Assembly: GCA_035764005.1 (NCBI GenBank)
Contig: DASTZZ010000021.1
Coordinates: 1-64,000 of the forward strand
DNA: 64,000 nucleotides
Direction of reading: 5' to 3'
Origin: Terriglobales bacterium
Lineage (GTDB): Bacteria; Acidobacteriota; Terriglobia; Terriglobales; Acidobacteriaceae
Positions within the stretch are counted from its first letter, which is position 1. Every line of letters starts with the position of its first letter. The notes beneath the pieces are model-generated. The model saw nothing but the letters and a program-made list of their open reading frames with translations, did not search any database and had not been told where the DNA came from. Both the position numbers and the translations under genes were made by a program. Shown here in pieces: positions 1-64,000 of this stretch.

Positions 1-23
1 TTAGGGCAGGTGCTCGCTCAGGT

Positions 24-1499
24 TCAGTGAGCTGTCACGTGTCCGGTGGTAGTCGGTTTGTTATTCGCGTGCGGTTTGGAGCTGTTGATTGCAGCAGCGC
101 CATCTCCCGCGGAAACGAATTGTGCAAGCTGGGTCGCGATCTGGGCTGCAGAGGGCGATCCCAGACCGGTCGCAGCGTCCCATCCAGGTCCGGCGTTGAA
201 GCCCGTAACTCCTGCGAAGGAATTATTGCCGCTGGTAACGTCAAAGAAGGACGTGGCGTAAGCTGGCCGCGCCTGACTCAGCTGGTACAGAGCTGCATTG
301 ATGAAGCCGAGGTTGTGCCCGGCCTTCTGGTCGGCGATCGCCGTGATTGCGGCCCACTGCGGTGATCCCGCACTGGTTCCTCCAAACAGCCACCAGCCGC
401 CTCGAAAATTAACCAGCACGCCGTGGTAAACCGCAGCGTTATAGGAGACGTCGGGCGCTCCGCGTTGCTTTCCGCCATTTAGCGTGCCCTGCTGATTAAA
501 GGGCTCATCGTAAACGACGCTGAATCCGCCGCCGGTGGCCTCGCCGCCAATGGCAGATTCGTTCCAGACGATCTCGCCCTGGTAGGCGCCGGCAGCAGGA
601 TTCTTGGTTGGATCGCAGCCGAGTTGAGCGAGGCAATAGCTTGCCGCATGCAGCTCGGTGCCGCCAACCGCAGTGACCAAAGGATCGGTCGCCGGCGACG
701 ATGCTGCCTTGACGAACGACTTTCCATCGCAGGATCCCTGCGTTGCGCCATAGTCTCCGGCAGACGCGAAGATGGTCATGTTCTTCGCCGTGGCGTCCGC
801 AAACACCTGATGCTCCTGCCCAAGAAGAGTTGGGTCCATGCAGCTTTCGTTTTCTCCGAAGCTTTGCGAGATCACGTCGCCGAGATTGTGGTCGACTGCG
901 TACTTGGTGGCGCTCAGCATGTCAGTGTCATAGTTGGTCTTTGCAACTACGAGGACGATATTTGCGCCGGGAGCGATGGCGTGGGCCCACTCCACGTCGA
1001 GCGTGGTCTCCTGTGCCCATCCCTCATCGAATACCGGAGAACCGTCCTTCTGAAGTTGGTAGCCGTCGGGCGCAATTACGGTAAGAGTTGGAGCGCTTGC
1101 ATCCGTTGTATCGGCTCCGTTCATCTTGGGCAGACCGTAGAAGGTGTCGAACGCCGCCAAATCCGAGGGCAGGTAATAAGGATCCCCAAAGGCATCGATG
1201 ATGACGATGGTCTTACCCTTGCCGGTATAGCCGGCGCTGATCAACTGGTCAGTTCCATAAGCGTGCCGCATCTGATACGGGTCGTAGCAGGTCGCCGACG
1301 ACCTGCCCACCTGACAAGTGAAAAGACCGTAGTTGGAGCCAGCAGCAGCGGGAACCGCTTGAGGTCCGACCTTAGAGAAAGGTGAAGCCAGCGCGCGCTT
1401 CACGGGGTGTGCATCGGGGTTAAAGGTTTGGGCTGCCACAAAGCTGGTGCCTGTGGCGAGAACGAGAAGACACAGAAATCTTGGGGAACAGAATTTCAT
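24..1499 (-). CDS. Secreted sedolisin-family (S53) serine-carboxyl peptidase
   Basis: Predicted exported acidic endopeptidase of family S53. Residues 1-23 form a signal peptide. The core carries the catalytic Glu164/Asp168 pair in QETTLD, the oxyanion-hole Asp249 in SAGD, and the nucleophile Ser376 in GGTSAGSP. The C-terminal FDVTSG and GPGWDAATGLGSP segments match the calcium-site region of the family. Most bacterial S53 enzymes have an inhibitory prodomain of about 150-200 residues; here only about 55 residues separate the signal peptide from the catalytic domain, so the prodomain is missing or very short. The 30-residue tail after residue 460 is Ala/Ser/Asn/His-rich and low in complexity. 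It is monocistronic, with a repeat-rich region upstream. The family call is firm; substrate and activation are unknown. Confidence 0.9.
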   Translation of the reverse strand: MKFCSPRFLCLLVLATGTSFVAAQTFNPDAHPVKRALASPFSKVGPQAVPAAAGSNYGLFTCQVGRSSATCYDPYQMRHAYGTDQLISAGYTGKGKTIVIIDAFGDPYYLPSDLAAFDTFYGLPKMNGADTTDASAPTLTVIAPDGYQLQKDGSPVFDEGWAQETTLDVEWAHAIAPGANIVLVVAKTNYDTDMLSATKYAVDHNLGDVISQSFGENESCMDPTLLGQEHQVFADATAKNMTIFASAGDYGATQGSCDGKSFVKAASSPATDPLVTAVGGTELHAASYCLAQLGCDPTKNPAAGAYQGEIVWNESAIGGEATGGGFSVVYDEPFNQQGTLNGGKQRGAPDVSYNAAVYHGVLVNFRGGWWLFGGTSAGSPQWAAITAIADQKAGHNLGFINAALYQLSQARPAYATSFFDVTSGNNSFAGVTGFNAGPGWDAATGLGSPSAAQIATQLAQFVSAGDGAAAINSSKPHANNKPTTTGHVTAH

Positions 1500-1661
1500 A
1501 GGGAATGGGGTCCTTACGTCCCGCGGATTTGAACTTGGCTTGCAACGGAGGAGTTCGGAAGGGACGTTGTACTACAAAGGTAGGGACGAAACGGACATCT
1601 TGTAAATGGCCGCGACATAGAAAAATTGCCCTAACCCCAGAGTTAGGTGAGAGGAACTGCT

Positions 1662-1810
1662 AGCTGCTAGCTCCTAGCTAACGGCCACAGCAACACCGGG
1701 GAAAACGGCACTCGGCAGTCGGCACTCGGCAGTCGGCGAAGGCAAGGGCAAAACCGATAACAAAGCTGCTGAGCTGCTAGCTCCTAGCTAACGGCAACAG
1801 CAACATCAGG
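1662..1810. repeat. Direct repeat pair with internal 14-bp tandem
   Basis: A 39-bp unit beginning AGCTGCTAGCTCCTAGCTAA occurs at 1662-1700 and again at 1772-1810 with about four differences. Between the copies, 1706-1738 is a tandem of the 14-mer CGGCACTCGGCAGT. Similar AGCT-rich wording recurs after rpoD (32506-32544). No coding potential is seen. Confidence 0.7.
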
Positions 1811-1827
1811 AAACCGCACAACCACCA

Positions 1828-1960
1828 CCTCACGAGCCAACTTCAGGCTCGCGGGGACCTCGCTACCGCAGGTGGGAGCAACACCAAAGGCAACGGCGCC
1901 ACCCGCTACCACCCCACGAGCCAACTTCAGGCTCGCGGAGACCCCGGCTATTGCAGGTGG
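1828..1960. repeat. Second direct repeat pair (about 48 bp, 85-bp period)
   Basis: Copies at 1828-1875 and 1913-1960 share CACGAGCCAACTTCAGGCTC and continue into a GC-rich end with CAGGTGG. Each copy contains a small stem, GAGCC-aacttca-GGCTC. The 1500-2251 gap as a whole holds only repeats; I see no gene in it. Confidence 0.65.
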
Positions 1961-1984
1961 TTCTGTTAGACCCGCAGTGCACAG

Positions 1985-2215
1985 TCACAATTTGTGACAG
2001 ACATTCCCTGTGTTTTTCCCTGATAGCTCGCGAGTTTTCGCGGTGAGGGTCGGCAAGTGCGCGGATTTCAACGGCATAGCTCGAAATTCTTTAAATACGC
2101 TGTTAATTCGCTGTTAATACGCTGGTTGGAGGGAAAATTTGCAGATTTTGGGCAGAATTCGAGGGTTTTTCGCCCGCCAATTTTTGATTTCGCTGTTTAA
2201 TTCGCTGTTAACAGA
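1985..2215 (+). repeat. Dispersed intergenic repeat family D, copy 1
   Basis: This AT-richer stretch shares ordered words with the reverse complement of 21070-21262: CCCTGT followed by TTTCCCTGAT, then TTTCGCGGT, then AGATTTTGGGCAGAAT near the far end. The two copies are diverged but keep the same word order over about 200 bp, which suggests a degenerate dispersed element rather than chance. Repeated TTCGCTGTTAA-like words lie inside. Confidence 0.55.
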
Positions 2216-2251
2216 AATGCGCAACTGATTTTGGCCCTCGATATCCGATGC

Positions 2252-3187
2252 TTATCTACCCTCTTCCTCCAAAAACTTCTCCACCTCCATAGCCGCCATG
2301 CAGCCTGTGCCGGCTGCGGAGATTGCCTGGCGGTAGCGGCGGTCCTGGACGTCGCCACAGGCGAAGACGCCGGGGACTTTGGTGAAGACGTAGTTTTTCG
2401 TCAGCAGGTAGCCATCTGGGTCGGTGTCCAGCTGGCCGTTGATCCACTTGGCGTTGGGTTCGTGGCCGATGCCCAGGAACATCGCGCTCGTCGGGAAATC
2501 CCATTGCGCGCCGGTCTTGAGATTGCGGAGGCGGAGGCCGGTGACTTCTTTCTTTTGCACGTCGTGAACCTCATCGACGACTGTGTCGATGAGGAATTCG
2601 ATTTTGGGATGCTGGCGGGCGCGCTCGATCATGATCTTCGAGGCGCGGAAGACGTCGCGACGATGGATGATGGTTACTTTGCTGGCGAAGCGCGTGAGGA
2701 AGAGCGCTTCTTCCATTGCCGAGTCGCCGCCGCCGATGACGGTAATTTCTTTTCCGCTGAAGAAAAAGCCGTCGCAAGTCGCGCAGGAGGAGACGCCGTG
2801 TCCGATGAGCGCGTGCTCGCTGGGCAGGCCGAGCCATCGTGCGGAGGCTCCGCTAGCGATGATCAGCGTGCGCGTGAGCAACTGCTGGTCTTCGAGATTC
2901 AGTACAAATGGTCGCTTGGTGAAGTCAGCGCTGACCAAGTGCCCGATCTTGTAGTCAGTTCCGAAACGGGCCGCTTGCTTTTTGATGTTCTCGATCAGCT
3001 CAGGACCCTGAATGCCGTCGGGAAAGCCGGGAAAGTTCTCGACCAGGGTGGTCATGCTGAGCTGTCCGCCGGGCTCGTGGCCTTCGAGCACAAGTGGGTT
3101 CAGGTTGGCGCGAGCCGCGTAGATCGCGGCCGTAAGTCCGGAGCATCCGGAGCCAAGAATCACAACGTTGCGAACGGAATTGTCCAT
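2252..3187 (-). CDS. trxB: Thioredoxin reductase
   Basis: NADPH-dependent flavoprotein that reduces thioredoxin in the cytoplasm. It has the family's standard length of 311 residues. An FAD-binding dinucleotide motif GSGCSG lies at residues 12-17, the redox-active CATC disulfide at 135-138 inside the NADPH domain, the NADP motif GGGDSA just after it, and the C-terminal FAD motif VFACGDVQD. The first glycine motif has Cys-Ser where most members have Pro-Ala, a mild variation. The start ATG at 3187 gives the expected N-terminus. The next gene on the same strand starts well upstream (3948) and ends 83 bp before this start, so the two could be cotranscribed. Because thioredoxin is the usual electron donor of APS reductases, this enzyme plausibly supports the cysH product nearby (inference). 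Confidence 0.96.
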   Translation of the reverse strand: MDNSVRNVVILGSGCSGLTAAIYAARANLNPLVLEGHEPGGQLSMTTLVENFPGFPDGIQGPELIENIKKQAARFGTDYKIGHLVSADFTKRPFVLNLEDQQLLTRTLIIASGASARWLGLPSEHALIGHGVSSCATCDGFFFSGKEITVIGGGDSAMEEALFLTRFASKVTIIHRRDVFRASKIMIERARQHPKIEFLIDTVVDEVHDVQKKEVTGLRLRNLKTGAQWDFPTSAMFLGIGHEPNAKWINGQLDTDPDGYLLTKNYVFTKVPGVFACGDVQDRRYRQAISAAGTGCMAAMEVEKFLEEEGR

Positions 3188-3270
3188 AAGTCTCGGAAGA
3201 TTGGATTCGGCAGACTCGAATAAGACTCAAGCCGCGCGTTTTGGAACACACATTCTATAAGGTGAGCTCG

Positions 3271-3948
3271 TCAATGGGACGACACCGCATCGCGTGCGCC
3301 CTTCTTCGCGGGAGGCCGTGTGGATGATTCGGCGCTCAGCCAGACGATGTCGCTCGAGAGCATGCTTTTGAGGCGAAGGACGCGGCGATAGTCCGAGAGG
3401 ATCGACGAGGCTTGCGAGAAGATAGCGTCGTACTTGGATTGATCGACGTTTTCGCATCTTGCCAGCGCGACCGTCGATTTGCCTGCACGCTCGACGCGAA
3501 TGTGTGAGGCTGGTGTATCTGCAGCAAGCACGGCTGAGGGTTTGCTCACCGAGCTCGAAAGCTTGTCTTCGATCGATAGAGCGAGCAGATCTTTTACTTC
3601 GCGTCCACGGAAGACGAGCGTCTCTATCGTGTTGTCCGGATCGACGCTCAGCGAGTACTGCACGGTTGCCAGCGCGGACTCGCCCTTCACCTCACGACGC
3701 AGCCGGACGTATTTCGAGCGCGTTCCTTCTTCTACCGTCGCAACTCCACGGGAGATTTCATAGTCGGTATCGAACGCCGGAGATTTGGGCAGCTTTGCCA
3801 GCGCCGCTTTTAGCTCTTGTTGTTCGTCGGCGCTCGGAGTGCAAACGTTGATGACGTTCACCTTCACCGGTGGATTTTGCTCGTTCTTCGTATCGGGTGC
3901 CGCATTTTGAGCAAGCGCGGCGCAGGAGAGCAAAAAGATTGGCAACAT
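3271..3948 (-). CDS. Exported protein of unknown function
   Basis: No family recognised. The start is placed at the ATG at 3948 (MLPIFLLSCAALA), which gives a clean signal peptide cleaved near residue 13; the longer reading would begin inside repetitive DNA and add 46 unlikely residues. The mature protein of about 210 residues is mixed alpha/beta and rich in Lys, Glu and Ser, with one Cys near the N-terminus and one in ARCENVDQ. There is no membrane segment after the signal. The C-terminus is a basic PPAKKGARD tail. It lies upstream of trxB on the same strand. A periplasmic or cell-surface location is likely; the function is unknown. Confidence 0.65.
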   Translation of the reverse strand: MLPIFLLSCAALAQNAAPDTKNEQNPPVKVNVINVCTPSADEQQELKAALAKLPKSPAFDTDYEISRGVATVEEGTRSKYVRLRREVKGESALATVQYSLSVDPDNTIETLVFRGREVKDLLALSIEDKLSSSVSKPSAVLAADTPASHIRVERAGKSTVALARCENVDQSKYDAIFSQASSILSDYRRVLRLKSMLSSDIVWLSAESSTRPPAKKGARDAVSSH

Positions 3949-4039
3949 TAAGCGCACGAAGCGGATTGTAGAACAAGAGCTGGGATGATCGCGCTTCTCG
4001 CGAGAAAGGACTCGAACATTAGCGCCGCATTGTAGGTTT

Positions 4040-4266
4040 GGGTGGAAGCCGCCGACTTTAATCGGGGGTGAGGCTGCAAGCCTCATCCATGGAAGGCACA
4101 GTTCGTGCGCGTGCTTTAGCGCTGGCGCACGCGCGAAGCGCGCTCATCATGCCGGCGTTCTGTACACGCGCGGTGCGTGCGCCAGCGCTAAAGCGCTTCC
4201 TTTTCTATGCTTTTGCATACGCACGGCTGCGCCGTGCGCCCCCGACTAAAGTCGGGGGCTTCCATC
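4040..4266. repeat. Large palindromic (REP-like) element
   Basis: Two perfect 20-bp inverted arms lie at 4113-4132 and 4175-4194 (core GCTTTAGCGCTGGCGCACGC and its complement). Outside them is a second inverted set: GGAAGCC..CCGAC near 4044 and CCCCGACTAAAGTCGGGG followed by GGCTTCC near 4243-4262. The 3949-4348 gap contains this element and a terminator but no gene. A partial relative, CCCCCGACTAGATCGGG plus CTTCCATC, sits at 30439-30463. Confidence 0.75.
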
Positions 4267-4268
4267 GA

Positions 4269-4300
4269 AGAAAAAAACGGCAGCCTTGCGGCTGCCGGCT
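4269..4300 (-). terminator. Rho-independent terminator of the TonB receptor gene
   Basis: On the minus strand an 8-bp GC stem (CGGCAGCC with GGCTGCCG, loop of 4) is followed by a run of seven T. It lies 50-80 bp past the stop codon at 4349. Confidence 0.85.
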
Positions 4301-4348
4301 TTCAATCGATTTGCCATTCATCTCTCGCGAATGTACTCGTTTGCGAGA

Positions 4349-7300
4349 TTAGAACGTGATCTTCGCCGCTAACTGCAGTACTCGTCCCACATTGGCGCCG
4401 TTGTTGTTGATCGCCGCCGCCGATGCGAGTCCGAACGTGTTCACGCCCGCGCCGTTCGCGAGCGTTTGTGGGAGCAGGCAGCTCGTTCCCGTTGGAACGG
4501 CGCCGCACGCAGTTGTGCTGGTTGCGTACAGCGTGTTCTTCACCGCAGTAATGTTCTGGTGGTTGAAGAGGTTGAACGCTTCGGCAATCAACTGCAGCTT
4601 GGCGTGCTCGGTAATGGTTACGTTGCGCGTGATGCGCGGATCGAAGGTGTAGATCGCCGGCATCCGGAATTGATTGCGGACCGTTCCCGGCGCGCGCTCG
4701 TTGCGGCTGTTGCCGTCAGCATTGAGATCGCTGCTGACCAGCGCCGTGTATGGCTGCCCGCTCTGAGCGTTGAACGCTCCCGCGAGTTCCCATCCGCCGA
4801 GCAGTGCTCGCTCGTAACCGTTCATTCCTTGCGTGTAGTGATCGAGCTGCCACACGCCGCTAAGGATGAAGCGATTACGAACATCATCGTCGCCGGACGC
4901 ACGATCCAGACTAATGTGTAGCGGATCGTAGACCATCTTGCCATCGTCGGTTCCGGGCACAACGGCGGTTGCGTCCGGACGATCGTCGATCACGTGACTC
5001 CATGTGTAGGAAGTCAGCACCTGGAAGTTGTGCGCAAAGCGCTTGTTCAACTCCAACGAGAGTCCGTTGTAATTCGACCCGGCGTTGCTCTCGAACTCGA
5101 AGATGCGGCTGAATCCCCCGATCGGACGCGCAGCGGGGAACTTGTTGTAGGTGAGCGTTGCGCCGGTTCCTGCAACCACTGCGGTAGCAGGAGTTTCCGC
5201 ACTGCTCAGGTTGATGTCACGCGTGCGCTGGATGTGCACACCATGTACGCCGGTGTAAGCGAGCGTGACTGAAGTGTCCGCTGCGATCTGGCGCTCGACG
5301 GCCAGGTTGTACTGCTCAACATAGGGCTGCTGATAGTTCTTGGCGAATAGCAGGATGCTGGGCGTAGCCGTCGCGAAGCCTGTCGGAGGGGCGCAGCCTG
5401 AATTTGCCTGTGGAGCTCCGCAAAGAGTGTTCGGATACGAAACCGGGAGCTGTGTGACGTTCGTCGGTCCGGTGCCCACGGTGAGTGTGAGCGTTTGGAC
5501 GTTGATGCCATTGTTCGACAAAGCCGTGCCGTACATGATCGACGGCGTATTTGCGAAGAAGATGCCGTAACCTCCGCGCACTACCGTCTGAGCGTTATCG
5601 AATGGCTGCCACGCAAAACCAAGACGTGGAGCGATGTTGTTGTGGTCGTTCGGAATCTTGCTCGTGTCAAGACCTGCCGCAAGCGCGGCTGGATTCTGCA
5701 CGGTCGGCTGCTTCACCGTCTCAAGATCGTAGCGGAGACCGAGGTTGAGTGTGAGCCGGTTGCTGACGCGATAGTCGTCCTGGACAAAATAAGCTTGCTG
5801 CAGCAGATCGGGATGAGTAGTTGCTCCCGTTGTTCCCGCTCCGGGAAACGCCTCGAGGAAGGAATCTCCGGCGGTCTTTGCCGGCTGTCCGAGCAAGCTG
5901 TTGCCGAAATCGTCGAGATTGACGAATGTGTACGAGCCGGAGAAGTTGCCCGGAAAGAAGTTGAGAATCTTATCTACCAGTTCGTCAGCGCCCAGTTTGA
6001 ACGAATGGCGTCCCCAGACATACGAGACCGTGTCGCCGTACTCCTGGCGGTGAATCGTGGTTTCGCGAGGACTGAACGAGTTGCGTCCGACGAACAGCGT
6101 CTGTCCTGAGAAGCGCACCTGCGCTTCGGGATTGATGCTGTTGGCTTGTCCTGGCTCGCTGTCGCGCTGGTAGCTGAACTTCAGCACATTCACCAGAGTT
6201 GGGCGAAGCGTTGATGTGAGCTGAGCGTTGAAGCTGTCGCTGTTCACGAGCGAGGCGCCGGTATGCTCAAAGGCGCTGGTGGTACCGCTATTTTCTAATC
6301 CCTGACCCGTGAATCTTTGAGCGTTGTAACGCGCAGAGAGTTGATGGCGATCATTAATATTCCAGTCGCCTTTGCCGAGGTATACGTCCTGATTAAAGGT
6401 GCGGTCGTAGTTGTTGATGCGCGAAGCAAGATAATTCACCGCAGCGGTTTGCGCCGGACCCACAGGCGTCGGCAGCGTTACCAAAACGGGATTGCCTGTC
6501 ACGTTACGCTGTCCGTCGTAGTCGAAGAAGAAGAACAGCTTGTCCTTCTTGATGGGTCCGCCGACATTTCCGCCGAACTGGTTGAAGTGATAGCCCGGCT
6601 TGAGCGGAAGCGGCTTACCCGCTCCGGCTGCGAATGCGCGCTGCAGGCTGTAAATGGGATCGTTGGCGTTCAGGCCGCGATCGCGGAAGAACTCAAACGC
6701 CGTTCCGTGAAAATTATTGGTTCCCGATTTGGTAACCACGTTGATGACCGCGCCGCCGGCGCGTCCGAGCTCGGCAGAGTATCCGTTGGTGTTGACCTGG
6801 AATTCCTGCACGGCATCCTGGCTGAACTGATACGGTGCGCGACCGGAGCCGGTGCGTCCCAGCGTTTGTCCGAAGAAAGTGTTGTTGTTGTCGGTGCCGT
6901 CAACCGTGAGCGAGTTCAAGGTGCCGCGCTGTCCGGCAAAGCTCAGATCGCCGCCACGGACGTCGCGTACAACTCCGGGGGTTAGCAGAGTGAAATCGAG
7001 GAAGTTGCGGCCGTTTGTGGGCAGGTTCGCAATCTGACGATCGCCGACGGTGTCGCTCTGGCTGGTGCGCGTCGTCTCAACGACAGGCGCCTCGGCGGTC
7101 ACCTGCACGCTTTGCACTCCGGTTGCGAGCGGCAACTTCAGGCTAAGGTCGATCTTACTGCCAACGGTGATCTGCACGTTCTGAGTCAGTGTGTTAAATC
7201 CGTCGTGGGCAGCGGCGACTTTGTATGGACCCACAGGCAAGAGCGGAAAGACAAACAGGCCGTCGCCGTTACTCGTTGTGTTGAACGTCTCACCAGTGGC

Positions 7301-7492
7301 CGTGTTGGTTGCCGTGATTTTGCTGTTGGTCAGCACCGCGCCTGATGGATCGGAAGTGGTTCCGGAAAGCGTTCCCTGGCTGACTTGGCCGAAGGCCCCG
7401 ACAGCAAGAGCAATAAACATCAACGCAGCGACAAGCGATTGCGAGATCCGGCGAACGGTGGTTGAGCCGGGATCAAAGCACGCAGAAGACAT
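4349..7492 (-). CDS. Oar-like TonB-dependent receptor with carboxypeptidase-regulatory-like domain
   Basis: Predicted outer-membrane active transporter. I start it at the ATG at 7492 because GGAGG lies 8 bp upstream; the longer reading starts inside that site. A signal peptide (to about residue 36) precedes a carboxypeptidase-regulatory-like Ig fold at roughly residues 40-120 (GTLSGTTSDPSGAVL to QITVGSKIDLSLKL). A plug domain follows (LPTNGRNFLDFTLLTPGV, then a TDNNNTFFG segment), and then a large beta barrel ending in the outer-membrane Phe signature AAKITF. This architecture is typical of the expanded acidobacterial receptor families. It lies 300 bp downstream of cysN on the same strand, and the mirror-image arm also carries a receptor next to a sulfur gene, so a role in acquiring a sulfur-containing substrate is possible but unproven. 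Confidence 0.9.
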   Translation of the reverse strand: MSSACFDPGSTTVRRISQSLVAALMFIALAVGAFGQVSQGTLSGTTSDPSGAVLTNSKITATNTATGETFNTTSNGDGLFVFPLLPVGPYKVAAAHDGFNTLTQNVQITVGSKIDLSLKLPLATGVQSVQVTAEAPVVETTRTSQSDTVGDRQIANLPTNGRNFLDFTLLTPGVVRDVRGGDLSFAGQRGTLNSLTVDGTDNNNTFFGQTLGRTGSGRAPYQFSQDAVQEFQVNTNGYSAELGRAGGAVINVVTKSGTNNFHGTAFEFFRDRGLNANDPIYSLQRAFAAGAGKPLPLKPGYHFNQFGGNVGGPIKKDKLFFFFDYDGQRNVTGNPVLVTLPTPVGPAQTAAVNYLASRINNYDRTFNQDVYLGKGDWNINDRHQLSARYNAQRFTGQGLENSGTTSAFEHTGASLVNSDSFNAQLTSTLRPTLVNVLKFSYQRDSEPGQANSINPEAQVRFSGQTLFVGRNSFSPRETTIHRQEYGDTVSYVWGRHSFKLGADELVDKILNFFPGNFSGSYTFVNLDDFGNSLLGQPAKTAGDSFLEAFPGAGTTGATTHPDLLQQAYFVQDDYRVSNRLTLNLGLRYDLETVKQPTVQNPAALAAGLDTSKIPNDHNNIAPRLGFAWQPFDNAQTVVRGGYGIFFANTPSIMYGTALSNNGINVQTLTLTVGTGPTNVTQLPVSYPNTLCGAPQANSGCAPPTGFATATPSILLFAKNYQQPYVEQYNLAVERQIAADTSVTLAYTGVHGVHIQRTRDINLSSAETPATAVVAGTGATLTYNKFPAARPIGGFSRIFEFESNAGSNYNGLSLELNKRFAHNFQVLTSYTWSHVIDDRPDATAVVPGTDDGKMVYDPLHISLDRASGDDDVRNRFILSGVWQLDHYTQGMNGYERALLGGWELAGAFNAQSGQPYTALVSSDLNADGNSRNERAPGTVRNQFRMPAIYTFDPRITRNVTITEHAKLQLIAEAFNLFNHQNITAVKNTLYATSTTACGAVPTGTSCLLPQTLANGAGVNTFGLASAAAINNNGANVGRVLQLAAKITF

Positions 7493-7796
7493 AGTATCGA
7501 CCTCCATCGGGATTGAATCGTCGCGGAACGGCGAGTGGCCTTGAGAATCTGGCCATCGAGTCTCTTCCGCAGTCTGAGAACTTCAGTGTTCTACCCAAAG
7601 AAGAACAGAAGATGAAAACCAGGGCATTGCACACGACACCAGGATCAGAAAACTCGAATCCCAACGCCAAAGCAGAGTAGAAGCTGTTTTGAAAAGAATA
7701 CCCGAAAATCAGTTGAGGATATCTTGAGGATTTCTCGTGCCTCAGAATTCGTGCAACCGTGGGATGGGGCGGGCCCGTTGAAGGACAAACTGCAAA

Positions 7797-9341
7797 CTAA
7801 CTTATCCGCAGCTTGCGAAGCAATTCATCAACGCTCGCACGGGGGAATTGACCGGGCACAGCCTCTTCCCCGTCGTTCTCAACAACCACGTGGATGCCGG
7901 CGCCGGCCAGCAGATCGATCGCGCGCCTGTTCCAATTTGAAACAATTACAAGGTCGGAGACTGCTGAGCCGGCCGCATAGTTCTGAAGCACATCAAGAAT
8001 GGGATCGTTTGAAGAGAGGCGAACTACCAGGCCTGCATCTCTCGATCGGCTCTCGCCAGGTGCGTGCAGCGCCTCGACAATCATTCCGGCAGCGATGGTG
8101 TTATTGCTGTCGGGGTCAATCAGAATGAAGCTGCCTGTCCGACGGTTCTGCGCATACCCATCAAAAATAATCGTGCGATCAGCTTCAATCGCTACAGTCC
8201 CAATATCGTTCATGTTTAACGAGCGTGCCGAATCGGAACGCAATGAGTGAATGTCTAGCTTAGTTTCCACTTGAACCCGTGCACGCGTCATCTGGGACGT
8301 ATGTTTCAGGAGGTATTTTCGAGTACTGTCGAGCGGTTGCTCGGAGAACCAGATCAGTTGTGCACGAAGCGCCTGCGTAGTTTGCGGCGTATCCGACGAT
8401 GAAGCGAGAACGTCGCCACGACTGATGTCGATCTCGTCGCCGACGGTTAACGTGACAGATTGAGGTGCGCTGGCCGAGTGGAGTTCTCCATCGTAGGTCA
8501 CGATCGACTTCACACGCGTCCGTCGTCGCGACGGAAGGACGATAACTTCGTCGCCGACCGATACAGTTCCGGCAGCAATCTGTCCTGAGTATCCGCGGAA
8601 TTGACTGGTGCGCTGAACGAGTTGGACAGGCAAGCGGAACGGCTGGGAGTGCTCAGCTTTTTGCAGGTCTACCGACTCCAGATAATCGAGCAGAGCCGGC
8701 CCTTTAAACCACGGCGTGACGGAACTACGGTGGACGACATTGACACCCGAATTGGCGCTTACGGGAAAGAACTCAACAGTTTCAAAGTCAAAATCTTGAA
8801 GAGCGTCCAACAACTGTTTGCGTAACGAGAGAAAGACGGCTTCAGAGTACTCGACCAGGTCCATCTTGTTGATCAACACCACAAGATGGCGAATTCCAAG
8901 AAGTCCGATGATAAAAGCGTGTCGCTTTGATTGTGGCTGAATTCCTCGGCTTGCATCAACTAGTAAGATCGCGAGGTCGGCAGTCGACGCTCCGGTGGCC
9001 ATATTGCGCGTGTATTGCTCATGGCCAGGAGTATCGGCGAGAATGAATTTACGCTTTGCTGTGCTGAAATAACGATAGGCAACATCGATAGTGATGCCTT
9101 GCTCGCGTTCAGCACGCAGACCATCAGTTAGCAAGGCCAGTTCAAGGCCACCGCGGGAGGCACGTTTAACGGCGTGCAGTTGGTCCTCATAGACGCTCTG
9201 AGAGTCGTAGAGTAATCGGCCGAGCAGAGTAGATTTACCATCGTCCACACTGCCGGCGGTTACAAGACGCAGTAGGTCCTTCTGTTGCTCTGAATAGAGA
9301 AACTCTTCTGCAGTTAAAGCCGCCCTGGCAACTGTACTCAA
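7797..9341 (-). CDS. cysN: Sulfate adenylyltransferase large subunit (GTPase)
   Basis: GTPase subunit that couples GTP hydrolysis to APS formation by CysD in the cytoplasm. The G motifs are clear: GSVDDGKS at 30-37, DTPGH at 103-107 and NKMD at 158-161, followed by EF-Tu-like beta-barrel domains 2 and 3. The usual family end falls near residue 421 (AAGMI). A further stretch of about 93 residues follows that is neither the P-loop APS kinase of CysNC fusions nor anything I recognise; it reads as a small alpha/beta domain ([26 protein letters not shown]). The start codon overlaps the cysD stop by 4 bp, so the two are translationally coupled. It is the third gene of cysHDN, which a cysteine-codon attenuator is proposed to control. 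Confidence 0.94.
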
Positions 9342-10243
9342 AAGTACCCCGCTCTCTTCTTCAACTCCATCGAGCCATCCTGATCGTGATCAATGACACG
9401 GTTTTCTCGTTCCGACCGCCGGAAAGAGACGAGCTCCTCAATAATCTTCGGCAGGGTGTCCGCTTCTGAGCGTATCGCGCCGGTGCACGGACTGCATCCC
9501 AGCGATCGCATGCGGCACATTACGAGTTGCGGTGTTTCGCCTGGCAGCCGCGGAACGAACGACTGCTCGAGAGAGATCAACTGTTCGCCTCGCACAAGCA
9601 CCTGTCGCGACTTGGCAAAATACATCGGCACGAGAGGGATGTTTTCCTCATGGATGTACTGCCAAATGTCCATTTCAGTCCAGTTCGACAGTGGGAAGAC
9701 GCGTACGCTCTCTCCTGGACCAATACGGCTGTTATAGAGATTCCAGGGCTCGGGCCGCTGCCGCTTTGGGTCCCATTGTCCTTTGGCATCGCGGACCGAG
9801 TAGATGCGCTCCTTGGCGCGCGACCGCTCCTCGTCCCGACGGGCCCCGCCGAACGCGGCATCGAAGCCACCTTCACGTAGTGCATCAAGAAGCGATTGCG
9901 TTTTCAGCAGCTCGCAGCAACGCTGCGTGCCCACCTTAAACGGATTTGTCCCTGCATCGAGTGCGGCCTTATTTGTGTGCACGATCAGCTTCAGGCCAAG
10001 CTGTGCCGCCTGTCGGTCGCGGAATTCGATCATCTCGCGAAACTTGTAGCTGGTATCGATGTGCAGTAATGGGAATGGAATTTTTCCTGGATAAAAGGCT
10101 TTCTGCGCGATGCGCAGCATGACCGAAGAGTCCTTCCCAATCGAATACAGCATTACGGGTCGTTGAAATTCGGCGACGACCTCGCGAAAAATGTGAATAC
10201 TCTCGGCTTCCAACGCCTGCAGGTGAGTCAGTTTCGTGCTCAT
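9338..10243 (-). CDS. cysD: Sulfate adenylyltransferase small subunit
   Basis: PP-loop ATP pyrophosphatase that joins sulfate to AMP from ATP to give APS, working with CysN. The start at 10243 ([18 protein letters not shown]) gives 302 residues, the family's usual length; the longer reading frame runs back into cysH. The PP-loop SIGKDSS is at 34-40, the [15 protein letters not shown] block follows, and the C-terminal [14 protein letters not shown] block is present. The ATG overlaps the cysH stop codon (ATGA), and the gene overlaps cysN at the other end in the same way, giving a tightly coupled three-gene operon. Confidence 0.96.
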
Positions 10244-10977
10244 CGAGCTGCTCCTGCTGAACGCGACGGAACAAGCTTGGGGCCTTCTGCTGTTTGTACA
10301 ACGTGAAGTCCGCATTCTGTCTTCGCGAATCCCGACCAGCGGCCGGCGCGCGGATCTTCTCCTGGAAGCACAGCGCGCGTGCAATGTGTACAGCCGATAC
10401 TGGGGTATCCGCGGTCGTGCAAAGGGTTATAGGGAACATTGCGTGAATGGATGTATTCCCAAACTTGAATTTCTGTCCAGTCCGCGATCGGATTTAGCTT
10501 CACTAATCCGAACTTCGCATCCCACTCCAGCTTGCGAGCGTTCGCGCGCGTCGGCGACTGCTCGCGGCGAATGCCGGTAATCCAGGCGGAGGAAGCTTTG
10601 AGTCTTTGCGTCAGCGGCTCCACTTTGCGAATTTGGCAGCAGAGATCGGGCTGGGTTTTCCAAAGCTCATCGCCGAACTTGCGAGCCTGAGATTCTGGGG
10701 TTAATTGGGGACGAAGGCGTTCAACGCTGATGCCGTATTTTTCCTCAATCCTGGAGATTAGCTCGTAAGTTTCCGAAAAAAGGAAATCGGTGTCGAGAGT
10801 GAAGACAGCGAAAGGAGCGCCGATTCGGGAGACCACGTCGATCAGCACCACATCTTCGGCTCCGAAGCTAGAGGCTAATGCGGCTTTTTCTCCAAAGTCG
10901 CGCGCAGCCCAGGCAAGAAGCTCTTCCGCGCTCCATCCCTCTGCCGCGGCTTGCGCCTTAACTAAGCTCTCCGTCAT
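10240..10977 (-). CDS. cysH: Assimilatory adenylyl-sulfate (APS) reductase, CysH family
   Basis: Reduces activated sulfate to sulfite with thioredoxin as donor. It has 245 residues, with the adenylate-binding core [12 protein letters not shown] near 37-48 and LDTDFLF at 61-67. A Cys113-Cys114 pair (DLCCQIRK) and Cys196/Cys199 (GCTHC) match the four ligands of the [4Fe-4S] cluster seen in APS reductases and absent from PAPS reductases; the catalytic ECGLH motif has Cys222. APS rather than PAPS should therefore be the substrate, consistent with the absence of an APS kinase gene or domain here. It is first in cysHDN and is preceded by a 100-bp leader holding a strong terminator and a Cys-rich leader ORF (separate entries). 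No sulfite reductase lies in the window. Confidence 0.94.
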
Positions 10978-11000
10978 TTGTCACTCCCGGGCGACTCGCG

Positions 11001-11052
11001 CCCAAAACAAAACCCGCTCACTCGACGCTTACTTGCGTCTGGTGAGCGGGTT
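11001..11052 (-). terminator. Intrinsic terminator inside the cysH leader (attenuator 3:4 hairpin)
   Basis: Transcribed leftward, the RNA has an 11-bp perfect outer stem (11042-11052 with 11011-11021, AACCCGCTCAC and GTGAGCGGGTT) and a 5-bp inner stem (GACGC/GCGTC), then TTTTGTTTT. It lies between the leader ORF stop (11078) and the cysH start (10977), so it must be read through for cysHDN to be expressed. Part of its 5' arm, CCAGACGC (11042-11035), can instead pair with GCGTTCTGG (11102-11094) at the end of the leader ORF, with one bulged base. Confidence 0.88.
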
Positions 11053-11077
11053 CGGGATCTCGAAACTTATCCGGACT

Positions 11078-11164
11078 CTAAATCATTGCTTTGCCAGAAC
11101 GCAGCACAAGTGTCATCGCGCAACAACGACAACATGGCATCGCGTTCTGCAGGCGTTGATTCAT
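11078..11164 (-). CDS. Cysteine-rich leader peptide of cysHDN (candidate attenuator ORF)
   Basis: Short ORF of 28 codons starting ATG at 11164 and ending TAG at 11078. Residues 10-15 read P-C-C-R-C-C, coded TGT TGT CGT TGT TGC. Codons 6-8 contain CAGAACGC (region 1), complementary to GCGTTCTG (region 2) in codons 21-24, so the Cys codons sit in the loop of a 1:2 hairpin. Region 2 can alternatively pair with region 3 in the terminator. A ribosome stalled at the first Cys codons would cover region 1, free region 2 and prevent the terminator; one that reaches the stop would cover part of region 2 and allow it. There is no Shine-Dalgarno sequence, and a predicted promoter ends a few bases upstream, so the mRNA may be nearly leaderless. 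Translation is inferred, not shown. Confidence 0.75.
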   Translation of the reverse strand: MNQRLQNAMPCCRCCAMTLVLRSGKAMI

Positions 11165-11175
11165 CCGAGAAACTA

Positions 11176-11205
11176 TTAGTACATTGGTGTTTGATGAAGT
11201 GTCAA
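11176..11205 (-). promoter_or_regulatory. Predicted sigma-70 promoter of the cysHDN leader
   Basis: Reading leftward: TTGACA at 11205-11200, an 18-bp spacer, then TACTAA at 11181-11176 preceded by TG. The -10 is a weak match. The expected start lies near 11169, about 5 nt before the leader ATG. The permease promoter has the same 18-bp spacing and the same TGTACT word. Confidence 0.55.
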
Positions 11206-11298
11206 TCGAAAGCGTTGCGAACATTGCGCAAGCATGTTTCATATTGGCATCATCAGCAAATCAAATTTGTCCCATAGTCCAATTAAATTGCATCCCGC

Positions 11299-11328
11299 TT
11301 GACGTCTCGCGAATCTCTCCTGTACTTT
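11299..11328 (+). promoter_or_regulatory. Predicted sigma-70 promoter of the permease leader
   Basis: TTGACG at 11299-11304, an 18-bp spacer, then TACTTT at 11323-11328 preceded by TG. The expected start falls at about 11335, at or just before the leader ATG (11336), pointing to a leaderless or nearly leaderless transcript. The 93 bp between this -35 and that of the cys promoter (11206-11298) would hold any shared operator; I see only a short CAATT-A-AATTG palindrome at 11280-11290. Confidence 0.5.
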
Positions 11329-11335
11329 GGCTAGG

Positions 11336-11419
11336 ATGTCTAGTTCGACCTTACACATGGCTTGTCGATGCGCACTGTGCATCTGTACGTCGAAGTGTGG
11401 GTCGATGGAGGCGCCGTAG
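11336..11419 (+). CDS. Cysteine-rich leader peptide of the permease gene (candidate attenuator ORF)
   Basis: Short ORF of 27 codons, ATG 11336 to TAG 11417-11419, with five Cys at residues 10, 12, 15, 17 and 21 (ACRCALCIC then KCG). Region 1 is CGACC (11346-11350) plus CACA (11354-11357) in codons 4-7; it can pair with region 2, TGTGGGTCG (11396-11404, codons 21-23), with a 3-nt bulge. Region 2 is also a perfect 9-bp complement of CGACCCACA (11449-11457), the 5' arm of the terminator downstream. The geometry repeats that of the cysH leader: Cys codons follow region 1, and the stop codon is close enough for a terminating ribosome to mask region 2. No Shine-Dalgarno is visible. The peptide sequence differs from the cysH leader apart from its Cys content. 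Confidence 0.75.
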   Translation: MSSSTLHMACRCALCICTSKCGSMEAP

Positions 11420-11446
11420 TATCTAGGTAAGCGCATAGGTTTTGCC

Positions 11447-11484
11447 AACGACCCACAAGCGATTTGTGGGTCGTTTTGTTTTTG
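11447..11484 (+). terminator. Intrinsic terminator in the permease leader (attenuator 3:4 hairpin)
   Basis: A 12-bp perfect stem (AACGACCCACAA at 11447-11458 with TTGTGGGTCGTT at 11464-11475, 5-nt loop) followed by TTGTTTTT. It lies 28 bp past the leader-ORF stop and 42 bp before the permease ATG. This also excludes the longer permease reading frame from 11442, which would run through the hairpin. Confidence 0.9.
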
Positions 11485-11525
11485 GGCCACTTCCGCAGTT
11501 CACTCTAAAGAAAGACGCCGTAGAC

Positions 11526-12437
11526 ATGGAAGTCGTTCTCGGGTTTCTGATCGCAGCGACGGTCGGCATCACCGGCATCGGTGGCGGCAGTTTCACCACG
11601 CCCGCGCTGGTCCTGCTGATTGGACTTCCCGCGGGCGAAGCGGTTGGGACAGCGATGGTCTTCGCTGCTATCTTGCGATTGATCGCAGCGCCGTTCTACC
11701 TGGTGCGCCGGAGTGTTGACGCAAAATATCTACGTTTTCTCTTGATCGGTGCGGTACCTGGCCTGCTTCTCGGAACACTACTGCTCCGCCTGATGCGCAC
11801 TCGAGCATGGAGCCCGCTAGCCTTGCTGATTATCGGGTTGATGCTCACGATTTCTTCCGGGTTGACCTTTGTTCCACGACTCCGGCATCCGCATCTCACG
11901 CGCGAACGCGGCCGCTGGCTCTCGCTTCTTGCGCTGCCGATTGGCATCGAGACTGGATTCTCTTCTGCTGGAGCAGGCGCGCTTGGCAGCATTCTCCTAC
12001 TCAACTTTTCAGAACTGCCGGCGGCTACGGTGGTCGGGACGGATTTGCTTTTGGGAATCGTGCTTGCCGTTGTTGGCAGCATTTTTCATTTGAGTTGGGG
12101 ATCGATTAGTACCGCCTCACTTGTGCGACTGCTCGCGGGCGGAATTCCGGGTGTGCTCGTCGGCTGCGCTCTGGCGAAGCGAGTGCCGGCGCAAAAGCTC
12201 CGATTAGCCGTAGCCGCAGTGGCGGTTGTGCTCGGGCTGCAGTTGATCTGGATCGGTGGTTCGCCGCTGGTTCGAACAGAGCAAGCAAAGACGGTCGTGC
12301 ATCAAGGACCGAAGTCTTCAGAAACGGTTAAATCATCAGCATCAAACCTGCGCGCCGACGCTTCCCCGGGGGTGTTGCTCGAGTCCTTCTACTCCCTCCC
12401 AATCGGCGTCACTTTCATTGAGCGCTGTTGTCGATAA
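11526..12437 (+). CDS. TauE/SafE (TSUP) family inner-membrane permease
   Basis: Predicted multi-pass transporter of about 303 residues from the ATG at 11526; codons upstream of it lie in the terminator hairpin. The N-terminus has the family's Gly-rich entry segment (GITGIGGGSFTTPALVLL) and eight or so hydrophobic segments follow, with a second family-like Gly-rich repeat (SAGAGALGSILLL). Members move sulfite, sulfonates, thiosulfate or other organic anions, with direction varying by protein. A soluble tail of about 50 residues ends ERCCR at the stop codon. It is preceded by a Cys-rich leader ORF and attenuator and is divergent from cysHDN, so uptake or export of an inorganic or organic sulfur anion is the best reading. 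The receptor gene starts 60 bp downstream. Confidence 0.85.
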   Translation: MEVVLGFLIAATVGITGIGGGSFTTPALVLLIGLPAGEAVGTAMVFAAILRLIAAPFYLVRRSVDAKYLRFLLIGAVPGLLLGTLLLRLMRTRAWSPLALLIIGLMLTISSGLTFVPRLRHPHLTRERGRWLSLLALPIGIETGFSSAGAGALGSILLLNFSELPAATVVGTDLLLGIVLAVVGSIFHLSWGSISTASLVRLLAGGIPGVLVGCALAKRVPAQKLRLAVAAVAVVLGLQLIWIGGSPLVRTEQAKTVVHQGPKSSETVKSSASNLRADASPGVLLESFYSLPIGVTFIERCCR

Positions 12438-12496
12438 CTAAGTTCCTGCCGCATACCCTTGCAAGAACTTTCCATCAACCGATTCGGAGAGAGAGC

Positions 12497-15400
12497 GTGT
12501 CGCGAAAAACTACAGTCTCGCAGCTAATTGCCTTTGCATTCCTCGCATCCTCGCAGGTTTTATTAGGGCAGGCCGTAGGCGCTTCCATTTCGGGAATCGT
12601 ACTGGATTCCACGGGCGCATCGCTCCCCAAAGCGCAGGTGGTAATCAGGAATATTGAGACGGGCGCTCAACGCGAAGTTGTGACCGACGATTCCGGTCGA
12701 TACTCGGCAGCGTCACTGCCGGTTGGAGCCTATGAAATACGCGTGCAAAAAGAAGGATTCAGTCCAGAGACGAAAGGCGGCATTCAGCTTGTCGTTGGCG
12801 AGAGCGCCTCCATAGACATCACGCTGCCGGTTGGCGAAGTGCGTGAAGAGGTGACGGTTGTAGAGGTTCCTCCGCTGGTGAGTCTCTCAACGCAGGACAC
12901 GTCCGGGCTAGTGAATCAAAAGCAGGTGAAAGAACTTCCCCTCAACGGCCGCAGCTACGACCAGCTCCTCACGCTCAATCCCGGCGCAGTGAACTACACA
13001 TCCGAGCGTTCGGGAGGAGTGGGAACGTCGAACTCAGCAGTCGGGAACATGTTTGCGATATCTGGTCATCGTCCACAGGAGAATCTGTTCCTGCTGAACG
13101 GAATTGAGTACACGGGAGCTTCGGAGATCAACATTACTCCAGGCGGAGCGAGCGGGCAGCTCCTCGGCGTCGATGCCGTGCGCGAGTTCAATGTTGTCGC
13201 GGGCACCTACGGCGCAGAATACGGCAAGCGACCGGGTGCGCAGGTAAGCATTGTGACCGCATCAGGTACGAACCAGATCCACGGCACCGCTTATGAATTT
13301 CTGCGCAACAACGCCTTCGATGCTCGCAATTACTTCGATCAGGGCGGCACGCCGCAGTTTCAGCGCAACGTCTTTGGCGGCGCGCTGGGCGGACCGATTC
13401 GCCAGAACAAGATTTTCCTTTTCGGCAATTACGAGGGCTTCCGCCAGCATCTTGCGTTGAGCGATGTAACACTCGTTCCCGACAACGCCGCGCGAGTTGG
13501 ATACATTACCAACGCAAACGGCACTCAGACCTATGTTGGGGTCGCGCCTTCGGCCGCGCCACTGCTATCGCTGTGGCCGATTCAAAATGGGCCTCAACTC
13601 GGCGGAGGGATTGCCGAAGCGTTCAGCCATCCACTGCAGACGATTCGGGAAGATTTCGGCACAAGTCGGCTCGACTACAACCTCTCGGATAAGGACACAG
13701 CATTCGGCGTTTATACAGTCGATGACAGCGCGGACAATACTCCGTCGATTAATCCGTTGAGCCGCGTCGTCGAGAGCCTGCGCGAGCAAGTTGTGAGTCT
13801 GCAGGAGCAGCACATTTTCTCTGCATCGGTTGTGAACACTGCGCGACTCGGATTCTCACGCGCGAGCTACTTCTTTACCGGACAAACTCCGGCCAACATT
13901 CCCGGTTGGGTGACAGGTAAGCCGATCGGAGCAATCGTCATCGGCGGTGGTACAGCTCTGAACGGCGCATCACAGATCAGCCCGGCGGGAACTAACGCCG
14001 GAAGCAATCTGACAACGGCACGCAATCTGTTCACGTATGAGGATCACGTGAACATCTCCCGAGGCGCTCACCAGATCCAGCTGGGAGCATGGTTCCAGCA
14101 GATTCAGGCAAACGATAATCTCGCTCAGTACCAATATGGGCAGGCTTCATTTTCCAATCTTAAGAGCTTCCTGCAAGGAACCGTTTCCACCTTCACAGTA
14201 ATTCCCGCGCCAACGCCTCTAAACTGGCGCTCATTGGAATCGGCCGGGTACGTTGAGGACACGATTAAGTTGAGGCCCAACTTGGAACTGCGAGCTGGCT
14301 TTCGCTTTGAATCGACGAATGGCTGGAATGAAGCGAATGGACGCGCCTCCAATTATCTGTTTGACAGCAATGGCGTAATCCAAACGCAGCCGCGCGTCAG
14401 CGGCTCTGCGTTTACCAGGAATCGCGCTAACTTTCTGCCGGAGCCTCGCATAGGACTGGCCTGGTCTCTTTTCGGGAATACAAAGACCGTCGTCCATGCT
14501 GGATTCGGCATCTATCGCGCGCTCCTCGATAATCTCGATTACCGTCTCGACCAAACTGCTCCGTTCAATGCGACGCAGACATTCAAGAACGTTCCGCTGG
14601 CGAGTCTGCAAATCGATCCGGGGAGCGCGGCCCCTACAGGCAGTCTGATCTCGCCCAGCGGAATCCAACCGGACGCTTTTACGCCAACCATCTTGTCATA
14701 CACATTAAAGATCGAGCGTGAGGTCGCGGCGAACACATCGGTCAGTGTCGGGTACGTCGGCTCGCATGGATACCACGAGATGCTCTCCGTCGATGCGAAC
14801 GAACCTGTGCCGACCATCTGCCCGGCAGCGCCTTGCCCGACGAATCTTGCTGCTGGAACGGTCTTTTACCCGAAAGGTGCTCCGCTGGCGAATCCGCAAC
14901 TCGCAAACACGACCACCTGGCTTTCAGAAGGAGTCAGTTCGTACAGCGCGCTTGAAGTCGATGCTCGACGCGCATTCAGCGGCGGCTTGCAGTTTCGCGG
15001 AACCTACACATACGCGAAGAGCCTGGACGACGGGACAGCCTGGAACAGCAGCGTCGGAGCAAATGCGCCGGGGTTCGTGATGTATCCGGCGAATCCCAAA
15101 TTGGATTGGGGACCGTCAACTACCGATGTCCGCCATCTTGCCGCGATCAACGCTACGTATGAGCTTCCAATGGGAAACGGAAAGCCTCTGTTTCGTAATG
15201 CTGAAGGTTGGCAAGGCAAGCTGGCGAGCGGATGGAGTCTGAGTGGAATTGAAACTCTGCAGTCTGGATTTCCATTTACCCCGCAGCTAGGCTTTAATCC
15301 CACGAACAATGGCGACAGCCGAAACCCGATTCGGCCATCGTGGAATTCTAACTTTACCGGGCCAGTGATCCTCGGAACTCCTAACCAGTATTTCAATCCA

Positions 15401-15697
15401 AACGCGTTCCTTGCTCCCAATTCGGGAACATACGGGAATGTAAGTCGCGATTCGTTCACAGGGCCTGGGCTCGTGCAACTGGACCTGGCGTTATCAAAAA
15501 CCACAGCATTACTGGAAAAAGCTCGTCTGCAGTTTCGCGCTGAGTTCTTCAACGTGCTGAATCACACGAATTTCGCGACGCCCAATACGGTGGTGTTCTC
15601 TTCGGCTTCGCCGTCACCGTCGCCAACTGCGGGTGTGATCACGGCAACATCGACTTCCTCGCGACAGGTTCAGCTCGGGCTAAAAGTTCTGTTTTAG
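12497..15697 (+). CDS. Oar-like TonB-dependent receptor with carboxypeptidase-regulatory-like domain
   Basis: Predicted outer-membrane receptor of about 1,066 residues. I start it at the GTG at 12497 (MSRKTTVSQLIAFAFLA) because GGAGAGAGA lies just upstream and a good signal peptide follows. The mature protein begins with a carboxypeptidase-regulatory-like fold (GASISGIVLDSTGASLPKA), then a plug domain (KELPLNGRSYDQLLTLNPGAVNY and NLFLLNGIEYTGASE), then the barrel (GAEYGKRPGAQVSIVTASG, GGALGGPIRQNKIFLFGNYEG), and ends QLGLKVLF with the terminal Phe. It follows the permease by 59 bp in the same direction and may be read from the same attenuated transcript, making it a candidate importer of a sulfur compound (inference). 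It is only distantly similar to the receptor of the other arm. Confidence 0.9.
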   Translation: MSRKTTVSQLIAFAFLASSQVLLGQAVGASISGIVLDSTGASLPKAQVVIRNIETGAQREVVTDDSGRYSAASLPVGAYEIRVQKEGFSPETKGGIQLVVGESASIDITLPVGEVREEVTVVEVPPLVSLSTQDTSGLVNQKQVKELPLNGRSYDQLLTLNPGAVNYTSERSGGVGTSNSAVGNMFAISGHRPQENLFLLNGIEYTGASEINITPGGASGQLLGVDAVREFNVVAGTYGAEYGKRPGAQVSIVTASGTNQIHGTAYEFLRNNAFDARNYFDQGGTPQFQRNVFGGALGGPIRQNKIFLFGNYEGFRQHLALSDVTLVPDNAARVGYITNANGTQTYVGVAPSAAPLLSLWPIQNGPQLGGGIAEAFSHPLQTIREDFGTSRLDYNLSDKDTAFGVYTVDDSADNTPSINPLSRVVESLREQVVSLQEQHIFSASVVNTARLGFSRASYFFTGQTPANIPGWVTGKPIGAIVIGGGTALNGASQISPAGTNAGSNLTTARNLFTYEDHVNISRGAHQIQLGAWFQQIQANDNLAQYQYGQASFSNLKSFLQGTVSTFTVIPAPTPLNWRSLESAGYVEDTIKLRPNLELRAGFRFESTNGWNEANGRASNYLFDSNGVIQTQPRVSGSAFTRNRANFLPEPRIGLAWSLFGNTKTVVHAGFGIYRALLDNLDYRLDQTAPFNATQTFKNVPLASLQIDPGSAAPTGSLISPSGIQPDAFTPTILSYTLKIEREVAANTSVSVGYVGSHGYHEMLSVDANEPVPTICPAAPCPTNLAAGTVFYPKGAPLANPQLANTTTWLSEGVSSYSALEVDARRAFSGGLQFRGTYTYAKSLDDGTAWNSSVGANAPGFVMYPANPKLDWGPSTTDVRHLAAINATYELPMGNGKPLFRNAEGWQGKLASGWSLSGIETLQSGFPFTPQLGFNPTNNGDSRNPIRPSWNSNFTGPVILGTPNQYFNPNAFLAPNSGTYGNVSRDSFTGPGLVQLDLALSKTTALLEKARLQFRAEFFNVLNHTNFATPNTVVFSSASPSPSPTAGVITATSTSSRQVQLGLKVLF

Positions 15698-15757
15698 GCA
15701 ATTCGTGCAGAACGTGAAGCAGTCCCTCAGTGGGGGATGGGCAAGGGTTACTCCCTG

Positions 15758-15780
15758 ACCCATTCGCTACCGCGAACGGT
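15758..15780. repeat. 23-bp exact repeat shared with 32672-32694
   Basis: The word ACCCATTCGCTACCGCGAAC plus GGT occurs identically here and at 32672-32694. The remainder of 15698-15963 shows no gene, and no convincing terminator for the receptor gene. Confidence 0.7.
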
Positions 15781-15963
15781 ACCGACACGCCAATACCGAC
15801 ACTCCAATCGCATGTGTTGAAATTCTGTGTTTGTGCGGCTATTGCCTGGCTCTGGCCAGATCCACTCTAGGCGGCAGTCCTTACGTGCACGGCTCTGGTT
15901 TAGTCACGCTCGGCTCGGTCATGAGGCGAGCGCGTGCGCTGCTGTTCGCTTATAGATCCGACA

Positions 15964-16893
15964 TCATTCTTTAACCAGATTCTTCAGCGCATCCACATTT
16001 TTCTGATCATCACCAGGTTCATCGATCGGCGTCTCGGCGATGAATGCTGCGTGCGCTGTTCTAGGATCGTTGAGCAACCGGCGGAATGGCTCTAATCCGA
16101 TGCTGCCTTGCCCAATATGTTGGTGCCGGTCGAGCTTCGATGCGCGCGCAGCTTTGGCATCGTTGCAGTGCCAAACTGGGATATTCGTTAGCCCGATCGT
16201 ATTCTCCAGGTATTTCATCGTGAACTCATACCCGTCGGCCGAGACGATGTCATAGCCGGCGACATGGGTGTGGCACGTGTCGATGCATGCTGCTACCGGC
16301 AAGACAGGACGCAGACGATCCACCAACTCCGCCACCTGCTCGAACGAGCTTCCCAGCGAGTACTCCGCTCCGGCGGCGTTCTCGATTAGAACTTTGAACC
16401 CGCAGCTTTCCATCTCGAGGCGATCGGTAGCTTCGGCAATCGCGCTCCCAGCCCGTCGCAGTCCCTCTTCGCGCGTGAGCCCGCGATATGAGCCGGCGTG
16501 CAGCACGAGATATTGAGCGCCGAGTGCGAGGGCGCGTTCCACTTCGGCACGAAACGCTTGAATGGATTTGCCGAGGAACTCCGCCGTCGAACTCGCCATG
16601 TTGACCAGATAACTGGTGTGAATGACCAGCGGTTTGATGCCGTAGTTCTCATTCAGGCGAATCATCTCTTCGCACTGCGATTTCGAAAGCTGATAGGGCT
16701 TCCACATGCGCGGCGACGACGAAAACATCTGGAATGTATTACAGCCCAGGCGATAGGCGCGTTCGGCCGCAGTCTCCGGCCCCCCTGAGGTAGAGGTATG
16801 AATCCCAATTCGGCGCGACGTGAGCTTGGGAGGAGTCTCCGGAGCAGGGCGTTTCAGGATATCTTTCGCCTCGCGTTCCCACTTCGTCGCCAT
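15964..16893 (-). CDS. nfo: Endonuclease IV (deoxyribonuclease IV)
   Basis: AP endonuclease of base-excision repair with a TIM-barrel trinuclear zinc centre. It has 309 residues, slightly longer than the 280-residue norm because of an N-terminal extension of about 25 residues (EREAKDILKRPAPETPPKL). Metal and active-site blocks are in family order: GIHTSTSGG, VIHTSYLVNMAS, VLHAGSYRG, VLIENAAG, CIDTCHTHVAGYD, HCNDAKAARASKLDRHQHIGQGSIG and FIAETP. It is divergent from the DAHP synthase gene with 87 bp between starts. Confidence 0.95.
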   Translation of the reverse strand: MATKWEREAKDILKRPAPETPPKLTSRRIGIHTSTSGGPETAAERAYRLGCNTFQMFSSSPRMWKPYQLSKSQCEEMIRLNENYGIKPLVIHTSYLVNMASSTAEFLGKSIQAFRAEVERALALGAQYLVLHAGSYRGLTREEGLRRAGSAIAEATDRLEMESCGFKVLIENAAGAEYSLGSSFEQVAELVDRLRPVLPVAACIDTCHTHVAGYDIVSADGYEFTMKYLENTIGLTNIPVWHCNDAKAARASKLDRHQHIGQGSIGLEPFRRLLNDPRTAHAAFIAETPIDEPGDDQKNVDALKNLVKE

Positions 16894-16980
16894 CAGTCGA
16901 GCATAGCAGGAGAAAACGTCCGGTCATTGCGATGCGCCGCGCACATTCATTAGACTGGCACTTCTCAAGGAGCAACGCAG

Positions 16981-18048
16981 ATGTTGGTCGTAATGAAGGC
17001 GCAGGCCACAGAAGAGCAGGTGCGCGAGGTCTGTCATAAGATCGAGTCTCTCGGATTTCGCGCGCACCCCATTCCCGGCGCGCAGCGCACAGCGATCGGC
17101 ATCACTGGCAACCAGGGCGCACTCGAGGCCGGCACTCTGGAGGAGATGCCCGGCGTCGGCGAGGTCATCCGAGTCAGCAAGCCTTATAAGCTAGTCAGCC
17201 GGGATGTGAAGCCTGAGAACTCAGTTATTCGCTTTCCCAACTCGCACGTAACCATTGGCGGGCGAGACGTTGTGATGATGGCGGGGCCTTGCTCGATCGA
17301 ATCGCGCGATCAGGCGATGACGATTGCCGAACAAGTCGCCCGTAACGGCGGCCATTTTCTGCGCGGCGGCGCATACAAGCCGCGCACCTCTCCATATTCC
17401 TTTCAAGGTCTCGGCGAAGAAGGTTTAAAGATCATGGCCGAAGTGCGCGAGCAATTCGGTCTGCTGATCGTCACCGAAGCAGTAGACAACGAAACGCTCG
17501 ATCTCGTCGAACAATATGCCGACATGATTCAAATCGGCGCGCGCAACATGCAAAATTTCTCGCTCCTCAAACGCGCCGGTCGATCACGCAAACCGGTGCT
17601 GCTTAAGCGCGGAATGTCGGCCACGCTTGAAGAACTTTTAATGGCAGCCGAGTACATTTTGAGCGAAGGCAATTACAACGTCGTGCTCTGCGAACGTGGT
17701 GTGCGCACGTTCGCCGACCATACACGCAACACGCTCGACTTGAGCATCGTGCCCGCAGTCCAGCGCCTCAGTCACCTTCCCATTTTGGTGGATCCAAGCC
17801 ATGGCACCGGGAAGCGGAACAAAGTTCTCCCGCTTGGACGCGCGGCAATCGCCGTAGGCGCAGACGGCTTGATCATCGAAGTGCACCACGATCCCGATCG
17901 CGCCCTCAGCGACGGGCAACAATCGATCACTCCTGACCAGTTCACGGTGCTGATGTCAGAGATAAAGCAGATCGCCGCCGTGTTGGATCGAGGAGTGGTT
18001 GCGCCAGTGAGCATAGTGAAAGCCGACGCCCATCTGACGGTCGGGTAA
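16981..18048 (+). CDS. aroF: 3-deoxy-7-phosphoheptulonate (DAHP) synthase
   Basis: First enzyme of the shikimate pathway, condensing phosphoenolpyruvate with erythrose 4-phosphate. It has 355 residues: an N-terminal ferredoxin-like regulatory domain (about 1-70, [17 protein letters not shown] to GVGEVIRV) and a type I-beta barrel ([90 protein letters not shown]). The N-terminal domain is the type that confers feedback inhibition by aromatic amino acids in Thermotoga-like enzymes. AAGGAG lies 8 bp before the ATG. No leader peptide or attenuator is visible upstream. Confidence 0.96.
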
Positions 18049-18091
18049 CGATTCCAGCTCGTAGGTATTGCTGCGACCTGAGAAGTGAAAG

Positions 18092-18130
18092 TTAAGCAAG
18101 AAAGGCCGCCATCTCTGGCGGCCTGCTTAC
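18092..18130 (-). terminator. Terminator of rpsA
   Basis: GGCCGCC (18104-18110) and GGCGGCC (18117-18123) form a 7-bp GC stem with a 6-nt loop; on the minus strand TTTCTT follows. Flanking AAGCA/TGCTT can extend the stem. It may also slow transcripts leaving the DAHP synthase gene. Confidence 0.7.
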
Positions 18131-18148
18131 ATTCAGGAGGAGGAAGAA

Positions 18149-20059
18149 CTAACTTTGGTCGTTGCTGGCGCGCTTCCAGTTCATGATCTCGCCTAGCGTT
18201 GTAGTCGAACTTGAGACTGGCTGCTTGTACGCTTCGACGTCCGCGCGGCTTGCTTCTTCCCCGACCGCCCGCAAACTGAGTCCGACCTTCTTCTCATCAG
18301 GATTCATCTTTATGATCTTGAAGTCGTGCTCCTGGCCAGGTTCGAGCTTGATCGGAGTGCCGTGGCTGTCGGTCGCCTCGGAGTTGTGGCAGAGGCCTTC
18401 GACTCCTTCGGAGATTTCTACGAAAGCTCCGAACTGAGCCGTGCGCAGAACCTTGCCGTGAACCACATCGCCGATGCGATGCGTCGCAAAGAACGTTTCC
18501 CAGACATCGGGCTGAAGCTGCTTGATGCCGAGTGACAGTCGGCGATGCTCCGGTTCGATCGCCAGCACCTGCGCTTTCACTTTCTCACCCTTCTTCAGGA
18601 CTTCGGACGGATGCTTTACGCGCTTGGTCCAGCTCAGATTACTGACGTGAACAAGGCCGTCGATACCGTCTTCGATCTCGATGAAGGCGCCGAAGTCGGT
18701 CAAGTTGCGAACTTTGCCTTCGACTGTGCTGCCGACCGGATACTTGTCGTGCAACTGCTCCCACGGATTCTGCTCGAGCTGCTTGAGTCCGAGAGAAATG
18801 CGACGCTCCGCCGGATTCACGTTCAGCACAACGGTTTCAACTTCGTCGCCGGGCTTCACGATCTTCGACGGATGCTTCATCCGCTTCGACCACGTCATTT
18901 CGCTGACATGAACGAGACCTTCGATGCCTTGTTCCAATTCGATGAAAGCTCCGTAGTCGGTAACGCTCAGAACGCGTCCGCGAACGTGCGCGCCGATGGG
19001 ATAACGCTCAGCAGCATCGAGCCACGGATCAGGCGTGAGCTGCTTGAATCCCAGCGAGACTCGCTGTTTGTCTTTATCGAACTTGAGAACTTTTACATGA
19101 ATCTCATCGCCTACATTCACCAGATCGCGCGGATGCGTGAGACGCCCCCAAGACATGTCGGTGATGTGCAGCAAACCATCCAGACCGCCGAGGTCGACGA
19201 AGGCTCCGTAGTCGGTGAGGTTCTTGACGGTCCCAGTGAGGACTGAACCTTCTTCCAGGTGCTCGAGCGTCTTGGACCGCTTTTCCGCCTGCTCTTCTTC
19301 GAGGTGCTGCTTGCGCGAAACCACGATGTTGCCGCGCTTTTTGTTCAGCTTAATGACGCGGACGTCAATCTCTTGACCTTTGTATCCGTCGAGGTTGCGC
19401 ACCGGCTTGAGATCAACCTGAGAGCCCGGCAGAAATGCACGAACTCCGCCCACGTCAACCGACAATCCGCCCTTTACGCGATCCACAACGTAGCCTTTGA
19501 TGAGAGCCTTGTCGTTGTATGCCTTCTCGATGTCGTCCCATACGCGCACGCGCTGTGCCTTCTCGTGCGATAGAAGGACATATCCCTCTTCGGTCTCGCC
19601 GCGATCTTTGACAACGTCAATGCTGTCGCCCGGCTGGAACTTGGGCTGGCCGTCGCGTCCCATGACTTGTGCGATTGGGACCATGCCTTCAGACTTTGAG
19701 CCGATATCGACGACAACATACTTGTCGGTCAGCTTGACGACCGTGCCCTTCTGGACGTTGTCCTCGGCCGGAGCGGCAGCCTCGGCTGCAGACTGCTCGG
19801 CCTCGAAGCTCTCCAGAGCGGCGGCGAAATCCATCTCCTGAGCATCCGCGTGTGCGGTCTCGTGCTCGGCGACGGCGGGTTGAGGGTTTTCGGTGGCGAG
19901 TGCGGTGGTTTCGGTTTCGGTATTCAGGGTTGTAGTCTCGTGATTGGAATTTTGTGAGCGAGCCGACTCTCCCATCCCGTGAGCTGAATCTTCCGGGTTA
20001 GCAGTGTTCTCTTGAACGGCTGGATTGAAATCGCGGGCTGTGCTCTCGTCGAACGACAT
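18149..20059 (-). CDS. rpsA: 30S ribosomal protein S1
   Basis: RNA-binding ribosomal protein that recruits mRNA to the 30S subunit. Six S1 OB-fold repeats can be counted, starting near [81 protein letters not shown] and [17 protein letters not shown]. An acidic, Ala/Glu/Thr-rich low-complexity extension of about 100 residues precedes the first, which accounts for the 636-residue length against roughly 557 in E. coli. AAGGAC lies just ahead of the ATG. A strong promoter about 190 bp upstream implies a long untranslated leader. Confidence 0.97.
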
Positions 20060-20239
20060 CGGTCCTTCTTAGTCGCGCTCGCGCCACGGGAATGCTCCCG
20101 AATGACAGTGGGTAAAAGCCCGGCTGCCCGCTTGAACGGACTGGTGGCTGCATAAGCTCTCTTTGTGTGTGGGCCCTTCAGGGGGCTAAAGGAAACTCTG
20201 CGGCCGGATCGACAAAAAGTGCTTCCACTCCGTATCGAT
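20060..20239 (-). other. Long 5' leader of rpsA, no gene
   Basis: From the predicted start near 20239 to the rpsA ATG is about 180 nt. It contains a possible GC stem (GGGCCC..GGGGGC around 20171-20187) but no ORF of note. Leaders of S1 genes often mediate autoregulation; nothing here proves it. Confidence 0.4.
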
Positions 20240-20245
20240 GCTCTG

Positions 20246-20275
20246 ACTATAGCAACCGCTCTGAGAAGGTGTCAA
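20246..20275 (-). promoter_or_regulatory. Predicted rpsA promoter
   Basis: Reading leftward: TTGACA at 20275-20270, an 18-bp spacer, TATAGT at 20251-20246. The -35 is a full consensus match and the -10 matches at 5 of 6. Confidence 0.7.
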
Positions 20276-20370
20276 ACCAAGTGAAGTGGAGCAGAAACAG
20301 TGAGTTAAGAAACGGATAAACGTGCGATTTGGATGCGCGTGGAACGAGGTTTTTTCATCGTTTCGCGCGC

Positions 20371-20423
20371 AAATCGCCGATTTCGTGATTGCGTGATTTC
20401 GCGATTTCGTGATTTGGAAATTC
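20371..20423. repeat. Iterated GATTTCG(T/C)G repeat, copy 1
   Basis: Four or five near-tandem copies of GATTTCGTGATT/GATTTCGCGATT. The same family recurs at 26742-26810 and 27726-27761. The rest of 20276-20509 contains no recognisable gene. Confidence 0.7.
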
Positions 20424-20509
20424 GCCCCAGCGATCATGGGGGAAAGAACTGTTAATCTCTAAGGTCTTTGACGGTCAAGCTGAGCAGCTTAGCCGCTAGC
20501 AGCTTCTTT

Positions 20510-21064
20510 ATGGACTATCTCTGGACTCCCTGGCGGTACGCGTACATCACCGAGGCAAAAGACGACCTGCGCTGTGTCTTTTGCGACAAGCAGAATGAGA
20601 AGGACGATCGCACCTCATGGATCGTTCACCGCGGGAAGCATTGCTACATCTGTTTGAACGCGTTTCCATATACATCCGGGCACGTCATGGTTATTCCTTA
20701 CCAACACCTGGATCAACTGCAAAAACTCCCCACAGAAGCGGCACACGAGATGATGGCCTTGTGTCAGCGCACCGAAACTGCGCTGCGTAATCTCTACCAT
20801 CCTGACGGGATTAACTTAGGAATGAATCTGGGAGCCGCAGCCGGGGCTGGCGTCGCCGGGCACCTTCACATGCACGTCCTACCGCGCTGGGTAGCGGATG
20901 CCAATTTCATGACCGTAATCGGTGAAACGCGGATTTTGCCTGAGACGCTCGAGACCACATGGCAAAGGATGCGTGAGGAGTTCGGGCGCGAAACCAAGGG
21001 CAGTAAATCGCGGGCTGACGCTGCACCCGCAACAGCACGCGCCAGCAGAAAACAGCGAAAATAA
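20510..21064 (+). CDS. HIT-family nucleotide hydrolase/transferase
   Basis: Histidine-triad protein acting on dinucleoside polyphosphates or AMP derivatives. The start ATG at 20510 (MDYLWTPWRYAYI) matches the usual beginning of this subfamily; upstream codons are unlikely. Cys22/Cys25 (CVFC) form part of a probable zinc site, and the HIT motif is H118-L-H120-M-H122-VLPRW. The Lys/Arg/Ala-rich tail (RADAAPATARASRKQRK) looks disordered. Bacterial members of this type are annotated as Ap4A phosphorylase-like or HIT-domain proteins; the substrate cannot be fixed from sequence. Confidence 0.9.
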   Translation: MDYLWTPWRYAYITEAKDDLRCVFCDKQNEKDDRTSWIVHRGKHCYICLNAFPYTSGHVMVIPYQHLDQLQKLPTEAAHEMMALCQRTETALRNLYHPDGINLGMNLGAAAGAGVAGHLHMHVLPRWVADANFMTVIGETRILPETLETTWQRMREEFGRETKGSKSRADAAPATARASRKQRK

Positions 21065-21069
21065 CAGGC

Positions 21070-21262
21070 AAGTGCTCGAAGATGAGGCGAGAACTCGCTC
21101 GATTCTGCCCAAAATCCGCAAATCTTTGCCGCAGGCAGGGAACTAACAGCGAATCCGATCTTTTTCCGGCTAAACCACCAGCAACAAACGATTTGCGCTC
21201 ACTTCCGATCAACCGCGAAATCGGATCAGGGAAAGAACAGGGAATTTTGTGTCCCAAAATGG
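21070..21262 (-). repeat. Dispersed intergenic repeat family D, copy 2 (inverted)
   Basis: Its reverse complement shares ordered words with 1985-2215 (TTTCCCTGAT, TTTCGCGGTT, GGATTTTGGGCAGAATC). It fills nearly the whole gap between the HIT gene and the carbonic anhydrase stop. Confidence 0.55.
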
Positions 21263-21293
21263 AACTAAGGCAAATGCGCCACTAAGGGCGGCC

Positions 21294-21791
21294 CTAAACA
21301 AACACTTCCTTGAGCCTGCCGGTCTCAACGTCAAACACGAACCCTCGCACCACGATTTCCTTTCGTACCCAGGGGTGGGACTTTAATTTCTCGAGCTGCT
21401 TGCGCACGTTTTCCTCCGGCGATTTGAAAGCGTAAAAGCGCTCCGGCGAGATGCTCGCGGTGCCGGCCTGGCGCTCGATCATCGTCCGCAGCTCTTCTTC
21501 GGTGGAGCGCATGAGACCGCAGTCGGTGTGATTGATAACCATGAACTCTTCTGTGCCGAGCGAATAGTGCGAGACCAGTAGCGAGCGCAGCGTGTCGTCG
21601 GTAATAATCCCGCCGGCATTACGGATGATGTGCGCGTCTCCCTCAGCCAGTCCCATGGTGGCTTTCGTAAGCCGCGTGTCCATGCAGGTGACTACCGCCA
21701 ACCGCCGCGTTGGGCGGGGCGAAAGGCTGCGGGGTTTGTGTGTTTGGGCGTACTTCTCGTTGGCTTGAAGAACTTCGTCGATCGTGGACAT
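21294..21791 (-). CDS. Beta-class carbonic anhydrase
   Basis: Zinc enzyme interconverting CO2 and bicarbonate in the cytoplasm. The start ATG at 21791 follows GAGAG; the ATG 9 bp further up is the alternative. It has 165 residues. Zinc ligands and the dyad are Cys36-Asp38-Arg40 (CMDTR), His88 and Cys91 (HTDCG). The short form with a MGLAEGDAHIIRNAGG block resembles the compact beta-CA subgroup. It stands alone, flanked by repeats on both sides. Confidence 0.93.
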   Translation of the reverse strand: MSTIDEVLQANEKYAQTHKPRSLSPRPTRRLAVVTCMDTRLTKATMGLAEGDAHIIRNAGGIITDDTLRSLLVSHYSLGTEEFMVINHTDCGLMRSTEEELRTMIERQAGTASISPERFYAFKSPEENVRKQLEKLKSHPWVRKEIVVRGFVFDVETGRLKEVFV

Positions 21792-21803
21792 ATCTCTCAT
21801 TGT

Positions 21804-21941
21804 GTCATTCCGAGCGGATGCTCACGCGTGGTGTTCGCGTGAGCAGGAGAGAGGAATCCCTACCGCCATATAAATGTTGATGCAAGTGGCATGTGCAGTC
21901 CGTAGGGATTCCTCACGCCAACTGCCGGCGTTCGGAATGAC
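21804..21941. repeat. GTCATTCCGA..GGAATCC palindromic element E1
   Basis: Begins GTCATTCCGAGCG, then GAGGAATCCCTA near 21851-21863, and mirrors itself with TAGGGATTCCTC and CGGAATGAC at the right end. The unit is a 138-bp inverted repeat with a unique centre. Related copies: 41268-41307 (half), 44375-44492, 46288-46453 and 61253-61335. Confidence 0.88.
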
Positions 21942-21949
21942 ACCGAACA

Positions 21950-23374
21950 TCACTCTTTCTCCTTCCCGCGAGTCTTGATCCAGATTGGCGTGCCTTCGAA
22001 GCCGAAAGCTCGGCGAATCTGGTTTTCAAGAAAGCGTTGATATGAAAAGTGCAGTTTGCCGCTGCGATTGGTAAAGGCAATGAATGTAGGCGGCGCCACC
22101 GCAGCCTGCGTCAGGTACTGGATTCGCACGCCATACCCAGGCGAAGATGCGCGCTCGAAATCGACTGACTTGAGAAAGCGATTCATCTCCCCGGTTGAGA
22201 TGCGCTTGCGTCTCTCCTGCGCGACGCGCTGCACGGTCGCGAAGACGCGATCAACGTTCTTCCCGCTGGCCGCGGAGATAAACAGCACCGGAGCGTAGCT
22301 CAAGTACTTCAGCACAGTGCGAAGCTGTTTTTCGAACAGGATCTGGTCGGCAGGAGGCTTGCCATCTTTTCTCGCTGGTCCAACGAGGTCCCATTTGTTG
22401 ACGACGATCACGACGGAGCGGCCACTTTCATGCGCGTATCCACCGATCGTCGCATCTGAAGACGTCACTCCTTCGGTCGCATCGATCATAAGCAATGCAA
22501 CATCAGCGGCTTCGAGGTGCTTGCGCGCCATCACGACCGAAAGCTTTTCGGCCATCAGCTTGGTCTTCCCTTTGCGTCGAATGCCTGCAGTATCGATGAA
22601 GCGATACCGATGTTCGTCACGCTGCACTACTTCATCCACAGCATCGCGCGTAGTTCCCGCAATCGGAGACACGATCGCGCGCGATGTGCCCGTGAGTTGA
22701 TTCAGCAGCGTCGATTTACCAACGTTTGGGCGGCCGATGATGGCAATCTTGGTTTCGATCGCAGAAGATTTTTCTGGCTCAGCCTCGTTCGCCCTCGCTC
22801 CGGATGTTTCCTCGATCTTTGAGGCGGCAGGTGCGAGTTCCACTACCTCATCCAGTAACTCGGCAACGCCTGTTCCATGCTCGGCCGACACGGGAAAAAT
22901 GCGTTTGATGCCGAGCCGACGGAAATCTTCCACGACGGCCTCGAGCTTCGGGGTATCAATCTTGTTGACCGCCAGCAACACCGGCTTGCCGCTGCGAATC
23001 AGCAACCGCGCGAGTTCTATATCGGGAGCCGCGAGTTCGGTGCGGCCATCAACCACCATCGCGATCACGTCTGCTTCCTCAAGGGCAACTCGCGCCTGCC
23101 GGTAAATCTCCGAGGGGATGAGTTCTTTCTCATCAGGAATAATGCCGCCAGTGTCCACAACGCGAATCTCGCGTCCGTTCCAATTTGCCTTGCCATAGAG
23201 ACGGTCGCGCGTGATCCCCGGCTCATCGCCAACGATCGACCGCCTCCTGCCGATCAGCCGATTGAAAAGCGTGCTCTTGCCGACGTTCGGACGACCCACG
23301 ATGGCGAGCATGGGCGTTGCGCCGAATTTCTCGGCTCGTTTTTCGTTGGAAGAAAGTGTGGAAGTTCTCGGCAA
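21950..23374 (-). CDS. der: Ribosome-assembly GTPase Der (EngA)
   Basis: Double-G-domain GTPase needed for 50S subunit maturation. It has 474 residues with two complete GRPNVGKS P-loops (first at 27-34), DTGG and DTAG switch motifs, two NK(I/W)D motifs (NKIDTPK and NKWDLVG), and the C-terminal KH-like domain with the ATPPTFIAFTNR-type stretch and a basic tail (WIKTRGKEKE). An N-terminal extension of about 20 residues precedes the first domain; the in-frame ATG at 23311 (MLAIVGRPNV) would give the more usual N-terminus, so the start is uncertain. The linker between domains is acidic. Confidence 0.97.
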   Translation of the reverse strand: MPRTSTLSSNEKRAEKFGATPMLAIVGRPNVGKSTLFNRLIGRRRSIVGDEPGITRDRLYGKANWNGREIRVVDTGGIIPDEKELIPSEIYRQARVALEEADVIAMVVDGRTELAAPDIELARLLIRSGKPVLLAVNKIDTPKLEAVVEDFRRLGIKRIFPVSAEHGTGVAELLDEVVELAPAASKIEETSGARANEAEPEKSSAIETKIAIIGRPNVGKSTLLNQLTGTSRAIVSPIAGTTRDAVDEVVQRDEHRYRFIDTAGIRRKGKTKLMAEKLSVVMARKHLEAADVALLMIDATEGVTSSDATIGGYAHESGRSVVIVVNKWDLVGPARKDGKPPADQILFEKQLRTVLKYLSYAPVLFISAASGKNVDRVFATVQRVAQERRKRISTGEMNRFLKSVDFERASSPGYGVRIQYLTQAAVAPPTFIAFTNRSGKLHFSYQRFLENQIRRAFGFEGTPIWIKTRGKEKE

Positions 23375-23390
23375 AGTGAACTCGTTGCAG

Positions 23391-23512
23391 GCTGCTGGCT
23401 TCTGGCCACTGGCTGCTGGCTGAACCTAATCAAGGCTGTGCTGATTGCGCGTGATGTCCGTAAACTGGAATTGCATGTTTGGCTAGTAGCCAGAAGCCAG
23501 CGGCCAGCAGCC
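23391..23512. repeat. Inverted pair of GGCTGCTGGCTTCTGG words
   Basis: GCTGGCTTCTGGC-type words at 23391-23421 are mirrored at 23485-23512 (CCAGAAGCCAGCGGCCAGCAG). This divergent der/dinG spacer includes codons that would be the 5' end of the longest dinG reading frame, another reason to use a later start. Confidence 0.6.
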
Positions 23513-23649
23513 CCTACTCGGCAAACGGCGACCTAACTTTCAGCGTCCCACGCTATTATAGAGACTCACTCCGCGCTGCTCGTGCGTGGCCCTGGGCTGC
23601 TTTGTCTTCCGTTCCACAAAATGCGACTGCGCCGCAACCTGCGCGCGCC

Positions 23650-25626
23650 ATGGGCTCGCTCTATTCCTTCTTCGCTCCCGGCGGAGCTTTGGCCGCTTCA
23701 CATCCTGCGTATGAATTTCGACGCGGGCAACTGCAGATGGCCGAAGCTGTCGAGCAGGCGATCCAGGACCGCAAGCATCTGCTGGTAGAGGCGGGTACCG
23801 GAACGGGAAAGACGCTCGCCTATCTGCTGCCGGCTCTGCGTTCCGGCAAACGCGTCATCATCTCGACGGGAACTAAGAATCTGCAGGAACAGCTCTTCTA
23901 CAAAGACGTTCCCTTTCTGGAGCAGGTGCTCTATCCAAACGGCGAAGGCAAGCTGCGCGTCTGCTACATGAAGGGGCGCAACAACTACCTGTGCCGGCAG
24001 AAGCTATACGATTTGAAAAACCAGCCGATTCTCACCGAACTCGGCGAAATCGATCAATATCGCGCTATCGCGGAATGGGAACAAAGCACTCAGACCGGTG
24101 ACCGCGCGGAAATTTCAGGGCTGCCGGAATCCAGCGCGCTCTGGCACAAGCTCGATGCTCGGGCTGATGCGTGCGCTGGCCAGAAATGTCAGCAGTTTGA
24201 TCGCTGCTTCATCACCGAGATGCGACGGCGCGCGCTGGAGAGCGACATTGTCATTGTCAATCACCATCTGTTCTTCGCAGATCTGGCGATCAAACGCGCT
24301 CTCGACGGCACTCCGGAATCCGGAGTTCTTCCCGAAGCCGGAATCGTGATCTTCGATGAAGCTCACGAATTGGAAGATGTTGCCGGAAGTTACTTCGGGG
24401 TCTCGGTCGGCAATCTTCGCTTCGATGAACTGGCGCGAGATGTCGAAACTACGCTGCGAATGAAGCAGGTGCTGCCCGCGTCCGTCGTTCAGGCATGCGC
24501 AACACTGCGGGAGCGCACGCAATTCTTCTTCGGCCTGCTTCCGTCGGGAGAAGGACGGTTCGCGTTCACCAATCGCCGCGAGTTCCTCGAAGAAAACGGC
24601 GATGAATATATTTCGCTGATGCACGCGCTCACGCGCCTCGCTGCTGAACTCCAGCAAATGAAAGAAAAACCGGAAGAGGTCTTTCAGTTTGTGCGTCGAG
24701 CTGAAGAAATTCGCGTCCAGCTATCGTTCATTCTGGAATCCCAAGATCGCAACACCGTTTACTGGATCGAGCGTCGCAGTGGCTTCAGCCGCCGTGGCGC
24801 CCGGGTCGTCTCATTACAAGCAACGCCGATCGATGTTTCGCAACTGCTGCGGCAGGCGCTGTTCGAAAATCTCGATACCGCGATTCTCACTTCCGCTACG
24901 CTTGCCGTGAGCAACGGATTCGACTACATCAAGGGTCGACTCGGGCTCGATCATGCGCGATCGCTGGTAGTGCCTTCGCATTTCGACTACTCGCGCCAGG
25001 CATTGCTTTATGTACCCGAGAATCTGCCCGATCCTCGCAGCGATCAATTTCCCGCTCGTGCTGCCGAAGTCATTCGCCGCGTGCTCGAAGCGACGCGCGG
25101 TCGAGCATTCTGCCTCTTCACCAGCTACTCGCAGATGCAGGACATCTACGAGCGGCTCCTCGGCGAAATTGAATATCCGATGCTCATTCAAGGTTCGGCT
25201 CCGCGCAATGCTCTGCTGGAAGAGTTCCGCACCACACGAAACGCGATTCTGTTTGCGACTTCGTCATTCTGGCAGGGAGTCGATGTGCAGGGCGAGCAGC
25301 TTAGCTGCGTGATCATCGACCGCCTGCCCTTCGCAGTTCCGAACGATCCCGTCGTTGCGGCTCGCATTGCGGCCATCGCCTCAGACGGCGGAAACGCGTT
25401 CATGGAATATCAGGTACCCGGCGCCGTAATCACACTGAAGCAAGGATTCGGCCGCCTCATTCGTTCACTTCACGATCGCGGTGTGCTCGTGCTCCTCGAC
25501 AACCGCATCACTCGCCAACGCTACGGCCGAATTTTCTTCGAGAGCCTGCCGAAGTATGGCAATGCTCGAAGCATCGATGAGATTACCGACTTCTTCTCCG
25601 CCGAAAAAACGAGAGCTAGAATTTAG
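23650..25626 (+). CDS. dinG: DinG/XPD-family ATP-dependent DNA helicase
   Basis: Superfamily 2 5'-3' helicase with an iron-sulfur cluster, of the DinG/YoaA type, acting in repair or R-loop removal. The start at 23650 (MGSLYSFFAPGGALAAS) removes a repeat-derived N-terminus. Motif I is EAGTGTGKT, motif II is DEAH (IFDEAHELEDVAG), and the C-terminal helicase motifs include SFWQGVDVQGEQ and QGFGRLIRS. Four cysteines positioned to ligate [4Fe-4S] are seen in YLCRQKL and CAGQKCQQFDRC, between motifs I and II. About 658 residues. The next gene begins 3 bp after the stop codon. Confidence 0.92.
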   Translation: MGSLYSFFAPGGALAASHPAYEFRRGQLQMAEAVEQAIQDRKHLLVEAGTGTGKTLAYLLPALRSGKRVIISTGTKNLQEQLFYKDVPFLEQVLYPNGEGKLRVCYMKGRNNYLCRQKLYDLKNQPILTELGEIDQYRAIAEWEQSTQTGDRAEISGLPESSALWHKLDARADACAGQKCQQFDRCFITEMRRRALESDIVIVNHHLFFADLAIKRALDGTPESGVLPEAGIVIFDEAHELEDVAGSYFGVSVGNLRFDELARDVETTLRMKQVLPASVVQACATLRERTQFFFGLLPSGEGRFAFTNRREFLEENGDEYISLMHALTRLAAELQQMKEKPEEVFQFVRRAEEIRVQLSFILESQDRNTVYWIERRSGFSRRGARVVSLQATPIDVSQLLRQALFENLDTAILTSATLAVSNGFDYIKGRLGLDHARSLVVPSHFDYSRQALLYVPENLPDPRSDQFPARAAEVIRRVLEATRGRAFCLFTSYSQMQDIYERLLGEIEYPMLIQGSAPRNALLEEFRTTRNAILFATSSFWQGVDVQGEQLSCVIIDRLPFAVPNDPVVAARIAAIASDGGNAFMEYQVPGAVITLKQGFGRLIRSLHDRGVLVLLDNRITRQRYGRIFFESLPKYGNARSIDEITDFFSAEKTRARI

Positions 25627-25629
25627 TAG

Positions 25630-25890
25630 GTGAAGCCTCTCACGGCAACGCGCATCTTCTGGACTGCCTGCATAGCTCTATTCATATCTGCCGTGGTGGG
25701 CTTGCGCTGGGGAGCGCAGATCAGCATTGCTCTGCTCCCGGCTGAACTGCGCACTTATGCCGACAGCGATCTCCTTCATAACATGTGGATCAAGCGCAGC
25801 ATTTTTCTGTTTATGCTTTGCGCGGTCTGCGGGTTGATGGGCATCTACTTCAGTCTGCGCGCTTCCGACAGGGGCGAGCCTACGCGGTAG
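25630..25890 (+). CDS. Small two-helix membrane protein, unknown function
   Basis: 86 residues from a GTG start 3 bp after the dinG stop. Two hydrophobic segments (about residues 9-36 and 57-77) are joined by a polar loop, with a charged C-terminus. I recognise no family. The spacing suggests cotranscription with the helicase gene; nothing in the protein explains the link. Confidence 0.65.
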   Translation: MKPLTATRIFWTACIALFISAVVGLRWGAQISIALLPAELRTYADSDLLHNMWIKRSIFLFMLCAVCGLMGIYFSLRASDRGEPTR

Positions 25891-26005
25891 CGCATGTCAG
25901 GCGTTTCCAGCATTGGCACTTTCGTTCGTGATTGTTAAACTAAATTACCGGCCATCAAAAGGTTCTCCCTCCAGACTGGCTATCCTGCAAACGTAAGGAT
26001 CGTGC

Positions 26006-26713
26006 GTGCAAAGCTACACCCGTCGTCAACTTAAGCAAGACAAATTCAAAGAAGCAACTGAAAGCGCTATTGCCCAGGCGCAGGCGCATCGTCGAGCGCT
26101 CACTATCGGCGCAATTATTGTCATCATCATTGTCTGCGCAATCGGCGGCTATTCCTATTGGCGCAACCAGCAAGACGAGCAGGCCAGCGCCGCTGTTGGC
26201 CAGGCGATGAACACGTTTTCCGCTCCAATTCGGACCGCCGGCGAACCGGTCGATCCCACCATCATCAGCTTCGCCAGCACCACGGAGCGCGATAAAGAAG
26301 CGGAGAAGCAGTTCCAGCAAATCGCCGATCAGTATCCGCATACGGATTCGGGAAAGAACGCTCTCTACATGACGGGAGTGGTCGCGCTCGATGCCGGCAA
26401 CTACTCCGACGCGGAAGCCCGATTCAAGAAAGCCGCGGACAAAGGCAACAAAGACATCGCTTCACTTGCGAAACTCGGATTGGCTTCGGTGTACGAAGCG
26501 ACCAATCGCGATCAGGACGCAATCAACATCTACAACGAGTTGATGAAAAAGCCGACGATCTCCGTGCCGCGTGAACGCGCGCAATTCGCGCTGGCATCGC
26601 TGTACGAAAGAAAAGATCCCGCCCAGGCGAAGAAAATTTACGATCAGCTCGCGGCAGACAAGTCGCCTTTGATCGCGCAAATGGCAAAGCAGCGGCAAAC
26701 GGAACTGAAGTAA
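26006..26713 (+). CDS. Membrane-anchored TPR protein (YfgM/CcmH-like)
   Basis: 235 residues from a GTG at 26006. A cytoplasmic basic N-terminus is followed by one transmembrane helix (about 32-52, TIGAIIVIIIVCAIGGYSYW) and a periplasmic region of TPR-like helical pairs (EAEKQFQQIADQYPHTDSGKNALYMTGVVALDAGNYSDAEARF and later repeats up to QAKKIYDQLAADKSP). This layout matches the YfgM-like family, periplasmic TPR proteins linked to the Sec translocon and chaperones in enterobacteria. The family is likely; the specific role in acidobacteria is not known. Confidence 0.75.
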   Translation: MQSYTRRQLKQDKFKEATESAIAQAQAHRRALTIGAIIVIIIVCAIGGYSYWRNQQDEQASAAVGQAMNTFSAPIRTAGEPVDPTIISFASTTERDKEAEKQFQQIADQYPHTDSGKNALYMTGVVALDAGNYSDAEARFKKAADKGNKDIASLAKLGLASVYEATNRDQDAINIYNELMKKPTISVPRERAQFALASLYERKDPAQAKKIYDQLAADKSPLIAQMAKQRQTELK

Positions 26714-27124
26714 AACTGGGCTGCCCCCGATCGGGTTGTGCGATTTCGTGATTTCGCGATTGAAAAATCAAAATCACGAAATCGCGAAATCACGAAATCA
26801 CGAAATCGGAAAATCGCCGATAGATCGACAGAGTTCAGACCATTCCAAAATCACTCCAAGACCTTTGAACCTCGTTCTCTCCGTTCGTTTTCGAACGAAA
26901 ATCGCTTCAAAATGCGATTATTTCCAAAATAATCACAGAAAATGCGCGAAAAATGCGCTTTTGCCCTTGACACGGAGACTGTGCTCATCGCATCGTATCC
27001 TTCGTGACATCGCAAAAACCCGCATGAACACAGGCGAAAACGCTTCTGTTCTCAGGCATCGCGCGGTAAGATAAAGGGCGCGATTCGCAATCAAGTTTCC
27101 GATCAATCCCGCTAAGGAGGATTC
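26714..27124. other. Gene-free spacer before the HU gene
   Basis: Holds the inverted GAAATCACG repeat (26742-26810), a CCCCCGATCGGG word near 26724, and an AT-rich stretch up to the HU ribosome-binding site. Open frames here are made of repeat sequence and are not considered genes. Confidence 0.6.
26742..26810. repeat. Iterated GATTTCG(T/C)G repeat, copy 2, as an inverted repeat
   Basis: A perfect 20-bp inverted repeat: GATTTCGTGATTTCGCGATT at 26742-26761 and its complement at 26780-26799, with 18 bp between. Two more units (CACGAAATC) follow. It could fold into a strong hairpin in RNA. Confidence 0.8.
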
Positions 27125-27421
27125 ATGGCAGCAGGCATGACCAAGACAGCTCTCGTCCGCAACATGGCCGAGAAACTCGAAATCAACAACAAACAGGCGG
27201 CGGCATTCCTTCAGCACCTCGCTGACACCGCTATCAAAGAGACCAAGAAGAACGGCGTGTTCGTGATCCCCGGACTCGGACGCCTGGTGAAAGCCGAGCG
27301 CAAAGCCCGTATGGGCCGCAATCCGCAGACCGGCGAGCCGATCAAGATCAAGGCGAAGACCGTCGTGAAGTTCCGCGTGGCCAAGGCCGCAAAGGACGCG
27401 ATCGCTCCCAAGAAGGGATAA
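27125..27421 (+). CDS. HU-family DNA-binding protein
   Basis: Nucleoid protein that bends and wraps DNA. 98 residues; the N-terminal helical dimerisation half (MTKTALVRNMAEKLEINNKQAAAFLQHLADTAIKET) is followed by the beta-arm region (GVFVIPGLGRLVKAERKARMGRNPQTGEPIKI, with the RxGRNPxTGE arm tip) and a Lys/Ala-rich end. A perfect AAGGAGG ribosome-binding site lies before the ATG, and a strong terminator follows the stop. HU fits better than IHF because no IHF-specific partner is seen. Confidence 0.96.
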   Translation: MAAGMTKTALVRNMAEKLEINNKQAAAFLQHLADTAIKETKKNGVFVIPGLGRLVKAERKARMGRNPQTGEPIKIKAKTVVKFRVAKAAKDAIAPKKG

Positions 27422-27437
27422 CTGTTCCCATTGCAGG

Positions 27438-27466
27438 AAAGGCCGGCTTCGTGCCGGCCTTTTCGT
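27438..27466 (+). terminator. Terminator of the HU gene
   Basis: AAAGGCCGGC (27438-27447) pairs with GCCGGCCTTT (27453-27462) around a TTCGT loop, then TTTCG. Strong stem 17 bp past the stop. Confidence 0.88.
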
Positions 27467-27537
27467 TTGCAACAAATTGTTCAGATTCTATGCATATAGC
27501 CCTGCAGAAGCTTTGTACAATTGGGAAAGGATGTAGG

Positions 27538-27720
27538 ATGACTTTGCAGCACACAATTAAAGCCGTAATCCGTCCAGGTGAGCAATCCGGTTTCGTGGCC
27601 GAGTGCGTGGACATTCCTGTTGTGACGCAGGGCGCAACATTGGAGGCGGCTTTTGCGAACTTGTGCGAAGCTGTCGCTCTTCATCTCGAAGGCGAAGATT
27701 TGAGCGAGTTCGGCTCGTGA
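27538..27720 (+). CDS. HicB-like antitoxin-fold protein (solitary)
   Basis: 60 residues from the ATG at 27538, preceded by an AAAGGA ribosome-binding site; the longer frame starts inside the HU terminator region. The sequence follows the HicB/UPF0150 partial RNase-H fold: IKAVIRPGEQSGFVAECVDIPVVTQGATLEAAFANLCEAVALHLE. No DNA-binding domain and no HicA gene lie next to it, so it is either an orphan antitoxin or a housekeeping HicB-like protein. Downstream DNA is repeat copy 3. Confidence 0.75.
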   Translation: MTLQHTIKAVIRPGEQSGFVAECVDIPVVTQGATLEAAFANLCEAVALHLEGEDLSEFGS

Positions 27721-27725
27721 TTTCC

Positions 27726-27761
27726 AATCGCGAAATCACGAAATCACCCAATCACGAAATT
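27726..27761. repeat. Iterated GATTTCG(T/C)G repeat, copy 3
   Basis: Read on this strand as AATCGCGAAATCACGAAATC followed by one degenerate unit. It begins 6 bp after the HicB-like stop codon. Confidence 0.7.
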
Positions 27762-27896
27762 CCTACGAAAACCCGGGCGAGGGCGCCCGGCTCCACGACG
27801 GCTTACTCAAGTATCATGGAACAGTAGCGATTCCTCTTACCGCGCACCGAGGCGGCGGAGATCCGCTCCGCTCGAATTGATAAGCACAGAAGGCTA

Positions 27897-29696
27897 ATGG
27901 ACCGCCAGTACATCCGGAATTTCGCGATTATCGCGCACATCGACCACGGCAAGTCCACGCTCTCCGACCGTCTGCTTGAACTCACGGGCGCGCTCACTGC
28001 GCGTGAGATGCAGGAGCAAGTGCTCGACGCGATGGATCTTGAACGCGAGCGCGGCATCACGATCAAGGCTCACGCTGTGCGCATGATGTACAAAGCCAAA
28101 GACGGGCAGGAGTATCAGCTCAATTTGATCGACACGCCCGGCCATGTGGATTTTTCCTATGAGGTCTCGCGCTCACTGGCTTCGTGCGAAGGAGCGTTGC
28201 TCGTGGTTGACGCTTCGCAAGGAGTCGAGGCGCAGACGCTCGCGAATGCTTATCTCGCGATCCACAACGGGCTTGAAATCATTCCGGTCATCAACAAGAT
28301 CGATCTGCCCAGTGCGGACATTCCACGAGCGAAGGAGATGATCGAACATGCTGTAGGACTCGATGCTTCCGATGCGCTTCTCGTAAGTGCCAAAACGGGA
28401 CAAGGCGTTCCTGACGTGCTCGAAGCCATTGTTAAGAGGCTTCCTGCCCCGAAAGCTCCGGCGGACGCACCACTTCAAGGGCTCATCTTCGATTCATGGT
28501 TCGATCCGTATCGCGGAGTGATCGTACTCACGCGTATTGTTGCCGGCACTCTGCGCAAGGGTATGAAGATTCGACTCTGGTCGAACGGGAGAGTTTTCGA
28601 TGTCGAGCAACTGGGTGTGTTGACGCCGAAGCCAGTCGAGATCGATCAGCTCGAGGCCGGAGAAGTCGGGTTTTTGATGGCGAATATCAAGAACGTCGCC
28701 GACACAAAGATTGGCGACACCATTACCGACGATACGCGGCCTGCAATCGAGGCGCTTCCCGGATTTGAAGAACTCAAGCCGATGGTGTTCGCGGGACTCT
28801 ATACGGTCGACGCCCATGAGCACACATTGCTCCGCGAAGCCCTCGAAAAGCTGCGTCTGAATGATTCATCGTTCTTCTTCGAGCCGGAGAGCTCTGCTGC
28901 CCTGGGATTTGGATTTCGCTGCGGATTTCTTGGACTGCTCCACATGGAGATCATTCAGGAGCGGCTGGAGCGCGAATTCAACCTGGATCTGATTACAACC
29001 GCTCCGGGCGTGCGCTATCGAATCACGAAGACCGACGGCAGCATCGTCGATGTCGATAATCCGTCGAAGTGGATTTCCCAAAGCGAGATCGCCAAAGTCG
29101 AAGAGCCGGTGATCACGGCGATGATCATGACCAACGAAGAATTCGTTGGTGGAATTCTGAAGTTAGTTGAAGAAAAGCGGGGAAAGCAGAAAAACTTCGA
29201 ATACGTGAGCGCGAATCGCGTGATGCTCACCTACGAACTGCCGCTGAACGAAATCGTCCTCGATTTCTACGATCGATTGAAATCTGTTTCGCGGGGCTAC
29301 GCGTCGTTGGATTATCACCTTTCGGGAACATGGGAATCGCCGATGGTAAAGCTCGATATTCTGGTTTCCGGCGATCCGGTCGATGCGCTCTCGGTCATCG
29401 TTCACCGCGATAATGCTTATGAACGTGGACGCGCGCTTGCAGCCAAGATGAAAGAGTTGATCCCACGGCAGATGTTCGAAGTGGCAATTCAGGCCGCGAT
29501 CGGAGGCAAAGTAATTGCCCGCGAGACGGTTCCGGCAATGCGCAAGAACGTTCTCGCCAAGTGCTACGGCGGCGATATCACGCGCAAACGCAAGCTGCTC
29601 GAAAAGCAAAAAGAAGGCAAGAAGCGCATGAAACGTATCGGTCGCGTCGATATTCCCCAGGAAGCGTTTCTCGCAGTTTTAAAAGTTGGGGAGTAG
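27897..29696 (+). CDS. lepA: Elongation factor 4 (back-translocase LepA)
   Basis: Translational GTPase that acts on post-translocation or stalled ribosomes. 599 residues, the normal length. G motifs: [25 protein letters not shown] and SAKTG; then domain 2, EF-G-like domains III/V, and the LepA-specific C-terminal domain ([42 protein letters not shown]). Start ATG at 27897 preceded by AGAAGG. The downstream exported protein begins 19 bp after the stop. Confidence 0.98.
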
Positions 29697-29715
29697 GATT
29701 GCTCAGCCGTTTCGC

Positions 29716-30372
29716 ATGAAGCTCCGGATTCTCGTTTTTTCATTCATAACCTTTGCCGCCGCTCCGGCGTTCTGCCAATCCGGTGAAAACACTTCTTCGC
29801 TGAGCTGCTGGGACAGCCACCACGGCGGCACGTTTCAGACTCGGCACGCAAAGACTCCGATCATGAAATCGAGCGGCGGGTCCGCCTATGCCGACGTGAC
29901 GGCCGAAGCCTCGACGAACTCCGGTGAAGCTCAGTTCTGTAAAAACACAGTTCAGGTTTTCTTCGCCAAAGACGGCACGAACTACAAACCGGTCTATGAG
30001 AAGGCCGGACTCGATGATGAAGGCGTCGGAATTAGGTTATTGGGCTGGTCACAGAACGGCAGCAAACTGCTGATGGAAACTTCGGTATGGGGCTACGATC
30101 TCGATCGCGACGTTTCCAAATCCGCTCTGCTGCTCGATTCCAGCACAGGCGAGGTGAAAGAACTCCCGTTGGCGGATGCCTTCGAGCATGTCTTCGGCAA
30201 AGATTGCGAGTTCGATTCCTCTGTTGTTGGGTGGCAGGGTGATGAGCGCGTGCTGATCCGAGTGGGCAAGACGCCTCCAACCACCAAATATCAGCAGACC
30301 TTCTGCGTCGAGAAACCGACCATCTACAGCTTCAACTTGAAAGAAGGCAAGATCCAAACCGGCAAGCCGTGA
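29716..30372 (+). CDS. Exported protein of unknown function
   Basis: 218 residues from the ATG at 29716 (MKLRILVFSFITFAAAPAFCQ), which gives a signal peptide cleaved near residue 20; the longer reading would overlap lepA. The mature protein is beta-rich with repeating short strands (VQVFFAKDGTNYKPVYEKAG, LLGWSQNGSKLLMETSVWGYDLDRD, ALLLDSSTGEVKELPL), resembling part of a beta propeller, and has several Cys that could form disulfides. No family recognised. GTAGGATT upstream is a weak ribosome-binding site. Confidence 0.6.
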   Translation: MKLRILVFSFITFAAAPAFCQSGENTSSLSCWDSHHGGTFQTRHAKTPIMKSSGGSAYADVTAEASTNSGEAQFCKNTVQVFFAKDGTNYKPVYEKAGLDDEGVGIRLLGWSQNGSKLLMETSVWGYDLDRDVSKSALLLDSSTGEVKELPLADAFEHVFGKDCEFDSSVVGWQGDERVLIRVGKTPPTTKYQQTFCVEKPTIYSFNLKEGKIQTGKP

Positions 30373-30805
30373 AGTTATGGTTCGTCTTGAACTTAATGTT
30401 GTGTTCCCGATCTCTCGGCGGAGCCTTTACTGCATTACCCCCGACTAGATCGGGTCTTCCATCCGGAAGCGCGCGAGCGGCATGTCGATTCCGCTGGAAT
30501 TCGCCTCCATCATCCTGTCTTCCACAACTTTCTCCTGCATCCCTAATCCGCTGCTCGCATCTAAGCCTTCTAGGGCGGAGTGTCTCAGAGGCGCCAGACG
30601 CGCACACGTTAAGACAACTGGATCAGGTTTCATGCCTGTCGGAGAGCGTGATATCCTATTCTCTCCCGGATAGGCGTGCCTACCAGCCATTCATTCTGAA
30701 GAACTTACGACGCTCTGCCGATATAAAGTCGAGCCGCGCACTTTATCTGTGTTCGGGCTCGCCGTCCGGCCATCTCGGCCTACAAGCTTTTTGAACTGGA
30801 GATGA
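30373..30805. other. Gene-free spacer before rpoD
   Basis: Contains at 30439-30463 a partial copy of the right end of the 4040-4266 palindrome, and a small GGCC stem near 30777. No convincing ORF, tRNA or riboswitch seen. The rpoD promoter must lie here but I cannot place it with confidence. Confidence 0.5.
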
Positions 30806-32503
<1,698 letters not shown>

Positions 32504-32544
32504 CAGCAGCTTCTAAGCTGCTAAGCTCCTGAGCTTCTAAGCTG

Positions 32545-32578
32545 AAAGGCGCGACCTGACGGTCGCGCCTTTTCATTT
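32545..32578 (+). terminator. Terminator of rpoD
   Basis: AAAGGCGCGACC and GGTCGCGCCTTT form a 12-bp stem around TGAC, followed by T-rich sequence TTCATTTTTT. It lies about 45 bp past the stop, after an AGCT-rich repeated stretch at 32506-32544. Confidence 0.92.
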
Positions 32579-32605
32579 TTTTCATTTTTCACAACATTGT
32601 CGGAA

Positions 32606-32694
32606 CCGTTCCCGGTAGGGAATGGGTGAGTTAACGCGCACGTTCCGCTCGTACCGGCACATTCCGCTTGTACCCATTCGCTACCGCGAACGGT
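32606..32694. repeat. Inverted repeat with one arm identical to 15758-15780
   Basis: The left arm (ACCGTTCCCGGTAGGGAATG, 32606-32628) is the near-exact inverse of the right arm at 32672-32694, differing at two positions. The right arm is the 23-bp word also found at 15758-15780. Between them are CGTTCCGCT / CATTCCGCT words. Confidence 0.7.
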
Positions 32695-32733
32695 TCTGAC
32701 GATCTGTGCTCTGCTGCCGTGCTCCGATCCAAG

Positions 32734-33162
32734 CTAACGCCAGTCTTCCAGACGCAACTTTGGAACTCGGCGAAACTCCTGCACATTGCTGGTTACCAAA
32801 ATCGCGTCCAGGCTAATAGCTTGAGCAGCAATCAGCGTATCGAGTGGTCCGATTCCGGTTCCGGACACCTGTAAGTGGGAACGTATTCTTCCATAGCTGT
32901 GCATGACGTCCTTGGTCAATGGAAACCACTGGAATGGCTCGATGATTGTTGACAGCTTCTGTTCCTCACTTTCGCGCAGATGCGGGTATTTGTTGGCGCG
33001 AAGTTCAAGTCCAAATTGCAGCTCACAGAGCGTGATTACAGATAGGCCGACAACATGGTTACTGCACACGGTCAGTCTCTTTCGGACAGCTGACGAGTTG
33101 GTTCGCAGCAAATCGACAACGACGCTCGTATCGAGTAGATACGTCGGATCATTTGTCGTCAT
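32734..33162 (-). CDS. vapC: VapC-family PIN-domain toxin (ribonuclease)
   Basis: PIN-domain RNase toxin, 142 residues. The acidic metal site is visible: Asp11 (YLLDTS), Glu47 (TLCELQFG), Asp108 (GPLDTLIAAQAI), then a VTSNVQEF block. Cleavage of tRNA or rRNA is the usual activity of the family. Its start overlaps the vapB 3' end by 14 bp, the normal antitoxin-first order. The fold is complete, so the toxin is probably functional. Confidence 0.92.
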   Translation of the reverse strand: MTTNDPTYLLDTSVVVDLLRTNSSAVRKRLTVCSNHVVGLSVITLCELQFGLELRANKYPHLRESEEQKLSTIIEPFQWFPLTKDVMHSYGRIRSHLQVSGTGIGPLDTLIAAQAISLDAILVTSNVQEFRRVPKLRLEDWR

Positions 33163-33472
33163 TCGGGAACAGGTCTTCTAGGCCGGGCCGCTCCTGCTGG
33201 TGCTGGTCACGGGGCAACTCGAAGTCGCGCGGAAATTCATCGAGAGCAGCGAATGCGGCCGACCACCGATCGGCCGTTTTTGGAATTAGCAGAATGCCTG
33301 TTCCCATCCTCTTGACGAACACGCTGTCTCCAGGGACGCGATACTCCTTAGGAAGACGCACTGCCTGGCTTCGTCCGGTCATGAAGACTCGGGCCTCTGC
33401 CACCGATTCGCCATGAACCGCTTTTTTGAGATTTTTCGGAACCTTTTTAGAAGTCTTTTTCACCTTACTCAT
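33149..33472 (-). CDS. vapB: VapB-type AbrB-fold antitoxin
   Basis: 107 residues from the ATG at 33472 (MSKVKKTSKKVPKN); an ATG 9 bp upstream is possible. A Lys-rich N-terminal extension of about 25 residues precedes the AbrB/MazE-like swapped-hairpin domain (EARVFMTGRSQAVRLPKEYRVPGDSVFVKRMGTGILLIP). The C-terminal half (WSAAFAALDEFPRDFELPRDQ) would wrap the toxin. A 24-bp palindrome immediately upstream is the likely operator for autoregulation. Confidence 0.88.
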   Translation of the reverse strand: MSKVKKTSKKVPKNLKKAVHGESVAEARVFMTGRSQAVRLPKEYRVPGDSVFVKRMGTGILLIPKTADRWSAAFAALDEFPRDFELPRDQHQQERPGLEDLFPNDDK

Positions 33473-33482
33473 CGCTCGCATC

Positions 33483-33506
33483 GATATCTATCAAATGATA
33501 GATATC
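33483..33506. promoter_or_regulatory. VapBC operator palindrome
   Basis: Perfect inverted repeat GATATCTATCA-AA-TGATAGATATC (11+2+11) ending 10 bp upstream of the vapB start. Position and symmetry fit binding of an AbrB-type VapB or VapBC complex. Confidence 0.75.
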
Positions 33507-33539
33507 ATATCTCAATTTGCATTGCGAGCTATTTCTCGA

Positions 33540-35585
33540 CTATAGGCGATAACCCACCAGCGTCCCCGGTGTCGTCTGCAAGAACAACATGTCAGCGATG
33601 TCGTCAACCGCGTACGCAGGCTCGTTCTCTTTGCCGAGATTCACGCGCGCTTGCGGCTGGGCTGTGCTCTTGTCGATCTGCAGCAGAACGTTCCCTTTTC
33701 CGTCCGGCGCTTTGGTCAGCATGAACACGAATTCAGGCAAATTGAGCGATGCTTTGAAACGCTTCGTTGCCATTGCTGCTGACTGCCGAGAGTAGCCCTG
33801 AAGCTGCTGGCCTCCCTGGCTATATGCGGTCGCAAGCTGGCCTGCTACGTATTGTGTGGATGGATCTGAGGACTGACGCGAGGCTTGAGCAAAGGCATCG
33901 CCATAGGCTGAGGCTGCGGCGCCGTCGAGGCCTGCGCGTACGGCATTGATGGCGTAGAGAGCTCGCAACAATCCAGGGAGCTGCGGAGCCGGGTAGTACA
34001 CCTGCTGCTTGATTTGTCCATCTCTGCCTACGATCACAAGATTCTGTGGCGAGCTGAGCACGATCCCTTCGGGGCGAATCTCCATCGCGGTTGGATCTTC
34101 GCCGCCCTGCAGCTTGATTTCGCTGCTGAATGCCTTGAATGTTCCCGCTTCGCGATCGACGGCATAGAGCTTGTGGTCGCGGTTGGCGAAGACGTAGAGC
34201 AGCTTTCCTTCGACTGCATGATGCAGGTAATAGCGGGCGGCATCGTAGGCATCTTGATTCGATCTCAGAGGCTTCCCGCTCTCGATGGCATCCTGGAATC
34301 GCGGCTCACCAGTCGCGAGATCAATGATGTTGACTTCGGCGTTCACACTGGCATCCGGACGAGAGATGTAGAGCAAGCCTGCGGGCGTGAGTTCCGCATA
34401 CGAAAGCTGGCCCTTGATCTTAGCGTCTTTCTTCAGGCGCAGCGTTGCCGTCGAGACATCGAGGACGTTCACGAACGTTTTCGATTCGGCATCGATCGTG
34501 AGCACCACGGAGTTGCCGGCGATCATCGCGTCGATCACGGTGCCGTGCATACGTACCGCTTTGGGAAGAACGGTTGTGCCGTCGTCATATCGGGCTACAT
34601 TGAGTCCTGTCTGCACCACGCCGTTCACCACACGACGGCTGCCGGTGGCTTCGTTCTCCGGCGGAGCTTCGGGCAGCATCACGATGCCTGCGGGATGCTG
34701 CACGATGTCACGAATCCATCCATCCACCTTGGCAGGCTGCGGCCAGAGCGCCTGACCATCGGCGAGGCGATATGCCGTCAGGCTGTCATCGAAGCTCACG
34801 TAAATGCGATCAGTCTTGTCGACGGAGGGGTAGAGCTGAACATGGTGAGGAAGGGAGGCGAAGCGCCCTCTGGGCAATGTCGCCGACCAGCGTACGTTGC
34901 CGGTGCGCGCATCGAGTCCGCGCAATCCCGTGAGAGTGTGAACCACGATCATCTCGGGCCCGGCCTGGAGCACTTGCAGTTCGGTCGATTGTGATGCGAG
35001 TTGCGTCAGTCCCTGCATGAGCGCACCGAAGCCTCTCCTTTTCGGGGCTTCCTCGGGCGCGAACAATGATTCATTCGTCCAAAGTTGCTGGCCGGTGCTC
35101 AGGTCGTACAATGCAACCGCGGCTCCGCCGGAAGCACGTTGTCCATGGACAAGAAAGGTGCCGCTCTGCGGCAGCACGCGGCGCGTGATCACCTTCGTGA
35201 AGTCGGCTTTGCGCGAATCGAAGACCACAGCGCCAGTCACCGGGTCGAAGATCTCATCAAGGCCTTCCCGTGTCGCTTCCATCAGGAGAGAACCCTCGAG
35301 CGGATGGACGTTGTCGATTGCCATTCCTGCCAACTCAGGCTTCTCCCAGGAGAGCCGACCACCATCGGTGTCGATCGCGGAGAGCGCATTGTCGGTCGAA
35401 ACCAGCAGCGCGCCGGCCGGAGTGACCTGCTGCCATCGAATCGCGCCGTTTACTTTTACCGTCCACGCCGCAGTAGCCGACGACGGCGTCGCTTTCGCAG
35501 ACTGCGCGCAGGCGTAAAAGGACAGAAAAGCGAGTGCAGAGAAGAGGGCGGCAGCGCGAAGGCCTCGAATCGACGAAGAGGTCAT
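33540..35585 (-). CDS. Exported PQQ-like beta-propeller protein
   Basis: 681 residues with a signal peptide (to about residue 28, FYACAQ). The rest is a run of PQQ/WD40-like blades: TDNALSAIDTDGGRLSWEKP, DPVTGAVVFDSRKADF, LYDLSTGQQLWTNESL, LRGLDARTGNVRWSATLP, YRLADGQALWPQP and YAVDREAGTFKAFSSE. The C-terminal ~150 residues are helical (INAVRAGLDGAAASAYGDAFAQASRQ) and end in another strand-rich segment. No quinoprotein catalytic signature or heme motif is seen, so a binding or scaffold role is more likely than dehydrogenase activity. Monocistronic. Confidence 0.75.
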   Translation of the reverse strand: MTSSSIRGLRAAALFSALAFLSFYACAQSAKATPSSATAAWTVKVNGAIRWQQVTPAGALLVSTDNALSAIDTDGGRLSWEKPELAGMAIDNVHPLEGSLLMEATREGLDEIFDPVTGAVVFDSRKADFTKVITRRVLPQSGTFLVHGQRASGGAAVALYDLSTGQQLWTNESLFAPEEAPKRRGFGALMQGLTQLASQSTELQVLQAGPEMIVVHTLTGLRGLDARTGNVRWSATLPRGRFASLPHHVQLYPSVDKTDRIYVSFDDSLTAYRLADGQALWPQPAKVDGWIRDIVQHPAGIVMLPEAPPENEATGSRRVVNGVVQTGLNVARYDDGTTVLPKAVRMHGTVIDAMIAGNSVVLTIDAESKTFVNVLDVSTATLRLKKDAKIKGQLSYAELTPAGLLYISRPDASVNAEVNIIDLATGEPRFQDAIESGKPLRSNQDAYDAARYYLHHAVEGKLLYVFANRDHKLYAVDREAGTFKAFSSEIKLQGGEDPTAMEIRPEGIVLSSPQNLVIVGRDGQIKQQVYYPAPQLPGLLRALYAINAVRAGLDGAAASAYGDAFAQASRQSSDPSTQYVAGQLATAYSQGGQQLQGYSRQSAAMATKRFKASLNLPEFVFMLTKAPDGKGNVLLQIDKSTAQPQARVNLGKENEPAYAVDDIADMLFLQTTPGTLVGYRL

Positions 35586-35729
35586 GACGATCTCCGTTCA
35601 AAACCGGGAATGGCAGGGGAGAGAACCTCATATTCACTTATGTAGGTTACGTGTGCAAAACACGGAGAGACATGTACTACCACGCGAGCTGCGAATTCGG
35701 AGTCAGGCGGTCTTCACCCGATGCGGTCC

Positions 35730-36191
35730 TTATGCAGCTCTCGGTCCGTCGATCTTGCGCTTCACCTCGTGCTCTTCGCCTTTGATCTCAACGCGCTCGC
35801 GTTTGATGTTGAGCCTCAGCCGGTCGAAGATCGACATGTATTGATTCGCCATCCAGACCAGAGCAAAGAGTCCAAGCAGGTATCCGCGCCAATCCGGGAA
35901 AATCAGTTTGTAGCGGGTAATGATAAGGAAAAACGCCGTGACCCAATGGCTGAAGCAGTATTCGCAGGTAAACAGATAGAAGAACTTCCGAACGAGCACA
36001 TGCCGAGCCTGCTTGCTGCATCGCGCGCAAAATTCGCGCGGCTCGCGGAAGACTTCCTCATGCGTGATGGTCCAGCTAATGCTCGCGATGGGCAGTGCGA
36101 TCAATAGCAGTTCAATGATCTGCACGCCGAGTTGGCCGGGGGGCATACCAAATAAAGAGTCGAGAATCACGAGCGGTGTTGCATTTGGCAT
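35730..36191 (-). CDS. Integral membrane protein with two CxxC motifs
   Basis: 153 residues. Hydrophobic segments at about 20-42, 83-96 and 100-118. Between the first and second lie CARC and, inside FTCEYCFSHWVTAFF, CEYC; these resemble the CPYC pattern of DUF1360-type membrane proteins. The paired cysteines suggest metal binding or disulfide exchange at the membrane face. The C-terminus is a charged helix (RLRLNIKRERVEIKGEEHEVKRK). Family assignment is tentative. Divergent from thiE. Confidence 0.65.
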   Translation of the reverse strand: MPNATPLVILDSLFGMPPGQLGVQIIELLLIALPIASISWTITHEEVFREPREFCARCSKQARHVLVRKFFYLFTCEYCFSHWVTAFFLIITRYKLIFPDWRGYLLGLFALVWMANQYMSIFDRLRLNIKRERVEIKGEEHEVKRKIDGPRAA

Positions 36192-36267
36192 CGCCGATCG
36201 GCGGATGTTCCATTAGCGAGAACAGGTCGCGGGATGCAGGCAGAGCCATCGTGCTAATTTCAAACCG

Positions 36268-36912
36268 GTGTTTCTCTACTACATCACCGACCGAAAACAG
36301 CTCTCCACGAATGAACACGACGCATGCCGACTGCTGCTCAACCGCATTCGCATGGTCGCTACTGCCGGCGTGGACGCGATCCAGGTTCGCGAACGCGATC
36401 TATCCGCACGCGAACTAAGCGCATTGGGAAGACGCGCCGTCGAAATCGTGCGCGCGACGAATCCATCCACGAAGGTGCTGATCAATTCCCGATCCGACGT
36501 CGCCATCGCCTGCGGTGCCGACGGCGTTCATCTGCGCTCGGATGACATCTCGGCGGCAGACGCCCGCTCCATCTTCATGCACGCCGGAATTCTTTATCCC
36601 ATGATCGGAGTCTCGTGCCATTCACGGGCAGAGGTCGAGTTAGCCGAAGGCAATGGCGCGGACTTCGCCGTCTTTGGTCCGATATTCGCGAAGGGCAGTG
36701 AAATCAAAGAAGAAGGGGTCGCGTCGCTGGAGGCCGCTTGTAGTCGCCACGCCGCCAAGCCGCCGATGCCGGTGCTTGCCCTGGGCGGAGTCAGCTTACA
36801 GAATGCGCATGGATGTCTGCAGGCAGGAGCTGCCGGAATTGCCGGTATCCGCTTATTCCAGAATGGGAATGTCGACGAGGTGACTTCGCAATTGCGAAAG
36901 ATTGCAAAGTAA
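36268..36912 (+). CDS. thiE: Thiamine-phosphate synthase
   Basis: Joins hydroxymethylpyrimidine diphosphate to thiazole phosphate to form thiamine phosphate. 214 residues, TIM barrel, GTG start at 36268. Recognisable blocks: LYYITDR, VDAIQVRERDLSARELSALGR, VLINSRSDVAIACGADGVHLRSDD, IGVSCHSRAEVELAEGNGADFAVFGPIF, PVLALGGVS and GAAGIAGIRLF. No other thiamine genes and no TPP riboswitch are visible around it. It could also be a TenI-like paralogue, but the HLRSDD and FGPIF motifs favour ThiE. Confidence 0.9.
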   Translation: MFLYYITDRKQLSTNEHDACRLLLNRIRMVATAGVDAIQVRERDLSARELSALGRRAVEIVRATNPSTKVLINSRSDVAIACGADGVHLRSDDISAADARSIFMHAGILYPMIGVSCHSRAEVELAEGNGADFAVFGPIFAKGSEIKEEGVASLEAACSRHAAKPPMPVLALGGVSLQNAHGCLQAGAAGIAGIRLFQNGNVDEVTSQLRKIAK

Positions 36913-36977
36913 GCGCTATTCACCGATTTCGATGCGCTTCCGCAAGGAAATCCCTGCAGGAACAGCGCAAACCGTTT

Positions 36978-36985
36978 GCTATAAT
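36978..36985 (+). promoter_or_regulatory. Extended -10 promoter of tRNA-Glu
   Basis: TGCTATAAT (TATAAT at 36980-36985) is a consensus extended -10, 24 bp before the mature tRNA. No -35 match is evident. Confidence 0.6.
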
Positions 36986-37008
36986 CGAACAGTCGCTCTC
37001 ACCCAAGT

Positions 37009-37083
37009 GGCGCTATCGTCTAGGGGTTAGGACGGAAGATTCTCAATCTTCAAACCCGGGTTCGATTCCCGGTAGCGCTACCA
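37009..37083 (+). tRNA. tRNA-Glu (anticodon CTC)
   Basis: 75 nt including encoded CCA. Acceptor GGCGCTA pairs with TAGCGCT (G1-T72 wobble). The anticodon stem GAAGA/TCTTC encloses TTCTCAA, giving CTC; the T arm is CCGGG-TTCGATT-CCCGG. D-loop GGGGTTAGG. Decodes GAG. Confidence 0.96.
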
Positions 37084-37217
37084 GAACTTGCTGCCCATCT
37101 CTCGATTGTGGTTTTCATTGATATTTCTATATCTGGGTCCAGCTTAAAATCAGCATAAATGGTTTGATCTGGATTCCTCCGACATAAAGGCATTCAGACG
37201 ACGCAGGTTCATGTGAC

Positions 37218-37631
37218 CTATTCGCGCGGATTCTTCTCTTCCGTCCACAACTGCCCCAGCGGTCCCAAATCGAGATTCAGGTCCTCGGGTCGAAGGCCGA
37301 ACTGGGAGGCTAGTTCACGGATTTTCTGTTCCAGCTTCATTAGCGCTAAGCCCATTTCTTCGATTTGAGCGTCGGCGAGGCTGCCGCCTTCCATGCGGCG
37401 GATCGCTTGCCGTTCCAGCAGGCGGCGGAGTAACTCGATCAGGCTTAGCACGAGTCGGGCGAGTCCTTGCTCGATGTTCTCGGAGTTGCAGTCGATGCGC
37501 TGCGTAGTGCCGCTGGAAAGGGAGGCAAGCTCCTGATTCAGGCCTGCAATCGCTTGCTCCATATCATCGGGCGAGATCTTTTTGGGTTCGTCCCTCAGTC
37601 TGGGACTCCCGTTGTGCGAAGGCAAATCCAT
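37218..37631 (-). CDS. gvpK: Gas vesicle protein GvpK
   Basis: Accessory gas-vesicle protein. The diagnostic helical core is clear: NIEQGLARLVLSLIELLRRLLERQAIRRMEGGSL, then IEEMGLALMKLEQKIRELASQFGLRPEDLNLDLGPLG. The start is uncertain: I use the ATG at 37631 (137 residues), while a TTG at 37748 would overlap the gvpL-like gene by 46 bp and add a region unlike the family. It is the last of three gvp genes read in this direction; the tRNA lies beyond in the opposite direction. Confidence 0.9.
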   Translation of the reverse strand: MDLPSHNGSPRLRDEPKKISPDDMEQAIAGLNQELASLSSGTTQRIDCNSENIEQGLARLVLSLIELLRRLLERQAIRRMEGGSLADAQIEEMGLALMKLEQKIRELASQFGLRPEDLNLDLGPLGQLWTEEKNPRE

Positions 37632-37702
37632 CGGCGGAATGGCTGCATCCTGAGACAGCAGAATCTTGTCTCTCCCTCTATGCGCCTCCGTGTCCGCCGT
37701 GT

Positions 37703-38335
37703 TCAATGTTTCGCGGAATGCGGTTCGAAGAACTCGGTCGCGGGCCAAGGCCCACTTGCGCGCATAGAAATATGGTTGAGTTTCTCACGAAAGCGTTCAA
37801 CGGATTTGCTCGAAATGAGAGCGTACAGCCGCATACCGTCGCCGGTTTCTCGTTCCCGCCATTCAATCACAGTGTCGGCGAGCTGATGCTTCACCTGCTG
37901 CGCGTGCTCGCTGACCGAGCGTAGCTGAGCGGCACGCGCTCGCAGATGCTCGGCTCCGCTTGTCGCTTCCGGCGTACTTCTGTCCGGGTTAGCGATTCGG
38001 AGTTCCATCTGCACATGGTCGGCATGCCTGATCAGAAAGTCTCTGTACCGCGGTGATTCCTGGCGCAGATGTGCCTTCACCTCCTCAGCAGTGAGCCACG
38101 TTGGAAATCGAAAGGGAATGACTGCGCTTTGCGCAAATGTGTTTTGAATAACGCGATGAAACTCGAGCGCCGCCTGCTGGAAGTTACTGGGAGTAATGGC
38201 ACTTCGTTCCATTTCGGAGCAAAGGGCAACCAGGCCCGACTCGGCTATCGCCTCCGCCTTCGAACTCAGGACGCCTTGTCCGGGAAGGCTGATCGCACCG
38301 CCGTCGAGGAGAATGCAATACGCGAGCAGGGGCAT
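37703..38335 (-). CDS. gvpL: Gas vesicle protein GvpF/GvpL family
   Basis: 210 residues, ATG 38335. The pattern fits the GvpL/GvpF family: an N-terminal half with the VIPFRFPTWLTAEEVKAHL segment, and a C-terminal half with RLYALISSKSVERFREKLN followed by SGPWPATEFF, the terminal motif (ASGPWPPYSF-like) typical of these proteins. Members interact with the GvpA shell protein during assembly. It begins 10 bp after the GvpA-family gene ends and precedes gvpK. Confidence 0.88.
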   Translation of the reverse strand: MPLLAYCILLDGGAISLPGQGVLSSKAEAIAESGLVALCSEMERSAITPSNFQQAALEFHRVIQNTFAQSAVIPFRFPTWLTAEEVKAHLRQESPRYRDFLIRHADHVQMELRIANPDRSTPEATSGAEHLRARAAQLRSVSEHAQQVKHQLADTVIEWRERETGDGMRLYALISSKSVERFREKLNHISMRASGPWPATEFFEPHSAKH

Positions 38336-38345
38336 CCAGGGCGGC

Positions 38346-38570
38346 TCACCTTCCGAGCTGCTCTGGGTTGATGTGCTTTAGGGCGGTCTCAACTGAAGTA
38401 AGGATCGCGTTCAGGCCGAGATAGACGAGATCGACACCGGCAATCGAGATCACCACGCTGCCATGGAGCACTATGCCAGCGTTTAGCACATGATCCAGAA
38501 CTTCGAGCAGCGAGGCTTCCTGTTCGGGGGCCTGAGCTGGGATCAGGATCGGGTTTTGGTCAGTGCGCAT
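38346..38570 (-). CDS. GvpA-family small gas vesicle protein (GvpM/S/J-like)
   Basis: 74 residues. The amphipathic GvpA fold is visible: LLEVLDHVLNAGIVLHGSVVISIAGVDLVYLGLNAILTSVETAL. The GVDLVYLGL block and the absence of the IDAWVRVSLVGIE block place it with the minor GvpA-like proteins (M, S or J type) rather than the main shell protein GvpA. First gene of a three-gene gvp set, and no gvpA, gvpN, gvpO or gvpG is near. A two-component system is encoded divergently 285 bp away. Confidence 0.82.
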   Translation of the reverse strand: MRTDQNPILIPAQAPEQEASLLEVLDHVLNAGIVLHGSVVISIAGVDLVYLGLNAILTSVETALKHINPEQLGR

Positions 38571-38854
38571 GGAGAAGAGCGAACACCCTTCGACTACGCT
38601 CAGGGCAGGCTCCGGTCACGATGAATCGGCTACAGGTCACGAAGAACAAGGCCATTCTAACTGACAGATCCTGCAGCAGCTCTGGATGGGGTGACAAAAC
38701 CTGTCTCAGCTATTCTCCGTATAATCAAAAAGTTAACAAGATGGGAACTCTCTAATGACAAAACCTTAGGGCCTCGATTAGAATTATGACAACGTGGCGA
38801 GGAGTGAAGTTTACTGGTTAGGAACTGCTCGCCGGAATCCCCCGGAGTATAGCT

Positions 38855-40453
38855 TTGTCGTCCGTCCTCTCGCTGAAGGACAGCTCGCGCGAATTACTGG
38901 TTGAAATCCTGGGCGCACTCAATCCCTATTACAGCGACGTAACCGAAAAGTGGCGCGAGCAGGTTGCGGCGGAATTTGGCTTTGGACGGCGTGAACTTGG
39001 CGCTCTGGAACGGCTCAGCCTGCAGACCGCGCACTCATTTTTTTCCCACAACGATCTGCCTGGATTTTTCGAAAATGCCGACTACTTCGGCATGCGTTTG
39101 GCGAAACTGCAGGTGGACACGCGCGCGGTTGCGCGATCGCTGGAGATTTATCAGGAGCTGTGCGAGCCCTACCTGAGCGGGTTGTTTGGCGCGCGGCTGA
39201 AAGAAGTCAGCGCCACGCTGGATGTTCTGAAATCCTCGACCTTCATCACTGTTTCCGGCGCCTACTTCGACTCGAAAACCAGTGAGTTCGCCACGCTCCT
39301 GCGAGTGCTCGATGCGGAACTGTCTGCGGGGCAGATTTCCGGCATGTTCGAGAAGGTGCTGGAAATCACCAGCGCAAACTTCGGGGCGTCGATGGCGGCG
39401 ATTCTGCTGCGTCGTCCTGAAGGTGATGGCTTCCGGCTGGAGAGCTCGCTCGGCGTAGAAGGTTTGCTTCCAAGCGACTCTGAGTTTGAATTGGGACAAG
39501 GCTTCTGCGGCAGTCTGGTCGCTACGGGCGAACCTGAAATGGTACTCGACGTCGCCAATGATCCGCGTATTCTGCATCCGGCGATCAAAGAACGCGCGAC
39601 GTCGCTTTGGGGCGTGCCGCTGAAGACCGGCAAGACAGTAATCGGCGCGCTGATCATTGGTTTTGCGCGTCCTTACGAATGGCTGCCGAACGAGCGCGAT
39701 CTGATGCGTGCCATTGCGGAACGCACGGTGATGGCGATAGAACGCGCGCAGTTAACCGAAGAGTTACGGGCTCGCGAAGCTCGAATCGCCGAGCTTTCGG
39801 CCCATTTGCTGGCTGTCCAGGAAGACGAGCGCAAGCGCATCAGCCGGGAGCTGCACGACGAAACCGGACAGTCGCTGATGGTGATTCGTCTCTATTTGGG
39901 AATGCTGGAAGCGCAGCTCACGGGACGAACCGCCAAAGGCAAGATTCGCGAGACGGTTGCAGTAGTTGACCGGACGATCGAGGGCATCCGGCGCATTATT
40001 GCCCGTTTGTCTCCACTGTTATTGCAGGAGCTGGGACTGGTGGCCGCGATCCGCAAGGAAGCCAAGGATCTGGCCAAAGCAACTGGCGTGAAGGTCCGCG
40101 TTGCCATCAATGAAGACGTTGGCCGACTTGCGCCAGAGATCGAGGCTGCGATCTATCGCGTAGTGCAGGAGTCGCTGCACAACGTCGCCAAGCATGCGCA
40201 GGCGAAATCAGCATCGGTGCAGATGAGCCGCCACGAGAACACGGTGTATCTGTCGATTGAAGACGACGGCATCGGCATGCCGGCGAAGGTGAACAGTCCG
40301 CGAAGCCACTCGTTTGGCCTTGCGGGAATCAAAGAACGAATAGCTTCTCTGGATGGCGAAGTGCGTGTCCATTCCGAGAAAGGGAAAGGTACGCGGCTGG
40401 AGATCATGGTGCCCGCGCGGCAATATCATGAGGCCATGTCGCAGACGGCGTAA
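38855..40453 (+). CDS. GAF-domain sensor histidine kinase (NarL partner type)
   Basis: 532 residues from a TTG start. Three parts: an all-helical N-terminal domain of about 140 residues (LVEILGALNPYYSDVTEKWREQV to SGLFGARLKEV), possibly an RsbR-N or globin-like sensor fold; a GAF domain at about 150-305 (LEITSANFGASMAAILLR to FARPYEWLPNERDLM); and a HisKA_3/HATPase_c transmitter with the H-box RISRELHDETGQSL, N-box ESLHNVAKHA and G-boxes DDGIGM and GLAGIKERI, GKGTRLEI. No transmembrane helix, so it is cytosolic. It is paired with the response regulator 22 bp downstream. Confidence 0.92.
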   Translation: MSSVLSLKDSSRELLVEILGALNPYYSDVTEKWREQVAAEFGFGRRELGALERLSLQTAHSFFSHNDLPGFFENADYFGMRLAKLQVDTRAVARSLEIYQELCEPYLSGLFGARLKEVSATLDVLKSSTFITVSGAYFDSKTSEFATLLRVLDAELSAGQISGMFEKVLEITSANFGASMAAILLRRPEGDGFRLESSLGVEGLLPSDSEFELGQGFCGSLVATGEPEMVLDVANDPRILHPAIKERATSLWGVPLKTGKTVIGALIIGFARPYEWLPNERDLMRAIAERTVMAIERAQLTEELRAREARIAELSAHLLAVQEDERKRISRELHDETGQSLMVIRLYLGMLEAQLTGRTAKGKIRETVAVVDRTIEGIRRIIARLSPLLLQELGLVAAIRKEAKDLAKATGVKVRVAINEDVGRLAPEIEAAIYRVVQESLHNVAKHAQAKSASVQMSRHENTVYLSIEDDGIGMPAKVNSPRSHSFGLAGIKERIASLDGEVRVHSEKGKGTRLEIMVPARQYHEAMSQTA

Positions 40454-40475
40454 ATAACGCGAGTCAGGTAATCAA

Positions 40476-41141
40476 ATGCCAAAAATCAGAGTTCTATTAA
40501 CCGATGACCACACATTGTTTCGTCAGGGCGTCCGTCGCCTTCTAGAGACCGAAGCGGATTTTGAAGTAGTTGGCGAGGCGTCCGACGCAGGCGATTCCGT
40601 CGAAAAGGCGCGCGAACTGCGCCCTGACATCGTGCTGATGGACATCGGCATGCCCGGCCTGTCGTCGTTCGAGGCGGCGCGGCAGATTCGTAAGAACCGG
40701 CCGGAGACGAAGATTCTCTTCCTCACCATGTACGAGGACGAGGACTACCTCGTGCAATGTCTCGAAGTGGGCGCCGCGGGATACGTGCTGAAGGATACGC
40801 CGGCTCCGCAACTGCTTACCGCTGTGCGCGATGTTTACAAAGGCGGGAAGTATCTCAGCTCGCAGGTGCTGGGCAAGCTGGTCGAAGACTTCCGCTCACG
40901 CGTGCGCGACACGCGCATGAGGCCGCGTATTTCAACGTTGACTCCGCGCGAGCGCGAGATTCTGAAGTTGCTCGCCGAAGGCAACTCAGTGAAAGAAATT
41001 GCCGTCATTCTCGGTCTCAGCGTGAAGACCGTGGAAGCGCACAAGTTCAATCTCATGCGTAAGCTCGACATCCACAACAAGGCACAACTCGTGACTTACG
41101 CGATCCAGAAGAAGATCATCAAGATTCCAGTGAACCAGTAG
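40476..41141 (+). CDS. NarL/FixJ-family response regulator
   Basis: 221 residues. The receiver domain has Asp10-Asp11, phospho-acceptor Asp56 (VLMDIGMPG), Thr in LFLTMYED and Lys in YVLKDTP. The C-terminal LuxR-type helix-turn-helix is LTPREREILKLLAEGNSVKEIAVILGLSVKTVEAHKFNLMRKL. It forms a two-component pair with the upstream kinase and ends at a terminator. Divergent position next to the gas-vesicle genes makes them candidate targets, without direct evidence. Confidence 0.95.
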   Translation: MPKIRVLLTDDHTLFRQGVRRLLETEADFEVVGEASDAGDSVEKARELRPDIVLMDIGMPGLSSFEAARQIRKNRPETKILFLTMYEDEDYLVQCLEVGAAGYVLKDTPAPQLLTAVRDVYKGGKYLSSQVLGKLVEDFRSRVRDTRMRPRISTLTPREREILKLLAEGNSVKEIAVILGLSVKTVEAHKFNLMRKLDIHNKAQLVTYAIQKKIIKIPVNQ

Positions 41142-41158
41142 CCTCCTCCTGAATCCTC

Positions 41159-41187
41159 AAGCCTCGCTTCGGCGGGGCTTCTTTTTT
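41159..41187 (+). terminator. Terminator of the two-component operon
   Basis: AAGCCTCGC (41159-41167), TTCG tetraloop, GCGGGGCTT (41172-41180, one G-T pair), then CTTTTTT. Confidence 0.9.
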
Positions 41188-41267
41188 GGAAAGCCGTTTC
41201 ACCACGGAGACGCGGAGGACACGGAGCAAAGCTCTTATCTTTGTCATTCGGTACCGCTTCTTGTCTT

Positions 41268-41307
41268 GTCATTCCGAACCGCTGCGTTTGCGGTGAGAAA
41301 TCCCTAC
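41268..41307. repeat. Half copy of palindromic element E (E2)
   Basis: GTCATTCCGAACC to GAGAAATCCCTACGGAAT, the left half of the element seen at 21804, 44375, 46288 and 61253; the right half is absent. Another GTCATTC word lies 25 bp upstream. Confidence 0.7.
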
Positions 41308-41379
41308 GGAATGCGAAACTGCAGCGCATACCGCGAATTTTGCATCCTGGTTGACCGTATAGCATCATTGAGAGAACGC

Positions 41380-41784
41380 ATGCTAGCGACCCGGTTCAAT
41401 ACGGCGCTCGGGATATCGATCACAGGCGTGTTTCTGATCACAGCGCAATTCGCCATGCTGAGCCATGCGTCGATTACCCATCCGCTGCCGCGGACGATAC
41501 TGACTTCTCAGGACGCCTCTGATACTGGCGTGAGACATTCTGGAGCAGCGGACTGCCATGAGGAATCCGCGCCGAAGAACCAGGCTCCGCACAATCACGA
41601 TTGCTGCACGGTGGGCCATCTGCATGCGATCGGATCTGCGCAGGTGAGCATTGTTCCCTCGTTCGTCGTCACTTCGGCCGATAACTCGTTTATTCCATCT
41701 GCGAGTCTCGATCAAACTGCTTCGCCCGCCAGGCAGACTTCCGACAGCGGGCCACCCGGTTCCGCAGTTCCAATTCGAGTGTAG
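41380..41784 (+). CDS. Small exported His/Cys-rich protein
   Basis: 134 residues from the ATG at 41380 (MLATRFNTALGISITG); the longer frame starts in repeat E2. An N-terminal hydrophobic segment (residues 8-26) is followed by a polar region with clustered possible metal ligands: DCHEESAPKNQAPHNHDCCTVGHLHAIG. The C-terminus is Ser/Pro-rich. It resembles small DUF2946-like proteins found beside copper genes, but the match is loose. It precedes an outer-membrane protein gene with a His/Met-rich start, suggesting a metal theme. Confidence 0.6.
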   Translation: MLATRFNTALGISITGVFLITAQFAMLSHASITHPLPRTILTSQDASDTGVRHSGAADCHEESAPKNQAPHNHDCCTVGHLHAIGSAQVSIVPSFVVTSADNSFIPSASLDQTASPARQTSDSGPPGSAVPIRV

Positions 41785-41861
41785 ATCGAGTTCGCACTGC
41801 TGAATTGCGGGACAGCCTCGTCTCGCTCTCCTCACCTTTCGCACCAGCACGCGGAGCCTCG

Positions 41862-43166
41862 ATGCGGACCTTCGTATTCTTCTTTATCACTATCCTCATC
41901 ACAGCGAACATTTCCGTCGCTCAGAGCGATACTCATTCCACTCAGGGCGGAATGCCGGAACACGCAGGCCACATGTCCATGAGTGGTGGCTCGTCCGCGC
42001 TGATCGACGTCATCGAGCAGCACGAGACAGCCGGCACTGACGTGCAGCCGATCTCCACGCCGCAGAACATGCTCATGACTACGCGAGGCAATTGGATGTT
42101 CATGCTGCATGGTGTCGCGTTCCTCAACGACACGCAGCAGACTGGTCCCCGCGGGGCCGACAATTTTTTTTCAACAAACTGGATTATGCCAATGGCGCAG
42201 CGAGAGCTTGGCCGTGGCACGCTCACGCTGCGCATGATGTTGAGCCTGGAGCCCGCAACCGTTTCCGGCAGACGTTATCCTCTGCTCTTTCAGCAAGGTG
42301 AAACCGCGTTCGGCAGGCCCATCGTCGATGGGCAGCATCCACACGATTTCTTCATGGAACTAGCTGCGATGTACGACGAACGCCTGAGTGAGGATACGCT
42401 GCTGTCTGTTTACTTGGCGCCGATGGGCAGCCCAGCTCTGGGACCGATGGCGTATCCGCATCGCGCATCGGCTTCGGAGAATCCCGTAGCCACGCTCGGC
42501 CATCATCTGCAGGACTCAACCCACATTGCCGATGACGTGATTACGGTTGGGCTCACACATAGCAATTTCCGTATCGAGGCCTCCGGATTTCATGGTCGAG
42601 AGCCGGATGAGTTTCGCTGGAATATTGATACGGGAAAGATCGACTCGTGGGCTACGCGATTCTCAGCGAATCCCGGACAAAATTGGAGCTTGCAGTATTC
42701 CATTGGACAGCTTCACAGCCCAGAAGCTCTGTCACCGACCGAAGATCTCAGACGGATGACTGCATCGGTCATGTACAACCATCCGTTCCGGAACGGGAAT
42801 TGGTCCTCACTGCTGCTCTGGGGCAGAAATCAGAGCCTCACAGACGGAAATGTGGGCAACAGCTATCTTGCGGAATCGACTCTTCGGCTTCACCGCAACA
42901 GCGTATGGACTCGCATTGAGAACACGGATCGCACGAATGAGCTGTTGCTCGATGGCAATCCCATTCCACCTGGGTTCGAGGAGCGCTACTTCACGCGCGT
43001 GCAGGCGTACACGCTAGGCTACGACCGCGAGATCGGCCACATTCCCCATGTGTCAACGGCCGTTGGAGGACAGCTCACGTCGTATGGCGTTCCAGACTTG
43101 CTGAAGAATACCTATGGAGGTCATCCAATCGGAGCGAACATATTTCTACGCGTGCGGATTGAATAG
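41862..43166 (+). CDS. Putative outer-membrane protein with Met/His-rich N-terminus
   Basis: 434 residues from the ATG at 41862 (MRTFVFFFITILITANISVAQ), a signal peptide. The mature start is rich in His and Met (MPEHAGHMSMSGG, then NMLMTTRGNWMFMLHG), a composition typical of copper-handling proteins. The remainder shows alternating hydrophobic strands with aromatic girdles (NWSLQYSIGQLHSP, NGNWSSLLLWGRNQ, AYTLGYDREIGHIPHV) and ends FLRVRIE, consistent with a beta barrel. HPHDFFMEL and MAYPHRASASENPVATLGHH are further His-rich segments. Similar proteins occur near heavy-metal resistance genes, but the exact role is unproven. Confidence 0.65.
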   Translation: MRTFVFFFITILITANISVAQSDTHSTQGGMPEHAGHMSMSGGSSALIDVIEQHETAGTDVQPISTPQNMLMTTRGNWMFMLHGVAFLNDTQQTGPRGADNFFSTNWIMPMAQRELGRGTLTLRMMLSLEPATVSGRRYPLLFQQGETAFGRPIVDGQHPHDFFMELAAMYDERLSEDTLLSVYLAPMGSPALGPMAYPHRASASENPVATLGHHLQDSTHIADDVITVGLTHSNFRIEASGFHGREPDEFRWNIDTGKIDSWATRFSANPGQNWSLQYSIGQLHSPEALSPTEDLRRMTASVMYNHPFRNGNWSSLLLWGRNQSLTDGNVGNSYLAESTLRLHRNSVWTRIENTDRTNELLLDGNPIPPGFEERYFTRVQAYTLGYDREIGHIPHVSTAVGGQLTSYGVPDLLKNTYGGHPIGANIFLRVRIE

Positions 43167-43185
43167 AACTTGAGAACGGCCGCAA

Positions 43186-43593
43186 TCAAGCACTCTGACT
43201 CTTGAATTCGTTGAAACTGATTTGATTGCCGAATGGATCGATCACGTGCATCGCCCGAGCGCCCCAGAACTCGTCCTGGATTCCGGGGCGTAGGTATTTG
43301 TAGCCTTTGCTCGCGACCTCACGATGGAATTCATCGACTCCTGTCATCTCGACGTGAATGTGAGCCCCAGGCGAGCCGTCACCGTGATGCTCGCTCAGAT
43401 GCAGGCTCAGGTCGCCACGCGAAACCTGCATGTACACGGGCATCCCAGGTTCGAACGTATGTTCCCAGTCGACTTTGAAGCCGAGGAAGCCGCAGTAGAA
43501 TTCTTTCGCCTTCTCGACTGAGAAGATGCGTAGAATCGGCACCGTGCGGATGAATGTAATCGCGGCCTTCGATTCCGTGCCGGTTGCAGTCAT
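43186..43593 (-). CDS. Glyoxalase/bleomycin-resistance (VOC) superfamily protein
   Basis: 135 residues from the ATG at 43593. One beta-alpha-beta-beta-beta pair of the VOC fold: TVPILRIFSVEKAKEFYCGFLGFKVDWEH, then GDLSLHLSEHHG, HIHVEMTGVDEFHREV, and the terminal MHVIDPFGNQISFNEF with the conserved DPxGN turn. It begins 2 bp after the sdhB stop on the same strand and so is the last gene of the sdh transcript. Such proteins range from lyases to antibiotic-binding proteins; no substrate can be assigned. Confidence 0.85.
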   Translation of the reverse strand: MTATGTESKAAITFIRTVPILRIFSVEKAKEFYCGFLGFKVDWEHTFEPGMPVYMQVSRGDLSLHLSEHHGDGSPGAHIHVEMTGVDEFHREVASKGYKYLRPGIQDEFWGARAMHVIDPFGNQISFNEFKSQSA

Positions 43594-43595
43594 AG

Positions 43596-44351
43596 TTATC
43601 TCGTGAAGATATCTTTGATTGCCTGCTTCATTACTTGTCCCCCGACCTCTGCGATCGCATTGGTCAGGGGGATGTCCTTCGGACAGATCTCCACGCAATT
43701 CTGGGCGTATCCGCATTCTTGAATTCCGCCGTCTCCCATGAGGGCATGCAGACGATCTTCTTTCAACGCGGCGCCTGTTGGATGCGTGTTGAATAGCCGC
43801 ACCTGCGCGATCGTCGCAGCGCCAACGAAGTTGGTCTTGTCGTTGAATTGAGGACAGACCTCCATGCAGCAGCAGCATGAAATGCATCGTGAGAGCGGAT
43901 ACGCGGCTTCCTGTTGTGTGGTGCTTTGTCGTGGACCGGAACCCAGATCGTAAGTGCCATCCACAGGCACCCAAGCCTTCACTCGCTTGAGGTTCTCGAA
44001 CAGTACAGAACGATCCACCGCAAGATCACGAATGACGGGAAATTTCGAAAGCGGCTCGAGCGTGATTGGCTGTTCGAGCTTGTCGATGAGGGCAGAGCAT
44101 GCCATGCGCGCGCGTCCGTTGATGCGCATCGCGCAGGAGCCGCAAACTTCTTCAAGGCAATTCGAGTCGTAGGTGATCGGACGCGATGGTTTTCCGTCGC
44201 GAGTGACGGGATTGGCGGCGATGTCCATCATCGCCGAGATCACGTTCATGCCCGGCTTCCAGGGCAGCGCGAACTCTTCCCAGTATGGAGTTGATTTGGG
44301 CGAGGCTTGGCGTTTGATTTTTATCAGTACGGTTTTGCCGTTTGGGACCAT
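43596..44351 (-). CDS. sdhB: Succinate dehydrogenase iron-sulfur subunit
   Basis: 251 residues. The N-terminal plant-type ferredoxin domain has [2Fe-2S] ligands (SNCLEEVCGSCAMRINGRARMAC); the C-terminal ferredoxin domain has CISCCCCMEVCP and CGYAQNCVEICPKDIP for the [4Fe-4S] and [3Fe-4S] centres. It carries electrons from SdhA to the quinone site of the membrane subunit. The gene order sdhC-sdhA-sdhB with a single large cytochrome resembles the B-type (Bacillus/Wolinella-like) enzymes. Confidence 0.95.
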   Translation of the reverse strand: MVPNGKTVLIKIKRQASPKSTPYWEEFALPWKPGMNVISAMMDIAANPVTRDGKPSRPITYDSNCLEEVCGSCAMRINGRARMACSALIDKLEQPITLEPLSKFPVIRDLAVDRSVLFENLKRVKAWVPVDGTYDLGSGPRQSTTQQEAAYPLSRCISCCCCMEVCPQFNDKTNFVGAATIAQVRLFNTHPTGAALKEDRLHALMGDGGIQECGYAQNCVEICPKDIPLTNAIAEVGGQVMKQAIKDIFTR

Positions 44352-44374
44352 TAGTTTCCAGTCATTTTCCGGTT

Positions 44375-44492
44375 GTCATTCTGAATCCGCCTCAGGCGGA
44401 TGAGGGATCCCTATCGCCCCCGTTACGGAGAGTCATAGGGATTCCTCTCTCCGCCTCTCCCAAATGCAGGGAGAGGCTCCGCTCGGAATGAC
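44375..44492. repeat. Palindromic element E3 within the sdh operon
   Basis: GTCATTCTGAATCCGC to GAGGGATCCCTAT, mirrored by ATAGGGATTCCTC and CTCGGAATGAC. It fills most of the 154-bp gap between sdhA and sdhB. Confidence 0.85.
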
Positions 44493-44505
44493 AATACAGC
44501 GCAGC

Positions 44506-46275
44506 TCAGTACTTCCTCGGCCGCGGTTTAATGAGCGACGTATCCACGGGTTCAAATTCAAATCGTGGCTCGTCCGCATCGGGAGCGAAGTACGCTTTCG
44601 TTGTCTTGAGGAAATTCACGTCATCCCGCTCCGGGAACTCCGGTTTGTAGTGTGCGCCGCGAGATTCGTTGCGTAATGCTGCTCCCTGTGTGATTACGCG
44701 CGCGAGCTGCAGCATGTTGTAAAGCTGGCGCGTGAAGACGAACGACGTGTTCGCCCACATCTCGCGGTCACTCAGGTTGATGCGCTGATAGCGTTCGAGG
44801 AGTTCAACGATCTTGGCGTCGGTCTGCTGCAATGCTTCGTTGTAGCGGATGACCGTGACGTTTTTCGTCATGATCTCGCCCAACTCGCGCCAGAGCCGGA
44901 AGGGATTCTCCGTTCCCTCCGAGTTCATCAATCGGGCGTTGATCTCTTCCTGCCGCTTGCGTTCCGAATCGAATGCGCCATTCACGCTCGCCGATTTCGA
45001 CTGATTTCTGGCGTATGCCAGCGCCTGCGGGCCGGCTACAAATCCGCCGAAGATGCAGGACACCAGCGAGTTCGCACCGAGACGATTCGCGCCGTGGTAG
45101 CCGTACTCGCATTCTCCGCACGCGAAGATGCCAGGAATACTCGTGGCCTGCTTGAAATCGACCCACAGTCCGCCCATGGTGTAGTGCATGCCCGGGAAGA
45201 TCTTCATCGGCGTGACGCGCGGATCGTCGCCGACAAACTTCTCGTAAATCTCCAGAATGCCTTCGAGTTTGCGGTCGAGCGTGGCGCGATCGATGTGCGT
45301 GAGATCGAGATAGACCATCGGCTGGCCATCGATGCCGAGGTTGTACTCATAAACGACTTTGTGAATTGCTCGTGTAGCTACGTCGCGTGGAACCAGGTTG
45401 CCGTACTTGGGATACCACTCCTCAAGGAAGTACCAGCGATCCGATTCGGGAATGCTGCGGGGATCGCGCTTGTCGCCTTGCGTTCTCGGAACCCAGACGC
45501 GTCCGCCTTCGCCGCGGGCTGACTCCGACATGAGACGCAGCTTATCGTCCCCTGGAATCGATGTCGGATGCACCTGGATGAATTCACCGTTCGCGTAATA
45601 TGCACCTTGCTGATAAAGCGCTGACTGCGCCGATCCGGTGCAGACCACGGAGTTCGTGGATTTTCCGAAGATCGCGCCAATGCCACCAGTGGCGATAATC
45701 ACCGCGTCGGCGGGGAAGGTGCGAACCTCCATTGAGCGCAGGTCCATCGCGCAAATGCCGCGACAAATTCCCTGCGAATCGATGACCGCAGAAAGGAATT
45801 CCCAGCTCTCAAACTTGCTGACACGGCCTTCGGATTCGTATCGACGCACCTGCTCATCGAGGGCATAGAGCAATTGCTGGCCAGTCGTGGCTCCGGCAAA
45901 TGCGGTGCGGTGATACAGCGTTCCGCCGAAGCGGCGGAAGTCGAGCAGCCCTTCGGGAGTGCGATTGAATGGCACGCCCATGCGGTCGAGCAGATCGATA
46001 ATGCCCGGCGCCGCCTCGCACATGTCTTTCACTGGAGGCTGATTGGCAATGAAGTCGCCGCCATAGATGGTGTCATCGAAGTGCTGCCAGGTGGTGTCGC
46101 CTTCGCCTTTGAGGTTCTTGGCCGCGTTAATCCCGCCCTGCGCGCAGACGGAATGCGAGCGCTTCACCGGCACGATGGAAAACAAATCCACGTGTCCGCC
46201 GGCTTCGGCAATTTTGATGGTCGCCGATAGCCCTGCCAGTCCACCACCTACAACGATGATCTTTGGATTCGCCAT
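44506..46275 (-). CDS. sdhA: Succinate dehydrogenase flavoprotein subunit
   Basis: 589 residues with the FAD-binding GGGLAGLSATI at the N-terminus, the covalent-FAD region RSHSVCAQGGINAAKN, the dicarboxylate-site segments (FGGTLYHRTAFAGATTGQQLLYAL, HPTSIPG, SESARGEGG) and the capping residues near FPGMHYTMGGLWVD and the Arg of GANRLGANSL. It oxidises succinate to fumarate in the TCA cycle and feeds the quinone pool. The ANRLGANSL and HSVCAQGGIN wording is that of the B-type family. Flanked by repeat elements E3 and E4. Confidence 0.97.
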   Translation of the reverse strand: MANPKIIVVGGGLAGLSATIKIAEAGGHVDLFSIVPVKRSHSVCAQGGINAAKNLKGEGDTTWQHFDDTIYGGDFIANQPPVKDMCEAAPGIIDLLDRMGVPFNRTPEGLLDFRRFGGTLYHRTAFAGATTGQQLLYALDEQVRRYESEGRVSKFESWEFLSAVIDSQGICRGICAMDLRSMEVRTFPADAVIIATGGIGAIFGKSTNSVVCTGSAQSALYQQGAYYANGEFIQVHPTSIPGDDKLRLMSESARGEGGRVWVPRTQGDKRDPRSIPESDRWYFLEEWYPKYGNLVPRDVATRAIHKVVYEYNLGIDGQPMVYLDLTHIDRATLDRKLEGILEIYEKFVGDDPRVTPMKIFPGMHYTMGGLWVDFKQATSIPGIFACGECEYGYHGANRLGANSLVSCIFGGFVAGPQALAYARNQSKSASVNGAFDSERKRQEEINARLMNSEGTENPFRLWRELGEIMTKNVTVIRYNEALQQTDAKIVELLERYQRINLSDREMWANTSFVFTRQLYNMLQLARVITQGAALRNESRGAHYKPEFPERDDVNFLKTTKAYFAPDADEPRFEFEPVDTSLIKPRPRKY

Positions 46276-46287
46276 TATGTGTTCGTT

Positions 46288-46453
46288 GTCATTCCGAACC
46301 GCTGGTTTCGCGGTGAGGAATCCTTATCGCCACCCACAAACCAGAGGATTACGAAGCCAACGCTACCGATTCGGAAGAACTCCTGATCGTCCAGGATCTT
46401 CATAGCAGTCCGTAGGGATTCCTCACCGCCAAAAACCGGCGGTTCGGAATGAC
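46288..46453. repeat. Palindromic element E4 within the sdh operon
   Basis: GTCATTCCGAACCGC with GAGGAATCCTTATCG on the left, and CGTAGGGATTCCTCACCG with GGTTCGGAATGAC on the right. It fills the gap between sdhC and sdhA. Confidence 0.85.
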
Positions 46454-46466
46454 AGCGGAATGCAGC

Positions 46467-47231
46467 TCAATGCACCTGCTCGCCTTCCACCTGTCTGGCC
46501 GTCGCAGGATCAGTGCCCATATGTCGCCACGCCGGATCGGGAGGGGCAACGAAGGCCTTCACCGTCACCATTCCCACGATCACAAACAGCAATCCGATCA
46601 CCAGGCAGACTCCGCCCACTTTGCGCCTCGCTCGTTCGCCCTGTGCGATTCCCCATTTGGCACAGAAAAGCCAGATTCCGTAGGCAAAGTGCCAGGAGGC
46701 GCAGATGATCGCAATGATGTAAAAGGCCAGCATCCAGGGATTCATCAGCTCCTGCTGAACCTTCCCGAATCCGGCGCCGGGATACTCAAGCAGTCGTGGT
46801 CCGCTGAATCTGAGGTGGTACACGTGCTGGATGATGTATGCGAATGTAATGATTCCCGTCCATCGCTGGGCCGTGTACATCCAGTTTCCTTGCCACGGGT
46901 AGGTGATTACGTTCGATTCGCCGCGATACCAGATGTAGATCCCATACAGGGCGTGATAAAGGATCGGAATATAGATGAAGGTCCATTCCAAAAATGGAAC
47001 AAAGGGTAATGAATTCAGAAACTTGATTTGCGTTGCGTATGCGTGAGGACCGTTGGTCGCATACGCATTGGAAACGAAGTGTTCGACAAGGAAGGCCCCG
47101 ATTGGAACAATGCCGCTGAGCGAATGCAAGCGGCGAAGCAAAAATTGATGACCCTGTCCTGCGCGCAACGGCTTAACGCCCGACGATCTCTCCTGCTCGT
47201 AACCCGCGCTCGGAGGCGCTGCCGTCGCCAT
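46467..47231 (-). CDS. sdhC: Succinate dehydrogenase cytochrome b subunit
   Basis: 254 residues; the start is the ATG at 47231 because GAGG lies 6 bp upstream, while the longer frame begins with a TTG. Five hydrophobic segments (about 33-52, 79-102, 118-138, 164-190, 212-235), with His residues suited to two b hemes (LHSLSG, LVEHF, YHALYG, QHVYH, WHFAYG). The QHVYHLRFSG block is like B-type SdhC. Anchors SdhAB and reduces menaquinone or ubiquinone. First gene of sdhCAB. Confidence 0.92.
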   Translation of the reverse strand: MATAAPPSAGYEQERSSGVKPLRAGQGHQFLLRRLHSLSGIVPIGAFLVEHFVSNAYATNGPHAYATQIKFLNSLPFVPFLEWTFIYIPILYHALYGIYIWYRGESNVITYPWQGNWMYTAQRWTGIITFAYIIQHVYHLRFSGPRLLEYPGAGFGKVQQELMNPWMLAFYIIAIICASWHFAYGIWLFCAKWGIAQGERARRKVGGVCLVIGLLFVIVGMVTVKAFVAPPDPAWRHMGTDPATARQVEGEQVH

Positions 47232-47324
47232 CGTTTTCCTCAACTCTCCTTAGTGGTTCGGGAATGCACTAGCAAACTTCTCATTATCTGGTTCAGCGGA
47301 AGAGCGAGTCAAATAAACTCGCAC

Positions 47325-48215
47325 CTATTTCAGTGTAGTCACCTGCGCGCCGGGCGGTTGGTTCAGCACAAATTGATCATCAGAGAGTGGCTTGTTGAGC
47401 TCAAGTTTCTCGATCGTGATCTTGATCGTGTACTCCTCTTTTGGACGATTGATCGTAATCACAGAGGGAAAGCTGATTCCACCGTAGTCGGCAAAGTCTT
47501 CATAGGTCGCCTTTGTCGCAATGGCGCCGCTGGCGTCGTAGATCATTTGCTGGTGAGGCTTGAGATCGGTGCGGGCAAAAGTGATCTTTCGCTCCAACCG
47601 CCACCAGTCGCCGTCGCGCTCAAGCACGTCGATGATGTAGTCGGGAATCTCCCAGCTCTTCTTTTTATCGCGCGCGTCGGGCACGACCTCCGTACTTTGC
47701 TCGAGAAACGCGATCTCTGTCGGCTTGATTTCGTGGAGCAGCAGCGAATCAAAGAACACCTTTGGACGAAGGTTCTCGAGCGTGTTCTTCGAAGGCTGGG
47801 CGGGCTCGTTCGCCGGTCCAGTGATGAACTTGTTCAGCGGCGGGATCGAGAGCTTGAAACTCGTACCGTCACTCACCATATCGAATGCACGGCTTCCCAC
47901 CAGCGGTAGCCGACCGAGCACGTGGAGCATGTCCGGATCTTTTTCCAGGATGTTGCCCTTGATCTGCTGAATATCGGTGACTTGCCCTTTCTTGGTACCC
48001 CCGAGCGATGTAGCAATTTCAACGGTCGCGCTAAGCGAGTGAATCTTCCGGGCTTCGGTGTTGATTTGCTCGACGAGTTGCGGCAGCGTGGCGGTAAGAA
48101 GATTAGAGGTATTTACCTGTCGGCGTTCCAGCTTGCGCGTGTGAACCAGGCACCCGGAAACCGAGAGTGCGAGTAAACCTACTACGAGGGATTGAGCCGC
48201 CGATCGTATGTGCAT
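47325..48215 (-). CDS. Outer-membrane lipoprotein-type protein (LolB/DUF4292-like)
   Basis: 296 residues. A lipoprotein signal peptide with lipobox LSVSGC (Cys22). The mature protein resembles the open beta-barrel folds of lipoprotein carrier-like families (LolA/LolB, DUF4292): KIHSLSATVEIATSLGG, GNILEKDPDMLHVLGRLPLVGSRAFDMVSDGTSFKLSIPPLNKF, then ATYEDFADYGGISFPSVITINRP and a C-terminal LSDDQFVL-NQPPGAQV, a common ending. Likely periplasmic side of the outer membrane. Exact function unknown. 93 bp downstream, on the other side, starts sdhC. Confidence 0.7.
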   Translation of the reverse strand: MHIRSAAQSLVVGLLALSVSGCLVHTRKLERRQVNTSNLLTATLPQLVEQINTEARKIHSLSATVEIATSLGGTKKGQVTDIQQIKGNILEKDPDMLHVLGRLPLVGSRAFDMVSDGTSFKLSIPPLNKFITGPANEPAQPSKNTLENLRPKVFFDSLLLHEIKPTEIAFLEQSTEVVPDARDKKKSWEIPDYIIDVLERDGDWWRLERKITFARTDLKPHQQMIYDASGAIATKATYEDFADYGGISFPSVITINRPKEEYTIKITIEKLELNKPLSDDQFVLNQPPGAQVTTLK

Positions 48216-48344
48216 GCCAACGGGTGAGGACTGCCGAAAAATTCAGTATATAAGAGCGCTTCGATTCACAACCGCAGACTCGCGCCAGCGAAACGGTATC
48301 GCTCAGCTTTTGCTGCGTGGCAGGGGACTAATTAGGAGTCGAGG

Positions 48345-49331
48345 TTATCGCCCGCCGCCAACGGCGCGTCGATATTCGGCGACATTTCGCTGATGCTCTT
48401 CGAGGCTCTTCGAAAATCGGTGATGTCCCTGGTTGTCGCTGACGAAATACAGGTAGTCAGTGTGCGTCGGATGCATCGCCGCAAGCAGGGAGTCTTTTCC
48501 CGGATTGGCAATTGGCCCGGGCGGCAGTCCTTGATTACGATACGTGTTGTAAGGCGAGGAATATTTGAGATCGGACGCGTAGATCGTTCCACGGTATCGA
48601 TTCGCGAGCAGCGCCGCATAGATCACGGTCGGATCGGTATCGAGCGCCATGTGCTGTGCCAGCCTGTTGTAGAAGACTCCGGCAACCAGCGGACGTTCGT
48701 CCGCGACCGCCGTTTCCTTCTCGACAATTGACGCCATCGTGACGATGCGATGCACGTCGCTGGTCAGGCCAATCTGGTGCGCTTCCTGATGGAATCGCTT
48801 CACCATTGCTGCAATCACATCCGGCGCTTTGTTCTTGCGCGCAAAGCGGTAGGTATCTGGATACAGATAACCTTCCAGGCTCGGCGCGAATGGATCAAGA
48901 TCGTGAACCAGCGCGACTTGGCTCCGGGCCTGCTCCAGGAAATTCTGTTGCGAGTCGATCCCTAACTTCTCCACCTCGGCAGCGATGTCGAAGATGTTGT
49001 ATCCCTCGGGAACAGTGAGAACTCTCGCGTAAGTGTCGCCGCGCGCGATGCGGTTGTAAATGTTGCTCAGGGTGTCCGGATGATCGAAAGCGTACTCACC
49101 CGCTTTGAGTGAACGATGCCGGTAGAGATGTACAAGAAGAAACGCCCAGCGGCTGCGAATCATCCCAGCCTGCTTCAGCTCTGTAGCAATGTGTCGCGCT
49201 GAGGAGCCGTTCTTAAAATCAACAAAGGTCTGCTGCGACGGGCCGGTACGCATCACATACACGAATCCCACCCAGATGACCGCTGCGACCAGCACGACAA
49301 TAAACCACGCAAACAGCCTGCGCATTCTCAA
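48345..49331 (-). CDS. mltG: Endolytic murein transglycosylase
   Basis: 328 residues: a single N-terminal transmembrane helix (residues 7-28), a LysM-like region (GYNIFDIAAEVEKLGIDSQQNFLEQA), then the YceG catalytic domain with the Glu of SIVEKET, the VFYNRLAQHMALDTDPTVIYA block and SPYNTYRNQGLPPGPIANPG, and the C-terminal YLYFVSDNQGHHRFSKSLEEHQRNV. It terminates or releases nascent glycan strands at the inner membrane. Family length is normal. Confidence 0.96.
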   Translation of the reverse strand: MRMRRLFAWFIVVLVAAVIWVGFVYVMRTGPSQQTFVDFKNGSSARHIATELKQAGMIRSRWAFLLVHLYRHRSLKAGEYAFDHPDTLSNIYNRIARGDTYARVLTVPEGYNIFDIAAEVEKLGIDSQQNFLEQARSQVALVHDLDPFAPSLEGYLYPDTYRFARKNKAPDVIAAMVKRFHQEAHQIGLTSDVHRIVTMASIVEKETAVADERPLVAGVFYNRLAQHMALDTDPTVIYAALLANRYRGTIYASDLKYSSPYNTYRNQGLPPGPIANPGKDSLLAAMHPTHTDYLYFVSDNQGHHRFSKSLEEHQRNVAEYRRAVGGGR

Positions 49332-49477
49332 ATTTTAGATTCATTTCAGCCCCGGCAGGCTCACCGAATCCCACGCCTAAATTCCGTTGGTACAGGCCCC
49401 GCAGTTACACGATTGCACAATGCACAGTTCAGCAGTACACTCGTGCGCACTGCTCAAAGAGGCTAGTAAATCGATTT

Positions 49478-51988
49478 ATGAATAGTTCTTTTGCCTGTCG
49501 TTCTGCTCTTCGTGCGTTTGTGTTTGTCCTTATTGCCGCGCTCTATGCCGGAGCCGACGATGCTATCCCACGAGCCGCCTGGCGAATTCCCATCGGACAA
49601 CCGCCGGCCAACCCCGGCGGCACAAAGCCGGAGCTCGTGAATCAGAACATCGACGATGGCTATTGGCAGGGCGCTCCCGTCGGCGGATTCGGCGCAGGTA
49701 CGTTCTCGCGGTCTTATCGCGGACACTTCGAACGCTGGCACGTCAAGGCCGGTGTTCACAAATATCAGGACGTGCCGTCGAATCAGTTCGCGGTCTTCGT
49801 TCAGCGCGAGGGCGAGAAGCCAGTCGCGGAAGTGCTTGCTACAGGCAAACCGCAGGGCGGGGCTCTTGCGGCGTGGAACTGGAGCTATCCGGCAGGAGCG
49901 GGCGAATATGCTGCTTTGTATCCGAAGTCGTGGTTTGTGTATCGCTCTTCCGAATTGCCGGTGAGTCTCACGCTGGAGCAGTTCTCTCCGGTTCTACCTA
50001 ACAACTACAAGGAGTCGAGTTATCCCGTCGCGATCTACAACTGGTTCGCGCAGAATCCGAGCGATAAGCCCGTCACCGTTTCCATTCTCTTTTCATGGAC
50101 GAACATGGTGGGGTGGTTCCGCGACGAGTTGCCAAACTTCTCGGGCGCACTCAACAACCAGAATAAGAATTTTTATCGCGCCGAGCAGATTGGTAGCGGA
50201 AACATGCAGGGCATCATCTTCGACCGTCTGCGCAATAGGCCAGTTCAGGACGAGTGGGACGGCCAATTCGCCATCGCCGCACTGGCCGGCTCGGGCGTCG
50301 AGATTTCCTACATTACAAACTGGTTTCCCTTCGGCGGAGGTGAAGAAGTTTGGAAGCCGTTTTCAGAATCGGGACGCCTTCCGAATTGGGCTCCGAAGGT
50401 GGCCAGCTCCGGTGAGCCAATGGCCGCGGCGATTGCGGTGCGCTTCACGCTGGCTCCGAACGAGAAGAAGCTCATTCCCATGGCACTCTCCTGGGATCTT
50501 CCCATTGTGGAATTTGGAGGCGGACGCAAATGGCTTCGCCACTACACCGAATTCTTCGATGCTTCAGGAACGAATGCATGGAAGCTCGCCAGAACCGCGC
50601 TTGAAAGCGATCAGAACTGGAGCGCGCAGATCGATGCGTGGCAGAGCCCGATCGTCAACGACGAGTCCAAGCCGCTGTGGTATCGCGGCGAGCTCTTCAA
50701 CGAGCTCTACATTCTTGCGGACGGCGGCACGATGTGGGGACACGAGTTGCATGGGCTCGGCAATCCGAAGCATCCATCAGCCAAGCTCGCCGACAGCTTC
50801 AGCTACCTCGAATGCTTCGACTACAAGTACTACGGGACGTCGGACGTGCGCTTCTACGGCTCGTTTCCTCTAGTGAAGTTTTGGCCCGAGATCGAGAAGC
50901 AAGAGATGCGTGAGTACACCGACACGATCCCCGAAAGCAATCCGCAGGAGTATGTCTGGGCGTGGAAAGCCGAGCACACGCGCAGCCTGACGCTGATGCC
51001 GCGGAAGACAGCCGGTTCCGCTCCGCATGATCTTGGCTCGCCAACGGAAGATCCGTTCGTGAACGTGAATCAGTACAACTATCAGGACGTCTCCAACTGG
51101 CGCGATCTGAACAGCAAATACGTGCTGATGGTGTGGCGCGATTACGTCTTCAGCGGCTCCAAAGACACGGACTTCCTGCGCTACACATGGAATGCCGTGA
51201 AGCTTGCCATGGAGCACTTGCGGCAATATGACACCGATGGCGACGGACTGATCGAAAACGGCGGCTTTCCCGATCAGACATATGACAATTGGGTTGCGCG
51301 CGGAGAGAGCTCGTACAGCGGCAGCCTGTATTTGGCCGCCTTGCGCGCTACGGCTGAGATCGCACGCCACATCGGCGATAGCGCAACCGCTAAGACGTAT
51401 GACGATCTCTTCAAGCGTGCGCAGGCTGCATTCATCAAGAAGCTCTGGAACGGCACGTACTTCAACTACGACGTAGGCAGCGACTACAAAACCGACATCA
51501 TGGCCGAGCAGCTCGCCGGACAGTGGTACGCGAATCTCACTGGACTCGGCGATCTGGTTCCGGCAGAGATGCGGCGCTCCGCGCTCAAGCACGTCTTCGA
51601 TTACAACGTCATGAAGTTCCAGAATGGAACGATGGGCGCGATCAATGGCATCGCAGCGGATGGAACTGCGTTGCACGAAAACGAGCAGGTAGAAGAAGTC
51701 TGGACTGGAACGACGTTCAGCGTCGCGTCCCACATGCTCTCGGAGGGCATGCGCGACGAAGCTTTCAAGACCGCCGAAGGCGTGTACAACGTAGTCTGGA
51801 AGGACCGTGGCTACTTCTTCCGCACACCGGAAGCCTACGATGCTCGCGGATTCTACCGCGCCAGCATGTATATGCGTCCGGGTGCGATCTGGTCGATGGA
51901 ACTCCCGCCGGCAGCCGTTGCTGTCGCCAGGCGCATGGGAGCAAGGCAGACTGCGAACGGAACCTCAACCGTTCAGAGTTTCCATTAA
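49478..51988 (+). CDS. Exported GH116 glycosidase (glucosylceramidase/beta-glucosidase family)
   Basis: 836 residues with a probable signal peptide (to about residue 26). The N-terminal beta-sandwich has GAPVGGFGAGTFSRSYRGHFERW and LSWDLPIVEFGGG. The (alpha/alpha)6 catalytic domain shows the nucleophile-region motif YLECFDYKYYGTSDVRFYGS and the acid/base region DGDGLIENGGFPDQTYDNW, followed by SGSLYLAALRA and EEVWTGTTF. The family includes bile-acid glucosidase (GBA2) and bacterial beta-glucosidases/xylosidases. The 3' end overlaps dnaA by 24 bp in convergent orientation. Substrate not assignable. Confidence 0.92.
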   Translation: MNSSFACRSALRAFVFVLIAALYAGADDAIPRAAWRIPIGQPPANPGGTKPELVNQNIDDGYWQGAPVGGFGAGTFSRSYRGHFERWHVKAGVHKYQDVPSNQFAVFVQREGEKPVAEVLATGKPQGGALAAWNWSYPAGAGEYAALYPKSWFVYRSSELPVSLTLEQFSPVLPNNYKESSYPVAIYNWFAQNPSDKPVTVSILFSWTNMVGWFRDELPNFSGALNNQNKNFYRAEQIGSGNMQGIIFDRLRNRPVQDEWDGQFAIAALAGSGVEISYITNWFPFGGGEEVWKPFSESGRLPNWAPKVASSGEPMAAAIAVRFTLAPNEKKLIPMALSWDLPIVEFGGGRKWLRHYTEFFDASGTNAWKLARTALESDQNWSAQIDAWQSPIVNDESKPLWYRGELFNELYILADGGTMWGHELHGLGNPKHPSAKLADSFSYLECFDYKYYGTSDVRFYGSFPLVKFWPEIEKQEMREYTDTIPESNPQEYVWAWKAEHTRSLTLMPRKTAGSAPHDLGSPTEDPFVNVNQYNYQDVSNWRDLNSKYVLMVWRDYVFSGSKDTDFLRYTWNAVKLAMEHLRQYDTDGDGLIENGGFPDQTYDNWVARGESSYSGSLYLAALRATAEIARHIGDSATAKTYDDLFKRAQAAFIKKLWNGTYFNYDVGSDYKTDIMAEQLAGQWYANLTGLGDLVPAEMRRSALKHVFDYNVMKFQNGTMGAINGIAADGTALHENEQVEEVWTGTTFSVASHMLSEGMRDEAFKTAEGVYNVVWKDRGYFFRTPEAYDARGFYRASMYMRPGAIWSMELPPAAVAVARRMGARQTANGTSTVQSFH

Positions 51989-53404
51989 CTTGTTGATGGT
52001 GCGGTTCAGATCTTTATCCGCGCGGCGCTGCTCATCGATTTTCGCGATCGAATGCATCACCGTAGTGTGATGCTTGCCGCCAAACTGCCTGCCAATTTCC
52101 GGCAGCGAGCAATCGGTCATCTGCTTGGCGAGATACATCGCGATCTGCCGCGGAACAACGATTGACCGTGAGTTGTTCTTCTGCTTGATCTCCGGCAGGC
52201 GAAGCCCGAACTGTTCCGCTACTGCTTTCTGAATCGACTCGACGCTGATCTTCCGCGCCTGCGAGTCGATAAAGTTCTTGAGAACCTGCTGTGCTGTGCT
52301 GAGCGTCACTTCCGCTCCGGTGAGCGAGCAGTACGCCATCAGGCGGATGAGCGCGCCTTCGAGCTCGCGCACGTTGGTGCGAACGTTGGACGCGATATAG
52401 AGCGCGAGATCGGTCGGGAGTGGGACTTTTTCGCTCTCACTTTTCTTCTGCAGAATTGCGACCTTCGTCTCCAGGTCTGGCGGCTGAATGTCGGCGATCA
52501 GTCCCCACTCAAACCGGCTGCGCAAGCGATCTTCGATCTCCGCCAACTCCTTCGGCGGACGATCACTGGCAATCACGATCTGCTTCATCGATTCATGCAG
52601 AGCGTTAAACGTGTGGAAGAACTCTTCCTGCGTGCGCTCTTTTTGCGCGAGGAACTGAATGTCATCGATGAGCAGCAGATCGACATTGCGGAACTTGTCG
52701 CGGAAGCTCGTCATCTTGTCGTAGCGCAGCGAGTTGATCATCTCGTTGGTGAACTTCTCGCTGGAGACATAGCAGATCGCAGCTTCGGGCATGCGCTTCT
52801 TTACTTCGTGTCCGATCGCCTGCATGAGGTGCGTCTTACCCATGCCAACGCCGCCATAAAGAAAGAGCGGATTGTAGGCCTTTGACGGACGCTCAGCGAC
52901 AGCACGCGCTGCCGCGTGTGCGAACTGATTGCCGCTGCCGATGACGAAGGCGTCGAAGGTGTACTTCGGGTTGAGTTGAGCGGCAGTTTCCCAATCAAAC
53001 CGCGCTTGTGAAGCGCCAGCTGGAGCAGACGCAACTGCACGAGCCGGGGCCGCCGCGGCTCCGTTCCCCATTGAGTGATGGGTCACCGACTGCGCCGGAA
53101 TTCCCTGGGATGGAGGACGCTGCGCGACTACCGCCGGATCCTCCTCGACGGTGACGAATTGAAAATCTTCAAACTCAAGGCCGAGGTTATCGACCGCTTC
53201 GAAAATAAGGTCGCCGTATTTGTCGCCAATGTGGCGGAACTCGGGAGTGGGCACGCGTACGAACATCACCTTGCCCACCGCATGGCTGAATCGCGTTGGC
53301 TTGAGCCAGGTTTCGAAAGAGTGTCGATTAACTTTCTTTTCCAGGGCGCCCAGGATGCGCATCCATGGATTTACTTGAGCAGCAGCAGTGGTAGAGAGCG
53401 ACAT
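51965..53404 (-). CDS. dnaA: Chromosomal replication initiator DnaA
   Basis: 479 residues from the ATG at 53404 (MSLSTTAAAQVNPWMRIL), 14 codons inside the longest frame. Domain I (helicase-interacting, WMRILGALEKKVNRHSFETWLKPT), a Pro/Ala-rich linker, then the AAA+ domain with Walker A GGVGMGKTH, Walker B LLIDDIQFL and sensor motifs (RLRSRFEWGL), and domain IV with the DNA-binding signature GGKHHTTVMHSI. The neighbours are glmM upstream and a glycosidase downstream, not dnaN/recF/gyrB. No origin is apparent. Confidence 0.97.
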   Translation of the reverse strand: MSLSTTAAAQVNPWMRILGALEKKVNRHSFETWLKPTRFSHAVGKVMFVRVPTPEFRHIGDKYGDLIFEAVDNLGLEFEDFQFVTVEEDPAVVAQRPPSQGIPAQSVTHHSMGNGAAAAPARAVASAPAGASQARFDWETAAQLNPKYTFDAFVIGSGNQFAHAAARAVAERPSKAYNPLFLYGGVGMGKTHLMQAIGHEVKKRMPEAAICYVSSEKFTNEMINSLRYDKMTSFRDKFRNVDLLLIDDIQFLAQKERTQEEFFHTFNALHESMKQIVIASDRPPKELAEIEDRLRSRFEWGLIADIQPPDLETKVAILQKKSESEKVPLPTDLALYIASNVRTNVRELEGALIRLMAYCSLTGAEVTLSTAQQVLKNFIDSQARKISVESIQKAVAEQFGLRLPEIKQKNNSRSIVVPRQIAMYLAKQMTDCSLPEIGRQFGGKHHTTVMHSIAKIDEQRRADKDLNRTINKLMETLNG

Positions 53405-53621
53405 TGAATATTTCCAGTAAAGCATCCGCGCGTTCGCCAGCGGCAAAACAAATGTCCGAACGGCGGCTATTGGCGGTTCGAAGGGGAATTATCGAGCGCC
53501 AAAGTTCATCGTTTTGAGCCTGAAAAAGCCTTCGCTACGGAATCGAAGGTCGGAGGCTGAGCGTTCACTTGCTGAATCGTTAAACTTGAAACTCAACGGA
53601 TAGTAGCACAAAAAAATCGGT

Positions 53622-53630
53622 TGTGGAAAA
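53622..53630. promoter_or_regulatory. Possible DnaA box upstream of dnaA
   Basis: TGTGGAAAA differs at one position from the consensus TGTGGATAA. It is a single hit in an AT-rich spacer (53570-53696) and may serve autoregulation; there is no cluster that would mark an origin. Confidence 0.25.
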
Positions 53631-53696
53631 CTTCTGAGAGCCGCATTTTTAGTGCATTTTCTGCACATTTCACAAACTCAGAGTAATACCTGAACA

Positions 53697-55052
53697 TTAC
53701 GCTCCAATTGCCGCCTGAATCGCGCCGGAAATCGAGTCGGCGTGCTTCTCCATCTTGTCTTTGGACTCGGCTTCGATCATCACGCGGGCCAGCGGCTCAG
53801 TCCCGGAGTAGCGGACGACCACGCGCCCATTTCCCGCGAGGTCCTGCTCGGCGGCACGAATCGCAGAACTCACAGCTGCAATTTGATCCAGCGGCTGCTT
53901 CTCGCGAACACGCACGTTCTTGATCACCTGCGGAAAAACTTTGAGATCGCCGACGAGTTCATCGAGCTGCTTTCCGTTTCGGGAAATGATTTCGAGGACG
54001 ATCAGCGCGGTTAGCAGCCCATCACCCGTAGTTGCGACGCGAGAGAAGATGATATGGCCGGACTGCTCCCCTCCCAGCACGGCTCCGGTCTTGCGCATCT
54101 CGTCGAGGACGTATTTGTCTCCTACCGGGGCTCGCAACATGCGAATACCCGAGCGCTTCAGCGCGGCTTCAAGTCCCATGTTGGACATCGTGGTCGCTAC
54201 CACGGTGTCGCTCGCAAGTTCCCTGCGAGCCTGCAGGTCACGCGCCGCCATGAGTAGCACCGCGTCACCATTGACAACGTTTCCGTTGCGGTCGGCAAAA
54301 AGCGCGCGATCCGCGTCGCCATCGAACGTCACGCCGAGAGCGGCTCCCCTTTTCTTTACTTCCTCGGCCACCACCTGCGGATAAAGCGCGCCGCAGGCAT
54401 CGTTGATGTTCTTGCCGTTCGGCTTGAAATGGATGAACTCAGCGCCGAAGCCAAGCATCTTGAAAAGCTCTGGAGCGCAGGCGCTTGCGGCTCCATTGGC
54501 GCAATCAATGACAACGTTGCCTCGAATCTTCGGGGTTGAGACCTTTTGCTTCAGCCACGTCTCATATTTTTCCCGCAGCGAGTGATCGCCCGGAAGGCTG
54601 GAGACGTTTGACGCTGCTGCTGTGACCTCGCGGTGCGTCTCAATAAAACGAAAAATTTCTTTTTCGATTGCGAGCTCAAGCTCATCGGAAAGTTTGTAAC
54701 CGTCTCCGCCGAAGACTTTGATTCCGTTGTCGGTCCAGGGATTGTGCGACGCCGAGATCACTACGCCCGCGTCGAAGCCGAGTTCGCGCGCGAGATACGC
54801 GATGCCAGGAGTTGTGATCACGCCCGCAGACGAGACCTCGGCCTGGGACGCTCTCAACCCGTCGGAGAGCCGGTCGGCGATCCATGCGCTGGACTGTCGT
54901 GTGTCCTGTCCGATGACCACGCGCGGACGTTGTCCTTGATGAGCAAGATGATGACCCAAAGCTAGTCCGATCGCGAAGACGGTGCCTGAATCGAGCGGAA
55001 GTTCTCCAGCGACTCCCCGGATTCCGTCGGTCCCAAATAGCTTTCGGCTCAT
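53697..55052 (-). CDS. glmM: Phosphoglucosamine mutase
   Basis: 451 residues. Converts glucosamine 6-phosphate to glucosamine 1-phosphate for peptidoglycan and lipopolysaccharide. N-terminal MSRKLFGTDGIRGVAGELPL; active phosphoserine loop VVISASHNPWTDNGIK; metal loop TFDGDADRALFADRNGN; sugar-specificity loop GGEQSGHIIFS; phosphate-binding RYSGTEPLARVM. All in family order and length. Spaced 293 bp upstream of dnaA in the same direction. Confidence 0.97.
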   Translation of the reverse strand: MSRKLFGTDGIRGVAGELPLDSGTVFAIGLALGHHLAHQGQRPRVVIGQDTRQSSAWIADRLSDGLRASQAEVSSAGVITTPGIAYLARELGFDAGVVISASHNPWTDNGIKVFGGDGYKLSDELELAIEKEIFRFIETHREVTAAASNVSSLPGDHSLREKYETWLKQKVSTPKIRGNVVIDCANGAASACAPELFKMLGFGAEFIHFKPNGKNINDACGALYPQVVAEEVKKRGAALGVTFDGDADRALFADRNGNVVNGDAVLLMAARDLQARRELASDTVVATTMSNMGLEAALKRSGIRMLRAPVGDKYVLDEMRKTGAVLGGEQSGHIIFSRVATTGDGLLTALIVLEIISRNGKQLDELVGDLKVFPQVIKNVRVREKQPLDQIAAVSSAIRAAEQDLAGNGRVVVRYSGTEPLARVMIEAESKDKMEKHADSISGAIQAAIGA

Positions 55053-55361
55053 AAAGACAAACAGGAAAGTCTAGCAGGACTGAGGCAACAATCGCCGTGT
55101 GTAGGCGGTGGGCCGGAAATGTGTGAACGGGCTAAGTCCGCGCGTTGCTGCGCCCGAAGGCGTTCACGACGATGCGCAGCTGCAAAGAACGTGACTGCCC
55201 CACCGGATAGGACCCCTGCAAGCGCAACACCGATGCTCTCCTGCGATCCGCCCTGCTGCCCGCGGTTCTGTTCGCGCGAACCCGCTCTTCTACGCTATTC
55301 TTTCTGTTCTCTTCCGCCCGGCTGCTTCGGGCGACTTCCAAGTGATCGTTGAGGCTCGCGC
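55053..55361. other. Gene-free spacer between glmM and purB
   Basis: GC-rich, divergent promoter region. I see no terminator, tRNA, repeat copy or credible small ORF; a Cys-rich frame (55119-55352) is not supported (see rejected items). Confidence 0.5.
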
Positions 55362-56660
55362 GTGATCCCACGCTACACCCGGCCCGAAATGGGCCGAATC
55401 TGGAGTGACGAAAATAAATTTCGCATGTGGCTGCGCGTCGAAGTGGCGGCTACGGAGACGCTGGCCGAAGCCGGCATGGTTCCGGAGTCGGCCGCGAAAG
55501 CCATTCGTGAGCGCGGCGACTTCGACTTGTCGCGCATTCAGGCTCTCGAAGCAGAGGTCAAGCACGACGTAATCGCCTTCACCACTGCTGTCGCGGAGAA
55601 GGTCGGTCCAGAAGCGCGCTGGCTGCATTTCGGGCTTACGTCGAATGACGTCGTCGATACGGCGCAGGCACTGCAGATTCATGAAGCCTCGTTGATCATT
55701 CGTAACGATCTTGAAGCCCTGAAGACCGTCCTCAAACGACGCGCGTTTGAATTTCAGCACACGCCCACGATTGGTCGCACGCACGGCATTCATGCCGAAC
55801 CCACCACTTTCGGACTGAAGCTCGCCAACTGGTATTCCGAAACGGAACGCAACATCGAGCGCTTCGAGCATGCAGCGGAAGACATGCGCGTGGGAAAGAT
55901 TTCGGGAGCCGTTGGCACGCTGGCTCACCTTACGCCGGAGCTGGAGGAGAAGATCTGCTCGCGATTGGGCTTGAAGACTGCGGCCATCTCCAGCCAGGTA
56001 ATCCAGCGCGACCGTCACGCATTCTTCGTTGCGACTTTGGCGGTAATCGCCAGCACGCTGGACAAAATCGCCGTCGAGATTCGTCATCTCCAGCGCACCG
56101 AAGTTCGCGAGGCCGAGGAGTATTTCAGCGAAAAGCAAAAAGGGTCGTCGGCGATGCCGCACAAACGGAATCCGATTACCTGCGAGCAAATCAGCGGACT
56201 GGCGCGTGTCGTGCGCGGAAATGCGCAGGCGGCGTTCGAAGATGTGGCATTGTGGCACGAGCGCGATATCTCGCATTCCTCGGTCGAGCGCATAATCCTG
56301 CCGGATTCGACGATCTTGATCGATTACCTGCTGCACAAGACCACCACGCTGCTCGACACACTGCTCGTTTATCCCGACCGCATGCTGCAGAATCTGGAGA
56401 GCACGGGCGGACTGATCTTCAGCGGACAACTGCTGCTCGATTTGGCGGAAGCAGGCATGTCGCGCGAAGACGCCTATCGCCTGGTCCAGAAGCATGCAAT
56501 GGCGGCTTGGAAGAACGGAACCAACTTTCGTGAAGCGATCCGCAATGATTCCGAGATTCGCAGCAAACTCTCCGGCGAGCAGATCGAAGGTGCCTTTAAT
56601 CTAAAACGGCAGCTCGGAAATGTGGACGGCATTTTTGCCCGGGTGTTCTCGTCATCGTAG
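55362..56660 (+). CDS. purB: Adenylosuccinate lyase
   Basis: 432 residues from a GTG. Catalyses two fumarate-releasing steps of purine synthesis. MIPRYTRPEMGRIWSDENKF start, AFTTAVAEKVGPEARWLHFGLTSNDVVDTAQ, TIGRTHGIHAEPTTFGLK with the catalytic His, and the flexible signature loop GSSAMPHKRNPITCEQISGLAR. Length and motif spacing match the Bacillus/Thermotoga-type enzyme. The antitoxin gene follows 42 bp downstream. Confidence 0.97.
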   Translation: MIPRYTRPEMGRIWSDENKFRMWLRVEVAATETLAEAGMVPESAAKAIRERGDFDLSRIQALEAEVKHDVIAFTTAVAEKVGPEARWLHFGLTSNDVVDTAQALQIHEASLIIRNDLEALKTVLKRRAFEFQHTPTIGRTHGIHAEPTTFGLKLANWYSETERNIERFEHAAEDMRVGKISGAVGTLAHLTPELEEKICSRLGLKTAAISSQVIQRDRHAFFVATLAVIASTLDKIAVEIRHLQRTEVREAEEYFSEKQKGSSAMPHKRNPITCEQISGLARVVRGNAQAAFEDVALWHERDISHSSVERIILPDSTILIDYLLHKTTTLLDTLLVYPDRMLQNLESTGGLIFSGQLLLDLAEAGMSREDAYRLVQKHAMAAWKNGTNFREAIRNDSEIRSKLSGEQIEGAFNLKRQLGNVDGIFARVFSSS

Positions 56661-56702
56661 AAAAGCGCAATCGCAAAGACGGGAAGAAGGCATAATATCC
56701 AC

Positions 56703-56912
56703 ATGGATTCACTGGTCACATCGTCGCCAGACATCCTCGGCGGCACTCCTGTGATCGCCGGAACCCGTGTCCCGGTGCAGACGCTTTTTGAGTACTTACA
56801 AGCCGGAGAATCGATTAATAGTTTTCTTGAAGGCTTCCCTTCGGTAAAGCGAGATCAGGTTCTCAGCCTCTTGGATGAAGCTCAGTCTCACCTGGTTCAG
56901 GCAGCGCACTGA
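56703..56912 (+). CDS. DUF433-family antitoxin
   Basis: 69 residues. The DUF433 helix-turn-helix pattern is clear: LVTSSPDILGGTPVIAGTRVPVQTLFEYLQAGESINSFLEGFPSVKRDQVLSLLDEA. Such proteins are paired with DUF5615 PIN-like toxins (VapB45-like). The toxin gene starts at the very next base after the TGA. The antitoxin is intact although its partner is broken. Confidence 0.92.
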   Translation: MDSLVTSSPDILGGTPVIAGTRVPVQTLFEYLQAGESINSFLEGFPSVKRDQVLSLLDEAQSHLVQAAH

Positions 56913-57232
56913 TTGAAGATATTGCTAGATGAGTGCATAGACCGGCGCTTCCGCGATGCTCTGCCGATGCACGAGGTCCTAACGGTTCAAGAAATTGGGC
57001 GCGCCGGTATGAAAAAGGGAGAGTTACTGCGCGTCGCTGAGGCGGAATTTGAAGCTCTCGTCACCGTGGACGCAATCTGCAATTTCAGCAGAATGCGAAG
57101 AAAGTCAGAATTCCCGTTTTTGTCTTGTGTGCCCGATTAAATCGCCTCGTCGATATTTTGCCGCTTGCCAAAACCTTACTTGCCGAACTCCACCTAGCTG
57201 TGCCGGGTAAGATCATCGAAATTCGAAAATAA
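56913..57232 (+). pseudogene. DUF5615 PIN-like toxin, frameshifted
   Basis: Starts TTG at 56913 (MKILLDECIDRRFRDALPMHEVLTVQEIG, the acidic PIN start of the family) and reads in frame through VTVDA; it then runs out of family and stops at 57140. From 57079 the remainder continues in another frame as FQQNAKKVRIPVFVLCARLNRLVDILPL to a TAA at 57230-57232. Restoring one A in the short A run at 57074-57075 would give VDANLQFQQN, the expected family wording. So either a one-base deletion has inactivated the toxin or the base is a sequence error. Confidence 0.85.
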
Positions 57233-57327
57233 ATTCTGCAAGTCCTGTTCGAGGCCCCGTTCTAACCTGAGGCACTGCTCTCTGTTCCCGTTGAGAGCTA
57301 TACTTTCAGCCGAGAAAGGAGTTCGAC

Positions 57328-57690
57328 ATGGGCCTCTTTCTTCCCGTATTGCTGTTGGGGCTTGCCCAGCCCGCTGATTTGCCCGCTACCGCTAATCATC
57401 CTCAAGCGGTTTCCCAAGCTGATGCCAATGCTGGATCGTCGTCCATTCCGGCGCGGCAATTTACTTTGGGCGATCCGAAATTTCGCCGTCTCGAGAATTT
57501 TGATCACATTCAGGTAACCGGAGACCCTGATGGTCATTCCTCGGTCTGCCTCACGATGCGGAGCTACTTTTTCGAGCGACGAGATGGATTAGCCCCCGAA
57601 TTCGTCGGTATGACGACGTGCGATCCGGGACGTGGACGGGTTCTGAAGAAGATTAATCGGCGGCCGGCTCGGCTGGTACCAGCGAATTAA
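57328..57690 (+). CDS. Small exported protein of unknown function
   Basis: 120 residues; AAGGAG lies 8 bp upstream of the ATG. A short signal peptide (MGLFLPVLLLGLAQPA) precedes a Ser/Ala-rich stretch and a compact region with two Cys (SSVCLTMRSYFFERR and GMTTCDPGRG) that could form a disulfide. The C-terminus is basic. No family recognised. Its 3' end overlaps lpxC by 4 bp in convergent orientation. The signal peptide and ribosome-binding site argue that it is real. Confidence 0.6.
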   Translation: MGLFLPVLLLGLAQPADLPATANHPQAVSQADANAGSSSIPARQFTLGDPKFRRLENFDHIQVTGDPDGHSSVCLTMRSYFFERRDGLAPEFVGMTTCDPGRGRVLKKINRRPARLVPAN

Positions 57691-58598
57691 CGGTGGAGCA
57701 CGGCCGGGCTTGGCTCGGCCGTCGTCCTCTCCAGCAGCTCATCTTCTTCGCGCGAGATCTGCGCCTCTTCCCACAATGATCTATCCCTGAGCAGACGCGT
57801 GACGAGCGCCGTGTGCATCGCGTGCCCGGCGCGATTGGCAATCACTTTTCCCAGAATGCGATGGCCGAGCAGCGCAAGATCGCCGATGAGATCGAGAATC
57901 TTGTGGCGAACAAATTCATCCTCGAAGCGAAGCGGGCCGTTTTTTACGCCAGTGTCAGTCAACACAATCGCGTTCTCCTCCGAAGCGCCACGAATCAGTC
58001 CCATATTGCGCAACGCACTTTCATCGCGCAGGAAACCGAAAGTGCGGGCGGGCGCGATTTCTCGCGCGTAGCTGTCGCCGGCTAGATCGATGTCGTAGCT
58101 CTGAATGCCGATCGGCTGGGGAAAATCGATGGTGTACGAAACTGAGTAGCGTTCCGCCGGATAAACGCCGAGAAACTTCTGTCCATCCCGTACTTCAACT
58201 GGCTTGAGCACGCGCCAGTAAGTGCGTGGCCTCCTCTGGCGTTTGATTCCGACTCGTTGAATTGCTTCAAGAAACGGCCTTGCGCTTCCGTCCAGAATGG
58301 GAACTTCGAGCTGGTCGAGCTCGATGCCGGCGTTGTCGATCCCTGCTCCCATCAAGGCCGAGAGAACATGCTCGGTAGTCGAGATCAGAACGCCGCGTCG
58401 CATGAGACTGGTCGCGTAACTGACTTTCGCGACATTACGTCCCACTGCCTCGATGTCGAAATTATCGAGATCGACGCGCCGGAAGTTGATTCCACTGCCG
58501 GCAGGAGCGGGAAGGATACGCATCTTCACCGCGGCTCCGCTGTGGAGACCAACGCCACTGAAGCTGATCGACTGTCGAATTGTTTGCTCTTGAACCAA
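57687..58598 (-). CDS. lpxC: UDP-3-O-acyl-N-acetylglucosamine deacetylase
   Basis: Zinc amidase committing lipid A synthesis. The TTG at 58598 gives 303 residues and an N-terminus (VQEQTIRQSISFSGVGLHSG) aligned with E. coli LpxC (305 residues); the longest frame adds 22 unlikely residues from another TTG. Zinc and catalytic blocks: TTEHVLSALMGAGIDNAGIELD, FEDEFVRHKILDLIGDLALLG, and NRAGHAMHTALVTRLL. Neither start has a good ribosome-binding site, so translation may be coupled to an upstream gene. Confirms an LPS-bearing outer membrane. Confidence 0.95.
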   Translation of the reverse strand: MVQEQTIRQSISFSGVGLHSGAAVKMRILPAPAGSGINFRRVDLDNFDIEAVGRNVAKVSYATSLMRRGVLISTTEHVLSALMGAGIDNAGIELDQLEVPILDGSARPFLEAIQRVGIKRQRRPRTYWRVLKPVEVRDGQKFLGVYPAERYSVSYTIDFPQPIGIQSYDIDLAGDSYAREIAPARTFGFLRDESALRNMGLIRGASEENAIVLTDTGVKNGPLRFEDEFVRHKILDLIGDLALLGHRILGKVIANRAGHAMHTALVTRLLRDRSLWEEAQISREEDELLERTTAEPSPAVLHR

Positions 58599-58724
58599 GC
58601 GGGGGCGCGTAAGGTATTGCGAAAAAACAGAATACCCTGCCTCGGCAAAAACAGGGTGTGGCAAAAAAGCTACATCTGAGAGCTGGAAGGACGCACCTTA
58701 AGCATGCGCGCGAAGCAGAATTCT

Positions 58725-58989
58725 TCAGGCAAGCTTTTTCCGACCTTCTTCTTTCAGACCCACAAACCAGAGATAAATCTGGTCCACGCGGTCGATGTCT
58801 TCCTGAAGGAGCAGATGGTCGGCATAGTTGTAGATCCGCTTCGTCGTGACGACGTTTGAGATTCTGCACGAGCAGGTTGAGCTCATCGACTTTGGCGTGC
58901 ATGATGCGGAGATCATTCACCAGCCGGACTTCGTCGATTTCGAGCCATCGTCCAGTCACATTCTTTGTCGCATGGTTCTTGTCATTCAT
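58725..58989 (-). pseudogene. Small conserved-looking ORF interrupted by a frameshift
   Basis: Begins ATG 58989 (MNDKNHATKNVTGRWLEIDE) and reads sensibly as a helical protein through LNLLVQNL, then at the AAA of 58855-58857 changes frame and continues NVVTTKRIYNYADHLLLQED to a stop at 58725. Removing one A restores a single reading frame of about 87 residues. It sits between the cupin gene and lpxC on the same strand. Family unknown. The same kind of single-A indel is seen in the DUF5615 gene. Confidence 0.6.
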
Positions 58990-59016
58990 TCATGGCTCTC
59001 TATCTCGGATGCAGCC

Positions 59017-59391
59017 TCATGCGTCGCGGTGGACCGTTTCGGGAGAAAATGCGGGGACGCACACCGCGATATATTCCGCTCCTTCAGGCGTGGAGTATTG
59101 AATCCACTCACCTTTGTACGCAATTACTGCCTGGCCGGCGTGAACATCGATTGATCCAGATGCGTGCGCGACGCGCAGCATGCCTTTCAGAACCAAAGTG
59201 AACTCATCGAACTCAGGACGCTGCCCAGGCTCTTCCCACCTGGCGGGACTGCGCATATGGGCGACGCTGGCAGCCTGCGTTCTGCTGTTTACACGGCCAA
59301 TATATTCGTCGATGAGTTTCGGCTTGGTTCCGGCCGCTTGAATCCGCGCGGGTTGAGAGATGAGAGTCGGCACCTCGGATGTTCCTTTCAC
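59017..59391 (-). CDS. Cupin-domain protein
   Basis: 124 residues. A single cupin barrel: SVAHMRSPARWEEPGQRPEFDEFTLVLKGMLRV (first motif, with Glu/His region altered to RPEFDE) and the second motif AGQAVIAYKGEWIQYSTPEGAEYIAVCVPAFSPETVHRDA. It resembles the EutQ-like/ethanolamine-associated single-domain cupins. The usual His residues of motif 1 are replaced, so metal binding is uncertain. Upstream of the frameshifted ORF and lpxC. Role unknown. Confidence 0.82.
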   Translation of the reverse strand: MKGTSEVPTLISQPARIQAAGTKPKLIDEYIGRVNSRTQAASVAHMRSPARWEEPGQRPEFDEFTLVLKGMLRVAHASGSIDVHAGQAVIAYKGEWIQYSTPEGAEYIAVCVPAFSPETVHRDA

Positions 59392-59457
59392 TGGAGTTTG
59401 GTTCTTAGCGCAACCAAAGGGCGAGTATATGCGCGGGAATGTCTGGCATGGGCATGC

Positions 59458-59512
59458 TGCACAATACTGCAGCTTAGGCTACTTGACATGACATAAACTG
59501 CATCTCTAGGCT
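59458..59512 (+). promoter_or_regulatory. boxC promoter with three TGCA sites (candidate BoxR operator)
   Basis: TTGACA at 59483-59488, an 18-bp spacer, and TAGGCT at 59507-59512. TGCA occurs at 59458-59461 and 59468-59471 (TGCA-N6-TGCA) and at 59499-59502 between the -35 and -10. TGCA repeats are the known core of BzdR/BoxR operators, and such a regulator is encoded at the end of this cluster. Confidence 0.55.
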
Positions 59513-59528
59513 TGTATTTGGAGCTTTC

Positions 59529-61238
59529 ATGGAAACTGCTCTTGCCACCGACACTGAGAAGCAGCTGGTTGATTTTCAGACCCACCCGTCCCGCTACCAG
59601 CATTGGCAGCTTAAGTTTGATGGCCCCATCGCCACTTTGCTGATGGATACGAAGGAGGACGGCGGCATACGTCCGGGCTACAAGCTCAAACTGAATTCGT
59701 ACGACCTCGGCGTGGATATCGAACTGCACGACGCATTGCAACGCATCCGCTTCGAGCATCCTGAAGTACGCGCGGTCGTGATCACGAGCGCAAAGCAGCG
59801 TGTTTTTTGTTCCGGCGCGAATATCTACATGCTGGGTAGCTCGTCGCATGCGTGGAAGGTGAACTTCTGCAAGTTCACCAATGAGACCCGAAATGGCATT
59901 GAAGACGCCAGCCGCAACTCCGGGATAAAGTTCATTGCGGCATGTAATGGGACGACGGCGGGGGGTGGGTACGAACTCGCGCTTGCCTGCGACGAGGTCC
60001 TCCTGATCGATGATCGCTCGTCAGCTGTCAGCCTGCCGGAAGTTCCCCTTTTGGGAGTGCTGCCCGGTACCGGCGGCCTCACGCGCGTGACCGATAAGCG
60101 CAAAGTTCGGCGCGATCTCGCCGACATTTTTTGCACTACACCAGAGGGCATCCAGGGCCAGCGCGCAAAAGAGTGGCGGCTGGTAGACGATGTGGTGAAG
60201 CCGGCGCAGTGGAGCGATCACATCCAGAGGCGTGCGCAAGAACTCGCAAGCCAGAGCGACCGTCCTCACAACGAAACCAGCGTTGAGTTCACGCCACTGA
60301 AGCGCGAACTCGATGAGCGCGGGTATCACTACGAGTACGTGGACGTAATCTTCGACCGCGAGGCTCGCACTGCCTCTATTACAGTGCGCGCGCCTGAAGC
60401 GGCGCCGGCTAAGACTCTCGCCGAAATCAAATCCGCAGGCGCAAATTGGTGGCCGCTGCAGATGGCCCGCGAACTAGACGATGCCATCCTCATGCTTCGG
60501 ATAAACGAGCTTGAGCTCGGACTTTGGCTGTTCAAGACCAAAGGAAATGCCAACGCAGTTTTGGAAATTGATCGGCAGCTCGTCGAGCATCGCTCGGACT
60601 GGTTCGTTCGGGAGGTTATCGGCATGTTGCGCCGCACGCTTGCCCGTCTCGACGTCTCGTCGCGTTCGATGTATGCGGTCATCGAAGAGAACTCATGCTT
60701 CGTCGGTACTCTCTTTGAACTTGCTCTGTCCGCGGACCGCAGCTACATGCTCAATCTCCCCGATAATCCCGAGTCGGTGTTCATCGGACTTTCGGAGATG
60801 AATCTTGATGCTAACGCGAACTCAGAAGCTGCCGCATTCTCGGCATTACCGTCTGCCGCCGGTACATCGCGTTTGGTGGCGAGGTTCTATGGCGATCAGC
60901 AAAGGCTGTCGGAACTTCGATCGCAGATTGGGAATAAGCTCACAGCAGAGCGGGCGGCCGAACTCGGACTCGTGACCGCCGCGCCCGACGATCTTGACTG
61001 GGCAGACGAACTGCGGCTCGCGATCGAGTCGCGGGTCGCACTTTCGCCCGACGCTCTCACCGGCCTCGAAGCGAATCTTCGCTTTCCGGAACGGGAAACG
61101 ATGCTGACGCGTATCTTCGGTCGCCTATCTGCGTGGCAGAACTGGATCTTCATTCGTCCGAACGCGGTTGGACAATCGGGCGCCTTAAAGGTTTACGGCA
61201 CCGGCAGCAAGGCGAAATTTAATTGGGAGCGGGTATGA
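59529..61238 (+). CDS. boxC: 2,3-epoxybenzoyl-CoA dihydrolase
   Basis: 569 residues, close to the known BoxC length. A crotonase-type enzyme that opens the 2,3-epoxide of benzoyl-CoA and releases formate in the aerobic box pathway. Crotonase features: VRAVVITSAKQRVFCSGANIYMLGSS (oxyanion hole), FIAACNGTTAGGGYELALACDEVLLIDD, and LPEVPLLGVLPGTGGLTRVTDKRKVRRD. The C-terminal half includes WFVREVIGMLRRTLARLDVSSRSMYAVIEE and the terminal GSGALKVYGTGSKAKFNWERV-like signature region. GGAG lies 6 bp before the ATG. Leads the box cluster. Confidence 0.95.
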   Translation: METALATDTEKQLVDFQTHPSRYQHWQLKFDGPIATLLMDTKEDGGIRPGYKLKLNSYDLGVDIELHDALQRIRFEHPEVRAVVITSAKQRVFCSGANIYMLGSSSHAWKVNFCKFTNETRNGIEDASRNSGIKFIAACNGTTAGGGYELALACDEVLLIDDRSSAVSLPEVPLLGVLPGTGGLTRVTDKRKVRRDLADIFCTTPEGIQGQRAKEWRLVDDVVKPAQWSDHIQRRAQELASQSDRPHNETSVEFTPLKRELDERGYHYEYVDVIFDREARTASITVRAPEAAPAKTLAEIKSAGANWWPLQMARELDDAILMLRINELELGLWLFKTKGNANAVLEIDRQLVEHRSDWFVREVIGMLRRTLARLDVSSRSMYAVIEENSCFVGTLFELALSADRSYMLNLPDNPESVFIGLSEMNLDANANSEAAAFSALPSAAGTSRLVARFYGDQQRLSELRSQIGNKLTAERAAELGLVTAAPDDLDWADELRLAIESRVALSPDALTGLEANLRFPERETMLTRIFGRLSAWQNWIFIRPNAVGQSGALKVYGTGSKAKFNWERV

Positions 61239-61252
61239 AGCCCTCTCTATCT

Positions 61253-61335
61253 GTCATTCCGAGCGAAGCGAGGAATCCCTACTCCGTCGAAACGTGCTGG
61301 GCACAGTAGGGATTCCTCACTGCGTTCGGAATGAC
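61253..61335. repeat. Palindromic element E5 between boxC and boxB
   Basis: GTCATTCCGAGCGAAGCGAG with GAATCCCTACT, mirrored by AGTAGGGATTCCTCAC and GTTCGGAATGAC. Short 83-bp version filling the boxC-boxB gap. Confidence 0.88.
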
Positions 61336-61358
61336 ACACTGTGTGTAGGAACACATTC

Positions 61359-62783
61359 ATGAACATCGACTACTCGCAACGCATTCCTAATAACGTCGAT
61401 CTCGCCGGAGACCGTACGCTTCAGCGTGCCCTCGAGAAATGGCAGCCGGCTTTCCTGGGTTGGTGGAATGACACTGGTCCGGCGGACAGCACGGATCTGC
61501 AGGTATATCTACGCACTGCGATCAGCGTCGATCGCGATGGCTGGGCCAATTTCGGATACGTCCGCATGCCGGACTACCGATGGGGCATTTTCCTCGTGCC
61601 GCGCGACGAGGAGCGGAAGGTTCACTTCGGTGATCATCAGGGGCAAGCAGCGTGGCAGGAAGTCCCTGGAGAATATCGCTCGACGCTGCGGCGCATCATT
61701 GTCACGCAAGGTGACACCGAGCCTGCGTCGGTGGAGCAGCAGCGCCTGCTGGGAAAGACTGCACCGTCTCTCTACGACATGCGCAATCTTTTCCAGGTGA
61801 ACGTCGAGGAAGGACGGCATCTGTGGGCAATGGTCTATCTGCTGCATCGCTACTTCGGGAAAGACGGACGCGAAGAAGCCGAGTACTTGCTCGAGCGCCG
61901 TTCGGGTGACGCAAACAATCCGCGCATTCTCACTGCCTTCAATGAGCAGACGCGGCACTGGATTGCGTTTTTCATGTTTGCCTTTTTCACCGATCGCGAC
62001 GGAAAGTTTCAGCTTTCCTCGCTGGCAGAATCGGCTTTTGATCCGCTCTCGCGCACCTGCCGGTTCATGCTGACCGAAGAAGCGCATCACATGTTCGTCG
62101 GCGAATCGGGCGTTGCGCGCACGATTCAGCGTACCTGCGAAGTAATGAAGGAGCACGGCCTCACCGATCCCTCCCAAGGGCGTGAATTCGGCGTAGTCGA
62201 CCTGCAAACGCTGCAGAAATTCGTGAACTTCCATTTCAGCGTGACGCTCGATCTGTTCGGGTCCGAGATCTCGTCAAACGCTGCGACGTACTACACGACC
62301 GGCCTAAAAGGCCGCTATGAAGAAGGAAAGAAGCCCGATGACCATAAGCTCACCGCAGACGAATATCCGGTGCTCGATATGGATAACGGCCGCATCGTCG
62401 AAAAGCGGGTTCCTGCACTTACGGCGCTGAATGCGCGGCTCCGCGACGACTACATCGAAGAGATTCAGGGCGGCATCAACCGCTGGAACCGCATACCCGA
62501 CCAGCTCGGAATCCCATTTCGGTTCAAGCTGCCTCACGTCGGATTCCATCGCAAGATCGGCAATTTTTCCGGACAGTTCAATACTCCTGACGGACAAGTC
62601 GTCAGCGAGTCCGAGTGGAACAGCCGCCGTTGTGAGTGGATGCCGTCCGAGAGTGATCACCAGTACATCGAATCGCTCATGGGACAAGTCCTTGAGCCGG
62701 GCAAGTTCGCCAACTGGATCGCACCGCCGGCACGGGGAATCAACAACAAGCCGATCGATTTCGAGTACGTGAGGTTCAATTGA
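61359..62783 (+). CDS. boxB: Benzoyl-CoA 2,3-epoxidase, oxygenase subunit
   Basis: 474 residues from the ATG at 61359 (MNIDYSQRIPNNVDLAGDR), the normal N-terminus and length. Class I di-iron oxygenase that forms the 2,3-epoxide of benzoyl-CoA. Di-iron ligands lie in NVEEGRHLWAMVYLLHRYFG and in FMLTEEAHHMFVGESGV (Glu-x2-His pairs), plus helices with EQTRHWIAFFMFAFFTDRDGKFQL. The reductase partner BoxA is not in the window, so it must lie elsewhere or be replaced. Confidence 0.96.
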   Translation: MNIDYSQRIPNNVDLAGDRTLQRALEKWQPAFLGWWNDTGPADSTDLQVYLRTAISVDRDGWANFGYVRMPDYRWGIFLVPRDEERKVHFGDHQGQAAWQEVPGEYRSTLRRIIVTQGDTEPASVEQQRLLGKTAPSLYDMRNLFQVNVEEGRHLWAMVYLLHRYFGKDGREEAEYLLERRSGDANNPRILTAFNEQTRHWIAFFMFAFFTDRDGKFQLSSLAESAFDPLSRTCRFMLTEEAHHMFVGESGVARTIQRTCEVMKEHGLTDPSQGREFGVVDLQTLQKFVNFHFSVTLDLFGSEISSNAATYYTTGLKGRYEEGKKPDDHKLTADEYPVLDMDNGRIVEKRVPALTALNARLRDDYIEEIQGGINRWNRIPDQLGIPFRFKLPHVGFHRKIGNFSGQFNTPDGQVVSESEWNSRRCEWMPSESDHQYIESLMGQVLEPGKFANWIAPPARGINNKPIDFEYVRFN

Positions 62784-63205
62784 GTGCGGACCTTGTGGTA
62801 AATGACATTGGAATGAGTGATCGGTGGCCAGAAGGTTCTATCCACTCGGTCGAGGTTCGAGAATTTTCGGACAAGCTGCGTTCCGTTTCGGCACAAGCTC
62901 GCAAGCTCTTAGCTCACATTGCAGAACTCGCTTATCACGGCCGCGGACAGCAGCGTAAGCCCGACGTAGCTTATTTGCCCGAGCTTCATGAATCCTGCGG
63001 ACTCGATGTTGAAGCCATGTACTCATTGCTCAACGAATTGCAGCAGGCAAGGTTGATTCAACTGGAAGATCCCTATCCCTTCGAAGACGTAAAGATTCTG
63101 CCCTCTTCTGCGGGCTGGAATGTGCTTGAAGCGCTCGCGAAATTTTCTGAGACAGAAAAGCTTCCGCTGCGGGAGGTGCTCGTCAATTTTCGGGCAGTAT
63201 CCTAG
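62780..63205 (+). CDS. Unknown protein of the box cluster
   Basis: 141 residues from a TTG overlapping the boxB stop (TTGA); the ATG at 62813 is an alternative start. Helical, with a winged-helix-like pattern: SDKLRSVSAQARKLLAHIAELAYHGRG, LPELHESCGLDVEAMYSLLNELQQARLIQLEDPYP, then VKILPSSAGWNVLEALAKFSETEKLPLREVLVNF. No family recognised. It lies between boxB and boxR, ending 0 bp before the boxR ATG, so it is cotranscribed. A regulatory or accessory role is possible. Confidence 0.7.
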   Translation: MSADLVVNDIGMSDRWPEGSIHSVEVREFSDKLRSVSAQARKLLAHIAELAYHGRGQQRKPDVAYLPELHESCGLDVEAMYSLLNELQQARLIQLEDPYPFEDVKILPSSAGWNVLEALAKFSETEKLPLREVLVNFRAVS

Positions 63206-64000
63206 ATGGCCACGACTTCCCAAAACGGAGTTCATTCCTCACCACTCAAGAGCGGGGCGATGGAACCGCGGAGCGATTCCGAATATCTGCAGCTACTGGG
63301 AAAAAACATTCGATCGGCGCGCGCCGAGCGTGGGCTGACGCGCAAGGCTCTGGCCGCAGATTCGGGCGTATCTGAGCGCTTTCTCGCGCAGCTTGAGACC
63401 GGATCGGGAAACGCCTCGGTGCTTGTTCTGCGACAGATTGCCCGCGCGCTCGAAGTGCCACTCGAGACGATCCTGACAGTAGAAACGTCGCCTTCTTCCG
63501 ATCTGAAACACACGGTTGAATTTCTTCGCGGGCTCGCTCCGGAACACGTCGCTCGAGCTCGTCAGGTATTAACTGAACACTTTAGCAATCACCATGGCAA
63601 CTCGAGGAATGAGCGTATTGCGTTGATCGGGTTGCGCGGAGCAGGCAAATCCAGCGTGGGCAGGCTGCTCGCAGACAAACTCCGCATTCCCTTTTTCGAA
63701 CTTGACCGCCTGATTGAGCACGCGAGCGGGGTGTCGTTGTCGATGATCTTTGACTTATATGGTCAGCCTGGTTTTCGGCGCTTCGAGCGGCAGTGCCTCG
63801 ATGACTTGCTGCGGAGTCAATCTCGATTTGTTGTAGCCACGGGTGGCAGTCTCGTTTTGGAACCGGTGACGTACCGCACTCTCCTGAGCTCCTGCTATAC
63901 GCTCTGGCTGCAAGCCACCCCGGAGGAGCACATGGCGAGAGTCGTAGCGCAGGGAGACATGCGGCCGATGGCACACAATCCCGAAGCTATGTCTGACCTC
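63206..64000 (+). CDS. boxR: BoxR/BzdR-type regulator: XRE HTH fused to shikimate-kinase-like domain (3' end cut)
   Basis: Runs from the ATG at 63206 to the window edge (265 codons, no stop). Residues about 30-90 are an XRE helix-turn-helix (LGKNIRSARAERGLTRKALAADSGVSERFLAQLETGSGNASVLVLRQIARAL). After a linker, residue 133 onward is a shikimate-kinase-like P-loop domain (IALIGLRGAGKSSVGRLLADKL, PFFELDRLIEHASG, VVATGGSLV). This fusion is specific to the benzoyl-CoA-responsive repressors BzdR and BoxR, in which the kinase-like domain binds benzoyl-CoA rather than catalysing phosphorylation. It starts at the base after the unknown gene's stop. Confidence 0.93.
   Translation, partial: MATTSQNGVHSSPLKSGAMEPRSDSEYLQLLGKNIRSARAERGLTRKALAADSGVSERFLAQLETGSGNASVLVLRQIARALEVPLETILTVETSPSSDLKHTVEFLRGLAPEHVARARQVLTEHFSNHHGNSRNERIALIGLRGAGKSSVGRLLADKLRIPFFELDRLIEHASGVSLSMIFDLYGQPGFRRFERQCLDDLLRSQSRFVVATGGSLVLEPVTYRTLLSSCYTLWLQATPEEHMARVVAQGDMRPMAHNPEAMSDL

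Follow-up and report, generated by a model that had tools for sequence, protein, structure and literature searches.

The window, i.e. the whole 64-kb stretch of DNA that was analysed, carries on its forward strand a TauE/SafE (TSUP) permease gene, preceded by a short leader ORF rich in Cys codons and by an intrinsic terminator. A cysH operon with a Cys leader and terminator of its own lies on the reverse strand. In the following list regions 1 to 4 are the putative pairing segments of the permease leader, and 1:2, 2:3 and 3:4 are the pairings between them.

11299 to 11328, forward strand: candidate sigma-70 promoter, TTGACG (11299-11304), 18 nt, TACTTT (11323-11328), with a predicted start at about 11335-11336
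11336 to 11419, forward strand: leader ORF of 27 codons with five Cys codons, from translation; alternative ATG at 11357
11346 to 11357, forward strand: region 1 (CGACC, 11346-11350, plus CACA, 11354-11357), putative protector strand; 1:2 duplex of -16.3 kcal/mol
11363 to 11386, forward strand: putative sensor Cys codons 10, 12, 15 and 17 (TGT, TGC, TGC, TGT), from sequence and translation
11396 to 11404, forward strand: region 2 (TGTGGGTCG), putative antiterminator strand, codons 21-23; perfect complement of 11449-11457
11447 to 11475, forward strand: intrinsic terminator hairpin (regions 3 and 4), 12 bp, -18.4 kcal/mol, z -5.6; a second scan agrees
11474 to 11483, forward strand: U-tract of the terminator, from sequence and terminator scan
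11526 to 12437, forward strand: TauE/SafE (TSUP) permease gene, PF01925, E 1.3e-34, 120 bits (cut-off 32.6)
11078 to 11164, reverse strand: Cys leader of the cysH operon (MNQRLQNAMPCCRCCAMTLVLRSGKAMI); 2:3 p 0.265, not significant
11010 to 11053, reverse strand: terminator of the cysH leader, from terminator scan
10240 to 10977, reverse strand: cysH (PAPS/APS reductase), from its ORF, a frame check and cysH homologs; name from sequence and family knowledge
9338 to 10243, reverse strand: cysD, after cysH; frame checked, name from sequence and family knowledge
7797 to 9341, reverse strand: cysN, after cysD; frame checked, name from sequence and family knowledge

The leader ORF (11336-11419) translates into MSSSTLHMACRCALCICTSKCGSMEAP, followed by the stop codon, with Cys at codons 10, 12, 15, 17 and 21. 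The sequence-only reading had described a 27-codon ORF with five Cys codons ahead of a 12-bp terminator, which is confirmed base by base at 11299-11526. At least five in-frame Cys codons arise in 272 of 20000 shuffles of the ORF and four Cys within 8 codons in 99 of 20000, and of all short ATG ORFs in the window (751 in 64 kb) just two possess four Cys within eight codons, namely the permease leader and the cysH leader. All five Cys codons attributed to the leader are present; the fifth (codon 21), however, lies inside region 2 and, according to the folding described below, cannot be a sensor codon. The entire permease leader folds with a z of -3.5 against shuffles (1 of 200 as good). At Rfam gathering scores no family (T-box, S-box or others) matches the leader, and the sole match in the window is a tRNA at 37009.

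The terminator (11447-11475) reads AACGACCCACAA-GCGAT-TTGTGGGTCGTT, then TTGTTTTT; none of 200 shuffles folds equally well, and a gap of 50 nt separates its end from the permease start, with which it does not overlap. Region 2 had been read as a perfect 9-bp complement of the terminator 5' arm, and the match of 11396-11404 to 11449-11457 is exact; when the leader is dinucleotide-shuffled 20000 times, a perfect 9-mer complement to this arm occurs 81 times. The window 2:3 pairing has a z of -4.4 (0 of 200 shuffles). Region 2 is also able to pair with region 1, as had been noticed, the duplex listed above having a p of 0.045 against shuffles.

Folding was computed at equilibrium, on partial transcripts, for the RNA beyond the ribosome, whose footprint was taken to be 15 nt. 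The succession of 1:2, 2:3 and 3:4 predicted from the letters emerges once ribosome position is included, with two caveats at equilibrium. With the A-site at Cys codons 10, 12, 15 or 17, P(2:3) is 1.0 once arm 3 has emerged, whereas an A-site on codon 21 or on the stop codon gives a P(2:3) of 0 and a P(3:4) of 1.0. Region 2 is fully accessible when the ribosome stalls at codons 10, 12 or 15, and about two thirds accessible when it stalls at codon 17. As soon as arm 4 is complete, 3:4 beats 2:3 at equilibrium, stalled ribosome included (0.85-0.997), so that antitermination must be kinetic. In the RNA without a ribosome P(1:2) is 1.0 at transcript ends 11440 and 11484, and both 1:2 and 3:4 are present in the full leader; at transcript end 11460 the equilibrium favours 2:3 over 1:2 (0.91 vs 0.09), and the protector role of 1:2, if real, is therefore kinetic too.

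The promoter of the window leader is a weak candidate: a promoter scan gives TTGACG-16-TGTACT (11321-11326) a score of 8.8 (p 0.07 vs shuffles), and a stricter scan reports none ahead of this leader. Since the leader ATG follows TACTTT by only 7 nt, the leader is possibly leaderless. Among 53 leaders of the class (their choice is given below) 37 have a sigma-70 promoter at p<=0.05. Of 81 leaders examined, 66 have a good promoter score, and in 57 of these the distance from the -10 to the first in-frame ATG is <=18 nt; in 31 of the 57 near-leaderless leaders, whose starts are predicted, it is within 10 nt. An SD-like 4-mer is found in the 12 nt before the leader ATG in 1 of the 57, vs 14 of 35 in the same stretch before downstream-gene starts. 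The proximity to the -10 and the near-absence of SD-like motifs make a leaderless or near-leaderless translation start likely, as predicted from sequence.

The genome possesses a third Cys leader (MNPLCITSMCCCRVCVRSCVEVHS) with a terminator, ahead of a sulfite reductase gene (8205-8279 of locus L236, i.e. 22204-22278 of contig C7); its 2:3 pairing is not significant (p 0.205). The cysH leader of the window pairs far better with the arm of the permease leader than with its own. No Cys leader is found in the stretch around the SulP gene of the source genome. The permease leader had been regarded as a "second, independent" attenuator, which needs qualification: the genome contains at least three Cys leaders, this one included, and relatives have many; it may have an origin of its own or have diverged from a common element.

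A search of 299 genomes of the class with a related permease gives a match at E<=1e-20 in 47, and 30 loci were taken. A Cys-cluster ORF with terminator lies directly upstream of the permease gene in 17 of them, and in a further six the Cys leader is one gene upstream, ahead of ATP sulfurylase. The search for Cys leaders ahead of TSUP genes in relatives that had been proposed with the reading thus finds them directly upstream or one gene away in 23 of 30 loci. One of these, L090 (a weak match followed by a TSUP permease frame), is counted in the 23 and is left out of the detector and pairing statistics. Seven loci (L080, L083, L085-L089) have no Cys leader in the stretch searched.

The detector was run on sixty regions that surround cysH or permease genes; counting the two strands, they amount to 1.98 Mb and hold 192 terminators. 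A Cys-cluster ORF precedes 61 of these terminators, while eleven other residues give 0-10 (His 3, Tyr 0, Phe 3, Asn 3, Asp 3, Gln 8, Lys 10, Glu 10, Trp 2, Met 8, Ile 6); as the regions were selected for sulfur genes, this is a contrast between residues and not a genome-wide frequency. A stricter cluster (>=4 in 10 codons) gives 45 for Cys vs 0-4 for the other residues. Grouped by BLASTP, with family names taken from representatives, the genes after the 61 matches are 17 TSUP permeases (window included), 11 sulfite reductases, 7 ATP sulfurylases, 9 CysD/CysH (two matches ahead of one gene), 4 siroheme synthases and 12 singletons, one match having no ORF behind it. The arrangement thus recurs ahead of sulfate-assimilation genes in relatives. 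The singletons comprise one ThiS-like gene, one ABC substrate-binding protein and ten others; seven of these ten were removed as spurious, as was the match with no ORF behind it, and three stayed in the set. Three detector matches fall in one 13-kb region of genome G023 (213-311 of L091 and ORFs ending at 738 and 10344), and one of them, with eight Cys codons, precedes the ThiS-like sulfur-carrier gene. At 3041-3157 of L115 a Cys leader and its terminator precede the gene for an NMT1-like ABC substrate-binding protein that may import organosulfur compounds. The clusters contain 3-8 Cys codons, whose number and spacing vary widely while the Cys codons persist. In the leaders Cys is encoded by TGT 199 times and by TGC 45 times, compared with 9 TGT and 34 TGC in eleven window genes.

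With cysH as query, the best 80 loci of the match list were taken as named records. Among these, 10 of 11 acidobacterial records have a Cys leader with terminator (the exception is L221), as against 6 of 69 non-acidobacterial ones. The six are the Anaerolineae L224, L226 and L227, with Cys runs, the Chloroflexota record L210, and L165 and L219, the latter two matches being taken as spurious. The Cys-run leaders of the Anaerolineae records (e.g. MICICCAACCCQ...) are accompanied by terminators, and the system may extend beyond Acidobacteria.

The pairing set consists of 53 leaders, i.e. the 61 detector matches minus eight removed by judgement (L098+, L104+10687, L104-13091, L109-11713, L111+10557, L123-8162, L139 and L148) on account of overlap with long coding frames or of no visible sulfur gene after them; L116, L125 and L126 remain in the set despite a chosen long frame that looks out of frame. 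Because codon 21 belongs to region 2, codon 17 was chosen manually as the last sensor codon of the window permease leader. The 2:3 pairing between post-Cys stretch and terminator 5' arm reaches p<=0.05 vs shuffles in 29 of 53 leaders, including 16 of the 17 permease leaders, and 1:2 does so in 24 of 53. For 28 further leaders unused in the design of the test, drawn from the named records, the source genome and the wider regions around permease homologs (L165, L210, L219 and L224 left out), 2:3 is significant in 14 and 1:2 in only 5. The 2:3 test is therefore not significant in about half of the leaders (24 of 53 and 14 of 28). When arms are swapped among the 53 leaders, none of 10000 reassignments pairs as well on average as the true arms, and when the leaders are treated as nine lineage-by-gene groups, none of the 362880 possible assignments but the true one reaches the real mean, the own arm being the best in 6 of 9 groups only. 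The post-Cys stretch of the window permease leader ranks its own arm first of 53. From the arm swaps it follows that the antiterminator strand tracks the terminator on average, with sequences differing between lineages.

The permease gene starts with the ATG at 11526, a correction to an earlier reading. Its product extends past the C-terminal end of the PF01925 match by about 60 residues (window 12250-12437), the last of which are IERCCR. A structure search finds no relative of the window permease with a solved structure. Five genomes of the same genus contain no permease match, and cysH has only a weak partial match in one of them; the near-absence of the stretch 10240-12437 (permease plus cysH) may reflect patchy loss or horizontal gain. 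A family search of 398 genomes gives 108 with a permease match at E<=1e-40, the nearest permeases being 58-65% identical to that of the window. The permease lies directly behind cysH on the same strand in all six best homologs of a first set, and, as seen in upstream sequences, four of the five genomes nearest to the window in the larger set likewise have it behind cysH. The copy of the fifth (ortholog L241, 65% identity) is not behind cysH within the 460 bases read, and it has neither Cys leader nor terminator within 1.5 kb and no same-strand Cys leader in the 15-kb region.

In 13 of 20 wider regions around homologs a same-strand Cys leader with terminator is located 3.4-3.5 kb upstream of the permease, a spacing that equals the length of a cysD-cysN-cysH operon as judged from coordinates; the other 7 regions show no Cys leader. 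By this comparison the window permease stands out in owning a leader instead of riding in the cysH operon. The sequence-only reading had named permease homologs that keep the terminator and lack the Cys leader as evidence against it. None was found in the permease loci without a Cys leader when positions 800-1520 were scanned for terminators. Across 27 homologous loci, weak hairpins that lack a Cys leader occur twice: in L247 the hairpin is about 1.3 kb upstream and in L261 it overlaps the start of the gene, so that both differ in position from the window terminator. Since the closest homologous permeases sit directly behind cysH on the same strand, uptake fits better than export, and the permease is probably an importer of sulfate or another oxidised sulfur anion.

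The stretch 11299-11483 very probably controls the TSUP permease by ribosome-mediated transcription attenuation of the trp/his type, with cysteine as the specific signal. The transcript would start at or just before the leader AUG and be translated immediately. When Cys-tRNA(Cys) is scarce, the ribosome would stall at Cys codons 10-17 and cover region 1, leaving region 2 to pair with the emerging region 3, which would keep the terminator from forming and let transcription run on into the permease gene. With ample Cys-tRNA, the ribosome would reach the stop codon and cover region 2, 3:4 would form and transcription would end at about 11480. In the absence of translation 1:2 should form first, followed by termination. 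Attenuation by Cys-tRNA supply would most likely serve to raise sulfur uptake under cysteine limitation in vivo, perhaps from a near-leaderless transcript.

Copper-sensing Cys-rich leader peptides are known, and the peptide of the window leader has a C-x-C spacing, so a Cys-rich arrest peptide that senses the metal or redox state via its thiols, instead of Cys-tRNA supply, might be considered. It is very improbable, given that Cys number and spacing vary widely while Cys codons persist, that downstream genes mostly belong to sulfate assimilation, that the leaders prefer TGT, the rarer Cys codon in the eleven window genes, and that the post-Cys stretch follows the terminator arm. A chance meeting of a spurious ORF with a terminator has hardly any probability left: single features of the window leader reach modest p values only, but the arrangement recurs with residue and gene specificity, and the residue control (61 vs 0-10 of 192 terminators) excludes chance as an account of that recurrence.

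If the Cys attenuation were translational or Rho-dependent, as it is in mycobacteria, stalling on the polycysteine uORF would alter downstream translation or access of Rho, and the hairpin would be incidental. The predicted near-leaderless starts resemble the mycobacterial ones (57 of 66, with an SD-like 4-mer in 1 of 57), and Cys leaders lacking terminators are recorded in the accessible part of Seliverstov 2005 (PMC1262725). We nevertheless consider this mechanism improbable, because a strong terminator follows the leader and ends 50 nt before the permease start, and its 5' arm fits the post-Cys codons better than the arms of other lineages do. Somewhat less improbable, though still unlikely, is export of sulfite or another toxic sulfur compound by the permease, with the attenuator serving detoxification. 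The Pfam family name, "Sulfite exporter TauE/SafE", speaks for export; against it, the logic of the attenuator switches the gene on at cysteine scarcity, the permease of relatives adjoins cysH or stands behind ATP sulfurylase, and CysZ of C. glutamicum, itself a TSUP protein, transports sulfate and is encoded in an assimilatory operon of this kind, according to the accessible part of PMC5840216.

In excerpts of the literature the polycysteine leaderless sORFs of mycobacteria are described as acting by translational attenuation (Canestrari 2020, cited in the accessible parts of PMC9031893 and PMC13236596), and attenuation by Cys leaders had been proposed there earlier (PMC4633059, in part accessible); the accessible part of PMC1262725 lists Cys leaders, with no conserved terminator seen there. 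For Acidobacteria, attenuators are mostly without assigned function in the accessible part of PMC2965389, and that of PMC4833913 treats leader genes with no mention of cysteine. Among the literature matches listed, which include few subscription journals, no Cys attenuators are described in Acidobacteria or ahead of TSUP genes.

Our data support a terminator-type Cys attenuation, likely near-leaderless, that would be reused at sulfate-assimilation genes of this acidobacterial class. Chances are about even that the class runs its sulfate-assimilation regulon (permease, ATP sulfurylase, CysD/N/H, sulfite reductase and siroheme synthase) via many separate leaderless or near-leaderless Cys attenuators and no shared regulator, pairing segments drifting while Cys codons and four-segment logic stay. 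If so, the first ribosome would load as soon as the RNA emerges, and this would be a leaderless, terminator-coupled attenuation, of which no description was found in the literature searched. Cysteine supply would account for a set of acidobacterial attenuators at sulfur genes and define a testable regulon, and a role in sulfur import is suggested for a TSUP clade labelled exporter by Pfam. Near-leaderless Cys leaders would have a second case beside mycobacteria.

Classical trp, his and leu leader attenuators follow a four-segment logic, with the stop codon placed to cover region 2. The window leader shares this logic and the position of its stop codon, and differs in amino acid, taxon and the likely near-leaderless start. 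As in C. glutamicum CysZ, with the proteins compared by description only, a TSUP permease is tied to sulfate assimilation genes, whereas no Cys leader is mentioned for CysZ in the accessible part of PMC5840216. The window leader resembles the mycobacterial sORFs in the Cys run before sulfur genes, in a predicted start at or near the transcript end and in an expected response to Cys-tRNA supply; in contrast to them (translational, with no conserved terminator), the window leader possesses an intrinsic terminator and a matching antiterminator. In uORFC-8-2 of the Rhodobacterales, for which ribosome-mediated attenuation is inferred in the accessible part of PMC8632094, Cys codons in a short uORF are likewise followed by an intrinsic terminator. 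That element, compared by description only, belongs to Alphaproteobacteria and precedes the synthetase gene cysS with two tandem Cys codons, whereas the acidobacterial leaders, with 3-8 Cys codons, precede sulfate assimilation or permease genes, the next gene in the window being the TSUP permease.
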